In this document: piece after piece, positions 1-64,000 of the stretch
How the letters are laid out: every line of letters starts with the position of its first letter
Numbering within the stretch: position 1 is the first letter of the stretch
Assembly: GCA_034190875.2 (NCBI GenBank)
Contig: CM067353.1
Coordinates: forward strand, 33,881,175-33,945,174
DNA: 64,000 nt
Direction of reading: 5' to 3'
Source of the DNA: Urechis unicinctus
Taxonomy: Eukaryota > Annelida > Polychaeta > Xenopneusta > Urechidae
Position numbers and translations under genes: made by a program
Notes under the pieces: model-generated
Databases searched by the model: none
The model's input: the letters and a program-made list of their open reading frames with translations, nothing else
What the model was told of the DNA's origin: nothing

Positions 1-341
1 CGCTGAGTGCTGAGTGCCTTTTATAGGCATTTTACGGGTAATGTGTACATGCATAATAAAACAAAATTTCATACTTATTTTAGTAAGCGCCCTTTCTAGG
101 CAATATATAATAGTAGTGGTGTATAAATTAATCTCCTAATATGGTTGTTATTCGTCGAATTAAAATATGATCGAGGCGGAAAATCATTGTGTAGAACCGG
201 ACACAGCTTAATGCTACTCTGATCACAGTGGCAGACGACAGGAGGCCAGTTTACATTGTTCACGATTTGCACCGAATTTCCAAACTTTGTATGTGTTTGT
301 ATGTTGATTATATTCGTTTACTGCTACGACTCGAATGGCAG
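1..341. other. No recognisable feature
   Basis: AT-rich sequence with no recognised coding, RNA or repeat signal. The last 30 bases (T-rich, ending in CAG at 339-341) could be the 3' end of an intron for the candidate exon that follows. Confidence 0.5.
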
Positions 342-455
342 TGACTGCATCCAAGACAAAGTCGGTCACTGTCGGGGTTCATGTCGCTCTCAGAGGATCT
401 TTGACGACCCTATTCAAAGATGGGACCGTGATCCAAGGCATGAGAAACCAGTCAG
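342..455 (+). CDS. Candidate internal exon, cysteine-containing, unidentified
   Basis: An open frame is bounded by a possible acceptor (T-rich stretch then CAG at 339-341) and a possible donor (CAG followed by GTAGTC at 456). The length is 114 nt, divisible by three, with phase 2 at both ends. The peptide reads DCIQDKVGHCRGSC, then a polar, charged stretch ending in HEKPV. The C-x-G-x-C pattern (CRGSC) is seen in secreted cystine-knot proteins, but the other knot cysteines are not in this segment, so no family is assigned. No neighbouring exon was found. The donor departs from consensus (GTAGTC rather than GTAAGT). It may equally be a chance frame. Confidence 0.22.
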
Positions 456-3400
456 GTAGTCTGCCGTATAAATCGAAGATGAAACAAAAATAATTTACAT
501 AGAATTGAAAAGGATTTTTCTTCATGGGTTGAAATGATACATTACAACGACGAAATATAAAATAGGATTAATTAAGATAACCGTAGGATAATACAGCACG
601 ACAGGTACTCGATCAGATCAACTGCTTCAGTGGCTTAATTTCATTGCTCGGAAATAACAGGTTACCCTGAAATGATTTTGTATCGACCACAATCTAGCTA
701 GTGCATTGATACCGTGCTTGGCAAAACAACTTTGCGATGGCTGATTTAATTTGTTCTTCATCTGGCCGAGATGATCCCTAGAGTTGCACAAATTGCTCAC
801 GGTTTTGTATTATTAAGATAAATCTTAAGTGGTTACAAATGAAAGTTATTGCAACAACAAGAAGCAGAAGAATAAATGACTCCGCCAGTATTGTAAAGGT
901 ATTAAACCCAATACGAAGCTTAATAATTCTTGAGAGTGCATCACCAATTGAAATACCGGAAACAACCCGAAATACTACGAATATTACGCCGTTGGTATTG
1001 TTTAGTAGCTATCTTGATTCTACTGCTAAAAAGTAGAATTACCAATACGATTACAATCGGTAAGGGAACACAAATCCATTAATCATCGCACGTCTCGGCC
1101 GGGTAATACGCTTGCTATATACGTATACAGTTTGAAATGTAATTATATTTTCTCATTGTATTATTATGATTCAGAAACCAAATTCGTCTCTCTCATTATT
1201 CACTGGTAGGTTATACGTAATGGTAGAGTGCTAACTGGTGTAGCCGTACTCAAATGAACCTGAAAAATAACTTGATTAGCTCAACTGATTCTGAATATCA
1301 TTTGAATACCCCGGAAATAGAAGTTATATGTGTTTTTTTGTGATATCCCGACGATTCCGTTCATGTGCGTCCGTAATCGTAAACGGTCGAATAGCATGTC
1401 GGACATGTGGGGAAAACATTGACGTCATAGATTTGTAAAGCATGAGCTGAATGCATCTTCATTACTACAACTGCTATCAAATAATGCAGCATCGGTTGGA
1501 CCAGCAGATCAATCTGACACATCACTGCCCAAGATACATTCTAATGATTTTTAAAGCAAAATGATATCCCATTAATTGTTTCATACTTCGAATAAAACGC
1601 ACATAATTGGTCAAGGAAAAACTATGCGTTGATGAATAAGGAAATATATTCGTGCTTCACGCGCTCATTAATATCTTTAAGCGTAATAATTGGAGCAGCA
1701 TTATGTACATGACAGGTGGGGGTAAAACTAGCTGCCCTGTATTTCATCAACAATATATCACCAGCACTTTGATTGCTAAGCACTTTATATTTGTCTTCCT
1801 TTGCATGCTACAGTGATACTGCAGTAAGTTTCAAACTACGCATTGTTCGGCAAACACAAACCAGTTATTGTTTGTTTAAAAAACTGTGATGGTTGCTAAC
1901 ACAGTATTTGTGCGACGTTATTGGCAAGTATGATATTAATAATGTGAGTATCCATACGTTGTGCTCAAAACATATAAACATAATTTGCACAGACACATGC
2001 TTACACATGCTAATCTCTCTTGTCTCTGCATTGGTAAATCAGCCGAATATATGACTCGTGAGCCATAGATACAAGGCAATTAAACCAACTCAATGGAGCT
2101 TAAACTATTACCGTGCCACAGAGTTCTTGTTTATATCCAGATAGACATACAGGCGTGTCAAAAGTCTATTTCTTGGTCGCTGTTTAATCCATTGCATGGT
2201 TATTTTCTTGATCTGTGGCGTTTGCCATAAACTTGAACTGCTTTGTAAGCTCTTTGAGCGACACAGTACACCGTTGACTATTAATCCTTAATTGGCCCAT
2301 CGCACCCGAACATTGAACTGTTCAATTAGGGCCATGGTTATTATCTTGCTACGACCCGATTGATATGAGGCGTTCAAAGATACTGCAACAGGCAGTCAAG
2401 TCCATAAGATGGCCTGCTCTCAATTATGGCTTACCCACTGACATATCTAATGGCTGCATGCGTCACGCATAACTATTGTTGTTTCGTTGAGCAAGTGGCA
2501 ATCAAACGGTAATATTCATGTAAAATACTTGATACTACATACGCTACACAAGTATAATCATATCTTAATCATTGTTTTAAAAACAACATATAACATTGTG
2601 GCACCATTTTGCTTGAAATACAGCCTCAAGGATTGTAAAAATTTTTTTTACCCAGCTATTGCAAGAGTAATGAAAACCGGAACAGTACGTACCTTACGGA
2701 ACAATCATATTTATGATTTGCGAATGCACTAACCGTTCATCAAGTAATGAATATTTCAAAACTTACTTTTGAACAGTGAACGTTGTATGTGTTAATCACG
2801 TTAAACTCGAACTTTTAATGTTACATTACATGTAATAATGAACGTGCTATTAGAACAAAAGTGTCGAAATGCCGACCCACCGGTCAGCTAAACACGCTGC
2901 GGATTTGATGATTAAAAATGCTATGCTCTACAGACAATGCACCGTACTATGCTAATATCCTTAGTCCATGCCCACGAAAAATTGCGCACGAAAACCTGTC
3001 ATGTATCAGCTCTAACCTAGTTAGGCCGGGATCAACAAGCTTTGAACAAAACATTCTAGTGTAGATGTCCAATAACTTGTGCATAATAACCACAGACGTA
3101 TTGCTGAGGTGAAGTAGCGTTAGAAAATGACTGGTATTACGCTGTAATTGGTGCATTTAAATTGCAGTGTTGTTGCATTGAGTAACGTGAAACTAATCTG
3201 CCATAGAATACGAAGTGCTAAAATGCACATGTATAATTCAGTACATCAGGGTACTGGGTGTTGTGAGTTTTGTTGTGCTTATAGGACCGGTGCCATATAT
3301 TCGGAAATAATACAGGTCATGAGACGTATTTGCATTGAGTTTCATCCGTGTATTACCGGACAAATGCCGACATTCACTCGTAGTGAAAAGTCATCCATAC

Positions 3401-4757
3401 TGTTCGAGTTTGTAATCCTGCTTACGTGAGACTCGTCATTCGCCGCATGCAACGTAAAATTGATTATCACAGAGAAAATGTGTTGGTTAGCCTTATTGAA
3501 GTTCAGTGTTCAATATCTACTCCTTTGGCATGACAAAGGAAACGTCCATAGACAAAGCTAGGTTGCCCAATTCTTCATACCGAACATAATTATCACTTTT
3601 TATAGGCCAGTGTTACTACTTCGACCAAATACACAAATACTTAATGCCAATGTGGAGCATTATTGCATATTCCTGGTTCATATATTTAGCTAAAGTTTCC
3701 GTACATGCTATCCGTGAAATACTGTGATGATTTAGGGCTGACAGCTTTGCATTTAATCTGTTTTTCGCTGGACTCATCTAATCTTACAGTTAATGTCAAT
3801 CGTTTTCGTACAAAACAAATCCCTTTGCGTGATAAAACATTATGGTCTGCTTATACTCCTGACCCTTTAGTCAACAAGCCAGTGCAAATGAGATGCGTTG
3901 TTCTCAGGGCCGTTTAGGAGCGATACTTAGACGCATTTACCGTGTTTAATACATATTGCCACACGGCAGACTACGTCGACTGAACAAACGACCACCTGCG
4001 CAAGATCTTCCAGCACCCGGATATCAAAGCAAAGATCTTGTTATAATAAGATACCCGACTCGGACGGTTCTGTTGTGAAACGCGCCACCTGGTTTCGTGG
4101 AAGCTAAAATGTAAACAAAAGCGCGTGGCTCAATGCTAAGAGATCGATCGGCAATGGTACGTACGCAAAAATACCGCTGTATTTCTAAAATATCCAGACT
4201 TCTTTGATAGAGCCAATACAAAAAAACAAAAGCCATTTACTATTGACACCTTTTTATCAATTTGAGTGGCGATTTAATCACTACAATATTTTTTTATGGA
4301 CGTTTCAACGAAGTCGCATATATCGCATGTGTCTACCCCAGGCCTTGTCCCGATCGGACGGTGGTATACATATATACTCAGACGTCCTGTAAAACTGTCT
4401 ATCCCTGTTTAAGCCTCGGTCGGACGTCTAGTCTACCCTATTTGATTTTAAAATATTAATCTGAATGATATTGTTTTTGTTTTTAGTGTGGTCATCTTTG
4501 AGATGGAATATAAGAAGTTGATTTGTAGGCAAGCTCATGTAATCCCGATAAAATTATATTGATCGGTCACCCAGACGTACCTCCACCGAATCAACAAACT
4601 GCATTGTCGGTTGATGGGATGCCCTGTGCAGACGTATCATTTAATTATGTAGTACTGTTAAATGTATTCTTGGTTATTTCTAATAACAATATGATAACGG
4701 ATTATTTCAGGACATAGCATATACTAAAAACGTTGATGCAGCAAGAACCAAATCACT
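456..4757. other. Long gene-free AT-rich stretch
   Basis: No convincing coding region, RNA gene or transposon was found. Open frames here (for example 3148-3429 plus, 93 codons) have no recognised domain and are within the length expected by chance at this base composition. A small inverted repeat, AGACGTCC / GGACGTCT separated by about 32 bases, lies near 4380-4430 in a slightly GC-richer patch. Confidence 0.5.
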
Positions 4758-4760
4758 ATT

Positions 4761-4992
<232 letters not shown>

Positions 4993-5030
4993 AATCCCAG
5001 TCTGATTGGTTTACTCAGTCAAACCACAAA

Positions 5031-5150
5031 TCAAATGATATCATCAGCATACATTAGAAGATTTACAATAGTCACACTGAATCTACAGTTACATTCGTCC
5101 ATGTAAACATTGAACAAATCAGCCAGACATAGTTCTGGCCCTTCGTAAAC
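5031..5150 (-). pseudogene. Non-LTR retrotransposon reverse transcriptase relic (YADD)
   Basis: The minus strand encodes 39 residues with LCLADLFNVYMDE followed, after a short cysteine-containing loop, by VNLLMYADDII and then a stop. The F-x-x-D/E region and the YADD box with its hydrophobic lead-in are the catalytic core of LINE reverse transcriptases; the two aspartates bind the metal ions needed for DNA synthesis. A second minus frame just upstream (to about 5307) contains GWGSLLNKG, which resembles the stretch before the RQG motif, but in a shifted frame. Both ends are truncated and frameshifts are present, so this is a dead fragment. The exact LINE clade cannot be named from so short a piece. 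Confidence 0.65.
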
Positions 5151-5159
5151 ACACAGCTG

Positions 5160-5690
5160 ATTTGAGTTCCATGCAACCAAAAATTCTAACAGGGTCACCT
5201 TTGTTTAACAAGCTTCCCCAACCACCACAATCTAAGGTGCAGCAGTCTATATACTGGTATGGAATTATGATAGAATAGTCTTTATACACCGGCCATAGAG
5301 GGCACAAGGAATTAAGTAAACATCAATGTTTGATTTTACGGAAATCTACACACACAACAGCAAATTACACAAATAAGAGTACAAATTTTCATGTGTGGGA
5401 AAATTTCTATGTCTTACGATTTTTTCTCTTTTATGGTCCTTTAATTTACGGCTGCTCTTTAGCAAAAATGGTTACAACCCTGGCTTACTAGGGTATAGTA
5501 TTGACTACTATGTCTGCATGTTGTACACAACTTTTTTCTTAATTTCATGGCAATACAGCCACAAACATATGGTAGAACACTCACTTGTTGGTTGAAATGG
5601 CCTTTATAAATTCAAACAGTTAATTGCAGCGCAGAACTGCCCATTTATGTTTGATTTGGCATCTAGGCCATACTCTATTGATATACCTCT
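5160..5690. other. Gene-free; possible degraded upstream part of the LINE relic
   Basis: The first 150 bases may continue the reverse-transcriptase relic on the minus strand in shifted frames. The remainder has no recognised content. Confidence 0.4.
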
Positions 5691-5861
5691 CTAGAACTGA
5701 ACACTACCTCCCGGTATACCCATCAGTTCTCCATCATGTACAGATCGCCCATCTCCCAGTCCTGCAGGCACAACACCAACTATGTTGCACTTCTTTCCTA
5801 GTGCAGATGTACACAGATCATCCAACAGAAACACCTTCTTGGGCTTCCCTGTCTCGTAGTT
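5691..5861 (-). pseudogene. Unidentified minus-strand open frame in GC-richer island
   Basis: Fifty-six residues lie between stops, beginning NYETGKPKKVFLLDD and ending with IPGGSVQF. The composition (KK, LLDD, GLGDGRS, HDGEL) is more protein-like than neighbouring AT-rich frames. There is no start codon near the beginning, and no recognised domain. It lies between the LINE relic and a minisatellite in an island that looks like mobile-element debris, so a fragment of a transposon-encoded protein is the most likely origin. This is inference from context only. Confidence 0.25.
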
Positions 5862-6059
5862 TCACAACATATCTGCAAAGGTGGCAATACCTAGCGATTA
5901 TTCCATGTACAATACAGATCTATGTATATATATGGTAGGCATGCCTGGAGGCATTGCTTCTGCCACCTACCGTGCCTGGGTCCAACCCTGGTATGTTGGG
6001 TAGCAGCCTACCGTACTTAGGGATGCCGAGCACTAGCCAGCACCAACACTAAGAATACA

Positions 6060-6160
6060 TAGGACCAGTATCAGGAATACTCAGTACTACCCAGGAATAC
6101 CAAAAACTATGCAGGAATACCTGGAACTAGTACCAGGAATACTGGGGACTACCCTGGAAA
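6060..6160. repeat. About 20-bp minisatellite (CAGGAATAC units)
   Basis: The core CAGGAATAC occurs at 6072, 6092, 6112 and 6134, giving a 20-22 bp period. Spacers are variable but related (containing TACT/ACTA and ACC). It lies immediately upstream of the open frame at 6204. Confidence 0.85.
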
Positions 6161-6203
6161 GCCCATTGCAGCTGTATGCATATACACACATATATAACGC
6201 AAC

Positions 6204-6446
6204 ATGCCACATTCCACCGACAACGAGGAACAAATACAAGAAATACGCGATCAGTGGAGAAAGATCCCAGATGTAAAAGCAAAGAAGCGCTATGGTATAG
6301 GATCTAGCCATCTATGCAAAATATGGAAAGAGGGCAGTGCGCATGAAGCAAAGCCCTCAGCCCGAAGTGCACCAGGAAGGGCAGCTACTGCCCCTCCAAC
6401 CCCAAGACCTCTTATGCCAAGTGTTGGTTTCGCTGGCAGCCCATAA
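6204..6446 (+). CDS. Unidentified basic ORF, possible DNA-binding, probably transposon-derived
   Basis: Eighty codons start with ATG in a reasonable context (GCAACATGC). Residues 7-45 are rich in charged residues: EEQIQEIRDQWRKI, then KAKKRYGIGSSHLCKIWKEG. The pattern of a basic patch, a glycine turn (YGIG) and a second helix (SSHLCKIW) suggests a helix-turn-helix of the kind found in transposases and recombinases. Residues 50-76 are rich in proline, alanine and serine, like a flexible linker. Another plus frame (6504 onward, MPQATSPSRPEEESRP) continues the low-complexity character, so the original protein may have been longer and frameshifted. No superfamily can be named. The zinc-finger frame on the opposite strand begins about 330 bp to the right. 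Confidence 0.35.
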   Translation: MPHSTDNEEQIQEIRDQWRKIPDVKAKKRYGIGSSHLCKIWKEGSAHEAKPSARSAPGRAATAPPTPRPLMPSVGFAGSP

Positions 6447-6596
6447 AGCGATGGATTTACCTAACAGAAAGATGTACACGTCCCCATATATAGAAAGAGT
6501 ATTGTGGGACGACGTGCAGCCATGCCACAGGCTACAAGCCCCTCCAGACCCGAGGAGGAAAGTCGTCCTGACATCCCGTCCCAAGGACATGGTGGT

Positions 6597-6773
6597 TTAT
6601 GTGAGTGGGGCACATATAGCATTGCTGTGTCTATCCACGGCATGTTTGCTGGAGAGCTTCTTGCCACATGTATGACAGGGGTATGTGGGAGGGCTGCATT
6701 GTTTTTTCTTGTTTCTATGTCGCTGTAGGTTGGGTGTTCTCCCAAGTGCTCGACCACATTGGTTGCATTCCAT
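6597..6773 (-). CDS. Two-zinc-finger (C2HC-type) mini-protein or fragment
   Basis: ATG at 6773 opens a 58-residue frame ending in TAA at 6597. It contains two tandem zinc-finger units: CNQCGRALGRTPNLQRH with a following Cys, and CHTCGKKLSSKHAVDRH with a Cys five residues on. Both have C-x2-C-x12-H spacing, and the fourth ligand is Cys rather than His. The leucine of the finger helix is present in finger 1 (NLQRH). They are joined by QCSPPTYP, the kind of spacer that precedes a finger. An in-frame stop lies about 18 bases upstream of the ATG. A nucleic-acid-binding role follows from the family; the target is unknown. It could be a complete small protein, or the surviving exon of a transposon ORF. 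Confidence 0.55.
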   Translation of the reverse strand: MECNQCGRALGRTPNLQRHRNKKKQCSPPTYPCHTCGKKLSSKHAVDRHSNAICAPLT

Positions 6774-7988
<1,215 letters not shown>

Positions 7989-8355
7989 GTGACAGATTCA
8001 GGCAGGGTGTTTCAATAGTCCGGGGTAGTTAATCACCGGATCATCATTTATGAAATTGAATAGTTCATGACTGCTTTGTTGTACTTAATTGGTTTGTTGG
8101 AACGCTTGCAAATTACAGCTTATTTATTTTGTACATTGATTTATCATTCATAATTCCTGTGTGATTGTCTATAATGACAGACACAGACAGGGCGTTTAAT
8201 AGTCCTGAGTAATTAATCACCGAAGCAACATTAACCAATCGACAAACTAATTTGAGATTGAATAGGTGGTCATGTGTTCATGACTGCTCTGCTGTACTTG
8301 GCAGGTGTGTTGGGAACGCTTGCAGAGAACAGGCCGCAGTATATGAACGCAATTC
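7989..8355 (+). repeat. Diverged tandem duplication, two units of about 185 bp
   Basis: Unit 1 (about 7989-8160) and unit 2 (about 8174-8355) share, in order, GACAG..CAGGG.GTTT, AATAGTCC, TTAATCACCG, GA.ATTGAATAG, GTTCATGACTGCT and GGAACGCTTGCA. Unit 2 carries a small insertion in the middle. The units are clearly homologous but diverged, so the duplication is old. Confidence 0.8.
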
Positions 8356-11300
8356 CCAGTGGACTGAGGCTAACAATAGTTTGTACATTCCATAACAATC
8401 CACACTCTGCTAAAATCGGATTTCTCATCTTATTCAAATACTTTTGCAGCAAAGATAACTCCTCCTCGCTACGGTCGCCAATGCCAAGACATTATTAAAC
8501 AGCAGCCCCCCACTCCCAAAACAACCCGCCACACGCATAGTTCCGTAACGAAGTGTATTTGATCCTTAACAACCTAAGTTTGGACAGGTTTATCATAGCT
8601 AATCATGGAACCTATAAGATATCCAGTGATAAAGCATCTGCAGTTTTATACAAAGAGCAATAATATTGTTCATAAAGGTCTCAACTATAGCGACATCAGT
8701 TCCATGTTACAACTGCATCGAGACATGGAACTGCTTATCTGCAAGAAGTAGTGTATTACACAAAGTTGTAACATCTTCAATGTCTGCATATTTTCATTGT
8801 CTTCGTGCCATTTTCCACAGTAGCATCTTGGCGTTTTCATTCTGGTAAATACAAAACCTAGCCAAGCGATCGAGGCAGTGTTTGATAATGGATAATGTTG
8901 TTCCTATCATAATATGATATCCCTATTCGGTCACCATTTAATTCTAGGCTTTTACTCTAAGAAATACAACTCTGTATACCGTAAGCCCGAATTTCATGAA
9001 GATATCAAAGACAAAATCGATAGTTTCGAACAAAGCGACCATAGGCTATTTGCATCGTGAAACTATTTTGCATGTTGCAGTCACATGCTTACCCACCCTA
9101 TTTTCCAAAGTGTAAATGCAATACAACTGGTTATGACACTCTCAAGATAGGAAATGGCGAGCGATCAACGTGTGAGTAAAGCACCTAGTTATTGTGATTT
9201 CCGGTTATGGATTGCCTGGAGGGCTGACGAGAAGTGATATTCACGAATGACTTGTTGAAATAGGCTTGCTATTACTCTTGAACGCCACAGGCAGTAAGTC
9301 TGACTAGGTACCGCTACTGATACACCCTACGGAATTCGAAATGTTGTTTTTGTTAAAAAATGAATACACCATACACTTTCAATGTCCTATTTGCGTCATG
9401 CGCTCCCCTAAAAAAATATTATTAGGGCATATTGATTGCACTCGGCACATATTAGCACCATATCATACGCCATGGCTGGTTCATAAATCCTCATTTGGTT
9501 CAATTGCTGTAATTGATTGATTCAAGTGTTGTAATCATACAACGCCAAGATGCAGATATTACTTAATACTGCGGTCGTTATAAGTTGACCCTTTATTTTC
9601 AATGCATAATGACGTTTCATATAATTACCGTAGATACATTAGTGTTGGAGGTCAACTCTGGTTAGATGTCATAGAACTGTGACAAAAAACAAAGAACCCA
9701 TATATCTCGGCTTGAATGTATTCTTCGGCTAAGTATGCGTAGCAATATATACGGTTTTATTGTCAAAAAATTAAATTAGGAAGAATCTTTTAACGTAGCA
9801 TATTTCTTCATACAATAACGCCCTGTAAATAGCAATTTGAGATTCGGAAAGAATGTAGGAATGTGCGTTCAATGTTTTATGGCTTGTTATTTGCAAGCGT
9901 GCACAAATTTGCCGACGTACAGCGGACCAAGCATAATCATTTTACGTTTTACTACGAAATGTTTTAAGTGTGTTTGTCGATGTATGACTATCGATATTCA
10001 CTGCTGCGTATATTGTTATTATATTCACACCGTATCACCGTAATTCATCTAAATTGTTCTAAAATCTTGTTTATAACATTATAAACCGCACGATGGCCAA
10101 TGATATAAAAGATAAATAGCGGTTTGTGACCTAGTTAAAACAAGAGTCTGTGGAAACAAACAGAACCAAAATGGTTGACCTATCTTGGGTATTTCATTGC
10201 ATTCACAATTTAATACCATGCACTTTAAATTCAGCAAATATTCAATATTCAAAAATCTGTCGAGCAGGGTTATGTATATTATTAAACTCCTCAGTACTGA
10301 ATTGACCCCTATGATGGATAGTTAGCGAGTATGCTTATGCAAGGCATTGCAAATGCATTGATGGACTGTGTGAGATCAAGCAGAATATTGTTTGTGCCCC
10401 GTTCGCGCTCTTTGAATGCAGCAAATATAACTGCAATCGCTCTGTGAATGTAATTTTTGTTGAGCATGTACTAACCATGGGCTTATTTACTGGGATATTT
10501 AATTGGCACGCTAATGTATTGAGATTGATAATAAAACTTTTTCTTTTACGTATTCTATCATACCGGTTTACAAAAAGGATATTTGCTCATACCAAATACG
10601 GTTAAAGGGCTTTTATGGTGACTGTGTGCCTTGATTTACATTAAAACACACTAGGAAGTCTAAATGACTTTTGTGACTCATTGCATCATTAAAATATTAA
10701 GTCACATAGACAGGGTGACTGATCGTCAAAATGTTCGATATGACAGTATTCAGACAATAATAACACTAGTATTAGGAATAGGGACACGAATCACGTGTGG
10801 GATCTTTGTAGACGGCAACAATAATGCACAGTCTTAATTGAAGTATATTACATCCTGTAAGTTCTTACCATAAATGACAATATCAAGTATATTACAAATG
10901 TACTCATGTGACTGATTATCTCCAATATCGTTTGCGAAAGAGGTTTACATAATATTTACTAGCTGATCAGAAATTCATCGTTCTGGGCAGGTTAATGACT
11001 GGTTTGACGTGAAATAGATACACGACAGGGCAACAGAGAGCAACGGATGCAGCGTGTGCCATTTGAAGAACTGAAGTGCTTTGGTTTGAAGGCGAAGATG
11101 GAATATCAATAAATTATTACGGATTGAATGACGATAAGCTGTGGCCGCAGGGCATCTGTCGACCGTTCTAATTTATACATAAATACATTTTATCACTATA
11201 TAGTACCTTTTATATAAATACGAACTCTTCGGTTATCACAAAAGAATATTGTGTATCATCCCACAACTATTCCATCATAAAATTGATTGCAAACAGCGAT

Positions 11301-12235
11301 TGCCGAACAGATCCGGCATTATTTTGTAATTTTCATACGGTGATATGCATTGTCACGATGAAACATGAATAGCATGTAAGCTTGACATCCGTGTATTTAA
11401 CTGGAACAAAGGGGTCAAGGTTAATGTTGTTAATCTTTTGACGTCGATTGGATTACTAAATTTCTGTATGTAAAGGAATGAAAGTACTCATGTGAAATAC
11501 TCCATTTGTATTGTCATTCCATGATGAATGGCGAAAAGTAATCTCGCCGCATATGCTCGTTTGTATTCATTTGCCAATGGAAGACGACTATGTATTTGAC
11601 AAGCTGAGGTGAGACTCGATAGCCAATTACCAAATGCGCTCTAATCACCACGGATGCCTTCCTAGTTTATGCAAATGGATTAAAATGATACTATTGTGAA
11701 CCGAACAACATAAATGGATTTTAAGATAAACAATTGTTGTTCATACCGTGCACAGGGTACACAAACATCAATATTCTAACATGTCAAAAGAGCATTTGTC
11801 AAGCTGTACATCCAATCCTTATTTATATCATCAATGAAAAGCGTTTGTCATGCGAATTGGCGTTTTTCTCTTCGATGCTTTGCATTTGCCCCTTAATGAT
11901 CTGTCACGACGGAAAATTACACTGCTCAATCAGTAATACCGCTATGACCGTGGTGAGTACCAATTTATATGCATAAGTAATAGACATATTAACAGGCCGA
12001 CGCCTTCCACCCTATGATGCTTAATATACAACGTAGAGGGGTAGCGCTAACTTTGTTATTGTTCCACTGCAGCAATTGTTTAATTGTGGTGTATAATGTA
12101 ATCCATAATCTGCGGCCAGACTATGCTACACTGTCCGATTCGGACTATCCTGTATGAAGCTGTAGTAATTAACAAATTATCGCTCTTCATGTCTGTTGGA
12201 AAGTAAAGCATCTCAAGCCGGATAACATAAATTTG
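8356..12235. other. Long gene-free AT-rich stretch
   Basis: Nothing recognised. No transposon termini, RNA genes or protein domains were seen. The longest frames are about 70-80 codons without similarity to a known family. Confidence 0.5.
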
Positions 12236-12306
12236 CATGCATAGGAATATAACTTTGTCTCTGGTTCGTGGTACCATGTGTAATATCTTTGGTAAATCTG
12301 TAACGC
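12236..12306 (+). repeat. Short dispersed repeat, copy 1
   Basis: Shares GGTACCA.GTGTA.TA, then TTGGTAAATCTGTAAC, then CTAATT with 13727-13797 in the same orientation, about 1.5 kb apart. The similarity fades on both sides. No element type can be assigned. Confidence 0.7.
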
Positions 12307-13240
12307 TAATTTAATATGAAGGTGAAGCTAGGAGCGTCATTTGTGCAAGCAAAACTTGTGGGTTTCATAAATAAGTAAAGAGATCGGTTTTATTTCTGCA
12401 CATTCGGCAAATTATCAAGGCAATAGTGATCAAAGCCTGGTGTGTGGTTGTGTAGCTACAGTGAATAGTGTACAAAAATGTGGTCACGTGATATGTATTC
12501 AAGGCACCCAGTAATAGTGTAGCACCGTATGATAAATAAGAAACAAAGTCTGCCGGTCTTTATGGTCTTAAATATTTATTTATTATAAACAGAGATCCAA
12601 TAATGCAAAATAGAATGCATATAAGTCTGTAACTGTCAGATATTACTAGTAACGAAGATACTCACGTAGCTTTAGCTATCGTATTGGAAGCTCTTATCAT
12701 TTAGGTTTTGTGAATACGACTATTGTTGAAAAGATTAATGGGTGTAAAGTTTGTCCGATTGAACGCGAGGAATTAGCTATCTAGGCCAATAAGCTGATAT
12801 CATCAACGTCACCATATGTATTGTCGTCACAAACAGATAACCAGTGAAGAATAGGTTGCTGCATGCCTTCCCAGTATTACGGTTTAATGGAAGTACAATG
12901 ACGTAAGCATAATAAAGTGACTGACAATGAAAGTTGTTGTTATTAACATGGTTATTTCAGAATATCAAAAGACATTGGGCAAGCGCTATCTCGTTTTTGG
13001 TCCAGTTCATGGATAGTGCTAGAATAAAAAATGTCGCCCGTGTCATCGATGTGAGTCTGGGCATAAAAAGGGCTTAATAAAATGGTCAACAATGCCCGTT
13101 TAATTCTACTTCAGCGTTGAGGAGAACAAATGATGACTATTATGACGTCATCTGCAAAGCACTTTTTACCATGAGCAAATATCGTGTATGACAATTTGGC
13201 ATCGACTTCTCGTTGCGAATCAAGCGCATGGTTATTTCAT
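12307..13240. other. No recognisable feature
   Basis: AT-rich sequence without recognised genes or repeats. Confidence 0.5.
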
Positions 13241-13492
13241 GAATAAAAAACATCTTTTATTTAGCGAAAGAATGCTAACTTATATGCAAATGAAGTCATG
13301 AGGTAATCATCTATTATCAATGAAATAAATATAAGTATTGCAGAGAGAAGAATGAATAAAAAACATCTTTTATTTAGGGAAAGAATGCTAACTTATATGC
13401 AAATGAGACGAAACAACGTGAGTTTCAATGAATTCATGAGGTAATCATCTATTATCAATTGAAATAAATATAAGTATTGCAGAGAGAAGAAT
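13241..13492 (+). repeat. Tandem duplication, units of about 113 and 139 bp
   Basis: Unit 1 (13241-13353) and unit 2 (13354-13492) are nearly identical from GAATAAAAAACATC through GCAGAGAGAAGAAT. Unit 1 lacks about 25 bp that unit 2 has (containing CGAAACAACGTGAG), between ATGCAAATGA and TCATGAGG. Very few point differences separate them, so the duplication is much younger than the other repeats in this window. Confidence 0.95.
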
Positions 13493-13726
13493 AGGAGCCA
13501 GATAGTCGTGATTGCTCAGAAATGCATTTATCCACGTTTAATCGAAAGTAAAATTTTTGTTGGTTAGCTATTGCATATTCGTATCGGCAATCATCACTAT
13601 GAGAGCTGGTAGATATGGTAGCTCTTTTTGATGCTTTGTTTAATCAGCAGCTACAAAGCAATGGATTATCTAAAGCTATAATAAGTATAACGGTATCCGT
13701 AAACGCAAGAAAAGCCCCACAAGCCC

Positions 13727-13797
13727 AATGCCTGGGAATGTGTTATTGGGGTACCACGTGTAGTAACGTTGGTAAATCTGTAACACTAATTCAATTC
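13727..13797 (+). repeat. Short dispersed repeat, copy 2
   Basis: Direct-orientation partner of 12236-12306. The shared core is TTGGTAAATCTGTAAC preceded by a GGTACCA(C/T)GTGTA block. Confidence 0.7.
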
Positions 13798-13978
13798 CAT
13801 TACATGTCACCATACATAAGATGGTCATGATATTGCAATGGTCTGAGTATAAAATGGACGTGAAGAAGGATGCTGTAGGTAGCATCAATAGGTAATAAAG
13901 ATTAAGCGCTTTTTGTGTTGTATGGTTTAGCCCGTTTATTTTTAAACTCCACATCATGCCCTTAAAAGGATACTCCAC

Positions 13979-14260
13979 TGTAACATAATATGTATGGGCC
14001 TCGTTCTAATCGGTCAGTATAGTGGCCGCCTGTGATTGGTCAGCCAATTACAGGTAGAGCTGGTCTCATGAGGGGACATGGGATTTGGTATATATTGAAG
14101 GAGCATCGAAGTTTCGGGAGCTTACCCCCAGTATCCGACGCGACTCCAATATATACAGCGTAAGACCGGTTATAACGCGGTGTTGGTATCGTAGTCAATA
14201 AATATATATCGTACGCAGTGAAGTCTTGATATATCTGAGTATACTGCTCAGGTCACTACA
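13979..14260 (+). mobile_element. Probable solo LTR of a retrotransposon
   Basis: The 282-bp block begins TGTAACATA and ends CACTACA, so it has inverted TGTA/TACA ends as LTRs do. Inside, in order, are an inverted pair of CCAAT boxes (ATTGG at 14035, CCAAT at 14044), a TATA-like TATATAT at 14089 and an AATAAA poly(A) signal at 14197. This is the U3-R-U5 order expected of an LTR. The block is GC-richer than its flanks. No primer-binding site, gag-pol frame or second LTR is present nearby, which points to a solo LTR. The flanking five bases (TCCAC and GAAGA) do not form a target duplication, which weakens the call. A compact promoter with terminator is the alternative. Confidence 0.42.
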
Positions 14261-17200
14261 GAAGAGAAACAAGAAATACCCTCACAACATTTGTTTAGCA
14301 AATTACCTACCCAATGGTGAGGAAAGATGGTGCGTTGTTATATGATAACAATGGCTAGTACTGACACAGTGATAACATTATATACATACAAGGCAGTCCA
14401 TTTTATGCGGTAGTTTAGAACCTTGCGTTAAATTGAGCCAGAAAGCTACCATTAAAAGCTATATGTTTTTCAAGGGGTAAATGACAAAGAATGATTTATT
14501 ATATATGAGGCCCAACCGATACGTAGCATTCGCAAATGAAGGAATTGTTGAAACTACACAAAAAAGTTCTTCGTTACGAGAAATTCGCGCACTATAAACC
14601 TTTAACTGGCTTGCCACGCAACATTTGCCAGTCATGTCCGCATAGTAAAACTTTGTTATTAGACCTCTTTCTTTTCCAAATGATCTAATTTACTCATATA
14701 TCCCATTCTGTCGAAACAATAAAATGATTTATTATTTTTTCATTAGTTTAAGAAGACGGATCTGTCGATAAAGCTGCTGCTCTAGCGAATAGTGGATAGC
14801 AATTATGTTCATCCGATTTCGGTCTTCTAGCCTGGTAAATATATGGCAGACATACTGTTGAAAAACGAGAAAACTAGAATTTCACATCGCTTATTGATTA
14901 AAGGCAGGTTTTACCCAGAACGTGTTCAAGCATAACTCAAAGCTCATCAATAAGAATAAATGTACTGAAGTGCAAGGGTACTAGGTTCATTTTGTTTCTA
15001 GGACCATAGCTGTTTTTGCTGACATCAGTACGTGTACGGAATTTCTCTCGGACTGACGAGAGCACATTGAGGAATAAAACTGCATATTCAACGCGGATTG
15101 ATATTGTATTAAAATTGTACATAACATTGATATATTATCCTATTGCAAAAACTTTCAGTGCATTTGGTTATGTTGCAATGATGAACATGATGAATACCAT
15201 TTGATGTGACAATGCTTCTAACAAACAACATTTTTTACCTAATGAGTTTAAGTAAATTTTTAGCTTCTTTTCTCTGCAAATGAAACACTGTTTTCCCCGA
15301 TTACTGTCGTATGTGTATGCATTGAAGCATTAGGTGGCCGCGTACACGCAAGACTCTAGATCTGACTACAGTCGTGTAAGATATTATTTTTGCAACTAAT
15401 ACGTCGCTGTTGATTTCATAAGTATTTGGTGTGACAATAATATATTCCTAACAAGGCATGATTTTAATATTTCAATTCGAAGCTAACCAATCGTCTTCAA
15501 GGCGCGTTAGATTGCAAACATAGCTGTCGATATTCGACTATTGTCTCTTTAATAACTGCAACAATATCGTCACGGATATCGCAAAGCCCATTATCAAATT
15601 ATATGCTCTAGTGTGTAGCTGTGAATAATCAAATACATTCACTTGAAAATGCATTTGTAAACAAAACGCAAACACAGAAATGCGAAAATGTTCCATAAAA
15701 CATGGCTATTTTGGGATTGTTTTCTTTTAGTGAATATCGCTTACTGTCATTTGAAAGTTAACAGCGCTTCCCGAAAGCATAAACTGCATCTTGTCCCTTT
15801 TCGAGCAATTACGGCGGAGGACATTTCCCCCTTATGTGATCGTTCATATTAATGGGCGCATTGTATGGAAAACCCGTATATATTGGACATGCTAGGGTGA
15901 CACAAGTTTCACATGGTTCATCATTTAATGTTCTCTTCCATTTTTCTTACCAACCAATCATGCTACATGTGTTTTGTCTACTTCTGCTATCGGACTGTGA
16001 TGTTGGAGAAGGCCTTATAGAAGACGTAAATAAAATATATTGAATCAACCATATGGATCAATACACCATTCGATTCATTCTGATTACAAATATTGACAAT
16101 CATTGCAAATTTAACAAATTGTTTATGCAAAAGAAAATCTTGAGGTGTAGCTTTACAGACGATGAGGGGCAGTTTCTAACAGGCTACGTATATTTTTATC
16201 ACCTACCACTTAAAAAATAGGCGCATATGACTGGGTAGGTTGTCGGTTTTTCATATGGGACAAAGCATTTTGCTGTGAATAGACAATTGTTATGTCTGCC
16301 ATGATCATGAAGCTAAAATTTCGTTGACATGACAAAAATGCCAAGCTGTGATGCCAAGTGGTCAACCAAAACCGTATTAATTTTTCAGCGTAATCAACCA
16401 CATACACGCTGACCGCTATATGCTACGTGCGAGATATATAATTTTGCCATTCATACAAGCGACGACAAACACAACTTAGCACGTGACGATTGCTCATTGA
16501 ATCGAAAACAATCAGATTGATGAACAAGTTAATCACGTATATGCTAAAGCGTTTCTAGATTACGTACAAGCCTTCAACATACTACAATATGACCATGTGT
16601 TAAATACTGTTACATAGTGTATAATACCTAGCATCAGTGCAAATTGTGTGCATTCGACAATAAAACGCGTAAACCTAAGAACAAAGCTTCAAATGTCATT
16701 TATCTTATCAACGCTATCGCTTGACAAGGAACAGAATCACCTGCTAAAGAGATTTAAGCGGTAGTCCTGGCAAAAAATAATGATTTTGTAATTATCCGTT
16801 GCTTTGTTAATAAATATTCAGCAAAAAAACGTTTCAAGCCAATCTCCAAATGTCAATTACGTCAAAAGTAGACTTTCCTGCAACTAAGGCGCAACCCAGA
16901 GGAATTGTTTCAATATATGCGATCCAACATTTAGTATTGGTGTCGGGATAATCTCCTCGTTTCTTACACCTAATGGTCTGCTCTGCTGCAGCCTGGCTCC
17001 ATGAATGAACCACAATCAATCTTAACCCATTATAAAGAATGCATTTAGAATAAAAACCAAATACCAGGCCCGTGTTTCGTGTTTTGTTCTGGGCTACGGT
17101 TTGCAGAGCATGACAAAATCAGCCATTTCCATCACGTGCGTTATAAGTGATGTAGTTATAAGTAAATTAGTGAGAGATTGAACTCATTACTGCTCGCATA

Positions 17201-17842
17201 GCTATTCAGAGACACCATGATGTAAAACGCTGTCTGGTAAAAATCCATTGCGGTCTTATAGATCAATATATGGGTATGTAGTATGTTTTCAAGGACGTAT
17301 ATTTTACACAGCCAGGTTGCTTGTTTATCATATGGGAGTAACTACGTCGGTCGGAGGTTCGTAAACAAAATTCCTGTTACTGCTTTTGAGAAGTAAGGGG
17401 CTATTTCGGGGCAGATACACCTGTGGCTGCTACGTTAAATGAATAACTCAGACGGCAACGACTTTTCAACCGCTCTATACACGTTGAATATTTTATAATT
17501 ATATATTATAATTTCAAATTATAAAGCTATGATCTTGTTGCGTTGCTGTATATGCTTAGTGTTTTAGATAGTGCTACGTAAAAAGATAATATCTATTACA
17601 CAGGAAAAAATCTCAAAGTACCAATATGTTCTATATTTATTTTCCAAACGAAAATAGTACTAAATGCAGATGAATAATAAACAAATGAACTTTCATTTTT
17701 GCAAAAGCAAATTATTTAGGATAAATACTGTCAAAATATGCATTTTTGTATTGCAAAGTGCGTAATTACCTGTAGCATAGCAATAATACCACGCATTATT
17801 AGATGATAGGCAATAGCACGTAGCGATAGCACATGTACTGCT
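14261..17842. other. Long gene-free AT-rich stretch
   Basis: Nothing recognised. A phrase CAACCCAGAGG at about 16893 recurs near 59240 with weak flanking similarity, but this is too short to call a repeat. Confidence 0.5.
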
Positions 17843-17881
17843 ATAACTGCAGTTATATGTATTTATATTTAAATATAAATA
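17843..17881. repeat. Two adjacent perfect palindromes
   Basis: ATAACTGCAGTTAT is a 14-bp perfect palindrome at 17843. It is closely followed by a 22-bp perfect palindrome centred on TTTAAA and flanked by ATA/TAT runs. Both sit at the left edge of the TA-rich array that follows. Confidence 0.85.
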
Positions 17882-18088
17882 TATATATATATATAGATAT
17901 ATATACAGATTGATACAGATACAGATAGAGGGGATAGATATATTTTTATAGAGAGAGATACAGAGAGATATATATATATATATAGACCTATATATAGATA
18001 GAGAGAGAGAGATAGAGATATCTAGATATATATATATATATTATATCTCTCTCTCTATCCCTCTCCTATCTCTATATATATTTCTATC

Positions 18089-18134
<46 letters not shown>
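17882..18134. repeat. TA/GATA/GAGA array with internal inverted symmetry
   Basis: TA dinucleotides are mixed with GATA and GAGAGA units in the left half (to about 18030) and with TCTCTC and CTATC units in the right half (about 18040-18100). The halves are therefore approximate reverse complements around a centre near 18035. TA continues to 18134. Confidence 0.9.
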
Positions 18135-18135
<1 letters not shown>

Positions 18136-18164
18136 ACATTTATATATTTTTATGTATCTATACA

Positions 18165-18230
18165 GTACTACCATAAATGCATGGTAGATAATTATAACAT
18201 TATTTCGTACCATAAATGCATGGTAGTTTT
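18165..18230. repeat. Duplicated short hairpin
   Basis: TACCATAAATGCATGGTA occurs twice about 40 bp apart. In the first copy it is extended to a perfect 7-bp stem (CTACCAT / ATGGTAG) with a 6-base loop. No function is assigned. Confidence 0.7.
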
Positions 18231-18520
18231 TAATTATCTCGTGTAGTTTTTGCAGAGCTGCTTAAAAGTCGGCATTGTGTATTGCTGTGTGATAACATGA
18301 TAATATATATATAGCTAACTATATGAGAGTATTTGCATGCAGTATTAAACAATTATTTTATAAACGGTGTTCAATGGTCTTTCGTTTAATGAGTTAAGCA
18401 GCCATACGTTTTCAAAACATCCGACTAACATTCATATATTCTTTGATATTTCTATTAAGTATGAATACCAATTACGTTATAATGGCAATTTATGAACAAG
18501 CGTGTTGACATTAAATTGAA

Positions 18521-18864
18521 CGCAGCCGGCGTCTTGTGGGATAAGAATGTGGATAAGAGTTAATAAATAATCACTGATATGCCTTTAAGCAGGGCTCTAT
18601 CCAATCTATGAATACAGAATCCTGCATAAGAAAAAAGTAAACGCGTCATCGTATTGGATTTAGACTGCCTCGAGCGCAATGCGTATTTGTAATACACCTC
18701 TTGCATAAAGCTGTAGGGTCTGCGGTATGGACCGTTGTAGGTGTTTGTATCAGATCTATGTACTGGAGAAGTTCTATCATTGCCTAAATCACCAAGTATT
18801 AAGCAAGGGATTACGTGATTTATACGAAACATGACAGATTCAGTACGTTATCCAACGTGGCCAT
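18521..18864 (+). repeat. Dispersed repeat family B, copy 1
   Basis: About 340 bp are collinear with 61159-61515 in the same orientation. Shared blocks in order are CGCAG, GGATAAGAAT, CACTGATATGCCT.TAAGCA, AAAAAAGTAAA, TGCCTCGAGC, ATGCGTATT, ATACACCT, AATCAC.AAGTATTA and GCAAGGGATTACGT. Divergence is high with few large indels. No terminal repeats, poly(A) tail or RNA polymerase III boxes were seen, so the element class is unknown. On the minus strand a phrase like VIPC-x-IL-x-DL is readable in both copies, which may be a trace of coding sequence. Confidence 0.8.
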
Positions 18865-20125
18865 TTGTTTTCATATTTAGTCAGTCAACCATATTTAGTA
18901 GCAAATCAAATTATATGATATAAGTTCTAACAAGGTATGCACAATACTCAAGTCAAAGTCGAGGGCTGTATCCATGTAGCCACGGAATCTTGCTCTCAGC
19001 CATTACGCAACTGATGATTGACAAAATATTTGAGAAGAGCATTACTATTTGTGGTACTTGTAGACTGGCGGAGTAGCCATCGCTTTCGATTTCGTGTACC
19101 TCAGATATCGCTAGAAAACCGGAACGTTTAATAATTCGATCAGCATCGGGCGCAATCGCTATGCACTTTATTCACCTCGTTCGCTAAATGGGCAAGTATA
19201 TGTAAGAAGTGCACATTTAAAGTCATGTATACGGTGCAGCCGTTCCATACCTAGTTATATCATTGCGATCTCGCTGCTTTGCGTTTGGTAGCCTTTAGGA
19301 GGGTTACGCGGATGTAGTATTCTCCCTTTGTTTATCTTGGTTTCCCCCCAATTCTAACTTACCATAATGTTACGCGAAGCAAAGAATTTTTTCCGAGAAG
19401 AACACCTCTTATCAAAAGTAAGTCTCTGGCAAACATATCGGAAGAAAGACAGTGAGCTGACTGAAAGTAATAAACATATTAAGGTGTCACAAATCGTTAC
19501 AAATAACTTAGTAATTGTAGGTTTGTATTAGCCTGTATTAGGTGTATTAGAGACTCTGAGGTCTTGATGATTAATATTACCTCATTGATTGGACACCTGT
19601 TGTATGAAACCAAAATCTCAGCAAGTGTGAAATTTGATTTTAACATGCAAATAGTGGTGTTTGGTGTCAGTTGCGGTATTTGATACCGTTTTGTCTTGAA
19701 TTACCTAGATAACCGTTGGTTAGGAACTTTATCGAACGCTTGTGAACGATACAATGAAAACTATTACCATGTAGCTATGGGCCGTGGGTAGAGCATTTCT
19801 TAGCAAGGCGCCTTGCTTTTGTTCAAAGCATCTAATAGTATGCGATGAGATTCTGCAAATATTTGTTCTCATCACAGATTTTAATATCGTCACTAATCCA
19901 CGGATTTTTACTACCAGGTAATTACCATTGATACCATTAAATATTGACTACGCATTACTAATTAAACATCCGTGTAATTGAATGTTTGTTTATTTATCTT
20001 ACATTTAAAATTTCACAGAGGAAATATTTGTAAAATGTGTGATTGTGATGAAAGCAACACATTTTCAACCCATTCCATTGTTTTGTTGTAAATAACAAAC
20101 TATGACATAAATATTAAGGACAAAC
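18865..20125. other. No recognised gene
   Basis: AT-rich sequence. Near 19771-19832 there is a TAGC...GTGGGTAGAGC phrase resembling a tRNA D-arm (A box) followed by GTTCAAAGC. The anticodon and T arms do not fold convincingly. Confidence 0.45.
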
Positions 20126-20193
20126 TAGGAATGAAGTCCTAACTACGTAGCAATTTGCTGGTTACCAAGTCGTCTACTCGCTAAGCTATTGTC
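20126..20193 (-). repeat. tRNA-like relic, possible SINE head
   Basis: On the minus strand, TAGCTTAGCGAGTAGACG matches the D-arm / A-box pattern of tRNAs. It is followed by CTTGGTAACCAG in the anticodon-arm position. The T-arm position (GTAGTTAGGACTTC) has lost the GTTCGA core. The order and spacing resemble the 5' head of a tRNA-derived SINE. It cannot be a working tRNA. Confidence 0.3.
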
Positions 20194-20234
20194 AAACAAT
20201 TTATAGGGTGAAGTCGGTAACATTTATTATGCAG

Positions 20235-20435
20235 CTCCCGTTCATTGCTATCTATTTTGACAAAGACAACGTCCGCCTCCACTGGAACGAGCGAACAATA
20301 TAATGGAGGCACCAAACGACGGTTCTTAACATTTATATGTCCCATTATAGCTATCAAGCCTTTCGAAGGTTCATCAACTAGGTGGCATATTTGGTTGCTC
20401 AATAGCAGAATCAAGACGCATGGACTTGCAGTGGG
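20235..20435 (+). CDS. Candidate internal exon, unidentified
   Basis: An open frame is bounded by an acceptor (CATTTATTATGCAG, ending 20234) and a consensus donor (GTAAGT at 20436). The length is 201 nt, divisible by three, phase 2 on both sides. The peptide begins SRSLLSILTKTTSASTG and ends with RIKTHGLAVG, with a hydrophobic stretch FLTFICPIIAI in the middle. The region is GC-richer than its surroundings. The minus strand is also open here (20181-20504), which lowers confidence. No domain is recognised and no partner exons were found. Confidence 0.3.
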
Positions 20436-21318
20436 GTAAGTTAAATTAGCAATACAGAGTAGGCTGTGTACATCCACGAATAAACAGACAATCAATCCCC
20501 ACATTTTCGCTTAAGCAGATATGCACAATCTGGAAGGGCTAGTTTGTCATTTGATAGACATGATGATGACCAGGTGTTCATTTTATGATATGGAGATAGG
20601 CACCAGCGCAAAGTAGGCCATTAGAGAATGGTAATTGCATTTAGTGACCATGAATTAAACCACAGCCTCATCCCAATTCAATGGATTGTTAAAGACATGA
20701 ACTGCGCATCGCAACACAATAAAGCACTATGTGTTGACAGATACACTAAGTGCAGTTATGTAATTCAAGCCTCGTCACATTTGACTTATTTGAGAGAATA
20801 AGTATTGTAAATGACGGGAATGTATGTATGTGTATAGCCAAGGCCAGGCGACGATGGCATTATTCGGGCGTTTGTGTGGCCACTTTGACAGACTGATATG
20901 TATACCATAGGATAAAATCGCTGCCATTCATTCAAAACAAAAACATCAATCATGCTGGCAATCACTATGCATCATCGCGCTAAGACTTTGAGGTAGTGCT
21001 TAGAGCAATTCCTTTTTCCTCGTTTTCACCAAAGTCTCACCAACGCACAACCTTTTTTAAGCAGCACGCCGCCGTTCCACCATTGAAAACCGACATTAAT
21101 GCTGTTTTACCAAGCTTGATTCAAATCAGGTAGTAAATCTATCACATAGTTGATGAACACTATCATCTGATAATTGGTTTAAAGGCTCAAGGGGCTGTGC
21201 TTCGTCATTACAAGCTCTCTAGTACAAATGAAATATCTTTACCTGCTTGTGTGGCAATCAATTAATACAATAACGCAGGTCAGATGAATGTGATGCCTAT
21301 GTCACTTACCATTAACTG
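20436..21318. other. No recognisable feature
   Basis: AT-rich sequence without recognised content. Confidence 0.5.
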
Positions 21319-21759
21319 ATGCTGCTGCTAAATCATAGCGTGCTGTTCCGAAACATTTTGCTATATAAATGGGAGAACAAATATACGACGCACCTGCTTC
21401 TTATCTGTTCCTCAACAAGTTATGGGCGTTTTCGCTATCCAACTCTCATCAGTTACTGTTCTAAAAGTAAATCAACATTTATGAAGTCACTATTACAGGG
21501 GGATGTCCTCAGTGCTTTGCCATTAAATATTGCCTTTGATCTGAGGGTCCGCGTCTCAAGCACTCCCTGTTTCAGCTGCAGTATTCAATTCAACAAAACA
21601 CGGAATAAAAAACACTCACTTTGGGCCATTTTTATGAGCACCAACAAACCTCTGATCTTCCATAATTTTAGTTGTGAGTTGGATTATTGTTATCAGAGGG
21701 ATCTCTACAAGTTATATGGTTCGATTGTTAACATGCCTATATTTCCAGTAATCCTGTAA
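21319..21759 (+). CDS. Longest non-repeat open frame; probably chance
   Basis: A 146-codon frame that is not simple sequence. The product is rich in serine, leucine and aromatics, with no signal peptide, membrane segment or domain that I recognise. At this base composition about one frame of this length is expected by chance in 64 kb of six-frame sequence. No splice or promoter context supports it. Confidence 0.12.
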   Translation: MLLLNHSVLFRNILLYKWENKYTTHLLLICSSTSYGRFRYPTLISYCSKSKSTFMKSLLQGDVLSALPLNIAFDLRVRVSSTPCFSCSIQFNKTRNKKHSLWAIFMSTNKPLIFHNFSCELDYCYQRDLYKLYGSIVNMPIFPVIL

Positions 21760-22850
21760 AATCGGATAGCAACGCAAGATCTTAATCGAATTAAAAGCGA
21801 ACCTGATTAGAGTTCGTAAATTAACTCGTCCTTCCGAGTCAAATATCTATAAATTAGTAGCAATTACAGAAACGAGACTCATTGTGCTAACGTGTCCAGT
21901 ACGTACTGTCAAAAATTTCGTCATTATGCTTGCCAGGCTATTGTAAATTCATTAATCTCCAATGATTACGATAGCCAATTGATTATGTAATAGTTATTGT
22001 TGAATATTGTTGCCTGTACTGAATGGGTCTTACATGGTCACTGTCATTAAGTATCACTCGTAGCATGCGACATCCTATGTGCTCAACAAAGGCCATTTTG
22101 TACATCATGCATCTTGTCTACCAGGACGAGGAATGCAAGAACTGTTGCTTGCGTGTCCCGTTCCCTTCACATAAAGGTGTGTATTTTTTGTTACAGCAGA
22201 TCATTGTTGCCGGAATAACTAAATTAAGCGTTGAAGATACCGAGCATTACAATGACAACGGGCCTTGGCAGCTGCTGTTAAATTCACTGTGAAGTTGATG
22301 AGGCTTGTATTGGCTTTACTATCGGTGTTATTTTGCTTGAGCCCCAAAGTGCCTAATGATTTAGATTAATTGTCTTAGGAACCCCAATCAAATGCGAAGA
22401 CCGTGCTGTAATACATAAATGTTCCTTGGTGCATAATGTCCGTTGCGTTAATGGATTGCGTATTTTGTTATGTTGCATTAACAAACATTGATACCGAGCA
22501 ATTATACATGCTCCTATTTTAATTGCAAAAGGGTATATATCGAATCCACAATTCACAAATATACTAATATTGCAGTGCAAACATGATTGATCATGGTTTA
22601 ATGGTCAAATATGATGCTATGTTATTCAAGTCACATCGAAATAAATGACATGCGTGAGAATTTGAAGCAAGCGATTAAGACATAGACACCCAAGTATCAC
22701 ACATAGAACTCCATTCTTATGAGTTTCACGCATCGAAATGCCTGTATAATAAAATAGACATACAACAAATTTACTTAAGTCTTGCCAATCATTCCGCGTG
22801 CCATGTCATTATCCTTGGCAAACACTTTCTACCCCATTTTCATAGTTGAG
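21760..22850. other. No recognisable feature
   Basis: AT-rich sequence. The 89-codon frame at 22023-22292 has no recognised domain. Confidence 0.5.
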
Positions 22851-22958
22851 GACATATATATATAAGCAGAGATATATATATTAACATATATTGGCGATAA
22901 ATATATATAATTATCTGTGTATATGTATATATATAAATATATTTATATATATATATAT

Positions 22959-23041
<83 letters not shown>

Positions 23042-23067
23042 TGAGTATATAAGTAAACATTTAAGGC

Positions 23068-23098
<31 letters not shown>

Positions 23099-23154
23099 AT
23101 GTATACATATATATATAAAAAATATATGTATATATATATATATGTACATAATTG

Positions 23155-23186
<32 letters not shown>

Positions 23187-23391
23187 TTTATATATATGGA
23201 TATATATATATATATATGTATATACATTTATATATATATTTATATATATATACATATTTAAACATGTATATAACTATATATAAATATATATATATATATA
23301 AATGTATATATATATATACATATATATATATATACATCTGCATATATGCATATATATATATTTAAATATATATATATATACATATTTATAC

Positions 23392-23426
<35 letters not shown>

Positions 23427-23474
23427 ATATACGATAAATATATAATCTGTTTATCTTTATATATATATATATTA

Positions 23475-23505
<31 letters not shown>

Positions 23506-23516
23506 ATATATATAAA
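22851..23516. repeat. Large imperfect (TA)n array
   Basis: About 660 bp, mainly TA dinucleotides, interrupted by TGTATA, TTTATA, CATATA and similar variants. The variety of interruptions suggests an old array. Many long reading frames (Y/I alternation) on both strands are artefacts of the repeat. Confidence 0.97.
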
Positions 23517-23615
23517 TACCCATTAACACCCATTACACAATAAGAAGAACGTCTAAAGCACATCAATCTATTTTGACATTTTGAACATTCGGTATGATAG
23601 ATAGGTCTGCTTTAG

Positions 23616-23684
23616 TCTGTGAAAGCCAGTCTTTCGCTATAAACGACGGAGCCGCTAGTTGGACTGCTGTTAAGGGTACTTATG
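23616..23684 (+). CDS. Candidate short internal exon beside the transposon
   Basis: An acceptor-like GGTCTGCTTTAG ends at 23615 and a donor GTGAGG begins at 23685. Between them is a 69-nt open segment (phase 1 on both sides) reading CESQSFAINDGAASW then TAVKGTY. Composition is coding-like and GC-richer than its flanks. A further acceptor-like run (CGCGATCTCTTGCAG) ends at 23780, 15 bp before the element, so the transposon may have inserted at the start of a following exon or in its intron. No family is recognised. Confidence 0.3.
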
Positions 23685-23791
23685 GTGAGGATGATAAATG
23701 CGCACAGGTCGAACGGGAGCGCTTAAGTGATACAGAGGCCCCGTTTGTATCAATATTTTAATTTTTCGCGATCTCTTGCAGACCACTTGGT

Positions 23792-23795
23792 TTAA
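23792..23795. repeat. Left TTAA target-site duplication
   Basis: TTAA directly outside the left terminus AGGTCAACTAC. It matches the TTAA outside the right terminus. Confidence 0.75.
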
Positions 23796-23819
23796 AGGTC
23801 AACTACAAAGAATTTTTTT
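23796..23819 (+). repeat. Left terminal inverted repeat
   Basis: AGGTCAACTACAAAGAATTT aligns with the reverse complement of the right end, AGGTCACTACAACGATTTT. They match at about 19 of 23 positions with two one-base gaps. Confidence 0.75.
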
Positions 23820-23978
23820 ATTCCATTTTTCCAAAGTTCTATGATTTAAAAGGGTATCGTGACCAAAATAAGGTGACTGCGCGCTTTTTTTCTTTTAGAA
23901 AAATGATTTTTAAATGTACATTTCCCATGTCGAATATGACAAGATACCGCTCGGTAAAATTCGTGAATTTCCGTACAG

Positions 23979-24020
23979 TGACGTCATTCGGGTTGTTTGC
24001 GAATATTCATCGCCATCTTT
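23979..24020 (+). promoter_or_regulatory. Left inward promoter region with CRE and YY1-like sites
   Basis: GTGACGTCATTC (a full CRE palindrome TGACGTCA at 23979-23986) lies 109 bp before the THAP start codon. GCCATCTTT at 24012-24020 is the reverse of a YY1-type AAGATGGC. The same two words occur in the right subterminal region facing its own gene, which argues for a shared promoter design. Factor binding is inferred from the words only. Confidence 0.5.
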
Positions 24021-24095
24021 AGCCTTCCCGGTTGGTTGACAGCGTGTGACTAACTCGTCTTTCTTCACGGTCTGGTGCGTTTCTTGGTGTGGATT

Positions 24096-25600
24096 ATGCC
24101 TTATTGTTGTGCGTTTGGTTGTCGGAACAATGAGAAGTCAGGTGTGATTTTTGTTTGTTTCTAAAAGACATATGCGCCGCATATGGGTATCGAAAGTCAA
24201 GCGTAAACACCGGAGTCCTGCCCTTGATATAGTTATACGACAGTTCTATGTTCTGATCATTTCGAGAAAAGTGCTTATGAGACTGACCCACAGCTGCTCA
24301 AAAGTCTAGGATTTCGTAAGAAACATAGGCTCCGATAAAGTATTGGCAGCTGAGCAGATAGATAAATCAAGTGACAGTGGTGAATCACAGACTGAGGTGT
24401 CACACTCAAGTACTGCCGACCTAGGCTAGGCGAAGAAACTTCGCCTGTCACTGTCAGCGTCCGCGCTGTTTGCTACACCAGGGGCGAGTGCCTTGCCGTC
24501 TGCCGACCATGAAGCTTGCTCTCACTTGTCATTAGGGGTGCAGGCAAATGTTTTGGTGAGTGTCACAAGGCAACTGCATTATTATATATGATGAAAGTCA
24601 TTGGCAGGGATAACTTCTGTTGTATGTATCCATGTGTCTTTTCAGAGTCAATTTGTAAACATTTACATCCTTAAAGGCTATGATGAATGAAATTGTAGCA
24701 TACTTATTGTATTGATACCATAGATGGCTGACAAGTCTCTACAGACACAGAGTTCTATCTTTCCTAGGATAAAGAAATATTCAAGAGGTACCCAAGTTGG
24801 CCCATCTCACTAAAAGTGTCACCAGGGGCACCCAATATGAGCCCCAGGAGGAATCTGTTGGACTGGTGGACAGCGATGATGAGATGGAAACTGACCCTGA
24901 CTATGACTTCACTGACAAAGTGATGATGCTGAGGTGGATACTGATGATGACATGGCATTTGAAGAACTGTTAGATAAATATTGTTTTGTTTGTAGTGTAA
25001 TCACAGGGTTTTATTTGATGGAAGAAAAATTTAGCTCACATAATGCTTATGTACAGTGGTGTTGATCTGGAGGATGGCCCTAGTCAGAATCAAAGATACC
25101 GGGGGAGTTTTGCTTGTTTTGAACAAATCGGCGTGAATGGACACCGTAAGATGTGGGATTGCCAACCTTTTACAGGAGCTATGCCCGCAGGGAATTTGTT
25201 TATGGCTTCAGGGATTTTTGTTAGTGGCAGTAGTGCTATTAGAACACTGAACATGTTCAGGTATGGGAAAATTCCAAGCCTGTCAAAGAACCAATTTCTT
25301 TAGGTGTGAACATGCATTAATCTAAAATGAAACACATGTTATTTTGACATTTATTACCGAAACCTGAATATGTTTCATTTGCACAAACATTGTTACCCAA
25401 TTAAAAATTGGCATATAATATAACTTACTTATTATATGACTATCATAAAATATGAATATAATTGATTTGCTTCAGACCATGTACATCAGGTGCTTGATCT
25501 AAGGCAAAAATACCCAAGCTACAGACTTGCTGAGGTCCTTGCACTGTCCCACCACCTATTGCCTCCCAGTACGAGAAACCTGAAAAGGATCTTCTCGTAG
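24096..25600 (+). pseudogene. Broken THAP-domain transposase (Kolobok type)
   Basis: The start MPYCCAFGCRNN has the C-x4-C start of a THAP zinc-finger, a sequence-specific DNA-binding module. A stop at 24162 and two compensating frameshifts interrupt it: RRIWVSKVKRKHRSP lies in the +1 frame. The original frame resumes with VLCSDHFEKSAYETDPQLL, supplying the C-x2-H ligands. A serine-rich stretch follows, with a donor at 24556. Next comes an acidic linker (DSDDEMETDPDYDF) with repeated GTQ words, as in transposases of this family. At 25097-25300 the sequence includes RKMWDCQPFTGAMPAGNLF, matching the conserved region before the catalytic domain. Another open segment with an acceptor (25476-25600) includes QKYPSYRLAEVLALSHHLL. 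No GDGR-type catalytic segment is found, and several stops and frameshifts are present, so the gene is dead. Confidence 0.75.
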
Positions 25601-25618
25601 GTGCTCACAGGTGTCGAT

Positions 25619-26799
25619 TCAACCTGACCAAGAAATCTTCCGCTCCATTGTAGATAACCTGTATATTTGCCGCCCGGGTCGGAGAAGGATTTTTCTAACA
25701 GCTGTTACCACACAGGCTGCCAGCACTTTCCTGTTTCTTTTGTCCAGTCTGTGACATATCCAGAGTGTAAACTGGCGGTAGGCTAGATACCTGAATAATC
25801 TGAAGCAATGTGTCAATAAGTTGTCTATGGTTTTAAAATAAGTTGTATAGTTAAAAAAACAATTGTCATTTTGTGAACCATTCCCTCACTTCATAATGTT
25901 AATGTAAGCTCTGCCTCTGGATTTCATGTAACTGGCATTATTTATTCTTGGCTATGTGAAATATATTGTAGTTCATCAATATGAACACTGAATATTTTGC
26001 ACAATGGAATTAATGTTCCCTTTGTAATAAATATGATTGTTCAACCTCAAACCATCCTTTTTGGTAGCAATAATGGCTAACTTACTCATTGTAGAGATCT
26101 CATCTCCAACAGGTCTGTCCATTTGAATAGATTCAAATTTGGACACTTCCAGCACATTTTTATTCATGCAGCTAGCCAGGAATCTGGGATGCTTGGTGAT
26201 GCATGTCCATTCCTCCGTTAGAGCCATCACTCTCTCCAAACTTCTGTAGCACTCTCTGGCTGTGTCAATTGGGATGCAGTAATGACAGCTACACCTAAGT
26301 TAGAGATATAATTAAAGAGTCATTGTAAATTTATATTTGTAGTACAATGAATGAATATAAAAGGAAAATTCTTTATAAACTGCATGCAAACATCTGTCCA
26401 CAATATTCAGTGTGCTCAGGGTACAATGACAAAGCTACATTCACTAGCCAAGTACTATTTATTGTAGTAGTTAGGTCTGTCAACATACCATCCTCAACTT
26501 ACAGAATGTGTAAATTTATGGGGTAAATGAAACTAACGATTATTTTTTACCAGTTAATATAGTTCAATAAAGCTTGGGAAGGGTATTCTAAAACTTACCA
26601 TTCATCGAAATCTTTTGTTGATTCTTCATCCGAAGCGGACCCTTGAGTTCGACTTAGAGTTAAGGCTCCCGGTGTCATTTCGTAGTGTGACTTGGATTTT
26701 TCAACTCCCGTCCGTATTGGCTCAAATAAAATAGTCATGGACATGATTTGCCCCAATGTTATGCTATGGGGACTCGTAAACTTCATCAGTAGACGACAT
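25619..26799 (-). CDS. P2X7 C-terminal (ballast)-domain-like protein, three exons, intact frame
   Basis: Exons are 26786-26599, 26294-26086 and 25824-25619 on the minus strand. The introns (304 and 261 bp) have GTAAGT donors and TAG acceptors. The spliced length is 603 nt: 200 codons plus TGA, with no stop. Exon 1 encodes SPHSITLGQIM and FEPIRTGVE, then an acidic, serine-rich linker. The first junction completes Trp63 and gives WCSCHYC (63-69), then EC at 77-78 and TCITKHPRFLASC (93-105). Exon 3 gives YLAYRQFTLW (145-154), then VLAACVVTAVRK (166-177) and GRQIY near the end. This order (cysteine cluster, CIT..., Y.AYR...W, C-V...VRK, G.Y) is that of the P2X7 receptor's cytoplasmic zinc/nucleotide-binding tail. 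No transmembrane or channel part is present. A slightly upstream ATG (26799) fits the family's N-terminus but is out of frame by one base; ATG at 26786 avoids this. Function is unknown. Confidence 0.75.
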
Positions 26800-26897
26800 G
26801 GCTTTTCAAAACGGTGTAATTTTAAAATCCAAACAATCGTTTTTCGCTTCGCTCGCTCGCTCGCAGTCTAATTCTCTTGGAGGCAGCGCAGCAGGAA

Positions 26898-26957
26898 TGA
26901 CGTCACGCAACGTGCACCTAGCGGCCAACTGAGGCAAAATGGCATCGCAAAGATGGC
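26898..26957 (-). promoter_or_regulatory. Right inward promoter region with CRE and YY1-like sites
   Basis: TGACGTCA at 26898-26905 reads GTGACGTCATTC on the minus strand, identical over 12 bp to the left end. It lies 111 bp upstream of the ATG at 26786. GCCATCTTT (minus, 26957-26949) is present again. The region 26845-26960 is GC- and CpG-rich relative to the window. Confidence 0.5.
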
Positions 26958-27086
26958 TTCGTATTTTCTTCCGAATGAAACCTTATCGGTGGATTTTTAG
27001 TACTTAAGCATGCCGTTGCAATGAATTATGGGTCCCCGTTGGTTTATGAGTTATTAATCTTCAATTTGAAACACATTATAAAGAAA

Positions 27087-27110
27087 TGATGAAAATCGTT
27101 GTAGTGACCT
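27087..27110 (-). repeat. Right terminal inverted repeat
   Basis: The reverse complement starts AGGTCACTACAACGATTTT and pairs with the left terminus at 23796. Confidence 0.75.
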
Positions 27111-27114
27111 TTAA
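27111..27114. repeat. Right TTAA target-site duplication
   Basis: TTAA directly outside the right terminus. The next bases are already the TGTA tetranucleotide array. Confidence 0.75.
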
Positions 27115-27149
27115 TGTATGTATGTATGTATGTATGTATGTATGTATGT

Positions 27150-27189
<40 letters not shown>

Positions 27190-27345
27190 ATGTATGTATG
27201 TATGTATGTATGTATGTATGTATGTATGTATGTGTATGTATGTATGTATGTATGTATGTATGTATGTATGTATGTATGTATGTATGTATGTATGTATGTA
27301 TGTATGTATGTATGTATGTATGTATGTATGTGTATGTATGTGTGT

Positions 27346-27405
<60 letters not shown>

Positions 27406-27416
27406 ATGTATGTATG

Positions 27417-27448
<32 letters not shown>

Positions 27449-27462
27449 TGTATGTATGTATG

Positions 27463-27494
<32 letters not shown>

Positions 27495-27669
27495 TGTATG
27501 TATGTATGTATGTATGTATGTATGTATGTATGTATGTATGTATGTATGTATGTATGTATGTATGTATGTATGTATGTATGTATGTATGTATGTATGTATG
27601 TATGTATGTATGTATGTATGTATGTATGTATGTATGTATGTATGTATGTATGTATGTATGTATGTATGC
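27115..27669. repeat. (TGTA)n tetranucleotide array with (TG)n patches
   Basis: About 555 bp of TGTA units with TG dinucleotide patches at about 27151-27173 and 27346-27388. It begins at the base after the TTAA of the transposon. Long frames of M-Y-V-C or T-Y-I-H on either strand are repeat artefacts. Confidence 0.98.
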
Positions 27670-27824
27670 ATAATCACAAATCAGTTCGACCGCCTAGTAA
27701 TCCGAGCGGACCTAGTTACCATGTGCTAGGCTATGGTTGTTGTCGTAGCCAGGCATACATTTCTATCAAAGCTTTATGAAAGGGCTTTGCATGTGGGTAT
27801 GCTGTACTTTGTTAAACTATCCCT

Positions 27825-28100
27825 ATCACAGAGAACGAAATACCCCTCCCAGGTTCACGTCGTGACACATAAAACATGAGGTGAAGCAACGTGGCTTGCG
27901 CAGTTGCAAAATACGCACAATTACTGATTGAGTGATATATCATCGTGGATAGTTTAGGCAACATTGTTATGGCACATATGGTAATGCCTTTTCTATTGCG
28001 ATGAGTTAGAAATAACCAATAATCAAATTTTTCTTGATGCCACAATGACACGCAACGCAAAAAGCGAGAGGCCTGCAAATCACAATCAGAAATGTAGTAA
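27825..28100 (+). repeat. Dispersed repeat family C, copy 1
   Basis: Collinear with 34365-34660. Shared blocks are CTGAT.GA.TGATATATCATC, AACATT, GCACAT, GATGCCACAATG.CACGC, CGAGAGGCC and AATCACA..., with GAAATGTA at the end. Strongly diverged. No termini were identified. Confidence 0.7.
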
Positions 28101-28282
28101 GCTTACTGAACATTACTGCAGTTAGTGAATAACACATCAAAACCTTACCAATATCAGACTTACATTCCTACACAATCGCGAGTTACAAGATACAAATGGA
28201 GTCGAGGGTGATTTTCTCTGCTCTAGTCGTTCAATTAAGAAATTCTGACTGATATGTATATCTTATTTGGTGTTTGATAAAG

Positions 28283-28975
28283 TTAATCACTGCAATGTAC
28301 GGGATTGTGGATGTGGCTGCAAGTCATGCATTGTCCTATTTAGGGGCCGAATACAGCTACCTCATTGATGAACATAGCTTGCGTAAGTAATACGAGGCGT
28401 TAGTTTTATCAGCGATTTACACAAATATATTCACACCACAACAATAAATTGATAATGTGTTCAATATATAACGCAAAATCAAATTGTTGCTGATAATATA
28501 TATTGATCGCACATTTTCTGGATTTGAATATGTCAATAAAAGACTAATGTACAGTCAATGTGGACGATTTCTCGCCCATGTACGGCTAAGTATGTACATT
28601 TGGTGTATAATACGGGTAAGAAACAATATCTATACATACCATGAATCGTACCATGTGATCACTGCAATGTGCGGAGACATTGATTTAGCTGCACGTCATG
28701 CATTGGCTCAATTGATGGCCGAATACAACTACCGCATTTATGAACATAATTTGCATAAGTAATAGGAGGCGTTAGTTTTATCAGTGTTTAACAAAATATA
28801 TTCACACCACAACATTAAATTGATAGTGTGTTCAATATATAACACAAAAAATCGAATTGCTGCTGAAAATGTAAATTGATCGCAAGTTTTCTGGATTTGA
28901 ATATGACATATACAAAGTCAACGAAAGACTATTATGACGTATTCTCGTCCATGTACAGCTAAGTAAGTACATCGC
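28283..28975 (+). repeat. Tandem duplication, two units of about 320 bp, period about 373
   Basis: Unit 1 (28283-28600) and unit 2 (28656-28975) share ATCACTGCAATGT, GCTGCA.GTCATGCATTG, GGCCGAATACA.CTAC, GAGGCGTTAGTTTTATCAG, ATATATTCACACCACAACA, TTTTCTGGATTTGAATATG and CATGTAC.GCTAAGTA. Both units contain a 34-codon open segment in the same frame without indels: ITAMYGIVDVAASHALSYL... in unit 1 and ITAMCGDIDLAARHALAQL... in unit 2. Both end in a stop after the LRK/LHK triplet. Whether the segment is coding is unknown; most differences change the residue. Confidence 0.88.
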
Positions 28976-31900
28976 CTTCCATCAAGTAGGCGTAGAAAGG
29001 AAAGGTGGCGCTGTTGATTAACCACAATATGAGCATTGATTAAGCCTGTATGGCAAAACTGTTTACAATGATTATAAACATATAGCAGCAGTTAATGGGA
29101 CCCCCCTATTTGCGTTCCCTCGTAAAGTCGTGTTATGCACTGAATCATGGTTGTCATCTCATATGCCCATTTGTAATCGATGCATGTGTCTTGTCACTGT
29201 GACAGATTGCGTTGCATGCGCTATGACCATGGTTTAGTGTTTCACAAAAATGCATTACCTATTTCTAGTGAATCCATGGTGGAAGATACAAATAACACAC
29301 TTAAATGTTAGTATTTGCCTTTTAGACACAGCTTCAGCGGAGACGTGAAAGGAAGCGATACTGATCACAACTTGCTCTAATTTATCCTTTGATCCTTAGA
29401 GCAGTATTGCTTGGAGATTTTGTTGATTTAATTGAGGATCGCAGATGGATACTGTCAGTTTGGTTTTTGGATCAATGGATATATGGGAAAGGGCAACAGG
29501 TGGCTTATTCAGTCATGCCAATCTTAATAAAACAATATTAACCCATTATTATCACTGTATACTTGTTAAGAATTTCTTTCTGCAAAGTTGATTATTTTTC
29601 AACTTGTTTATGTGTTCCACGTTTGATACCTACGAAATGAGATGTCAATTTAGTTTTATTATGAGAACATATACGGCAGCTTTGATGTATCGAAAAACAG
29701 CTCTAATCAACCCAACTAATTATAATATATCGACATCTTACCACAAGTGAATTTCAAACACCTCAATCTAAACGAGGCGCAGTTGTTCTAGCTCTAGGGG
29801 TGGGGTAGTTGTCATCAGGGAAACGCTTATGTAGCAAGGCTCTGCGGTAGGTCATCGCAATAACCTGACTTTACCTAAAGTGTTTTGCTACGAAAGCATC
29901 ACCACCATTAAACTTGTTAACGTTTATTGAATAAAACGCCTGTATTAACGCAATAACACAGGTGCATCTATAAATCCCTATAAATGAGCTTACGTTATTT
30001 TAGTGGTCACACTCGTGCAACCATGAAACGGACATCGTATATTTAAACAATACAATGAACCTGCTTCCTCTATGCCAACATAGGCCTAATATGGTACGTC
30101 TCGTATTGTTTATCGCATTGATTAGCGCCACGACCACCAGAGTGCTACAAAGGTACTTATGACCAGTCTTTATGCTTATTATGTCATTTTGTTTAAGATG
30201 ATCTCTTTCTGAGTAGGTGTAGTAACTGTGATATTAGAATGTAGACGAATTTGCAGAAAAATCATTTGTCAGTGTGACATATATCTTTACAATAAAATGG
30301 TGTATTTCTATTGTTAATGCAAAACAAACAATTATACCTTGGCTGTCAATCGAATGATTTCGAAACTTCTTAAATGTACAGAAGTTTTCACACTTCTAAC
30401 ACAGATTGTTGTTAGTGTAAAAGTTGCTGTTACTTTGTAATAAATTATCAACTACGTTTGGTGGTCGTGAGACAATATTTCCGTGGAAAAGGACCGTCAC
30501 TTTGATCATCAGTACGACATTTTAAAACATATTATCCGTGAAATGTAATCCATTACTCTGGCGAAATTAGTTTAAAGGCATAACTGACTACATTTTGTTG
30601 GAACTAATCTTGTTTTCGCTCGCACAACAGCATGGTACTCGAATAATTATTTCGTATATTTGTGTCACTGACTGTATTTCGTTCATGTCCACACCTGGTG
30701 AATTCTTGCTGGATAAACCAAAGGCATATTTTGCATGTGTAATGTGTAAACTCAAAGTTGTCCTTTTACATTATTATTTTCTCTTCCAATAGCATTCACG
30801 TAACCATGTGGTGTTGCTTATAACTAGAGCGGTCGTGTATGTTGTTGTGGATTGGAAATGTACTGGAAATGTGTTATATTGTGATTTATAGGGTATACTG
30901 TAGGATAATTGGTTATTCGTTATTCACATTCCTGCTTTTCAATTAATCTAGAATCAGGATTTAACCCAAATAGTGAATCTGCGCACCGTTTTTACCCTTC
31001 ATAATGCACCATCGTATATACATATGTGTAGCGGATAAACTGCTCAACTGCTCATTTCGTCGTACCTCGGTCATACGAATTTGTACTGTGTTGGGTTATG
31101 CCTAGTAAACCAGCTGTGTATGAGACGAATTACGAATTCGATGGCATGGTAGAATGTGTCAATACATATTTTTTAGCTGTTGCGAATGCTCCATATAAAG
31201 TAAAAAAAAATACAAATATAGCCCAAACGGGAGACGATTAACTGCAATTGATGAATTTGCCAAAGATGATGATAGAATGAATTATATGCAACACTTTCTA
31301 TGAAAGCACTAAGGCCAGATTTATTGTGCAGGAAGCGAGATTGAAATGTATTCAGCACATTATGTTTTAGTAAGTGCTAGGTTACCTTTCCTCTTACATG
31401 TGTTGTTTACGGCATTTCACTTACTTAAGCGGAATAGCAGGTTAATTGCGAGCAATCAAGATTACCCTTTTTCAATATTGGCGTCACATAAGCACATTCT
31501 GAATAATTTTGACTGCACGATTATAATGACAGCGACATTTAGATGTGCACGTATTTGCAGGGCAAGATGCCTTGTTCGGAATACGAGCAACAAGCAATTG
31601 CAGAACTGCGTCCTGTATGAATAGGATTTTGACTCGCTCTCCCAAATCACCAACGTGAAATTATCTAGGGGAATTCTGCTCTCTCTTCAGTGATACAATG
31701 TTACCATAAGCCAAACGGGTTGTCGATAGCTTTCTTGACTTTAATATCGAGCTATCTAAGTTTGCAGATTATAAAACGTTTCCTGAAATTGTGTACCTCC
31801 TAGATGCTTCTGCAACTGTTTCAATAAATGCAGTATCACAGTATCAGTTCAATCAGCTTGACTTCATTGTCTTTTTGACTACCAGATTTTGCCATTTAGA

Positions 31901-34364
31901 CATCATGAACGGTATCATTTTAACGTTTTGGGGCTAGTGTTAATATGATATGAAATTCTATGAGCACACGGTCACTGGTTCCTAAAAACTGATAATGGTC
32001 AACGTAACTGACCATGCAAGAATCGGTGGATTTATTCTTACCCCTTGTCCTTTTAGATACATGCAAACATATAGTCCTGTTTCGTTGCAACTGCCAACTC
32101 ATACTGATACTCACAATTCGCACCTTCTGCCAAATCTTGCATTCACCGCATTTAAATATATCATCTTTCACATATATCTTGTTTGCTTTCTGTTCGTGTG
32201 GTCAACAAACATTCAATACGCAAAAACACTGATTCCCTAAGAATATGAAGCGAGGATATATGTTTAATGGAAGTTGATTAACAGAATCCGATTGAAATAT
32301 TTTCGTAAAGTTGTGCTATCCATACACGGAGCTGTGATTTTAGTGGCTAGTCCATATTTACCAAAATCCTACTAATGCACCATGTACAATCGTTTTGGGA
32401 GTAGATATCACGTGGTAATTTTGTCATAAGGACAAAACAACTCTAATATAATCTTATCATTCTCTCCGATAAGGTATGGCTTGCGTTAATAAATTTTAGT
32501 CTGACTGAAGGAGCTCTTTTGATATTCCCATATTGCTTGAAAGGCGTGGTGGCCATGTTTAAGCTAAATATGCTTAAAAAAGACCAAACAAGCGAGTCAT
32601 ATCGCTACTTTTGAGCGGCTACAGAAAAGCCCTCTGAATTCAACCAGGACTTGTTTGCCTTTTGAGCTCATGCGTAAAGATGAGTTACAATAGCACCAAG
32701 GCAAATTTCCTAAGTCATGTCCTCCAAATTATATTCACGGATCTAGAATGTGAACGTTTTTCAGCGACTTATAGTATTGTGCACTTCGTGAGGTCAAAAA
32801 GCAGTAGCCAGATGCTTCCTCAGTTTAATGCTGATGCAACCTGTGTTGTAAGTTATCAGCCTGGCTCTATATACTAATTCTAGAGTAAAGTTTATCATCA
32901 TCAGCAAATAAGATGATCATGATGTCAACAGCACTGTCTATATCATTTACGTAGACAAAACAATTGGCCTTCCGCAAGGACTGACCATCAAGAGACACAA
33001 TCTATTCCATTCGTCATTCTACTCTATATATTACAATTACTCTTGTTCAGTTCATTTAAGTGTTGCCGATATAAATTAATGATATGCGGATAGGGCCAAC
33101 TTATGGGTGTTTCATGTCAAGGAAGGAATCAATATTGATCGCAGAACTTCACACAGCAAATATAGCGCTTCTTTCTGTGGCTTTTGATTAATGTTCTCTT
33201 GTGGGACCACTAAGGTTAATTGAAGTGAGCGTATCTAATGCAATATTTAATGTGTAAACACTAATAACAACATCCAAGAGACAATGCTATTACGAATGGT
33301 GACTAATGTAATAATACATTGTGTGGGAATAGTAATGAGGTGTTAATTGCGCAACTACCTGCAGCGTATATATACCCATCATAAGTATCAAAATAGTTAT
33401 TGGCTCTAGCCAGTGCGGCGGCACAAAATTTGATGCATCTGCAAGGTGTCGCCAGGTACGGTTGGAGGCAATGAGTATACAGTAGCTCCGGGTCTATTCA
33501 CAGTGATACACGCACTGTCAGTCTAATGCTTACAGCAGCATACTACCTGATTGCTAACGCTCTTCATTAGTATGCAGACATGGTTCCGGTGGCGGGTTGT
33601 GTCGTGCACGTTAATCACATGCTATAGAATATAGCCTCTAGTAACATAGCACAACCCTTTAATGTCGGACAAAACATGTCACCATTTATCAGTCCATAAA
33701 AGCGTTAATGTGGCTGGTTTACTAGTCCCCTCCAACTAAAGCCTACAAAGCGGCATGATATACTATGAATAATGAATCGACCGCGAGTTGCTTTGGCAAT
33801 GCTGCTGCGCGCCTAGCAAAAACCTATGCTATTCTGTGTTCTTAAATGGCTACAAATACCATTTGAAGAGCATTATCGGTCAATCATGTGTATTGATTGC
33901 CATACCTGAACGATCTTATGCACCGCATGAATGACTTGACTGCCGGCTAGCCAAGTGCCCGATTGCTACATGCATACATCCCTAGATGTATAGCCGAGAA
34001 AAGTTAATCGGATATAGCAGGAATTCTGCATCAGTATGTTGCCACAAGATATTTGTTAGCTGACACTATAAACACGAATGCAATATCCGACTGTCATTAA
34101 AATACATTCACTCAAGAATAAAGCTTGTCCGCTTGGCTAACACGTGGGAATCTCTTAGAATTACTGAAACACCGTCGTGTCAGTACGTAACGCAGATTTT
34201 TGAAAGCAAATATTGATATGATAACTATCACTACGATAAATTAATTGATTAGAATCATTGGCTCAATCGAATAAAGGCAGCTTGTTATAAGGTTGCACAT
34301 TGGCCTTGCTAATAGTTTTGATTCACGCACACTGTCCGTAAAACAGATGATTGAGATTGGTTAT
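28976..34364. other. Long gene-free AT-rich stretch
   Basis: No recognised genes or mobile elements. Around 33405-33480 a GC-richer patch contains a short open phrase (GSSQCGGTKFDASARCRQ) ending at a GTACGG donor-like site, too short to call. Confidence 0.5.
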
Positions 34365-34660
34365 TCTTATTCAACACATGCCATAGCGAATATATATCAC
34401 TGACAAACTTATGCCAGAATGAATTGCCTCCCGGTAGCAGGCGTAATTGTAAACAAACGCGCACGCGAGAATTTCTAATTGACTGATATATCATCCTGAA
34501 TGAATTGGAAAACATTAATCCATTGCACATGAATCTGCCATCTGTCATCAATAATTCTAACGGCATGCATGGAATTATTCTAAGATGCCACAATGTCACG
34601 CGATGAGAACAACGATATCGAGAGGCCCACGAATCACATTTGGAAATGTATTTGAGATCA
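34365..34660 (+). repeat. Dispersed repeat family C, copy 2
   Basis: Same-orientation partner of 27825-28100, about 6.5 kb away. The best-preserved blocks are TGATATATCATCCTGAAT, GATGCCACAATGTCACGC and CGAGAGGCCCACGAATCACA. Confidence 0.7.
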
Positions 34661-37600
34661 TTCATGCATAGCTATCCCGGAAACAATCACTAAACCCAAG
34701 CAAAGAACGCTTATATTTATCTGCAGGGTAATGAGTAGCGTTGATAGCCGAGTACTTCATAACAGGTATTGACATTCTATACCCAGGCAGCATTATTCCC
34801 CCTGAGACAAATGGGTTAATTATGAGATTTATTTGTTTTGGTCCTTGTCGTTAGCATGCATAAATATTGCAATAATATCGTGGAGCTACATTGATTATTC
34901 TTGTCAACAACAACATGGTTCGGTTTAATTCAGGAATTTTGCTAAAGTAACGTGCGTAGTAAAGCCAAATATTACCGCCAGAATGCGCAAATATATTGGG
35001 GGTAATAAGGCGGACGATCCCCTCAGTTAAAATAAAACCATTATTCATTTCCTAATTGGTGGGTCGAAAAGTCATCCATTTGTTTTCCAATCTCTCTGGA
35101 TATCTTTACAGGGGATTGCACAGCACCAACAGAAGACACAGGGTGTTTCCCAGGGATTATCACTAAAGAAGTATCTGTTATATACGTTACCAATTGCGTT
35201 ACCATTGCGTTACCAATCCAATTGGAAGTTCTTTTTGTGCTGTACTTGGTTGTTGCCAACGGGAAGTCACCAGAATTAGCCCTAGAGGCTATTTACAAAC
35301 CAGGTTGCCGCAGATGATTCATTGGATTATTAACATTTGATAATATTAAACGTTCACATCGTCAATATCTGCATGGCTATACCTGTAATTATTTATTCTG
35401 AAATGGCACAACGGAGATGCCATTCTCTGTTCCAGAATGTTATAAGCGCACTTCACAACCCATTTTACCAGTAAAGTGTAGCTGGGCTCTGATTTACAAT
35501 TAGAGCACCGTTTTGTTAAGAACAAATATGCGATCCCCAGGCGTTCATCATCCTGACGTAGAGTTATGCGATACATTGCTTTGTGGACATCTTTTGGTTG
35601 GGTTTGCGTCTGTGTCAGCTGTCGCACAGCCGCTTACTACGGGCCTCATTTAATCATGCAGGATCGATATATGCATCGTTTATGTGGCATACTTTGACTT
35701 ACGATTCATTGATCGATTCAATTGCGCAAATGGATCGTTTAAACTAATAAAACCCGGCAGGGGCCATCATATTTATTGCCCAAAATGGTGATTGATCGGT
35801 ACCGCCAATCTTACAATTTGATTATTATAGATCTAACGGAAACCGTCATTTCTGCATTGCGCATGACATAAGCCTTAATCACAAAAGCTGGCCTATCACA
35901 AAAATACTAAGCAACCCCCATTTTACACATTTGGCTAAGGTACAATGCAGATAACACAACCATTTTATGTTCATTGAGCTTTGAGCTCAAGCTTAAGAGA
36001 CCTGATTCAATAAATCATTACGCCAAAATTCCTTATCCATCTGCTTATATGATAATGAAACCGTCATCGATGATCAATGTAATATAATTTATTTACAGGT
36101 ATGGTACGATTTGTAATAGCTTGCGTGGTTATGACAAAACAACGGATGTATTCATCAAACCAAATATTTGTCAGCAAGAAGCATATCGATGTTATGGCAA
36201 GAAATATACGATACAGAACCTGTACAGTTACTGCATTGAGCTCATTAACATGAGGATGGCAATCATATGTATTTTGACGGTGATATTCGCTGAAATCCTC
36301 CAAATAAATGTAAGTTTATACATCTTACACTGCTTTCTGTGCGAGGCGGCTGTTTAAATGGTCAACCTCATATTCAAATATGCTGATAATGTAAAAAGAA
36401 TCATCATCTTTCTCATAAGCTTGGCAAGTTAAGTTAAAATGTTTTGACAACTTTTAAAACGCAAGTAATATATATGAGCATACCGACTATTACAAATCAG
36501 GCCGATTGACAGTAAAAAACGATAGAATTTGTCAGTGGTTTTGAAAATCTATTCCCGCCATTTGTAAGTCTCAGGCCCTTATTGTTATTCTTAAATCACC
36601 TGCTATGGTTTTCCGGTTGATTCATATTATTCACGGGAAAGGACACCTATTGCCCGTCCTAAATAAAATATGTTACACGTATTTGTGTCATGCAAATGAT
36701 TTTAGCATCTACATGTTTTCTTCGCTTTTTACATTGTGCAATGTGTTGCAAATGTTGGCGTTTTAATTGCATATTCTATTGCGTCGCAAACAGGATTATG
36801 TATCATGGCTTTACATGATAATTATAAAAGCATGATATACCGCCCAACGAAACGGTAATTATTGGTAGGCTATTCATGAATAAGGTAATAGGTTATTAGA
36901 TAACGCCCCAAGTTGAACCTCGCTTAACGACGACCTTTCTTGGCCGATAGCCTTCTTATTCTGACCATCCGTTAATGATATTCTCTTAACATGGGGACCC
37001 CTTGCACATGGTACAATTTAAATGCATACATCTCCTGCAATCGTAGCATTATACAAAATTTCGTTAAAGCCAACTCAAAGCACGCGATCAAAGCATAGGT
37101 GTACATACTGTGCAAATAGGAAACTGGGCCATTTATCCTGATGACAGAAACAGTAAGTGTGATTCGTAGTCTAATAAGTATAAATTGTTGAAATAAGCCT
37201 CATCTTATTCGACAGACATCATCTAACGATCAGCAAACGACAACTATTTCATCATCTCATGCTAAATCGTGTTGGTATGAATATTTCAATAACGGAAAAC
37301 GTGCTCCATATATTTTGCTTAAATTAATAGACTGTTCGATTACACCAAACGTCTACATTTCCAGTTCGCATGTGGTAAGTATGAATAACGTATATGTGTT
37401 TTATGAAACCAATGGACTTTGGCAATCGATTAGCATTCTACTTCAGTTATCGGTCTTGCGCATTGCTACATAGTCCTGCTGTGCTGATGCTTATTATCCG
37501 ACCAAACGATACATATTGCCAGATCTACAAAAAGCTATTCGGAGATATTTGTGTGGCATTAACAAGGTTTTGAGGAACCAAAAAATATACTTCGTTTGCT

Positions 37601-38535
37601 TCACACATAGGCAGATTAAAGTAAGTAGGCATTGACGTCGCTATTAAAACCTAATCGTTATTGTTCAAAATGCAAACACCGCCATATATCATTTTGGTGG
37701 TGGCTACAGTTCATTTCCATTAAAATCGAGTACCACGGCTGCTTAACTATAAATGGCAAGACCGAATGAGGTTCCATTTTGTCCTTATTAAGCACAGAGC
37801 CGATTTAACGTTCTAGCCAAGTTGGTAAACATAGCTATTTGCGTTAGCACAAAATTGCTGATCAACAGTTATTTTATTTCATTTTAAGCACCCGCATCTA
37901 GATAAGCTATAATCCAGGCAAGCGTCCTGTTAACTGATCTATTTGCCGTCGCGAGTTAATATTACCACAGAGTATTCTGGATGCTGAATCATTGATGAAG
38001 CATCGACTTGTTCATAGTCAAGCTAACATATGGTGCCCTGCTCTTTACTGTGATAAGTGTCTACATCAATCTAGTTTGATGAATAATCCCCACGCGATAT
38101 AGCAAGCGATTTAAGGAGCTCATGATGATAGAAATGTCGTGAATAAGGCAAATGCTCAACGTATTATGCGAGACGTAATTAATTGATTAATAAATGTAGC
38201 AAATTAATTCAAGAACAATAACATAACATTGTAATGCGGGAAGAACTTAGTTGCGGAACAAGTGTACCGGTCAGTGATGTGTTCTACTTATAGACAACCA
38301 TCTTTCAGAATATAATCAACCTAAATATTGTGCTTCCATGAAATGAAAAACAACACCCTATTTTAATAATTATAAAAACGACATGGCTGCAAATATTCAT
38401 CAAATGAAAAAAAATCCATCTTACCTTAGAAATCGTCAAATCAAGTAGGTTTTACCTTTTTGTTAAAACTCTCGCCTGGCGAAAGTGAACTTTGCTTTCT
38501 TGGAAATTTATGCCTCTCCCAGTATCCGTAATGTG

Positions 38536-38536
<1 letters not shown>
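34661..38536. other. Long gene-free AT-rich stretch
   Basis: No recognised genes. A small tandem repeat of GCGTTACCA-type units (period 11-12) lies at about 35185-35217. The minus frame across 35259-35041 looks somewhat protein-like but has no domain. Confidence 0.5.
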
Positions 38537-38583
<47 letters not shown>

Positions 38584-38694
38584 TAGAGATATAGATATAT
38601 ATATATATATATATAGAGAGAGATATATATATATATATAGATATATATATATATATATATATATAGATATATATATATATAGAGATATATATAT

Positions 38695-38743
<49 letters not shown>

Positions 38744-38986
38744 CATAGATATATATATATATAGAGATATATATATAGATATATAGAGAGGATATATATA
38801 TATATATATCATATATATAGAGAGAGATGTCATATATATATATATATATATATAGATATGCCTATATAGATATATATATATAGATATATATATAGAGAGA
38901 TATATCTATATATATAGATATATATATATCTATATATATATATATATATATATCTATATATCTCTATATATATATATATATATATA

Positions 38987-39048
<62 letters not shown>
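38537..39048. repeat. Large TA/GATA array with inverted halves
   Basis: The left half (to about 38830) contains GAGA, GATA and AGAG interruptions. The right half (about 38890-38970) contains the complementary TCTC and TATC words. The 512-bp array is therefore an approximate inverted repeat able to fold on itself. Long Y/I frames here are artefacts. Confidence 0.95.
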
Positions 39049-39050
<2 letters not shown>

Positions 39051-41984
39051 CGTGACCCCAAAATATTAATTGTAACCTAAGGGCTAAATAACCTATATCG
39101 ATTGGTTTTTCAGTTGAATCGACGTGCATTGTATTGAAATCTCCTGCTGTCTGCACTGATATTATTTTCATCAACAGGTTTTATTAGGCTTGTAATAACT
39201 ATTAGACATGACCAGCATGCTTTTCCTCCACCAGCCAGATTGAATTAATTTATTCCCGTTAAAATGATAATGGTCAGCTATATTATCTTAGCTCGGATTC
39301 CGGTTTCTTAATTATTGTTTCGCCTAAAAGCCAAAACCTTAAAACAATACTAATCCTTGGATAAGATGAAGTAGTAATGGAAGGTATGGTACCTGTACGT
39401 GATTGTAAATTGGATCACACGCATGCCGAGACAGTGTAACTTATGTTTGACTTACAAATAACCATCTACGCTTTCACCAGCAAGCATGCTCGTAACGTCA
39501 ATGGTGTCTTAACCTTCTGTAAAATAACCTGTTCGATAAAAGTGCAAATAAAACACAAACTTGACCGATTGTACAGTATTACGAGTATTTTGTTTATTTG
39601 CAATAAATGGGTTAATTTGTGTGTTCTTAAGTAAAAAAGTCGTATCACCTCGTTCTGTGCCACTCGCTCATTGCGACACAAATACTAACTTCAACCTGCA
39701 TTCCTCGATGCTATCAAAATAAATATGGTATTACTGCGTGAAAAGTGAAACATATTAACCTAAAAGTAAGTTTGCTGGAATGCAAAGAGAAAATAGTTCA
39801 TGGATGCTGGTGCAACATGCCATTGAGCATCGTGAGAAGGTCAAGGTGAATACTCCTGTATGTAAGCCTATAAATGTCAGTAGTTAATGATACAATTATG
39901 CAAGGAAAATTAATTGAAATTACTCCTGTTCATCAACGCTGCACATGCTAGGCCGATAAGCTGCTCTGGTAATAATCTAAATCTTTTTTATTGAAAATGT
40001 CGGATTTAATAATCCCAACTTGCTATTACATTAACACATCTATAATTCTGTATCTATCTAGTCCTCTCCGGCTCTAGATTGTCCTTCATTATCCTACGTC
40101 ATCTTTGTTTTGCATCATGCCAAAGGCATTGGTGGACGTGTTGGGAACGGCAAGGGAAATACAGATAGGTTTCTTCATTGGTGCTATGCCATACCCGTAC
40201 AGCAAAACTTCAATTTCCTGCTGCTTAATGCGAACTTTTTCGCATTTGTGATTGATCTGTAGTTTAATTTACAAATCAAAATTCATGCTAGTGAATGGAT
40301 TTTATTATTGTACAAATACATTTTCGTACTATCTATTCTTATGCACTCGAGGACGCGTCCTGGTATATGGTACGCAATTACGGATAGCAGATGTTCAAAT
40401 TACATTAATCATTACTTATATCATAAAGGTCTCAAAATGCAGTTTAGCACGTACGCAGCAAATATGGACAAAATATTAATGGTCCCTGAAAAGCTCACCA
40501 ATGCACATTGCTACTCTCGATTAGAAGCTTGCAAGGATGTGCGTCCATATCATGTTTTTTTGTATGGAGAGCAATTCGCATATTTCTATCATAAACGAAC
40601 TTATCATATACACATCATCTTCTAGACGCATTCGATTATAATCATAACTGTCGATTTACGACTATTATCTCTGTTCTGATTGCAACAATGAAACTAGCCG
40701 TCGTGAACATCCCACAAGGCCATTATTGGATTAAATGGTGGAGGGTATGATTCAGATTTAGGCATAACCAAATAACATGAACGACAGACAATGAGATTAT
40801 AAAACAAGTCGCACATTCAATTGAAGACGCATCTCCAAACAAAAGTTTACAATTATCGCAAGCATTCAAAACTCTTCCGTACAAATGTGTGCATTACAAA
40901 AATTATTCCAGCTTAATATTCCTGCATATCAACTGACTGTTTGCCGAACGGTTTTTTTTAAAGAATCCTGCTTGCGTTATTTTTAAGTGAAAAGCGCCCT
41001 TCAAAGGTATTAACCCCATATTTTCCGTATAGAGTAATAAAGCATAATCAGCTTCCATAATATACTGGCAAATTTATTTCCTTATTGTACTTAATCGACA
41101 GTAAATATGCTGACCAATAGGGTTATACGGCAGGTATCAATCACAAAACACTGTAGTGAAACAAGAAAACAGAATAAATAGTTACAAAGATGAAGAATCA
41201 CGGACAGGAACGCTAGCTTCATTCCCTGCGGCAACACTGTTGCGTCATCATAGATAAAACTTTAAACGTGATATAATGTCATGGTCGAAGGCAAATGCTC
41301 TAGCGTTATAATCAGCAGTACTACAGAAATAGATGAATCACTGAATCATAAATCAGCTTATGTCGATCGTGTTTTAGGCAACCCCATAAAAGAGCAATAT
41401 TTCAAGGACAAATAATGCAGTGCCGTTACATATGCTGCGCAAATAATAACACAGAGTAACAGTGTACAAAAGTTTATCATAAACAAATTGGGATCCCACA
41501 TAAAGTAGCCCTTTTCGTGCTTACGTGGTACAGCATTTAACAAATACAAAAAGTAATGACTGGATCTATGTCAAATGTATGAAATAGTATTCGTTCATAA
41601 TTAAACATGCAGTCATTCATCTATTTCTCCTAGCTTGTAATCGAATAAGCAATTACACAGTGATGACTGCACTAATGCGCCTACCCATAACAAAATGTGC
41701 ATTGCATAGATGGCACTTATATATTAAACATTAGTAAGTACATTATTTATTGTCCCCTGCGTCAGTGTAACTGTAGAAAAAAGCACATCAAACTTTGGAT
41801 AGCCTACAGCTATATACACCGAGACCACTTTGCGCAGAATAGAATAATAAAGTTTAAGTAGGTCTCAATAGAACTGCTTTTCCTATAACAAGCTTAATGA
41901 AAAAACGTTAAAAATAACGAACAAATAGCATATCATTGTGAAGCCAGACTTGTGAAGCCAAGTATGATAACAAAACCGTGGTTA
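39049..41984. other. Long gene-free AT-rich stretch
   Basis: Nothing recognised. The 105-codon frame at 40308-40625 has no known domain. Confidence 0.5.
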
Positions 41985-42372
41985 ATTGTCCGTTGTCAGT
42001 GTTTGATGGCTAAGTTACAAACCTCACCGCAGCTATACATGTCACAATAAATATGTTTTATCTAGTTCCCAGAGCGATAAAACGGAAGTATTTATGCGCT
42101 CTATGGTAACCGCTTGTGATAGCGATGTCGATACACATGAGCTGGAAAACAAATTGATAACGTTATTTAACAACCAACCACTGATTGTATATTGCTTAAT
42201 ATAGGTCTGGCATGCATTGGCCTGGCCTGCCATGATTACGGGTCAGAACACAATTCGAGTTATGACACTAATATAGTATCACATGTTCATGCAATGATAT
42301 TTTGTTCTTAATTACCTTCATGGCCATAGAGGTTAATGCTTGTGGCAGTAAGTGCTATGCCTATTTTCGGAA
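41985..42372 (+). repeat. Dispersed repeat family A, copy 1
   Basis: Collinear with 56826-57197 in the same orientation. Shared blocks are TCC.TTG.CAGTGTTT, CTCACC.CAGC, AGTTCCCAGAGC, CTCTATGGTAA / CTCCATGGTAA, GCATGCAT, GATTA.GGGTCAGA.CA, TATG.CAC and AATGCTATGCC / AGTGCTATGCC. About 370 bp long with moderate divergence. No tail or terminal repeats identified; the right edge is near a TA array. Confidence 0.82.
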
Positions 42373-42429
42373 GATACATATAGATGTATTTTCATATATG
42401 AACATATATGTCGAAACATACATATAAAT

Positions 42430-42690
<261 letters not shown>

Positions 42691-42707
42691 GCTCCGAATC
42701 TGTTTTG

Positions 42708-42783
42708 TTTGAAATAAAAATATTCCGAACGCTTTTTCTTATGCGTTTGAAATAAAAATATTTCGATCGCTTTTTCTTATGCG
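42708..42783 (+). repeat. Two-unit 38-bp tandem repeat
   Basis: TTTGAAATAAAAATATT and CGCTTTTTCTTATGCG are repeated exactly with period 38; the units (42708-42745 and 42746-42783) differ at about two positions. They lie 20 bp from the TA array. Confidence 0.92.
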
Positions 42784-43106
42784 GTAACATGCAAAATGAC
42801 AATCAAATAGATAGATAGAGAGTAAATGTACTTAAACTACATTCTTATTAGGATATTAGAATAATGTATGTCCAGTGATTAAGATGCAGTCGAGGTGACA
42901 TTTATTTTTGCTGATACTATACGATATATTTAATACAAATTTTTAGGCATTAAATGTTATGCATGTTAGTTGTACTTTGCTTATATTTGCTTCGCTAATC
43001 ATAGATTCGCTACTTATGTATTCATTGGAATCTGTCGCAATTTGGTGAAACAGGCTTTGCAAATATGAAATAAACATAAGCTTGATTCACAATGAGCCAT
43101 CCGTCC

Positions 43107-43130
43107 CAAAAATGTCATTGGACATTTTTG
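43107..43130. repeat. Perfect 10-bp hairpin
   Basis: CAAAAATGTC, loop ATTG, GACATTTTTG. No flanking U-run or gene links it to termination or a known structure. Confidence 0.75.
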
Positions 43131-46100
43131 AATATGATCTGGTGTTAATGTAATTATATGCTAGCGTTCTCTCTACCACGTTTTTAGTGACAGTCGTAGC
43201 ACCTTAAGATAAACCACTAATGATCGTACAACACATAATAATATGCTTCAGAATTTCATCACACACGGTTTTCACTAGGAATTCGAAATACCGGATTAGT
43301 CATCACCTTGATCTACCCCCGCACTATCTATATTTTATCTCGATCATTTTAAGCAAAGTGTTATTGCATATTTCTCATGGATTGAATAGCATTGATGAAA
43401 TGAGTCAGACATTACTGCTGCATTGTGATATGGCAGTATCTGACACGGTTTTAATTTTACAATATCTTAAACTTACACACACGATCGACAGATTACATTT
43501 GTTCTCAGCATAATATGATGTAAGAAGTTCCGTAATCATTACAATCATTTATCTTATGTAATTAACAGCTACATATACCTCACGTGAAGCCTCCTGTAGA
43601 ACAATATACAGGAAGAAAATGGTTTATTTCAAACAACGTGACGACAAGCTACTCGCACCGTGAATCACGTTTATATATTGTTATCAAATTAAGAATGGTA
43701 AGCGACACAAAAATGTAATAAAGGCAATATTGCATGGCTACAATCGCGCCTATTAATGACTCCTAGAATGTGAAGACGTCTTGAGGTAGTACTTGTTCAC
43801 AGAAAAGAGATTAACTGTCAGAAGATTGAAAGTACTCGTGACATTCAGATGTTAGGCACAAACATGGCTTTCCAAAGCAATAGCATGAATCTTTGGCAAT
43901 ACACAAGTCAACCTGCGTATTTCTCACATCCTAAACAGACCTAAGACGTTAGCATTTCCCCTTTGTATAGAAAAAACGTCAGACCGCACGGGACAACGGA
44001 TGCAGCGAAGCTTTTTGTGTGCGCATTTGTATTTGTGAATAGGATCAAGCTCTTTTATCGTCCTAAATCGGAGAAAATAGTGCGATGCCGAAGTCTTCTG
44101 AAAGGAGTGGAGGAGCAAGCAATATTTTGCATGGATTGAATACGAAATTATATCATAATCTTGCCGCAAGAAAAGGTAGTCGCTTTCTATTTTCCGAATA
44201 TTTTCTTTTGTTGATCAAGCTGTTATCGTGCTTCATTGGAGTACGGTACATCTGTAAGTACTTTTCCTGTTGATCATAAGCTACTCGTAAATCTTGATAG
44301 GTACGATCTCAACTTGAATTATATGAATACATTGATAATGCATAATTACGTCTTTCATATGTGAAGCTAGGCACTATTTGTGCAACTAACATTACATTTT
44401 GCTAATATGCGTTTTCACCACACACGGTGTACGTGGTGGAGTTGTCACGGAAATTCCAAATCACGTTACAACGGATGAACCAGCAAATAATTTAGCGATT
44501 ACCAAAATTAGGCAAGCATATTTTTTGGCCGATATGCATAATGCTTCACGTGAACGCACGGTTCTTTTTTAAATCGAAACTGCTATGTTTATGCATTTAC
44601 GTTTGAAGAACCTGGTAAAGGTTAGTTCAAATTGAGAGGGCTTTACATATACTGTTCTGCTAATGCAATGTCTAAAACGTGACAAACCCCTACGGCGAGG
44701 AATTATGACAGTAAAGCCAATGACAGAAAAACACAGCCCAATGCAGCATGCCTCACCCTGCTTGCAGGGTATATTAATTAAGCTAAAGAAATAAACGAGG
44801 CCCGAAGGGCAAATATCACGAGGCTGTTTTCGCCGCCCATTTTGTTGTTAATGTACAGGCACCGGTCGGTACCAAACCATCCTAAACATGTTTGTCTAGT
44901 CTTACGCAATGAACAATGCATGTTATTTGTTATAATGATTTCCATGAACATTGACAGGTTGTGAAACAGGGAACAGCCACCTAAACGCCTTAATTCAGTG
45001 TGGATCACCACTTTAATATATAATTTTTTATGTCTCCGAACGCAATAGCAGAAGACAAGCAATAAACACGAAACAAGTGAGGTTTAGCGAACATAGTACT
45101 TTCATTATTTAACTTGGTCTACTATACTTGATACGCGCCACTCGATTTTGCTTCACCCAGAGTCTTTATCACTTGTTGCAAGTGATATATAATCAGATGC
45201 TAAAACGATAATGCGCAGCATATATCCAGTTACTTCACCGTAAATGTTCTTATTCTGCTGGTGAGATTTATAACGGGGTTAATACAGTCAGAACACATAG
45301 CCATAGACTACCGCAGCGGAGTGATAGTACCTGTTATATGCTCATTTCAGTTATATATTGTTGTCGTGATGGAACCTTGTCTTATATGGCACTTTCATTA
45401 AATATACTGACCATTGTACCATTACCTCTGAGAAACATTTCAACTCTGATACCAACCACTATTACGCTTTCCGCTTTCGCCATGGTATGGGCATCGCTGA
45501 AGGAAAATAAAGGTATGATCCAGTCAAATAGGAGAGCATTCAATCCACAGAAAGCCAATTTGACAACTGGGTTAGGTTTGAGATACACATCATTACTGCT
45601 ACAAACAAGACGGCATGTAAACAAATGATCTCCTCTCATTTTATATAAATATTAATAAATAATAGCAAGTTGATTTGATAACATTCCGGTTCGGCTCTAT
45701 CGACCGTCTTGTACACCACAAGCTACTTACAGTGTTGCATAGTACGGCGCCTACAAAGACAGGTTAAGACATTTTGGTCGAATTATTACCTATATTGGGA
45801 AACCTATCATAGCCAGTTACGGATATAAAGCTGGATTCCTTGCACGTTTTATAGGCAGGGTCGAATTAGCATATTTACATCCTGACGCCACAATGACGTT
45901 TCAATCTTAAATGTGTTTGCTTAATTGGGTCATGGTGCTGTGGATAGGCAAACATATAGCATCGATGATTTGATTACCCTCTTACTGAGTATTTCTTCCA
46001 CAAACATTGACCCATGGGTCCATGCAATTTGAGACGTACGGGCTGCATCGTTGCAAATTGTGACGATATGTGGGCGCGCTCCAGGTCAAAAGGCGTCGAT

Positions 46101-47556
46101 AATCAATGAAACAAAAATAACCACAAGAAGCTGAAAAGAAGATGGAATAGATTTATTGATTAAATCAGCACAATGTGTGTCGCTATTGCAATGATTCTCT
46201 ATTTACCAGCAAGCCAAGTTTGCAAACATGTCTTGTCACGGTTGCCAAACTCTAATGGGGTTATTTTAACGTTCCTAGTATTCGTTTGCAGAGATGAAAA
46301 AGACTTTTTATAGTGCTTTGCTCTGTGGTCCAATATAAATGCCTTATTTGTGATGCATTCAGTTACACAGGACGTTTGGGGATATACAACTGACAGCAAG
46401 AGATGGCCAAACCAAAGCGTATTTGTCATTAAGAGAAATATGATTTGTGTCGCAAAATTCGGCACGTGGACAATTATTTGAATTGATGAGATGGTTGTTT
46501 GCTGACACCAGCAAACTGTACTATGTGACACAAGCATAATCTCATTGCCAGATCAAAGCATCACATCACATTAACACTTCCTTGAAAGTCCATGTCCTTG
46601 TAATGATGATCCTAGTATTGTTTTCTGGCTCTGGTTTACCCATTACAAAATATGAAAAAATTATATACCGCCATGTACGATAATATGCACGATACCACAT
46701 ATACACAGGGTATTGGCAAACATATGTTCCGGAGAAAATATATCTTCATGCCAAAGACCATGCACTCCGTGGAAATTTTAGAAAATACCTAGATATAACT
46801 TATTTGTATAATCAATCTTCCCGATAGCCACTGGTGCTGGTTAAAATGTTCGAACATCCAAATATGGTTTTTTATTTAAGAGGATACGATATTCGATGCG
46901 GTAACCAAAGTAAGGTTAATAAGCTCTATCTATGTTTTCAATTTAATGTACATGATTTGTTTGTTAGATGTGCGATGCGTTCGCTCTATGAATACATGCA
47001 CCGCCTTTTTGGCTCAAACTAAAATCAATCGCTCAAATATTTAATCCTTCAAACGTATAGGAAAGTGCCTCACATTGAACCTAATGCGAGTATTTTGGGG
47101 TGCATTTGTACTAACGTTACATCTTTTGAGTATTAAGCTGTTCATCGTTGCCCAGATAATAATTGAATGAATATACATTTACAATGTTGCTTAGGCAATA
47201 GCAAAGCGATCACACATCTGACAAGCTCGCTAATCACTGCAGACCTTCCCATAGGCTGCATCAACATGAAAGCTGTTCCACGCTTTGTAGCAACTTCGTG
47301 GTATCTAAATTGTTGCTTGCCACTCATAACTAAGCAGCCATGATACAAGATTACTGACGCCACGACAAGGAAGATATATGGTGGTATTTGAATGTTGAGC
47401 AGACTCGACTATGTTGCCCTGGTGCCGGCATAGCTAAGCCAATATGATAAAGATACGCGCGGTGGCATTCGCTCGTCCTTGTTAGTGGAGAAAGTAATCA
47501 CATTTGTTGCAAATATTTTGTCATGATCCAGCTACGTTTTGTGAAGTTTTGCGGCA
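43131..47556. other. Long gene-free AT-rich stretch
   Basis: No recognised genes. Around 45338-45639 both strands are open for 85-96 codons with hydrophobic stretches, but no receptor signature is convincing. A plus frame at 44085-44273 (MPKSSERSGGAS...) starts with an ATG but is unidentified. Confidence 0.5.
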
Positions 47557-47724
47557 ATGCGGTTGAGACTGGATAACAAGTTCGTGCCGTTCTGCGGAAG
47601 AAATGTTGTCCGGCGTCAGTGGGTGCAGAAACAAAAGGCCGAGGAATACAGGGATATGTTTATGGTGTTTATCGACAACGGGATGAACAACGGGTCATCA
47701 ATCAATCCAATTGGACACTTATGA
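47557..47724 (+). CDS. Small unidentified ORF with coding-like composition
   Basis: Fifty-five codons from ATG to TGA. The peptide is highly charged in the middle (VVRRQWVQKQKAEEYRDMF), followed by MVFIDNGMNNGSS. The underlying DNA (about 47540-47700) is GC-richer than its flanks and avoids the low-complexity look of chance frames here. No signal peptide or membrane segment is visible, and no family is recognised. It could be a 3' terminal exon or a transposon fragment. Confidence 0.25.
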   Translation: MRLRLDNKFVPFCGRNVVRRQWVQKQKAEEYRDMFMVFIDNGMNNGSSINPIGHL

Positions 47725-50700
47725 TTCTATGCAAGCAGGGGATAATCAGGTGCAAAATAGGCCAATTACTAGTACATCTGTCCTCAAGAGCAAATCAATC
47801 ACGGTATTAGTTACAGGTTTTCCAACTATTTTTACGCAAAATGCTGCTATATGTTTTAAAATAGTGCTGTTGGTGCCAAATTGATTCTCAAGAAGTTCAG
47901 TAATATTTTTCAAATAATGTTCAGCTAACTTATGTGATTTGTATGCATCATACATATGTGTACAGCGCCAGAACATAGACTACAGGTGCGCAATTGGTGC
48001 ATTCTATCACTACAATCCAATGATGATAGCACTAGCTAGTTCCTGATGTTTTCCATAGTGGTAAAACTCACCGTAGGCTTCAGATGTGTATCAATAGCAA
48101 TACAATATGCTGTTACTTGTTATTTCAACTAATAAATAGTAGATATGTATGTAAATTTTATTGGTCACGAGCCATTCATACTCATAATAATCACTGCATG
48201 TAACCATACACAGATCATGGAAGGCTTAAAAATCATAGGTTTCTGTAGGTAACAACCCTCTGATTTAACCATGTGCATAGATAATTTCATATTGTTGGTG
48301 TCCCTAAAACAATATCATAAAAGTTTTACCCCCTCCCCCTACGTTGGATAAGAAAACATTGTATAGAACGAATCAACACTATTATACAGTCACTGTGATG
48401 GGTGATTATCGTGCAAATGGTTCATGTCTTCGGCTTCCTGCAGCGCTTGACAGTGCCTCAAAAGTCAATTCCATAGCTTGGTAATAACTGGCTAGGCACC
48501 TCAAATGTCGTATTATTTCGATCACCTGTCAATGGATGCGGACTTATGTTTCGCTGTAGTCACGTAGCTGCTCACACAGCCTATCATATATCACTCAGTG
48601 CTTTTGAAGCAGATGTAATGTATATCATGATTGATTAACGCACGCTTTGAGTACGCATCTACCCGACACATTGTTGTATGTTATGATTGCAAGCGATGTA
48701 TGTATTTGGTTTGTACCAATAGCAGGAATCTTCATGAATGCGACAACCCTTTGTACTGAGCCAAAGTGGTCGTAATATTGGGGTGGATGCGGTAGAGGGG
48801 TGAATTTAATATGTTAAGTAAAGAGAATCTCAAACATGGCGAGGTGATTTACCAAGAGAGAGCTCATGAAATATGCCAAAATACAGTATGCTACATTTTG
48901 TTTAATGCTGAAAGCGAAGAAAGACTACAGCGACGATAGCCATTTGCATGATAGAATTAGGCATATCATAATATGGTTAAATTACGCAATCTAGATCATA
49001 TGGGATATTAGATGTAAAGCAACGACAGACCAATTACAAGGGTTTGTTTAGTCTGAGACTGCCATATGTCAGCAAATAGATTTGCTTATGAATGATTCAT
49101 TATAAGACTCTCACATTCCTATAGCCCCGATTCGAACTTTTTATTTGCTCCGAACTTAAACTAGGATCTGGAAAGATTAACAGCCTCTTGGAATAACATG
49201 TACTTTCCTTAGAACGCTAATGAACAATATCAGGTGCTCCTTTTAATTATTTCCACACTTGAATATGTAGCTGACCCATAAAACAACTGCCATGCACATA
49301 TATTATTGCAGGGCTTTTATCTTCACGCTTATTAGGTGGATTCAGCGAATATCTTAAAATAAAGGTAAAGGTCTAGTAAGAGCAACTCTCACTGATGTTC
49401 ATATACATGAAAGACCGTTATATTTGTAATGTACAGTACATTACTATAACTGAAGTGCTCGAACCTCTGATGCAAACACGCGTACAATTTGATAATTAGA
49501 GCAGATGGTGCTGTTATTCACCATAATCGGTTTATTTTAAGTAAACAAGGTGGTACAAATGCTGTCAGAGTCAGGAAAAAAAGAAACTGTGCAAATCAGG
49601 AAAACCTAAATGGTTAAATAATCAACCCGCGAGTCTTAAGTCGTCGATTCCGATCCCGTTATGCAGGCGTGGGTTTTAGTTGACACCGACATGAAATTTC
49701 CATTACTTCACTGATCAACATTGCAGTTATTCTTCAATGGCAAAATAGTATTGACAAACCGGATTCTCGAATGTTTTAGTTGATGCATTCGACAGGAAAG
49801 GTAGCACTAGACAGATGTAACGGAACGAGCAGGTTTGACGTATTTGAGTTACCCGCCTCAATGTCTGGTGGAATACATTAACGCTAGAGTATGAGGCCCT
49901 AGCTTCAGTGTAATAACCATATCATGGGAACGTAAGGCTTTCTGTCTGCAGATATCTAGACTCATTATCAAAACATCTTATACATAACAGAGATATATAT
50001 GTCATAAATAAAGTATTCTGAAGTGTTCAAAATCCTCGTTATGTAGAGAGTACAGGATCAGCTTACGTGTGATATAATGAACACGCCGTGTATATGTTAT
50101 GGAAAACAATAATTATATTTCTGGTACCGAGTTTCGTAACGATTCGAATATTTTTAGAGCCAGTAAAATAATGACAGCCTCCCTCTACCTAACTCAAGTT
50201 AAAAATTCGTCAATCGACCAGGTAATCGGGCGATCGGAACTCGACCTATTTTGAGTGCTACCAATGTACAGCACATGTTTTAGTGAATTCTAAATCAGAA
50301 CAAGTCCGTGGTTGTATTTAAAGCCAGTTAGTTCGTTGAATAATTCAGAATAAGCATTGGGATCAGTAACATAACACATGTTCTGTTCAATCAGCTATCT
50401 CAAGCAAAAACAAAACCTCAGTTAATATACATAGGTTTCGTGGCCTCGACAAAAGGCCTGAAACATGATAACACTATATTTGATTACAAGGCTGCATTTA
50501 GCGTTAACCAAAGGTGTTGATTGGATGATGTTTAGCATCTGGTCATCACCTGATTTGATAGTGCAATTCAAGGCCTGCAACAGATGCTATGTACCTATAA
50601 GCTGTATCAATTGCATGGTATAAATTTAGTTCCTATAAACATATTGATTCATTCGGTTGTGACGGACGTAATAACGTTTTGTTTAACATGTAATAATGCA

Positions 50701-53700
50701 CCTATTTAATGGATCATTTGGATAGCACGTCATGACGGTTCATGTAAATCAAATAGAGTAAATATAGCTAGATCAATGTCTCTTACTCTTGTTAAGAGAC
50801 GCGGTGGATTAGGTATTTGCATGGTAGGCGAATATTATACCGCATACACTTGGAAATTTTCCCCCAGGCTACCTTGATAAAAACTGGCCCCTAGGGCAAA
50901 TTTATCGATATATTCTCGTTCGCAACACTATCGTAATGCACAATTATAATAATTGGCATCGCAATACGGTAATGAAAGTGCAATTGCAAAGCTATGCGTT
51001 GTCGTTTATTAGGTAAGTGCATTTTGCCACCTTAAATTACTGATGATATGAGTTTCAAAAGCAAATGGGTCAGGAAATAAACGCTTGTTTTTACTATCGC
51101 GGAGTGGATCATCTGCCTCTATGCCTACTTTGTGATAGATTTGTGCATACTATTCAATTTATTGACGATGATATTTAACTTTACAGCCGAAGGCACTCCC
51201 TCTGATTGTGGCTGTCTAAATTGCTAAAGCCAGAAGCTTACTCCCTGATTAATCTAGCCATCCCCAGTCGTTGGGATTGTGTGATAACTCTTCAGCTCTA
51301 CGCGGTTCTCGTTCCATTGTTGGTGCATGAAAATAACAGGGGCAAAATTGTTTTAGGCGTATCAATAGCTCATATCATTGATAGCTAAAATATTCTAATC
51401 AACTAATGAGCTAAAACCATCATGTAAATTTCGTGGCAAGCAGAACATTGCTGTTTAAAATGTCAGATCCTGAAATGAAGTTCTGTAGTAATGTACCACG
51501 AAATATAGTATCTACCGGAACCGATGTTTGTAGAACGCATCATGTAATAGGTTAATAACACAAAATATGGAGTACGTCGGCAATAAAAACAACCAATCCA
51601 CAATAACAATACGAATGAGATATATTACATCCGCTATTAGTAGCTTCATTGCTTTCTCGTACGCCCCCTAAATCAATCAGCTAAAGCAATAGATAAACAT
51701 TCAGCACTTCCAATTAGTTCATGAATGTGTAACAAATCATCACTCAGAAAGTGGATACACTACAAAAAGTGCATCACATATACTACATTAGTGACAGTGT
51801 GCTTTTATTCATCGGGACAATATGTCACCATTCAAAGAGACCAACCAAAACAGCCACAAAAAGAACTATATTTAAAATTAGAGATGAATATCATTTCCTA
51901 GTTATTCTGTCGTAATAAGAAATATTGATACACTTACGCTTTCCGTCAAATGTTTATGTCGGCAACAGCTAATGTAATAGAAGGCAGCGAATTGAAATAT
52001 ATGGAGCAGAATGCAACTGGACGAATGTAATTGGCGGTTATTTTTAGGGGTCAGCTCTTTGGCCTCGTCATTTCTTTAGACGTTATTAGTCTCACAGATA
52101 TCGCTGTTGGCGTTATAGTAAACAAATTGCCATATAACATGAAATTAAACTCCATAGTTCGCATAACAGCTTACAAATGGCAAAACTGGTTCAATTATTT
52201 ATTTTTCTATGCAGCTTATTCGTGTTTTTTATTGCAAAACACGAATAACTAATTATATTATGGGACTAAATATAGAATAGTCTAATGTGAAAACGAAATG
52301 CATATTATTTAACACGCAACTATTGCGGAAAGATTCGGACGGATTCGCCGCTAATCTATTACATTATCGCCAAAGACGTACTTGTTCATTCCGTCGTCCC
52401 TTTTCTCGATAATCCAAACATAATTATATGATGACAATTGCTTGGCTGCATATCACTTTTGTATATTTATCAAATAATATAGGTACGTATGGCGAAGAAA
52501 TTTGTTGCCTTTTTTCCCTGTCAGAAATCTTCTGCAGGGTAACTGTGGAAAACATTTCACAAAAAGTCCCTTATTTTGTTCACTCAGGGGAACAACCTTC
52601 ACGAATTGCGCAAATCACTATAATTGGTCTGCAGATGTCCGATAAAGCAATGTTAATGAAAAGCTGCACAGCAAATGGTGACCGATATATCCTTAAATAG
52701 TAATTTATGATACATACAGCAGCAATGATAGCTATGATCATAGGATATAGTTAACTATGGGTCCTGCACAACGATATTTTGATACTTTTGATTGTAAATA
52801 ATTTCTTTTATAACGACAAAAGATAAGTTTCTGTTGAGAAACTGGCTTTTTCTCTATACTGATCCGTATATAAAACTGTTTCGATGACAAATAGTTACAA
52901 TCAACCAAGACGAACTCAGAGGTCTGATTTCTAACTACGGGTTATGATTGCGTGTTGCAAATTGAATGTATACAATCAAAGCTTATGATAGGTTTATAGA
53001 TTAGCTGTCGTCACTTGCATCACAGAAGTGCTGTAAATTGAGTGATGCCAATATTTCTATGCTATCGGTTCTATCATACAACGTATTATTTGCTTCAAAT
53101 GGATAGTAGTAAAGATAACAATTATCTATGGTTTGCACGTTGAAGCTCACAACAGCTGTGATGATTGCAACAAAGTTGGAAATACGGGAAATACTCATTC
53201 CGGTATGATTTACGAAAAGTGCTATTGTCAAATGCATTCAAATAATTGTTCCTTGGGTAATACCTCGCCTGCATAGACAATAGCAATTGTGCCAATTGAA
53301 ATTAATCTCTCATTTGCGTCAAAACAGTTGCTGATTCGGTGGTTGATTAATGGATGTTTTTGTTAGGAGAGCAGAATACCTGCGCTTGAAATTCCGTTGT
53401 TTATGATACTTTATCACTGACTCAACCGTTGAACGTAATGTTTCAATAAAGGTGACATGATTTTAGGTAACTCTGTCTAAATGAGTTATACAACCAATTA
53501 TCATTATGGAATATTTATTAAATTAGCAACTTGAGCCGCTCATTAATGAAGGTAGTGAGCAATATTGATATACCCAGCAGTGTCGATTGCTTGTTTTAAT
53601 AGCACCGCATATGCGCTGTTATTGATAAATCAATGATATTGCACTCAACAAAATGCTTGCGACGCATGTGCGGCGGTCTGGGAATATTTATTGTAAGGGT

Positions 53701-54436
53701 AGGTTGGGTACAAGACACTGTTTATATCCAGTAGCACCTACGGAGCTGGACACAATGCCCTAGATTTCCATTGGGTGAGTCACAATGTGTATGTTTGAGT
53801 TCGTGCTGTGTGGCGCTTAAATCGACGTCGACGGTAAACGATACGACCAATTTCAGTCATATATAATACTCGGCTCGTAATAAACAGCCAAATTATGTTG
53901 TTTACAAGCCGAAAGTTGCATTACTATTGTTATGCTCGTAGGTCCGATCTTGTGACATCGTGTACTATCGCTTGACTCAAGGTTGCCGTTATCAAGGTTA
54001 TCGTTATCCTCCATTGATTGCTTGATAACATGTTCGCCCTTTCATTGTTTGTATCTATATATTCCAGTTGATGACCTTTGAAATGCATGCATCATTCTGT
54101 CGCCCTATTTGTTTATATCATAGATTATAATGATTGAAATGCTATTTGTTTGATCGGTTATGAAATGTCATAACTGTTTCGCAATCCAAAATTCAATTGA
54201 GGGTATAAATACATATACGGGTGAATGAGTTGCCATGGCAATGAAACTTCTCCTAGAAATCGTATTTGATATGGGCCGAGAAGCTGAATATCTGGTACAT
54301 GGGTTCGTTTTACGTAAATAAACACATATTGATGATTATGGCACTGTGCAGCAGCGTAGTCAAATTGACACTAAGTATTTTACCTTATATCTGTTTCATA
54401 TGCATCCGTTGGGTACAATTCTTCTAGGTCATACAA
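47725..54436. other. Long gene-free AT-rich stretch
   Basis: No recognised genes. Near 49620-49675 the phrase AAGTCGTCGATTCCGATCCCG resembles a degraded tRNA T-arm of the sort found in SINE heads, but the A box is not convincing. Confidence 0.5.
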
Positions 54437-54994
54437 CATACATACATACATACATACATACATACATACATACATACATACATACATACATACATACATA
54501 CATACATACATACATACATACATACATACATACATACATACATACATACATACACATACATACATACATACATACATACATACATACATACATACATACA
54601 TACATACATACATACATACACATACATACATACATACATACATACATACATACATACATACATACATACATACATACATACATACATACATACATACATA
54701 CATACATACATACATACATACATACATACATACATACATACATACATACATACATACATACATACATACATACATACATACATACATACATACATACATA
54801 CATACATACATACACATACATACATACATACATACATACATACATACATACATACATACATACATACATACATACATACATACATGCATACATAATACAT
54901 ATACATACATACATACAACATACACACATACATACATACATACATACATCGCCCTCCATACATACATACATACATACATACATACATACATACA
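54437..54994. repeat. (ACAT)n tetranucleotide array
   Basis: About 555 bp of ACAT units, interrupted around 54885-54960 (GCATACATAATACAT, CATCGCCCTCC). It is the reverse-complement motif of the array at 27115-27669 and nearly the same length. Long frames here are artefacts. Confidence 0.98.
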
Positions 54995-55900
54995 GCTATT
55001 ATAGGAATAAAATCACATTCAGGGACGTTATTGTATGTTTGTCTGCTCATCCTCTGTTTCCCTTTGCATAATTACCGCTGCATTGTCTAATCAGCTTAAT
55101 AAAGAAGTCAACCATGACATCTAGAGCTTTATGTTCAGACGATTGTGCTGTAGTAATATTGTCCATTTGATATTCTAATTATATGTGCTTCTGACTGATA
55201 TGTCTCGTGTGTAAAAATACATTACCAGTCATTTATCCAGTCTCGTGCATTATTCAAATCTTGCCTCAAGTTTGGAGTCAACATTGTTGATTTGTGATCC
55301 ATAATTGCACAAAACCACTGAGACATTGGTAGGAAATCATTAGTGAGGGATTGCACATACAGATTCATCAAATCTTTAGTATACACATGATACCCAATGT
55401 GCAATATTTATTCGAGTCCTCTAATTTATGTTTTCAGGTTTGTGTGACTTCGGATATCACACTTATAGGCCGATAATTTACTGGCTGTTGGAAATGGCCA
55501 CAGTATCTATTGGTTTCACGATATCACATTATTATATGTCGAGAACGCTTTTCTTCATAATCAAATATTGGAGAACAATGTGGTTAGGCTAGTTCTCTCA
55601 CGTACCTTGGTTGTAGTTTAGGTGCTCTCGGTGCTTTGCAGTATTGTATGCACAATTATTCTTAAAACCTTGCTTAGATCTCAGGACATTAAATTTGACT
55701 TCATTCTTGTCATTATAAATAGCAAAACTTGTTCCTGAGATCCTTCTTTTCGTTTATATCCGACTTAACTTCACCTAAAAGAAGACTTTACGAGGAAAAA
55801 ACGACGATAAAAACAATTACATTAACAATAATCTTATTCAATCATGACAACAGTATAAATCATATTGCGCAATGATGCCACTTTTGAATGATTGACATAG
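54995..55900. other. No confident gene
   Basis: A minus frame at 55404-55222 ends with LRQDLNNARDWINDW, which faintly recalls the region after the YADD box of LINE reverse transcriptases. No catalytic motif accompanies it. Confidence 0.4.
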
Positions 55901-55996
55901 TAAAACTGCACAAAAGCTTCGACGGACTTGGGGAGCATGATGAGGAATACTTTATTCCGCAACAGGCACCACCAACGCATTCTGAAATGCAAGAAC
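55901..55996 (+). CDS. Candidate internal exon, unidentified
   Basis: Bounded by an AG (ATTGACATAG, ending 55900) and a donor GTATGT at 55997. The length is 96 nt with phase 1 at both ends. The peptide LHKSFDGLGEHDEEYF then IPQQAPPTHSEMQE is hydrophilic and acidic, unlike chance frames of this AT-rich region. The acceptor has a weak pyrimidine tract. No family is recognised. Confidence 0.28.
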
Positions 55997-56825
55997 GTAT
56001 GTGTTTATGGTGCTTTAAAAATTGCCTCACTACCACACTTTTGCACACAATAAAGATTAATATGGCTAGCGAAGTAGCAATCAGCAGTCATGTCGCGGTA
56101 AAACTTTATTATTTGACACTATATCTTCCATTAGACCACAATATGTGAAGCAAGAACATTTTCGTCAAACAGAAGACTAGTCTATCATAATTTATCCATT
56201 TAGAATACAGATATGTGGCAAACGCAATAACTCTACCAAATATAGGATGGCAAATATCTTAATTTGGTTTTCATCTTCCACCCTGGTAAAATGATTGGCA
56301 GATCAATTGCTTGAGGGTGAAATAAAATGGAAACTCATGGAATGATTAATTAGCATATAAACGCGGATTAGCATCATTGATATATCACAGTAAGTGCTTG
56401 CAGAAATCATTATTGTGTGTCTTACGCACACGTTTTGTCTTTTTATCTTTGGCGGTTGCAGGCCGTAGAGGTAGAAAACAGCTACCGATAGTTTATTCGA
56501 CCCTAGTTCCCCATAAGACTCATCATAGCAACAGATGTTATAGTTTTTTTATCAGTTAGGGGCCTATAATTTGCCAACTTAGCCACTTGAAACAATGCGT
56601 GCGCCTGGCAACTCATATAACGGCACAATGGAACCACGCCAGTGGAAATGTTTGGAATACACATTTTCTTAACTTTGCTTATAGATGCATGACGCAAAAA
56701 TGCGACAACCTTTCTAGAACTATCATTCCTATGGTGCGCAATATCGACCGTCTATCGCTAGTCATTATATCTATCTATAAGACCTGATTTATGGACTTAT
56801 AGATCATAACGAGAAATGAAGCTAT
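55997..56825. other. No confident gene
   Basis: A good pyrimidine tract and CAG at 56459-56461 precede an open segment (RRGRKQLPIVYSTLVPHK...) ending in a stop at 56559. It could be a terminal exon, but nothing else supports it. Confidence 0.35.
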
Positions 56826-57197
56826 CAGTCCATTGCCAGTGTTTTATTGGTTGGTGGCGAATCTCACCACAGCAATTAATGTCATGTCAATATGAAATTC
56901 CAAATCCAGTTCCCAGAGCAATATACAAAAGCATATAAGTACTCCATGGTAATGGCTGGGAATAATGACTTTGATATCAATAGAATGGCGCTACCATATG
57001 CATAAATGATGACGTCCCCAATCAGCTAGCGACTGCATGCATATAGAAGGGTTAAGGTATGGCAAGTATTCATCTTGGCTTCCTTGATTATGGGTCAGAG
57101 CAGAATTAGGTTTATGTCACAAGTATAGCACAATATGTTTATGCGTATTCGCTGAACGTTTGATGTTTACGTCAGCTAATGCTATGCCGTTTTTACC
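56826..57197 (+). repeat. Dispersed repeat family A, copy 2
   Basis: Same-orientation partner of 41985-42372. Begins TCCATTGCCAGTGTTTT and ends near GCTATGCCGTTTTTACC. Confidence 0.82.
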
Positions 57198-60100
57198 AGA
57201 TTATTTAATGTGGCATCGTGTAACAATGTAACCATGGTGGATGCTGTGTACTTGATATGTGTGTGATTGACAGTAGGAGTAGTGCTATAAAGAAAGAGCA
57301 TGAGCTTTCGAATTCTACCGTACCTATGAATCTGTGTGGCACGACTATTCAAGTATTTAAAAAAAGCATAAATCCGCCCTTTAACAAACGCTCAATTTGA
57401 GCTGCAAAGCTCATCATCAAAATAAAACTTAAGCCAACTGGTCCATTTTATATATGATGTATTCACCAATTAGATGACCGTATAAGTCCGTGCATTATGG
57501 TCCCCATTACAGATGACGCAATTACTCAACCAATTGAACAGGGTATTCTGAACGGATTGATAACGGAAGTATATCTCGATACTACAGTAGCAGGGAATAT
57601 ACTGCTGACCAGCTGAGGTAGGTTGTGAACTTAGGTCAAGGGTTAAGTTTTGTAAATTCTGACCCTATGTATTGAAAATCTATTTTGTACTGACCCATGC
57701 TGCCGTAATTAAGAGATTTAAACACCAATGGCACCTTTGGTATTTTATGCAATAGCTAAACAGATCAATAGCTGAACATTTAGTAAAAGCCAGAACGCAT
57801 ATGGACTATGCGATGATTGCTCTTTCAATGTCATGACAGCATTTATTTCTAAACAAATTTGGTGCTGTTCATATTCACACGCACATGTGTCATCTATGTG
57901 TGGTGTTTGGTGATGACACTGTGCCGCACTGTTAATGGGTGGATGCTCAAAACGGTCCGATCACTCAACATATATAGTTCTTCTAGCACTACATTGTCGT
58001 AAACCATAATATGGATAGTTAACAGCTGAGAGTGTGAAGATGGTCGTAACGTATGTAATGTTCACTGCAAATTGTATCGCTGACTTTGCTCATTGGCAGT
58101 CATTTCCTACTCGAATGATTTTAAGTATCCTGTGATGTAATAACATCGGTTGCATTTTCCCAGTAAGCATGTACAAAATGACGGTAATTATCATCAAAAT
58201 GCAGTGAAGCGTTGTGAGGAATACAGGACCATGCCACATACTACAGTCGGCTTGAGGACTTAAGCATTAAGACAGGACTTGTGAAGTGGCATTGTTGCTT
58301 TAACCGGGAAGCATATACCTAGGGATAAGCCTCGCGTCACGATGTTCCATGATGATGATCATCATCTTCATTATTAAGTGATGCTATCTAGACGATGACA
58401 CCATGATGTCTGCATCATGTCCGGCTGTGAAGCCATATAGTTAATAGAATATACTAATGTTGCCTGAACTTAAACGCTTTTACTTGATGCGGCCTTTCTT
58501 GTAGCCACCTGCTACTTTGATTCACAAACATTACGAGCTCTATGAAATCTAAGTCACATATGTGGCTACTAGCCAATTAATTCTACACAATTTATCTCAT
58601 GAAATGCGACAGCATCTATTCATCGTCTGGTGCATATACCAATGTTCTATTTTAGCACTTGTGTGTATGATAGGTTCAGAGGAACTTTTGTCATTAGATA
58701 AGTGATAGTGGGAATAGCTTGCGCGCTTTCGCATGTCATTTTAGTCATATCTCAAATATTCTACTTCTATTTTGAATTTGCGAAACAACGCAAATGCATT
58801 AGTGGTAGGACGAAAAACGGCAAATGGTGTGACACTGACCCAGCGTAGCGCAAAAGCTATTATTTGTTCATTGGAAGAAATGCAAAAATCACTTATTACT
58901 AAAATGTGACTAAATATTGACGGGTCCTCCATTATATATAATGATTCTACACAGCACACTAGTACCACATGCGTCACAGTAGACGAACAACCAGCGTTAA
59001 CATACACCTACGACATAAGACACACGAAAGGCAACGAATAAAACCGAAGGCTTCGCATTGCCGCAGCTATTGATTTGTAAGAATAAATTGTTTCAACATT
59101 CTGTCCATATATAAATAGAATCACCGGCAAACGAGAGGTAACTGGTAGTCCAGTTAGCATAGAATGACTCTGTCATGCGCCACTGTGGTGGTGTTAACAG
59201 TGGAGTATTCTGTGTTATATCAACCTAAGTAGACTAAGGCACAACCCAGAGGTACAATTCAGGTGTAATAGAGACCGTTACAGTGTCCGCTGCACGCAAA
59301 AAGCCATGTTAATTGTAGACCTAACCTTTACTGCCGGTTCCGGAGTCATTTCGGCGATGCTGACTGCTTGATCAAATTTCACTGTATGTATGAGTGCCAT
59401 AGGGATAATTCCGACACAAAAGAGGCATGCATTATTGACGCTACATATTTAACAGTTCTACATATTTAACAGGTCTAGTGTTTTTATTGCTACCACTAAC
59501 TAAACAGACAGCATCTTTATCATTTATATCGGTGCAAACCTGATTCTGCCGCCTATAATATTAATAAGTGGCACAGATGGTGGAAAGAAATATAAATGGT
59601 AGACACTAAATTGCTCCATATCCCTTTATAGACTCAGTTAGGTTGCTTTAATCTTAGAAAGCCCGAAACTGCTATTGCCTTATTGGCAAATAATAGTCGG
59701 CATCTGATTGCATCGCCATATCCTTGATTGTATCACTGCGTTCCTCGCATGGCGTTTCGGCCCGGTATACCACAACTTAATCATGTTAATATTGGATTAT
59801 ACATTGTGCGGTTTTCTCTATCTGAAACTAAACGCCTGAGAATTAATAACATTATTATAAACAGGGCAACATTATTAGGAATTCATATACAGCGGAGGTT
59901 GTGTTGGTAAAAACAGTGATGGTAAATAACATGAAAGCAAGTTATCTACAAATAACGACTAATAAACCTTCTCAATAAGTTGACGTAATAGTTACCGAGC
60001 CGCTAATGCACATCAGAACAGAGTGGTTTCATTTGCTATATAAATAATCAATAAAATAAAACCATAAGGGTTGAAATCGTATAGCTGTATAGCAAAGCCC

Positions 60101-60654
60101 AATGCCGTGGTCAACTCTATAATCAAGAGGATATTGGCTAGTAGTAAAAGTACAACCAAAAATGTCTCTGATTGCTGATCTACCATTAGAAAAACAATAC
60201 GCTGATTCACAACCTGATAACAAGTGCGCAGCGATACTGGTCATTGGACCCATAACTTAACATAGTGAATAACTTGCCACTTCGTCGACAAGTGCGGTCC
60301 AATGGAGAGTCAAGCTCATGATTATTGCATGAATAGAAAGCGTCTTGAGAGGAATAATGCATCACAAGTTTGCACCTTTAAGTTTTCATGGAATATATGA
60401 AGATATGGGATAATCCTATTTAAGGAATTATAGGGGATGAGGAAAAAAACTCTCGGCTGGCATGGTTTAAATTTATTAGCGGGTTCAGGCACTCTTAATG
60501 ATTCACTGAATGATTAACCGATAATTTATTATTGAGCATGCTTGTTTTCGACTAGGTCATGTAACAATGAAGGTCATTTTGGGACGTACGTGTGGTGCCA
60601 ATACAATTTCGTGACACTAGGATCAACCAATAAATAAGCCCACGGACCTTAGAC
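57198..60654. other. Long gene-free AT-rich stretch
   Basis: No recognised genes. It contains a perfect palindrome GATGATGATCATCATC at 58351-58366 and a 17-bp two-unit tandem repeat (CTACATATTTAACAG) at 59441-59474. Confidence 0.5.
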
Positions 60655-60742
60655 ATAATAAGGCGTCCATCTCGCACCGCTTCGTGTAATGAGGCGTACT
60701 ACCAGCGCCCCCAGGTGACCGTCGGTATCAAATCGTACAATC
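60655..60742 (+). promoter_or_regulatory. CpG-rich possible promoter with CTCF-like word
   Basis: A short CpG-dense, GC-rich patch in AT-rich surroundings. AGCGCCCCCAGGTGA at 60704-60718 closely resembles the reverse complement of the CTCF core. The patch ends at ATGGCGGC, which also matches the YY1 motif often found at metazoan gene starts. No TATA box is seen. Confidence 0.35.
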
Positions 60743-60784
60743 ATGGCGGCAAGGAAAAGGGGTGGCGGAGAAATTTGTGCCACG
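60743..60784 (+). CDS. Candidate first coding exon (MAARKRGGGEICAT)
   Basis: ATG at 60743 lies in a strong start context (A at -3 is T here, G at +4). It opens a 14-codon stretch, MAARKRGGGEICAT, followed directly by a donor-like GTAAAT at 60785. The base composition changes sharply at the donor from GC-rich to AT-rich, as at the end of a first exon. The exon is 42 nt, phase 0. No downstream exon was identified in the remaining 3.2 kb, so the gene would continue outside the window or the call is wrong. Confidence 0.35.
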
Positions 60785-61158
60785 GTAAATCGTCATAACA
60801 CATTATGAAATCGGAATTTAGAATTATGAAGGTTTTGATAATAATCACATGCATTTTTTAATCGATCTGCTTAAAGGAGTGAAGCGGGTACGTGGGTTGA
60901 AATTAGCATAATTATATTAAACAATTTAGCCTACTATATAAGCATTGCAAGCTTTATAACCTACAATAATATAGGTACGCTGCAAAATCACAGAATCGTA
61001 TTCAATCGCTTTTGTGTTGAACAAATATAGCACTGACATAAAAAACTAACTTAAATTCTTACATTTTGCGTATATTTGTATAAAGTCATCGAACCAATTA
61101 TATGATCGTGCCATATGATATACAAGACTGTTGCGAGTTATTGTATGCATGGTTTCTA
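60785..61158. other. No recognisable feature
   Basis: AT-rich sequence, possibly intron if the preceding exon is real. Confidence 0.4.
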
Positions 61159-61515
61159 CGCAGGGAACATCTGAGGGGATAAGAATACGGATTTGTGTCA
61201 ATAAATCGTCACTGATATGCCTATAAGCAAGGTTCTACGTGATCAATGAGTTATTAAACCTGAATTTGCAAAAAAGTAAATGCATAAACCAAATGGTTTC
61301 AGATTGCCTCGAGCATCATGCGTATTGAAGATACACCTGCAGTATAAAAAGTTGCTATGGGGTCAGCGGTTTAGACAGATCTCGGTGTTTATATCTCACC
61401 TCTGCACTGGGGGGTTTCTTTTATCATCTAAATCACTAAGTATTACGCAAGGGATTACGTTTTTCATAATAAAAATGTGAGATTTAGTATTTGAGAGATC
61501 CAACTGGGCCAGTTA
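61159..61515 (+). repeat. Dispersed repeat family B, copy 2
   Basis: Same-orientation partner of 18521-18864, 42.6 kb away. The best-kept blocks are CACTGATATGCCTATAAGCA, TGCCTCGAGCATCATGCG and AAGTATTACGCAAGGGATTA. Confidence 0.8.
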
Positions 61516-64000
61516 TTGGTAACAGAGTCGCAATAAAGCACGCAGCTGTATATTTAGCCGCATACCAACGCCCTGGGTGCGAGAAACTACCCAGCGTGTC
61601 ACGCTTAATGGCCAGACAAGTTAATCGGGAGCGCATCTTTTCTCTTCAGTAAACTGCATGCAATAATGTGCGGATATTTAACGTTTGGTGATAAATATAT
61701 AAATATAGTTATTTTTACATCTCAACCTATCAATACAACGTCATAAAGGTATTGATATTAACATATTTCAGTGTGTCATTATGGTCTTTGCAAACATGAC
61801 ATCTATTGGTGATAAACTAACATTCAAGACAGGCACAAATATTTAGTTTGTGCATAATGAGAAATTATTGCTCTCTGCGACGATGGTACCATGGTTAACA
61901 GTCTCCTACACATTCATCACATATAGATGATTTCTTATTCTGACCATGTTATGCTGGGTCAGGTCCTATTGACATAAATAACAGCTGTTGTGACAGTCGG
62001 TTTATTCCCGAACGTTTTGAAAACCAGAACACCGTTTGTTTATAGTTTTTCGTACTCTCACGATAACTTTTACCATTTTGAAATGTTACTGCAAAAATTT
62101 GCAGTCCCTGTGACGCATTAGAGCCTTTCGATTAGGTGATAGACGTACTGTCTTGCTAATGACATATTATTTTGCAATGTGATAATAAGTGTATCTTCAA
62201 AAATTAATTATATAATGGTATAGTTTTGCTGCCCTGAAAAACACACCATCCTCTTAGTATAGCATTCTAGCTTTTATTTAATATTCCGTAGATCACTTAA
62301 AGCATTAGCGCCGTAGCAACTTGGTACACCAATCCTGTACCTCCTAATATCTGAACTGTACGTAGCAGGGTAATGGCACAAAAGCTCCTACTGTATGAAT
62401 AATGTCATGAATAGGCAGATGATACGATAGAAATACTCAGTTTATTCGTGCTAAGTTATAAACGCGATGCCTTACCAACATCAATATACTCATGCATTAA
62501 ACTTCAAGAATCCGCTCACCAATAAAACCTGCAGCCAATGTTTTTAATGAAGGGCTGTTGGGCAATCATATGGAATGAACGCTATTCAAGTGCCTCATAA
62601 TCAATTACGTGAACCAATCATGAATACACAGGGAAGTATATAAAAGATGCGGGCGACTACTATTACAGATATGAGATCACGTTTGCCCAAAAGCCGTTGG
62701 CCATTAATTAAATTTTACCATATAACTGATGTGTCCGACGTCTTGGTATAATCTTTGTATCATCACCAATTCCAAAGTGTTCAAACATACAAACAGCTTA
62801 TATTCAATGATCCAATCCTTTGTTGACCCTCAAAAGCAATCAAGTCTTAAAAGAGCGTTTGTCAAATAAGCACGTTTACATGATCAAACAAACATTCTAG
62901 ACGACGGACTGCAAGTGCAGGACTCAAATACACTAGCAATTATCATGTTAATTTGTGTTCATTTGGATTTTCAGCAGTCGCAAGTTATGTGGTAACATTA
63001 TGCTTGGTTGGAACCATTAGTGTGAGTGAAAATGAATCTGGACTAACGCATTTGTGTTAACCGACACATTTAGCGCAATTGAAACTGCAATGTCAGGGAC
63101 AGCTTGCGTGGCATAAATTAGCATATTGGTTACTGTATACTGATTTGTTTTGTCGACCACCAGTGGCAAGACATTCATCAATCATAAATGCCATGAGACA
63201 ACTTGCCGGGTGCATCACTACAATCCTCGAGCATTAGTAAGAAATGCACATATGGAAGGCTCGCTGCAGTGACAAGTGCATCGTCGCAAACTACAACTCG
63301 ATCACAAATATTACCCTACATTGGACATCGACTTGACAAAGAAAGCCTTGCAATGACCGCGTTTAGGTGTCGATTTTTATTTAGTTGATTTTGGTCATTA
63401 ACTTGACCTGTCATTGTTATAAACATTCAAATAGAGCAATCACTGGAACTGAAAATCCATCTCCAATTGAACTATGTATTATGGAGATATTTGTGAGATA
63501 GCGAGGTATGATGCTCTCATATTAATGATATATATACAATTTGGACAACACGTGCAATCATGGCAGAAGCAAAACAAAACAAAAAAACATATGCAAGGTA
63601 CACATGTATCAACTATAATAAAGACCTTTGTTCTTTGCTATCCTACTTATTACCTGGCAATCATAGTCATTCAGTTATCAGTCAAGTTCAGATTTCATCC
63701 TTATTCATAGGTCTATGCAGCCATTACCTTGTAAACATCTGATGACGTTGGCAATATCTACTTCGGCTACGGCGACATATATCCTGGCAAATATCGGCGA
63801 TTATCCCTTAAAAGATAAGAACGAAGATTCCGCCCATCAACGCTAAAACAAGAATGATTGATTGTAAAATCTTGTCATACTTCCTCAGTTATCGCAAATG
63901 GAGAGTTATATATATTCTTACTCAATGACCAATGTTCTGATGTAATACGTGTTCAGGCAAATACTTACGATTACCCATGAAGCTATACCTTAGCTCAATT
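61516..64000. other. Gene-free AT-rich stretch to window end
   Basis: No recognised genes, repeats or RNA. Short frames at 63203-63742 have no recognised domain. Confidence 0.5.

Follow-up and report, generated by a model that had tools for sequence, protein, structure and literature searches.

We analysed a 64,000-nucleotide stretch of Urechis unicinctus DNA (the window), in which an earlier note, made from the letters alone, had read three minus-strand segments as an intact gene for a P2X7-tail-like protein inside a DNA transposon. The segments are present as it described, with GTAAGT donors (after 26599 and 26086) and TAG acceptors (before 26294 and 25782), and they lie within an element that ends in AGGTC/GACCT and has TTAA on either side. 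Facing them on the plus strand are the remains of a transposase gene. Its C-terminal end overlaps the end of the three-exon gene, here called KolX, on the opposite strand, the two genes meeting tail to tail (Table 1).

Table 1 Features of the element and its two genes, in window positions
Feature	Position	Strand	Details or basis
Left TTAA target-site duplication	23792..23795	.	Same boundary TTAA in 9/9 other copies examined
Whole Kolobok element, 3315 bp, internally deleted, non-autonomous	23796..27110	.	Genome copies
Left terminal inverted repeat, AGGTCAACTACAA...	23796..23817	+	Window and copy comparison
TGACGTCA palindrome upstream of the transposase gene, element position 184	23979..23986	.	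Also at position 184 of L009
THAP-like zinc-finger remnant, transposase start, stops inside	24063..24335	+	tblastn to L009 THAP-like reading, 44%, E 2e-15
Conserved transposase segment ahead of the catalytic core, 80 residues	25061..25300	+	Window and genome search
Transposase C-terminal segment, two frames	25466..25644	+	tblastn to L009 C-terminal reading, 39% and 71%
KolX exon 3, as in the earlier note	25619..25782	-	Private one-base insertion displaces the last motif
KolX exon 2	26086..26294	-	CxCxxC retained, CC pair gone
KolX exon 1	26599..26799	-	Early TAG; private one-base insertion
TGACGTCA palindrome upstream of the KolX gene	26898..26905	.	Also near the right end of L009
Right terminal inverted repeat, near complement of the left	27090..27110	-	One base missing compared with 9 other copies
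Right TTAA target-site duplication	27111..27114	.	Window and copy comparison

A multi-copy Kolobok element with a shortened transposase

The ends of the element were spotted by eye and afterwards tested against copies; an automated inverted-repeat search of the window did not report them, probably owing to a one-base gap at one end. Searching the genome (1.19 Gb, 926 contigs) with the element gave 1930 candidates, 40 of which were scored. Sixteen of these 40, the window counted, matched the element over its full length (1–3315). The other 15 are 93–96% identical and 3196–3325 bp long, lengths that indicate a shared internal deletion, and several further places among the 40 matched as two adjoining pieces (1–2677 and 2670–3315). 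Both ends were inspected in nine other copies, all of which have near-identical termini and TTAA on both sides within dissimilar flanks. This fixes the borders of the element, and the proposed location inside a DNA transposon thus stands. Two marks of Kolobok transposons, a 4-bp TTAA duplication and termini of the form 5′-RR...YY-3′ (PMC9587614), were found in all ten copies examined, the window counted, with AG...CT as the terminal bases throughout. A long GTAT/GT microsatellite (window 27114–27670) starts exactly at the right TTAA of the element, and a long TA-rich simple repeat (23000–23520) lies just to its left.

Kolobok elements were first described by Kapitonov and Jurka 2007 (as cited in PMC9587614). 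Those of the Kol0 kind encode a transposase and KolX, a protein that resembles the C-terminus of P2X7 and adopts a ballast fold (Kojima and Bao 2022, PMC9587614). The window element has in common with them the TTAA, the 5′-RR...YY-3′ ends and the combination of a transposase with a predicted ballast-fold protein. It differs from the published Kol0 elements in that the window copy, its 15 full-length matches (judged by length) and a further locus, L063, are without the transposase core, and in that KolX of the window is divided into three exons and is broken in this copy.

The transposase is recognisable in parts only, and the names given to these parts rest on likeness to L009 (the representative of a second family in this genome), on transposase readings at other loci and on general Kolobok features. 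One fragment, read with one stop left out, scored 15.7 bits against the Pfam THAP profile, below the cut-off of 23.9; five other fragments had no Pfam match. The 80-residue segment occurs at no fewer than 150 places in the genome, the window counted (150 of the 150 scored, out of 774 candidates). Only ~165 nt separate it from the C-terminal segment in the window, from which we conclude that the catalytic core is absent. In the transposase readings of L024 and L025 the acidic residues of a core are visible by eye. No member of the window's family with a complete transposase was found among the 40 scored of 1930 candidates, and one candidate with a longer frame that was inspected, L063, proved to be another deleted copy whose transposase core is missing.

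Reading frame and decay of KolX

The first exon junction creates the motif WCSCHYC, as had been noticed earlier, and a TGA stop lies at 25621–25619. The claim of exactly 201 codons without a stop did not survive: the three segments sum to 574 nt, or 191.33 codons, and the frame from the ATG at 26799 runs into a TAG after 11 codons. The longest ATG-to-stop reading of the three exons has 186 residues and begins at an ATG at 26786. The ATG at 26799 is nonetheless likely to be the ancestral KolX start, since it reads MSSTDEVYE where the first exon of L009 opens with MSSSDEDYE (compared by eye). Intron 2 has two candidate acceptors: the one that aligns with the L009 family is TTCAG, which would begin exon 3 at 25790, 8 nt upstream of the TAG acceptor, and the TAG acceptor itself, with exon 3 from 25782, does keep the frame open.

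Exons 2 and 3 were aligned with seven copies of the L009 family (L020 being incomplete over exon 3). Compared with them, the window lacks 6 nt at the CC pair and one base immediately before donor 2. A second alignment used ten copies of the window's own family, picked from the best matches among the 40 scored of 1930 candidates. The gene is thus present in other copies of the element, and with this, as with the profile match below, the reading passes the refutation tests set in the earlier note; over the KolX stretch the ten are 95–98% identical to the window, with a mutual average of 97%. Exons 1 and 3 of the window each contain a single base that is missing from all ten. The 186-residue reading joins only by way of the exon 1 insertion, and the exon 3 insertion throws the last ballast motif out of frame. 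In all ten other copies, and not in the window, exon 3 continues into that motif, so this part has been kept open in the family. The early TAG of exon 1 is common to nine of the ten, L042 having a different codon. The CC pair of zinc ligands is absent from all eleven sequences, and five of the ten family copies have lost ten further bases at that site. The description of the gene as intact, contradicted by the two private insertions, was dropped after these alignments. Because its frame is broken, KolX of the window copy probably yields no working protein; a shortened protein from an inner ATG may be made.

The proposed likeness to the P2X7 tail was borne out by profile comparison. Read from the ATG at 26744, a 172-residue product aligns to Pfam P2RX7_C over profile positions 61–180 of 192 with 32.7 bits (E 9.2e-8), above the curated cut-off of 23.5 bits; a match of the same product to PIF2 is below that family's cut-off. 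A single-sequence search of solved structures returned P2X7 as the best match (20.3 bits, E 0.003). Judged by these sequence comparisons the homology is real, but the copy is worn. The order of motifs is that of the P2X7 ballast domain: CxCxxC, a later C, a YR-type segment and a final C. Five zinc-coordinating cysteines out of the seven expected are clear in the window product, and at most one is left of the CC pair. The receptor, in contrast to the window product, retains the CC pair and has a channel domain; a Pfam scan of the window product, which returned P2RX7_C and one match below cut-off, found no P2X channel domain.

Relatives in the genome and the nature of the locus

A genome search with Pfam P2RX7_C gave at least 150 matches (150 scored of 2592 candidates), all above the cut-off; KolX of the window is not itself among these 150. 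This greatly exceeds the number of ZCD genes per species reported in PMC7016195, which is below ten. Around such ballast loci, 26 longer stretches were retrieved for comparison. The family represented by L009 is ~3.77 kb long, and its parts are arranged as in the window element. Of 12 listed copies, nine are flanked by TTAA at either end, the exceptions being L009 (right end cut), L016 and L019; L010, which matched the family only in part, falls outside these 12. L021 holds a tandem array: three L009-family copies in head-to-tail order, separated by nearly nothing, two of them being cut by the ends of the locus.

Transposase probes were run against 28 loci (L007–L034, with L007 and L008 only 3.4 kb long) and the window. 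L001–L006 were left out; of these, L001, L002 and L005 fall within longer stretches. A transposase or THAP-like piece was found beside the ballast domain in 21 of the 28 loci and in the window, a count in which the sources of the probes (L009, L024, L025, L029 and the window) are among the positives and 13 of the 21 loci (L009–L021) belong to one family or close to it. These probes found no such piece at the remaining seven (L007, L022, L026 and L031–L034). In all 21 positive loci the piece lies on the strand opposite the ballast domain; L029 has one additional piece, ~4 kb away, on the same strand. The tail-to-tail pair of transposase and KolX is thus seen in at least three families of this genome, namely the window, L009 and L024/L025 types. 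A single animal genome can, then, hold ballast domains in abundance, often next to transposase pieces, and annotations of stand-alone P2X7 tails in invertebrates should therefore be checked for transposon ends.

We are confident that this locus represents a decayed member of a multi-copy, non-autonomous family of Kolobok DNA transposons of the Kol0 kind. The ancestral element would have carried two genes with their tails meeting: on the plus strand a transposase whose start was THAP-like, and on the minus strand a three-exon KolX, predicted from homology to be a zinc-binding protein of ballast fold. KolX may once have served as an accessory protein of transposition. The family appears to have spread once the transposase had lost its middle part, and the copies were for that reason presumably mobilised in trans, by a transposase made elsewhere that would have moved the element into TTAA sites by cut and paste.

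We weighed three other accounts of the locus. The three exons might be a functional gene of the host, or a KolX that has been domesticated, sitting by chance in transposon remains. The 186-residue frame is open, the 172-residue version from an inner ATG scores above the Pfam cut-off, and there is a possible precedent in zebrafish Nanor, which has been proposed to be a domesticated KolX (PMC9587614). The frame, however, depends on a single base found in none of the ten family copies, the end of the domain is disrupted by a second insertion and the CC pair is gone; moreover, the exons are enclosed by the precise termini of a repeated element whose copies are nearly identical over this very stretch. 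We regard a host gene as very improbable. It is just as improbable that KolX is a recent capture by a transposon normally without it. Its orientation opposite to the transposase and its own set of exons would suit a capture, but the recurrence of the same tail-to-tail pair in three or more families argues against it, as does the description of Kol0 transposons as two-gene elements (PMC9587614). 'Cargo', the term used in the earlier note, is accordingly the wrong word for a protein that is the regular second gene of these elements (PMC9587614).

Least probable of all, to the point of being negligible, is a chance resemblance between a cysteine-rich segment and the P2X7 tail. The modest score against the best P2X7 chain in the single-sequence search would be in keeping with chance, but the profile match is far stronger, and against P2X7 chains two relatives in this genome score 68.7 bits (L001) and 63.3 bits (L002). 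This profile match and the chain of relatives rule the possibility out. The locus is thus best read as a worn Kol0-type transposon with its own KolX.

Two kinds of KolX, the P2X7 tail and a shared palindrome

The central idea of the earlier note, that such transposons offered a route by which the receptor acquired its tail, is already published (Kojima and Bao 2022, PMC9587614), with P2X7 arising by fusion of a P2X4-like gene and KolX. A literature search for KolX returned nothing beyond that paper, and one for Kolobok together with P2X7 added a review to it. Stand-alone ballast proteins and the capture of the domain had been described by Rump and others (PMC7016195), in whose text the word stem 'transpos' has zero occurrences. 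Nanor and the other animal stand-alone ZCD proteins resemble the window product in having a stand-alone ballast domain at the C-terminus; they are presented as genes in the available text of PMC7016195, transposons going unmentioned there, whereas the window domain lies within transposon ends. The present locus independently supports the published derivation of the tail of P2X7, a receptor of inflammation, from a transposon protein. The element family is new here, as may be the occurrence of two KolX types within one genome.

In the three-exon kind (window, L009, L018 and L063), 14 residues separate the CC position from the following cysteine, and in the window and L009 the gene adjoins a transposase whose start is THAP-like. 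The spacing is 6 residues in the single-exon kind (L001 and L002 types), as it is in P2X7, whose tail is encoded by the single exon 13 (PMC7016195). The available text of PMC9587614 and PMC7016195 contains no statement of a split into two KolX kinds. In single-sequence searches against P2X7 chains, the window's three-exon type is not this genome's best scorer: L018 reached 26.8 bits and the window the 20.3 bits given above, scores lowered by the decay of the window copy and by the lack of the first exon in the L018 query, and both lie far below those of L001 and L002.

A 14-row tree unites the three-exon sequences, the window's among them (100/99). P2X7 stands weakly beside the L001 type (60/36), and the single-exon sequences do not cluster together. 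Given this weak support, the split of the single-exon kind and a long-branch warning, the tree is no proof of descent; it leaves the placement of P2X7 unsettled, and we treat the two-kind pattern as a lead rather than a result. Our tentative suggestion, to which we give clearly less than even weight, is that the vertebrate P2X7 tail, with its one exon and 6-residue spacing, would derive from the single-exon KolX kind. If true, this would pin down the donor lineage more closely than the available text of PMC9587614 and PMC7016195 does. With two KolX kinds to compare, the question of which lineage donated the tail becomes testable.

The window's family and that of L009, though diverged, also have a palindrome in common: TGACGTCA is found in both at element position 184 and again ~200 bases from the right end. 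The same palindrome occurs outside the element at window positions 1420 and 13143. Its placement upstream of each gene would fit a putative promoter signal common to the two.
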